Shown in pieces: positions 1 to 7,936 of a stretch of 7,936 nt of DNA. Both the position numbers and the translations under genes were made by a program. The notes beneath the pieces are model-generated. The model was not told where the DNA came from. It saw only the letters and a list, made by a program, of their open reading frames with translations, and ran no database searches. Within the stretch, counting starts at the first letter, position 1, and each line of letters begins with the position of its first letter. Source of the DNA: Magnetospirillum sp. (lineage in GTDB: Bacteria; Pseudomonadota; Alphaproteobacteria; Rhodospirillales; Magnetospirillaceae); NCBI GenBank assembly GCA_016183945.1, contig JACPDP010000068.1:1-7936 (forward strand). Direction: 5' to 3'.

Positions 1-499
1 CGCCGGCGAGGTGGACATTGTCGAGCACGTTGAGGTCCAGCTCGCCCTCCAGCTCGACATCCTCGTCCAGGCTGGCGCCCTTGTCGCCGTAGCCCAGGCG
101 CTGCACCGTGCCGCGCAAGCGGTCCGACAGGAAGGTGGCGATGGCTCGGTAGAAGCGCGCCGAGAACCCGATGTCCGAGGCCAGCTTGTCGTTCAACGTC
201 TGGCGCGGGATGGTCAGCACCACGCAGTCGCTGTCGGCCAGCACCGAGGCCGAGGGCGGGCGTGAATCGATCAGCGACATTTCGCCCATGATCTCGCCCG
301 AGGACAGGCTGGCCACCACGCCGATGCCCTTGAGGCTCACCACCATGCGGCCGTCCAGCAGGATGAACATGGAATCGATCTGTTTGCCCTCGGTGATCAA
401 CGCGGTGCCGGCCGGTACCCGTTCGCGGTGGCCGGCCTTGCTCAGCCACTCGACATCGTCGTCGCTGAGCTGGCCGAGGATATAAAGAACCTTCCGCAT
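1..499 (-). CDS. Cyclic-nucleotide-binding-domain protein of the exporter operon (partial, C-terminus off the left edge)
   Basis: The first 166 residues are visible, starting MRKVLYILGQLSDDDVEWL and continuing beyond base 1. Residues about 10-130 form a cNMP-binding (CRP/PKA-type) beta-barrel domain: a PAGTALITEG strand (29-38), an FILLDGRMVVSL segment (45-56), and the phosphate-binding-cassette-like GEMSLIDSRPPSASV (68-86). The position that normally holds the phosphate-contacting Arg (R in R-[SA]-A-[ST]) appears to be Pro82, so canonical cAMP/cGMP binding is doubtful. No helix-turn-helix is seen in the visible part; residues 140-166 are acidic (LDEDVELEGELDLN). The ATG at 499 follows a GGGGGA stretch 8 bases upstream, and the gene lies 44 bases after the ABC protein stop, so it probably belongs to the same operon. 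In cyanobacteria, two-domain cNMP-binding proteins (TIGR03896) accompany NHLM exporters. A regulatory or assembly role for the exporter is inferred; the exact role is unknown. Confidence 0.88.
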   Translation of the reverse strand, partial: MRKVLYILGQLSDDDVEWLSKAGHRERVPAGTALITEGKQIDSMFILLDGRMVVSLKGIGVVASLSSGEIMGEMSLIDSRPPSASVLADSDCVVLTIPRQTLNDKLASDIGFSARFYRAIATFLSDRLRGTVQRLGYGDKGASLDEDVELEGELDLNVLDNVHLAG

Positions 500-543
500 G
501 TTATTGATCCCCCAATGAGAAATTAGGTGAACTCGCTCATAAG

Positions 544-3486
544 TCAGGTGAGCTGGCGCCGCGCCAACTCGGCGAACAGGCCGCCCTTGGTCATCAGCTC
601 GTCATAGGTACCGGCCTCGACCGCGCGGCCTTCGTTGAGGACGTAGATGCGGTTGGCGTCCTTCACCGTGCTGAGCCGGTGAGCGATGGCGATGCGGGTG
701 ACCGACAGGCGCGACAGGCTCTCGGTGACCACCGCCTGGGTGCGGTTGTCGAGCGCGCTGGTGGCTTCGTCGAAGAAGATGATGCGCGGCTTGGCCACGA
801 TGGCGCGGGCGATCAGCAGCCGCTGCACCTGGCCGCCCGACAGCGCCGCCGAGCCCTCGGTCAGCACCGTGTGCATGCCCATGGGCATGGCGCGGAGATC
901 CTCCTCCAGCCCGGCCATGCGCACCGCCTCCCAGGCGCCATCGACGGTGGCGTCGCTGGCTCCCTTGACGTTCTCGTAGATGCTGCCCGGCATCAGGCGG
1001 CCCGACTGCAGCACGACGCCGATCTGGCGGCGCACCGCCTGGACGTCCAGGGTGCGCAGGTCGAGACCGTCGTAGAAGATGCCGCCGGCCTCGGGCCGCT
1101 CGAAGCCCAGCAGCAGCTTCATCAGCGTCGACTTGCCGCAGCCGGACGGCCCCACCAGGGCGACGAACTGGCCGGGCTTGACGGTGACGGTCAAGCCGTT
1201 CAGCACCCGCGGGCTGTCGCGGTCGTAGCGGAAGAACACGCCGTTGACCTCGATGTCGCCGGCCAGCCGGCCGGGATCGGCCTTGGTGGCGTCGACCTCG
1301 GGCGAGGCCTGCAGCAGTGGTTTGGCGCGGCTGATCATGGGGGTGACGGTGAAGCACTGGATCACCGCCCGCGACACCTGCGCCATGGAGGCCATGAACA
1401 TGGTGAAGGCGGTGACGAAGGCGAGGAATTGGCCGGTCTCCAGCTTCTCGCCCGCCGCCAGGGTGACGATCAGGAACACCAGTCCCAGCGACAGGACGTC
1501 GTAGCCGGCCATGAACACCGCATAGCCGTTGGAGACTTTGCGGCTCCTCTGGGCGCGAGTCCGCATCTCGGCGAAGTTGCGACCCCAGTTGACCCAGGCG
1601 CGGTCCTCGGAGCCGGTCATCCGCAGCTTCTGGATACCGCTGATCAGCTGCAGCACCAGACTCATGATGTTGCCCGAGATGGCCTCGCCCTCGAACAGGG
1701 CCTTCAATTGGCGGAAGCCGGTATAGGCCGCGACCCCCACCATGATGATGAACATCAGCATGGCCACCAGCGCCGCCATGGGCTGGTAGTAGAACAGCAG
1801 CCCCAGGCTGGTCAGCGAGAACACGCCCGACATGAATGACGACATCACCAGGCCGGTCAGCGCCTTGCGCACAGCCTCGACCGTCAGGGTGCGGTTGGCG
1901 AGGTCGGCGGTGGAGTAGGTGGTGAAGAAGCTCGACGGCAGCCGCAGCAGGCGGTCGAGCACGCCGGCCTGCAGCGTGCCGGCGATGCGGCCCTCGATGC
2001 GCAGCATGGCGACGTCGCCGGTGATCTTGAAGATGACGCCGGCCAGGGCGGCGATGATCAGCGCCAGGCCGATCTGGATCAGCTGGCTGGTATGATGGCC
2101 GGGGATGATGGTCTGGAACACCGCGGCGGTGGCCACCGGCAGGGTATTGGCGACGATGCTGCCCACCGCCCCGGCGGCCATGGCCACCGCGATGTCGAAC
2201 TTCTGGTTGCGCAAGCCGAGCTTCAGCAGGTCGGTGACTTTCAGCGGCCCGTCGGGCAGGGGGGCATAGAAAGCCCACGCCATCGACTGGATGTGCATCG
2301 CCCGCTCCGGCGTCAGCGGCTGCGGCGGACCGCCCTGGGAGGGGTCGTGCAGGACGTAGCCGCTCCGCCTGCCCGCCACCAGGGCCAGCGGCCGTTCATC
2401 GTCGTCGGCGAAGGCCACCACCGGCCCGAGGTCCTGGCGCCACCAGTCGCCGCGCAAGGCCACCTGACGCACCCGCACCCGGGCAACGCGGGCCACCTCT
2501 TCCACGGTGAGCGGCTGATCCTCGCCGCGCCGGCGGGTCAGCAGCGCCGAGTTCTCGATGGTGATGCCCAACGGCTTGGCGGCGATGGCGCAGGCGTTGG
2601 CCAGGGCGTTGTCCGGACTGCCGGCGGCGCCGTGCTGCTGCCACGGCGACACCAGCCGGACCAGCCTGCCGAGGGTGCCGCCGATGGCGTCGGCCGACTT
2701 GGCGGCGCGCTTTTCCAGCCGCGACGCCTCGATGCTGTGTTCCTTGTCGATGCTGTGGGCCAGGCAGTGCAGGTAGCCGTCGTGGAAGGCCTGCATCCGC
2801 CCCCACCAGCCGGGGGCCAGCAGCAGCCCGGGGGTGGGATAGCCGGCCGCCTTCAATCCTCCCTCGGGGGGCTGCGTCAGGAACGAGTCCGAGGTCAGCG
2901 GCAGCAGCGCCCCCGCCGCCGACTCGGCGATGCCCATGTAGCGGGCCGAGCCCTCGACGATGAAGGCCCACACCACGCCGCGCGGCGTCACCACCAGATT
3001 GCCGGCCGGCGGCAGCGCCTCGGCGCCCGGCATCAGCGTCGTCACCGGCGCCGAGCGCACCGCGAAGAAGCGGGCGAGCCCGGCGGTAATGCCCTCGATC
3101 CAGAGGTCGAGCAGTCGCGCCAGGACGGGCTGCACCGTCGGCTGCGCCGCGATGCCCGCCAGCTCGGAGACGCCCAGGGCGAACACGGTGGCGCCGCGGC
3201 TGACGGCGATGATGTCCACCGGTCCGGCGGCGGCCTGGGCGAAGCCGCAGAACAGCCCCGGCGCCGGTATGTTGGCGAGGAAGTGACGCAGGCCCGGCCG
3301 CCCCTCGGCATCGCGCTCCACGGCAAAGATATCGACCACACCGGCGCCGACGAACCACTGCTCGGCCGAGCCGGTCAGGGGGATGATCCGGTTGGGCGGC
3401 AGTTCGACGGCGCGGCCCATATGCTCGACCATGGCGCCGAGGGGCTCGGGCAGGGCGGTTCGCGACAGGGAGACGACGGCGGTCAT
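544..3486 (-). CDS. NHLM-type bacteriocin/peptide exporter, ABC permease-ATPase without peptidase (TIGR03797-like)
   Basis: This 980-residue inner-membrane ABC exporter subunit has three parts. Residues 1-410 are a long soluble N-terminal region. Residues about 430-710 form the six-helix exporter membrane domain, with hydrophobic stretches near 433-457, 469-487, 545-566, 570-590, 657-677 and 686-700. Residues about 744-980 are the ATPase, with Walker A GPSGCGKST (779-787), Q-loop Gln827, signature LSGGQ (882-886), Walker B RIIFFDE (901-907), D-loop SALD and H-loop His936, so it looks catalytically competent. The N-terminal part has no Cys/His protease pair. Residues about 325-420 (GDWWRQDLGPVVAF, GYVLHDP, AFYAPLP) resemble the region that precedes the membrane domain in this family and may be a degenerate C39-like fold. 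The start follows the stop of the C39 exporter by 4 bases, which implies coupling. It probably pairs with that exporter as a heterodimer or acts in the same complex; this is inferred. Confidence 0.93.
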   Translation of the reverse strand: MTAVVSLSRTALPEPLGAMVEHMGRAVELPPNRIIPLTGSAEQWFVGAGVVDIFAVERDAEGRPGLRHFLANIPAPGLFCGFAQAAAGPVDIIAVSRGATVFALGVSELAGIAAQPTVQPVLARLLDLWIEGITAGLARFFAVRSAPVTTLMPGAEALPPAGNLVVTPRGVVWAFIVEGSARYMGIAESAAGALLPLTSDSFLTQPPEGGLKAAGYPTPGLLLAPGWWGRMQAFHDGYLHCLAHSIDKEHSIEASRLEKRAAKSADAIGGTLGRLVRLVSPWQQHGAAGSPDNALANACAIAAKPLGITIENSALLTRRRGEDQPLTVEEVARVARVRVRQVALRGDWWRQDLGPVVAFADDDERPLALVAGRRSGYVLHDPSQGGPPQPLTPERAMHIQSMAWAFYAPLPDGPLKVTDLLKLGLRNQKFDIAVAMAAGAVGSIVANTLPVATAAVFQTIIPGHHTSQLIQIGLALIIAALAGVIFKITGDVAMLRIEGRIAGTLQAGVLDRLLRLPSSFFTTYSTADLANRTLTVEAVRKALTGLVMSSFMSGVFSLTSLGLLFYYQPMAALVAMLMFIIMVGVAAYTGFRQLKALFEGEAISGNIMSLVLQLISGIQKLRMTGSEDRAWVNWGRNFAEMRTRAQRSRKVSNGYAVFMAGYDVLSLGLVFLIVTLAAGEKLETGQFLAFVTAFTMFMASMAQVSRAVIQCFTVTPMISRAKPLLQASPEVDATKADPGRLAGDIEVNGVFFRYDRDSPRVLNGLTVTVKPGQFVALVGPSGCGKSTLMKLLLGFERPEAGGIFYDGLDLRTLDVQAVRRQIGVVLQSGRLMPGSIYENVKGASDATVDGAWEAVRMAGLEEDLRAMPMGMHTVLTEGSAALSGGQVQRLLIARAIVAKPRIIFFDEATSALDNRTQAVVTESLSRLSVTRIAIAHRLSTVKDANRIYVLNEGRAVEAGTYDELMTKGGLFAELARRQLT

Positions 3487-3490
3487 GGCT

Positions 3491-5713
3491 TCAGCTCTCG
3501 ATGAGGCGGCGGTAGGGGCCGTCCTCGGCTTTCATCTGATCGTGCGTGCCGCGCTGGATGATGCGGCCGCGGTCGAGCACCACGATCTCGTCACAGTCCC
3601 GGATGGTCGACAGGCGGTGGGCGATGATGATGCAGGTGCAGCCGCGCCGTCGCAGATTCTCGACCACGGTCAGTTCGGTGGCGGCGTCCAGCGCGCTGGT
3701 GGCCTCGTCGAGGATCAGCACCGAGGGCTGCGCCGCCAGGGCGCGGGCGATCTCGATCCGCTGGCGCTGCCCGCCCGAAAAGTTGCGGCCGCCCTCGGAC
3801 ACCGCCGAGTCGTAGGCCTTGCCCCGCGCCACGATGTCGTCGTGGATCACCGCGTCCTTGGCGGCCCGCACCATGCGCTCGTCGGGCAGGGTGTCGTCCC
3901 ACAGCGTGATGTTGTCGCGAACGGTCCCCTCGAACAGGGCGATGTCCTGGTCGACGATGGCCACCGAGCCGCGGAACACCTCGCGCGGGTACGAGGCGAT
4001 GGCGCGGCCGTCGAACAGCAGCTCGCCCGACCAGGGCTGGTACAGCCCGGCCAGGATGCGGCCCACCGTCGATTTGCCCGAGCCCGAGCCGCCCACCAGC
4101 GCGACGCGGGTGCCCGGTTCCAGCGTCAGTGAGAAGCCCTCGATCATCGGCGGGTCCAGCGGCGAGAAGCCGAAGGCGAGGTCGCGCACCTCCACCCGCC
4201 CGGTCAGCGCGGTGAAGCCGGCCGGCAGCGGCTCGACGGTGGCGGGGTCCACCAGGAATTCGGCGTCGCGCTTGTGGCGCAGCACATCGTCGAGACGGTT
4301 GATGTTGCCCTCGGCGTCCTGCACCTGGGCGCCCAGGCCGACCAGGCTTTGCACCGGCGCCTGGAACTGGGCCATCAGCATCTGGAAGGCGATCAGCATG
4401 CCCACCGACAGCGCGCCGTCCATCACCCTGAGGCCGCCCACCATCAGGATCAGCGCCGAGGCGATGCCGCCCAGCAGGATGGGCACCGCCTGCAGCAACA
4501 GCCGGGTGCGGCCGAGGTCCTGTTCGGCGGTCACCACCTTGGCGTGGTAGGCGGCAATGCGCGAGAAGAACAGCGACTCCATGCCCGAGGCCTTGAAGCT
4601 GTCGATGATGCCGATGTTCTGGGTGGTGACGCCGGTCAGCTTGCCGCGGTCGAGCAGCAGCTTCTGGTTGGCGTCCGCCAGTTGCCGCGCCACCAGGCGA
4701 AGCGCCAGCAGGTTGCCGCCGGCAAAGGCGATTCCCAGCAGGGTCAGCACCACATCGTACTGGAACATCAGCAGCACGAACACCGCCATGGTGATCATGT
4801 TGAGGACGGCGTTGGCGAGGTCGCCGGTGATGGCGGTGGCGACGCGATCGTTCATGGCGACGCGCGACGCGATCTCGCCGCCGTAGCGCTGGCCGAAGAA
4901 GCCGATGGGCAGGCGCAGCACATGCCACAGTAAGCGGCTGGAGCCCTCCACCGACAGCTTGGTCTGCAGCTTCATCAGCTGTTCCTGCTGCAGCCAGGTG
5001 AGCATGCAGCGCACCAGTGCGGTCACCGCCATGGCCGCCAGCAGCGGCAACAGCCAATCCTTCAGCTTCTGGATCAGGTAATAGTCGATGAACACCCGCG
5101 AGAACGACGGCAGCAGCAGGGCCGGAATGGCCAATCCGACGCTGGCCAGCACCACATAAAGCAGCGCCGTCTCGATGCCGGGAATGCGGGTCTTCAGGCT
5201 CTTGAGGGCGTTGAGACGCTCGCCGCCCTTGACGAAGTCGTCGCCGGGCTCGAAGGCCAGCGCCACGCCGGTGAAGCATTCGTCGAACTCGACATTGGCG
5301 ACGCTGCGCGATCCGGTGGCGGGGTCGTTGAGGTGCACCGTGCCGTCGCCGAAGCCCTCGACCACCACGAAGTGGTTGAAGTTCCAGAACACCACCAGGG
5401 GCAGCGGCAGCCGGCGCAGGCCGTCAAGCTCCATCTTGAAGCCCTTGCCCTTGAGGCCGTAGGTGCGCGCCGCCTTGACGATGTTGGAGGCCTTGGAGCC
5501 GTCGCGGGTGACGCCGCAGGCGTAGCGCAGGTCCTCCAGCGGCACGAAGCGGCCGTGATAGGCCAGCACCATGGCCAGGCAGGCGGCGCCGCATTCCACC
5601 GCCTCCATCTGCAGCACCGTCGGCGTGGAGACCCGGATGCCGTCCGATTTGCCCCGCAGTCGCCGGATGCGTGCCATCAGGGGGGCCAGGAGTGAGGGGA
5701 GGGCGGCCGTCAT
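3491..5713 (-). CDS. NHLM-type exporter: C39 double-glycine peptidase / ABC permease / ATPase (TIGR03796-like)
   Basis: This 740-residue protein both trims double-glycine leaders and exports the product across the inner membrane. Residues about 28-155 are a peptidase C39 domain with all expected catalytic features: oxyanion Gln35 and nucleophile Cys41 in QMEAVECGAACLAM, His114 in NFNHFVVVEG, and Asp130 in LNDPATG. The membrane domain spans about 180-460, with hydrophobic stretches near 183-203, 221-240, 301-320, 322-345, 408-428 and 436-450. The ATPase spans about 505-740: Walker A GGSGSGKST (541-549), Gln589, signature SGGQ (646-649), Walker B VLILDE (665-670), and His699. The reading frame is open upstream to 5839, but those 42 residues lie inside the fusion-protein gene and are low-complexity Arg/Pro/His. 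The ATG at 5713 overlaps the preceding TGA as ATGA and fits the family. Its most obvious substrate is the divergent double-glycine precursor at 7385. Confidence 0.95.
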   Translation of the reverse strand: MTAALPSLLAPLMARIRRLRGKSDGIRVSTPTVLQMEAVECGAACLAMVLAYHGRFVPLEDLRYACGVTRDGSKASNIVKAARTYGLKGKGFKMELDGLRRLPLPLVVFWNFNHFVVVEGFGDGTVHLNDPATGSRSVANVEFDECFTGVALAFEPGDDFVKGGERLNALKSLKTRIPGIETALLYVVLASVGLAIPALLLPSFSRVFIDYYLIQKLKDWLLPLLAAMAVTALVRCMLTWLQQEQLMKLQTKLSVEGSSRLLWHVLRLPIGFFGQRYGGEIASRVAMNDRVATAITGDLANAVLNMITMAVFVLLMFQYDVVLTLLGIAFAGGNLLALRLVARQLADANQKLLLDRGKLTGVTTQNIGIIDSFKASGMESLFFSRIAAYHAKVVTAEQDLGRTRLLLQAVPILLGGIASALILMVGGLRVMDGALSVGMLIAFQMLMAQFQAPVQSLVGLGAQVQDAEGNINRLDDVLRHKRDAEFLVDPATVEPLPAGFTALTGRVEVRDLAFGFSPLDPPMIEGFSLTLEPGTRVALVGGSGSGKSTVGRILAGLYQPWSGELLFDGRAIASYPREVFRGSVAIVDQDIALFEGTVRDNITLWDDTLPDERMVRAAKDAVIHDDIVARGKAYDSAVSEGGRNFSGGQRQRIEIARALAAQPSVLILDEATSALDAATELTVVENLRRRGCTCIIIAHRLSTIRDCDEIVVLDRGRIIQRGTHDQMKAEDGPYRRLIES

Positions 5714-7011
5714 CGGTCGAGCAGGGATTCCAGGGCCGGGATGGCAAGGCTGATGAGGTGGATGTCGCGCACGGTGATCTGCGCCTCGGCCAGGGTGCCG
5801 TTGTTGACGTCGGCTTCCGGGCCGCGCGACGAGGACCACTTGAAGCCGGTGGGCGTGTCGGGGTCGCGTTCCAGTTCCACCACCACTTCGAACGGTGCCC
5901 CGCCGCCGGACAGCGACTGCACCAGGGCTTGGTTCTTCAGGGTGCGCATCATGCCCTCGGTGGTCGAGGGGATTTCCGCCACCGACTTCACCGTGCCGCG
6001 GATGAAGCCGTATTCTTCGCGCTTGACCGTCGAGGGCGCCACCTGTGCCGCCATGCCGGGACGCACCTTCTTGCCGTCGTTGGGCGGCACGAAGACCACG
6101 GCGAGCAGGTCTCCGGTCTTGTCCTTGACCGAACGGCTCGCGCGCGACGGCAGCAGGCTGAACAGGGCGGCGCTCTTTTCGACGACCTCGCCCTCGTTGA
6201 TCTTGAACTCGACGATGTCGCCGGAATAGGGGCTGAGCACCGCCGACTGGCGCGCCAGCTTCTCGGCCAGCGCTTCGATTTTCCGGGTGGCGGCGCCGAT
6301 GGCCATTTCCTTGTCCAGCAGCTCACGCTCCTTGCCGATGGAGAGCGTGGTCTCGTCGCGCTCCACCTGCTTGAGTTCGTTGTTGGCCTTGGACAGGGCC
6401 TCATAGGCCGCATTCAGGTCGATCTTGGTGTTGATGTAGCGTTGGCGGTCGATGATCTGCTTCTCCATCAACCGCGCTTCATTCTTTTCGCGCTCCTCCA
6501 GCCACTTGATGCGGTCCTGGACGTGGCGCAGGGATTCCTTGAGGTCTTTCTTCTTCTGCTCGAGCAGGGCCTTCTGCACCTTGGAGTCGCGACCTTGGAA
6601 GGCGATGATCTGGCCCCTCTGGCGCTCCAGTTCGGCCAGTTCCCCCTTGGCGGTTTCCAACTCCTGGCGCAGGTCGGGCTGTTCCAGGCGGGCCACCACC
6701 TGCCCGGCGGTGACCTTGTCGCCGGAGCGCACGAACAGTTTGGTGAGGCGCCCGCCATGCTCCGAGGCCACCGCAAGGACACCGCCGGGGCTGATCAGGA
6801 TGCCCTGCGACGGCACCTTCACCGGGACCGTGGCGAACACGCTCCACAACAGCGACCCCACCACCAGGACCATCACGCAGGCCATCATCAGCCATTGCAA
6901 CGGCGACGTGACCCGCATCACCTGGTCAAGTTGCTCGGGAGTCGACAAGCGCTCTATCGCGACCTGCCTGAAAATGGCTTGATTGTTGGACATTTGCCCC
7001 ACTTGCCCCAT
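5710..7011 (-). CDS. HlyD-family membrane-fusion protein of NHLM-type exporter (TIGR03794-like)
   Basis: This 433-residue periplasmic adaptor would link the inner-membrane ABC exporter to the outer membrane or periplasm. The cytoplasmic N-terminus has the family-typical stretch IERLSTPEQLDQVMRVTSP (19-37), followed by one membrane anchor at about 40-60. Two half-lipoyl (biotinyl-lipoyl-like) motifs lie at about 76-112 (GGRLTKLFVRSGDKVTAGQ) and 256-285 (SPYSGDIVEFKINEGEVVEK). Between them, residues about 113-256 are a charged, heptad-like helical hairpin rich in Lys/Glu/Gln. The C-terminal part (about 300-420) is the beta-barrel region. It is the first gene of the leftward operon and overlaps the next by 4 bases. 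Start choice is uncertain: ATG 7011 lacks a clear Shine-Dalgarno, and the in-frame ATG at 6993 (MSNNQAIFRQ) sits just after a GTGGGGCAA stretch. The two starts are separated by a tandem TGGGGCAA duplication. Confidence 0.93.
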   Translation of the reverse strand: MGQVGQMSNNQAIFRQVAIERLSTPEQLDQVMRVTSPLQWLMMACVMVLVVGSLLWSVFATVPVKVPSQGILISPGGVLAVASEHGGRLTKLFVRSGDKVTAGQVVARLEQPDLRQELETAKGELAELERQRGQIIAFQGRDSKVQKALLEQKKKDLKESLRHVQDRIKWLEEREKNEARLMEKQIIDRQRYINTKIDLNAAYEALSKANNELKQVERDETTLSIGKERELLDKEMAIGAATRKIEALAEKLARQSAVLSPYSGDIVEFKINEGEVVEKSAALFSLLPSRASRSVKDKTGDLLAVVFVPPNDGKKVRPGMAAQVAPSTVKREEYGFIRGTVKSVAEIPSTTEGMMRTLKNQALVQSLSGGGAPFEVVVELERDPDTPTGFKWSSSRGPEADVNNGTLAEAQITVRDIHLISLAIPALESLLDR

Positions 7012-7141
7012 GAGTCAAAAAAGAGGATAGCGCAAGTCGCCGGGTGGTGATATTTTTTTTGTCGAGGCATCTCGCGAGGGCGGAGGGCGAGCGACAAGAA
7101 GGCGGCGCTGCGCATGGTAGTAATCGGTGTGCGCCGCGTTA

Positions 7142-7160
7142 TTGTAAACCGGTTGTAAAC
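7142..7160. promoter_or_regulatory. Direct repeat TTGTAAAC x2, candidate operator
   Basis: TTGTAAAC occurs at 7142-7149 and again at 7153-7160, giving a repeat period of 11 bases, about one helical turn. Two protein subunits could therefore bind on the same face. The junction forms the palindrome AACCGGTT (7147-7154). It lies in the AT-rich centre of the divergent intergenic region, next to a long palindrome. The repeat is seen directly; the regulatory role and the binding factor are inferred and unknown. Confidence 0.45.
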
Positions 7161-7162
7161 AT

Positions 7163-7201
7163 CAGCAGCCAGCAATAATACATTATCATTTGCTGTTGCT
7201 G
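7163..7201. repeat. Long imperfect palindrome in the divergent promoter region
   Basis: The arms are CAGCA (7163-7167), AGCA (7171-7174) and ATAAT (7175-7179), then a 2-base centre, then ATTAT (7182-7186), TGCT (7191-7194) and TGCTG (7197-7201). The outer segments are interrupted by short unpaired stretches. It may be an operator for a dimeric regulator acting on both divergent units, or a weak hairpin if transcribed. No U-tract follows it, so a terminator is unlikely. Confidence 0.45.
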
Positions 7202-7285
7202 AGATTTAGCCGGGCTCAGGTCGACTTCCGTCCCACGGGTGTTTGGTAATACCAGTTACGCCGGTAGCGCCTTGGCGGCACGCTC

Positions 7286-7317
7286 GCCGTCATCCGATCC
7301 GCGGTTCTGCGGACGGC
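7286..7317 (+). other. Possible hairpin in the precursor 5' leader
   Basis: GCCGTC (7286-7291) can pair with GACGGC (7312-7317), enclosing a 20-base loop in which CGC (7300-7302) can pair with GCG (7309-7311). An alternative inner stem is TCCGC (7298-7302) with GCGGA (7309-7313). It lies 67 bases upstream of the precursor start codon, in what would be its untranslated leader. In GC-rich DNA such pairings arise often by chance, so this is a weak call. Confidence 0.25.
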
Positions 7318-7372
7318 CATCCACGACGGAGCGTTCCAGCTCGTGAGTGGCGCAACCTTCTTCATGCACGAT

Positions 7373-7377
7373 GGAGG
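7373..7377 (+). promoter_or_regulatory. Ribosome-binding site of the precursor gene
   Basis: GGAGG lies 7 bases before the ATG at 7385, close to the ideal Shine-Dalgarno sequence and spacing. It decides the start: an in-frame ATG at 7364 (adding MHDGGNA) has no comparable site upstream. The strength of the site suggests high translation, as expected for an exported peptide or structural protein. Confidence 0.85.
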
Positions 7378-7384
7378 AAACGCC

Positions 7385-7462
7385 ATGAGTGGTAATAATA
7401 AATCCGGTTTCGGTTCCGACGCCGAGTTGTCCGACCTGGACCTCGATGGTGTTGTCGGCGGT
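7385..7462 (+). other. Predicted double-glycine leader peptide (residues 1-26)
   Basis: This segment codes for the leader that the C39 domain would remove after Gly26. The N-terminal half (SGNNKSGFGSD) is polar and Gly/Asn-rich; the C-terminal half carries the conserved hydrophobic and Gly positions. It is short and shows no nitrile-hydratase-alpha-like or Nif11-like domain, unlike the long leaders for which NHLM systems were named. The start codon context (GGAGG, 7 bases) supports a leader of exactly this length. Confidence 0.8.
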
Positions 7463-7936
7463 GCCACCGGCCCCGACGGCGAAGTGACTGCGGACGATGC
7501 CGCGTCATTCGTGGATGCGGCTCCGCCGCCCGCGCCGGCCGGTGATGCGGGAATGGCGCCGCCGCCGGTTGGCGATCCCGCGATGATGCCTCCCGCAGGC
7601 GACCCCGCCATGGGCGGCGACCTCGCGATGATGCCTCCCGCAGGCGACCCCGCCATGGGCGGTGCGCCGGGCTACGTGCCGCCGACGGGCGGCGATCCCG
7701 CCATGGGCGGCGCTCCGGGCTACGTGCCGCCGATGGGCGGCGATCCCGCCATGGGCGGTGCACCGGGCTACGTGCCGCCGACGGGCGGCGATCCCGCCAT
7801 GGGCGGTGCACCGGGCTACATGCCGCCGATGGGCGACCCCGCCATGGGCGGCGCTCCGGGCTACGTGCCGCCGATGGGCGGCGATCCCGCCATGGGCGGT
7901 GCACCGGGCTACGTGCCGCCGATGGGCGACCCCGCC
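7385..7936 (+). CDS. Double-glycine-leader secreted repeat protein, probable exporter substrate (partial, open at the right edge)
   Basis: 184 codons are visible with no stop. Residues 1-26 are a leader: ELSDLDLDGVVGG places Leu at -12, Ser -11, Asp -8, Leu -7, Val -4, Gly -2 and Gly -1, matching the classical double-glycine pattern cut by C39 peptidases. Residues 27-46 are an acidic spacer, and 47-62 are Pro/Ala-rich. From residue 63 the protein is tandem repeats: two related 15-residue units (MMPPAGDPAMGG at 67-78 and 82-93), then six units containing APGY (Tyr97, 113, 129, 145, 160 and 176) with a consensus near GGDPAMGGAPGYVPPM. No Cys is present, and after the leader only five Ser/Thr are seen, which argues against lanthipeptide chemistry. 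It is divergent from an exporter operon with an intact C39 domain, so it is very likely its substrate. I do not recognise the family. An extracellular disordered structural or adhesive protein, or a multi-peptide precursor, are possibilities. Confidence 0.87.
   Translation, partial: MSGNNKSGFGSDAELSDLDLDGVVGGATGPDGEVTADDAASFVDAAPPPAPAGDAGMAPPPVGDPAMMPPAGDPAMGGDLAMMPPAGDPAMGGAPGYVPPTGGDPAMGGAPGYVPPMGGDPAMGGAPGYVPPTGGDPAMGGAPGYMPPMGDPAMGGAPGYVPPMGGDPAMGGAPGYVPPMGDPA
7571..7936 (+). repeat. In-frame tandem repeat array (45/48-bp units)
   Basis: The array encodes the repeat part of the precursor. A 45-bp duplication occurs first: the segment from 7580 recurs from 7625. It is followed by six APGY units beginning at 7661, 7709, 7757, 7805, 7850 and 7898. 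Units are 48 bp, or 45 bp when one Gly codon is missing (unit 4 at 7805-7849). Units 2 and 5 are identical over all 48 bases. Differences are mostly silent (GGT/GGC, GCA/GCT/GCG) or a Thr/Met or Val/Met switch. All length changes keep the reading frame, so selection appears to maintain the protein. The array continues beyond the window. Confidence 0.92.

Follow-up and report, generated by a model that had tools for sequence, protein, structure and literature searches.

Can an exporter of the bacteriocin type serve a long, repetitive protein? The question is raised by a stretch of 7,936 nt from Magnetospirillum sp. (contig JACPDP010000068.1), the whole of which is called the window here, and in which a repeat gene on the plus strand is divergent, i.e. 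head-to-head, from the genes for a HlyD-type adaptor and two ABC proteins on the minus strand. The original prediction, made from the sequence alone, had read this arrangement as an exporter of the NHLM type that secretes a repetitive, probably disordered polymer.

All three exporter proteins scored above the curated cut-offs of the NHLM models, which identifies the exporter type as predicted. The HlyD-type adaptor (TIGR03794; 5710..7011, minus strand; 433 aa) reached 363 bits versus a cut-off of 156, ABC1, a C39 peptidase plus ABC exporter (TIGR03796, PF03412; 3491..5713, minus strand), 1046 versus 853, and ABC2, an exporter without peptidase (TIGR03797; 544..3486, minus strand; 980 aa), 858 versus 709. 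The listed frame of ABC1 starts at 5839, and the ATG at 5713 is likelier by eye. The catalytic set of the C39 domain, claimed to be intact, is complete: C83, H156 and D172 of the listed frame (codons 5591-5593, 5372-5374 and 5324-5326, minus strand) align with C27, H101 and D117 of LahT (structure 6mpz, alignment E 4.9e-44), as in active C39 domains, and the three residues are invariant in all ten aligned C39 domains of ABC1 proteins, the window among them. A cyclic-nucleotide-binding "bacteriocin-type transport-associated" protein (TIGR03896; 2..499, minus strand) is cut by the window start and, with its gene incomplete, scored 157.5 bits, just below the cut-off of 161. It has the same place in six of the seven relatives described below, and the contig of the seventh (L147) stops before that place.

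The divergent intergenic region (7012..7384) has 373 bases if HlyD starts at 7011, with GGAGG just before the ATG of the repeat gene; the gap to HlyD is about 412 bases in L147 and about 176-376 bases in the other six relatives and the window. Patterns of the FNR, CRP, sigma-54 and lux type had no match in the seven intergenic regions searched. The intergenic regions of L001, L113, L114 and L115 contain blocks that seem common to the four.

The frame of the repeat gene (7385-7936, plus strand) is open to the window end and encodes 184 aa so far, without a stop; its ATG at 7385 is preceded by GGAGGAAACGCC. Residues 1-26 (7385..7462, plus strand) form a double-glycine leader, MSGNNKSGFGSDAELSDLDLDGVVGG, ending in ELSDLDLDGVVGG (VVGG), with predicted cleavage after G26, as judged from the sequence and the six-row alignment A1, in which the leader is kept in all six sequences, the window included. 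The position-by-position fit to the C39 consensus stood: L-12, S-11, L-7, V-4, G-2 and G-1 are all present, together with D-8, and residue 27 is Ala. The leader thus has the hydrophobic residues at -12, -7 and -4, the acidic residue at -8 and the GG at -2 and -1 of double-glycine precursors (PMC6363468, in part). According to parts of the same source, L-12, L-7 and V-4 match both the ComA consensus and three hydrophobic pockets of LahT, and the consensus also fits D-8.

A linker with a conserved DDAASFVDAAPPP segment follows (7463..7570, plus strand); alignments A1 and A2 show it as DAANFVEAPPPP or similar in relatives. The remainder (7571..7936, plus strand) is a tandem array of short GDPAMMPPA units and then GDPAMGGAPGYVPPMG/TG, in which Tandem Repeats Finder detected overlapping arrays between 7571 and 7936, and which continues past the window end. 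The unit listing comprises three shorter units without Tyr, followed by six with the core GDPAMGGAPGY(V/M)PP. The claim of one Tyr and about two Met per unit was right about Tyr, of which each full unit has one; of Met there are one to two per unit. The mature part so far, 158 aa, consists of 24.7% Pro, 23.4% Gly, 17.7% Ala, 10.8% Met and 9.5% Asp, with zero Lys/Arg and, in agreement with the description of the array as Cys-free, zero Cys.

To find relatives, ABC1 was scanned against genome contigs, and the best 80 loci among the matches listed were considered. The best match among those listed was a Phaeospirillum metagenome-assembled genome (L001; best segment 74%). The gene that diverges from HlyD there has a like leader and linker and a different unit (28 aa), and ends with a stop codon after 272 aa; the array has seven full units of 28-29 aa and one partial unit. 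In a HlyD search of the family of L001, 18 of 55 genomes were over the cut-off, and the 18 loci read gave further relatives. The nearest relative of the window is L111 (genome G004; ABC1 96.5%), the gene of which likewise breaks off within repeats, at the contig end. Seven relatives were accepted (L001, L111, L112, L113, L114, L115 and L147), all in one order, kinship being judged from the named records L001 and L006. As expected from the original prediction, all seven keep the leader and lie head-to-head with exporter genes of the TIGR03794/03796/03797 type.

A profile of the six A1 leaders, window included, was searched against the 317 genomes of the order (E up to 0.01). It had matches in nine genomes, five of which had supplied profile sequences. 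Two of the others, G042 (5.8e-14) and G550 (7.6e-4), have no sequence in the profile, and since both matches adjoin this exporter type, the pairing of leader and exporter is more than chance. The matches in G634 and G681, neither of which is among the 32 genomes with the exporter, were judged to be chance on reading, that of G681 being an acyltransferase-like protein. At the family level, strong matches (E 5.8e-14 or better) were found in six of 55 genomes, all among the 18 with the exporter; seven weak ones (E 0.013-0.051), two of which pointed to giant proteins, were not counted as relatives. In an even sample of the class, one of 385 genomes had a match, L001's own, and in the family of G550 one of 18, G550 itself. 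Judged from these sequence searches, the Pro-rich cargo family looks narrow.

The whole window frame had 20 matches in the protein database, with E 0.17 or worse, and the six that were read look like unrelated proteins with common low-complexity stretches. When the leader regions of L001 and of the window were used as queries, nothing scored at E up to 10 (94 and 171 candidates, respectively). No NCBIfam model matched the window frame at 0.001, the NHLP/Nif11 leader models TIGR03793 and TIGR03798 included, or the L001 protein at 0.01, and the sole NCBIfam match of the L112 protein was a surface-repeat model, far under its cut-off. An E3_binding match (0.059) and the surface-repeat matches, all under their cut-offs, were ignored. 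The L112 gene (12481-13098, plus strand; genome G022) encodes a non-repeat C-terminal part of about 90 residues, which resembles surface-repeat models at a level below threshold.

Two relatives deviate. In L115 a shrunken gene (16781-16984, plus strand) keeps leader and linker, lacks the repeats and has a mature part of 33 aa. It has no ATG, GTG or TTG start in frame and may be a decayed copy; because the adjoining exporter genes match over their full length, the polymer can apparently be lost. In L147 the HlyD frame of G550 (3594-4894, minus strand) falls into two parts, and one frame has an internal stop; this exporter may be broken or wrongly sequenced.

The relatives have the leader and the linker DAANFVEAPPP in common, the linker being less well kept in L112 and L147, and the repeat unit differs between genomes: it is GDPAMGGAPGYVPPM in the window, AGDMAGFQPPPGGDPNMAPPPAGFAPPP in L001, PNGTNAPANMAPPPGPMAPPD in L113, PPPPPPGGDM in L112 and PPEGDMPPPPEGEAPP in L147. 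The mature parts of the window and of all seven relatives lack Cys and have 0-2 Lys/Arg, 21-33% Pro and net charges from -1 to -43, the value being only -1 in L115. The complete mature masses are 23.6 kDa (L001) and 18.0 kDa (L112), and the open-ended ones 14.5 (window), 18.7 (L147), 12.7 (L111), 12.8 (L113) and 8.1 kDa (L114).

Most differences between the units of one genome are at silent sites, so that the unit seems to be kept as protein. The six window units have a pS of 0.157 and a pN of 0.011 (pN/pS 0.07). For L001, where one of the seven full units was left out because of an extra Gln, the values are 0.158 and 0.021 (0.14). In both cases they come from unit pairs that are not independent of one another. 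The antisense frame that shares the wobble position has a like ratio in the window (0.161 versus 0.012); in L001 its ratio is weaker (0.115 versus 0.038). An AlphaFold2 model from six rows showed no fold (pLDDT 53, pTM 0.12), so the mature product is probably disordered, low pLDDT being weak evidence of disorder when the sequence is of low complexity. Together, the linkage and the absent predicted fold support the pairing of a bacteriocin-type exporter with a repetitive, probably disordered polymer, the export of which is predicted.

For comparison, we surveyed what else lies beside such exporters. At E up to 1e-50, the order has 37 HlyD places, spread over 32 of its 317 genomes; all 37 places, in loci of varying length, were scanned with a single GG-leader pattern. 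Only seven of the 37 have the Pro-rich cargo; the startless short frame of L115 is absent from the pattern listing and was seen by profile match and reading. Another plausible GG frame was found by eye at 12 places: the mature part has 32 aa at two of them, five have small precursors on the same strand, two have giants, and three fall into none of these classes. At the remaining 18, the pattern, which misses other leader types, gave no frame or only implausible ones, on contigs some of which end near HlyD. The two 32-aa cases (L116:4337-4549 and L141:8586-8792) are divergent GG precursors of 68-70 aa with two NPKGFEPVTM-like unit copies, and are perhaps like an ancestral short form. Small same-strand precursors before HlyD end in LGAPI(Y/F)KKKP in L006 (8548-8745), L118 (1058-1225) and L174 (7363-7521).

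In a HlyD tree of 38 rows, several of them on long branches, the window and six of its seven relatives form a group of seven rows with a support of 90/94, below the starred level. This group sits inside a starred group of ten, together with the FEPVTM pair and L169, the contig of which ends at HlyD. L147, whose row is a partial HlyD, is placed apart from the other Pro-rich loci, beside L161; its cargo would therefore have arrived by transfer or arisen apart.

We propose that the 26-residue leader docks in helical form into the C39 domain of ABC1, that C39 cuts the precursor after Gly26, and that the mature part is exported unfolded by the ABC1/ABC2-HlyD complex together with an outer-membrane TolC, the gene of which would lie elsewhere. 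Taken jointly, docking, cleavage, export and the TolC partner are likely, judging from the genes. The exported product would be an acidic, Cys-free, disordered, Pro-rich polymer. Its service as cell-surface or biofilm-matrix material is the least supported part, a tentative suggestion by analogy that we would rate somewhat below even; it is our best guess by exclusion and because of the precedent of EbfG. We give the reading as a whole, a C39-processed, exported, disordered Pro-rich polymer that serves as surface or matrix material, an even chance.

EbfG1-4 of Synechococcus elongatus are GG-leader proteins, the efficient secretion of which needs the cysteine of the C39 transporter; biofilm depends on them, and matrix or amyloid proteins are among them (PMC4997328, PMC9981879, both in part). 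The window shares with EbfG1-4 and PteB the GG leader and the C39 transporter, the dependence here being predicted, and perhaps also the role in biofilm and matrix. In contrast to the 6-7 kDa of mature EbfG proteins, of which EbfG1-3 form amyloid (same sources, in part), the window product has at least 14.5 kDa and is Pro-rich, so amyloid seems unlikely for it. With the NHLM/NHLP system of Haft et al. 2010 (PMC2887384, in part) the window has in common the three exporter proteins and the kind of GG cleavage motif. The differences are a 26-aa leader without NCBIfam match, a long Cys-free repeat cargo instead of a short core rich in Cys, Ser and Thr, and flanks in which no modification enzyme was recognised by eye near cargos of the window type. 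A C39 ABC protein, a HlyD-type adaptor and a cleaved N-terminal leader (cleavage being predicted here) also occur in small-cargo type I systems such as that of microcin V (PMC10231218, in part), but the cargos of these systems are described as <10 kDa, and the window exporter has two ABC proteins. One-step export of large repeat proteins, which is predicted here, is likewise a feature of RTX type I systems with a C39-like domain (PMC8277102, in part); unlike the window, they have an inactive C39-like domain and an uncleaved C-terminal signal instead of an intact C39 and an N-terminal signal.

Other roles of the cargo were weighed against the surface or matrix material. The conserved linker after the GG could be the working part of a flexible spacer or stalk, in which the array only sets the length. 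This would account for a linker that is conserved where units vary, and for the spread in array length, L115 having no array and L001 seven full units plus a partial one. Silent-biased divergence implies that the unit sequence matters within a genome, and L115 is perhaps a decayed copy, so we consider a mere spacer unlikely.

The precursor could also be multi-core: cuts at each unit would release many small bioactive peptides, with modification (RiPP) or without. The NHLM exporter family was defined via RiPP precursors (PMC2887384, in part), the units are regular, with a protein sequence that is kept within a genome, and two exporters of the same starred group have 32-aa mature cargos with two units each. 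Nevertheless, a multi-core precursor is distinctly improbable: the unit is not conserved between genomes, Cys is absent and Ser/Thr are few, no protease other than C39 was noticed, and no shared modification-enzyme or immunity-like gene was recognised by eye in the flanks of seven loci, the window and several contigs ending close to the repeat gene, so that modification enzymes may be encoded in other places. The multi-copy peptide role suggested earlier is weakened accordingly.

A Met-rich or Tyr-rich functional polymer, for binding of copper or another metal or for oxidative Tyr cross-linking, was suggested by the Met content of the window and its one Tyr per full unit. Met falls to 2.6, 3.6 and 3.9% in L147, L114 and L112, the aromatic residue is Phe in L001 units, the main units of L113 and L112 have none by eye, and no metal gene was recognised by eye in the flanks of the relatives. 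After this comparison, neither metal binding, which had been among the proposed roles, nor Tyr chemistry was kept as a main reading, and both are very improbable; like the RiPP role, they are weaker because Tyr and Met are not conserved and no shared modification gene was recognised. That the repeat protein is no cargo at all, its GG arising by chance and the exporter serving other precursors, which can be far from exporter genes (PMC2887384, in part), is hardly credible, since the same leader recurs in all seven head-to-head relatives, including two that did not contribute to the search profile.

The proposed export polymer may have giant counterparts. L139 and L140 contain NHLM exporters (HlyD and ABC1 over the cut-offs) with an adjoining TolC gene (TIGR01844). 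A protein of 1679 aa with the GG leader HIDLDDLDKIVGG (L139:221-5260, plus strand) is encoded upstream of TolC, HlyD, ABC1 and ABC2, and one of 2231 aa with the leader KLDLDDLDDVVGG (L140:8550-15245, plus strand; genome G023) downstream of them. The leaders end in DLDKIVGG and DLDDVVGG, respectively, and predicted cleavage leaves 162.8 and 220.3 kDa. Despite weak matches to the leader profile (0.013 and 0.033), the giants are credible as GG-leader proteins because of position and motif. The L139 giant had no Pfam or NCBIfam match at 0.01, and a low-confidence model of its first 1200 residues (two-row alignment) was all helical with a mean pLDDT of 48.6, reaching 69-77 only around residues 181-310. 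L115 additionally encodes an 883-aa DGS-type repeat protein with a GG leader (6707-9358, plus strand) and a Tcp10_C Pfam match just above the cut-off, convergent with a cyclic-nucleotide-binding gene of the same cluster type.

According to parts of PMC8277102 and PMC10231218, cargos of type I systems with an active C39 have about 10 kDa or less, and large cargos use an inactive C39-like domain and a C-terminal signal; one survey gives 28-164 aa for cyanobacterial precursors. No comparable cargo was recognised in the literature searched, i.e. top-ranked records with subscription journals mostly outside coverage. The window family and the giants beside two NHLM exporters predict against the limit of about 10 kDa and are direct test cases. 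The odds seem balanced that NHLM-type GG exporters with an active C39 are not limited to small peptides and, jointly with this, that in relatives of Magnetospirillum and Phaeospirillum they would have become a general route, guided by an N-terminal signal, for the secretion of long repeat proteins, the smallest being the Pro-rich polymers (14-24 kDa) and the largest the giants (163-220 kDa). If so, they would offer a one-step, tag-free route for the secretion of repetitive polymers, and the annotation of such exporters as bacteriocin systems may be wrong, as they could be e.g. matrix systems.
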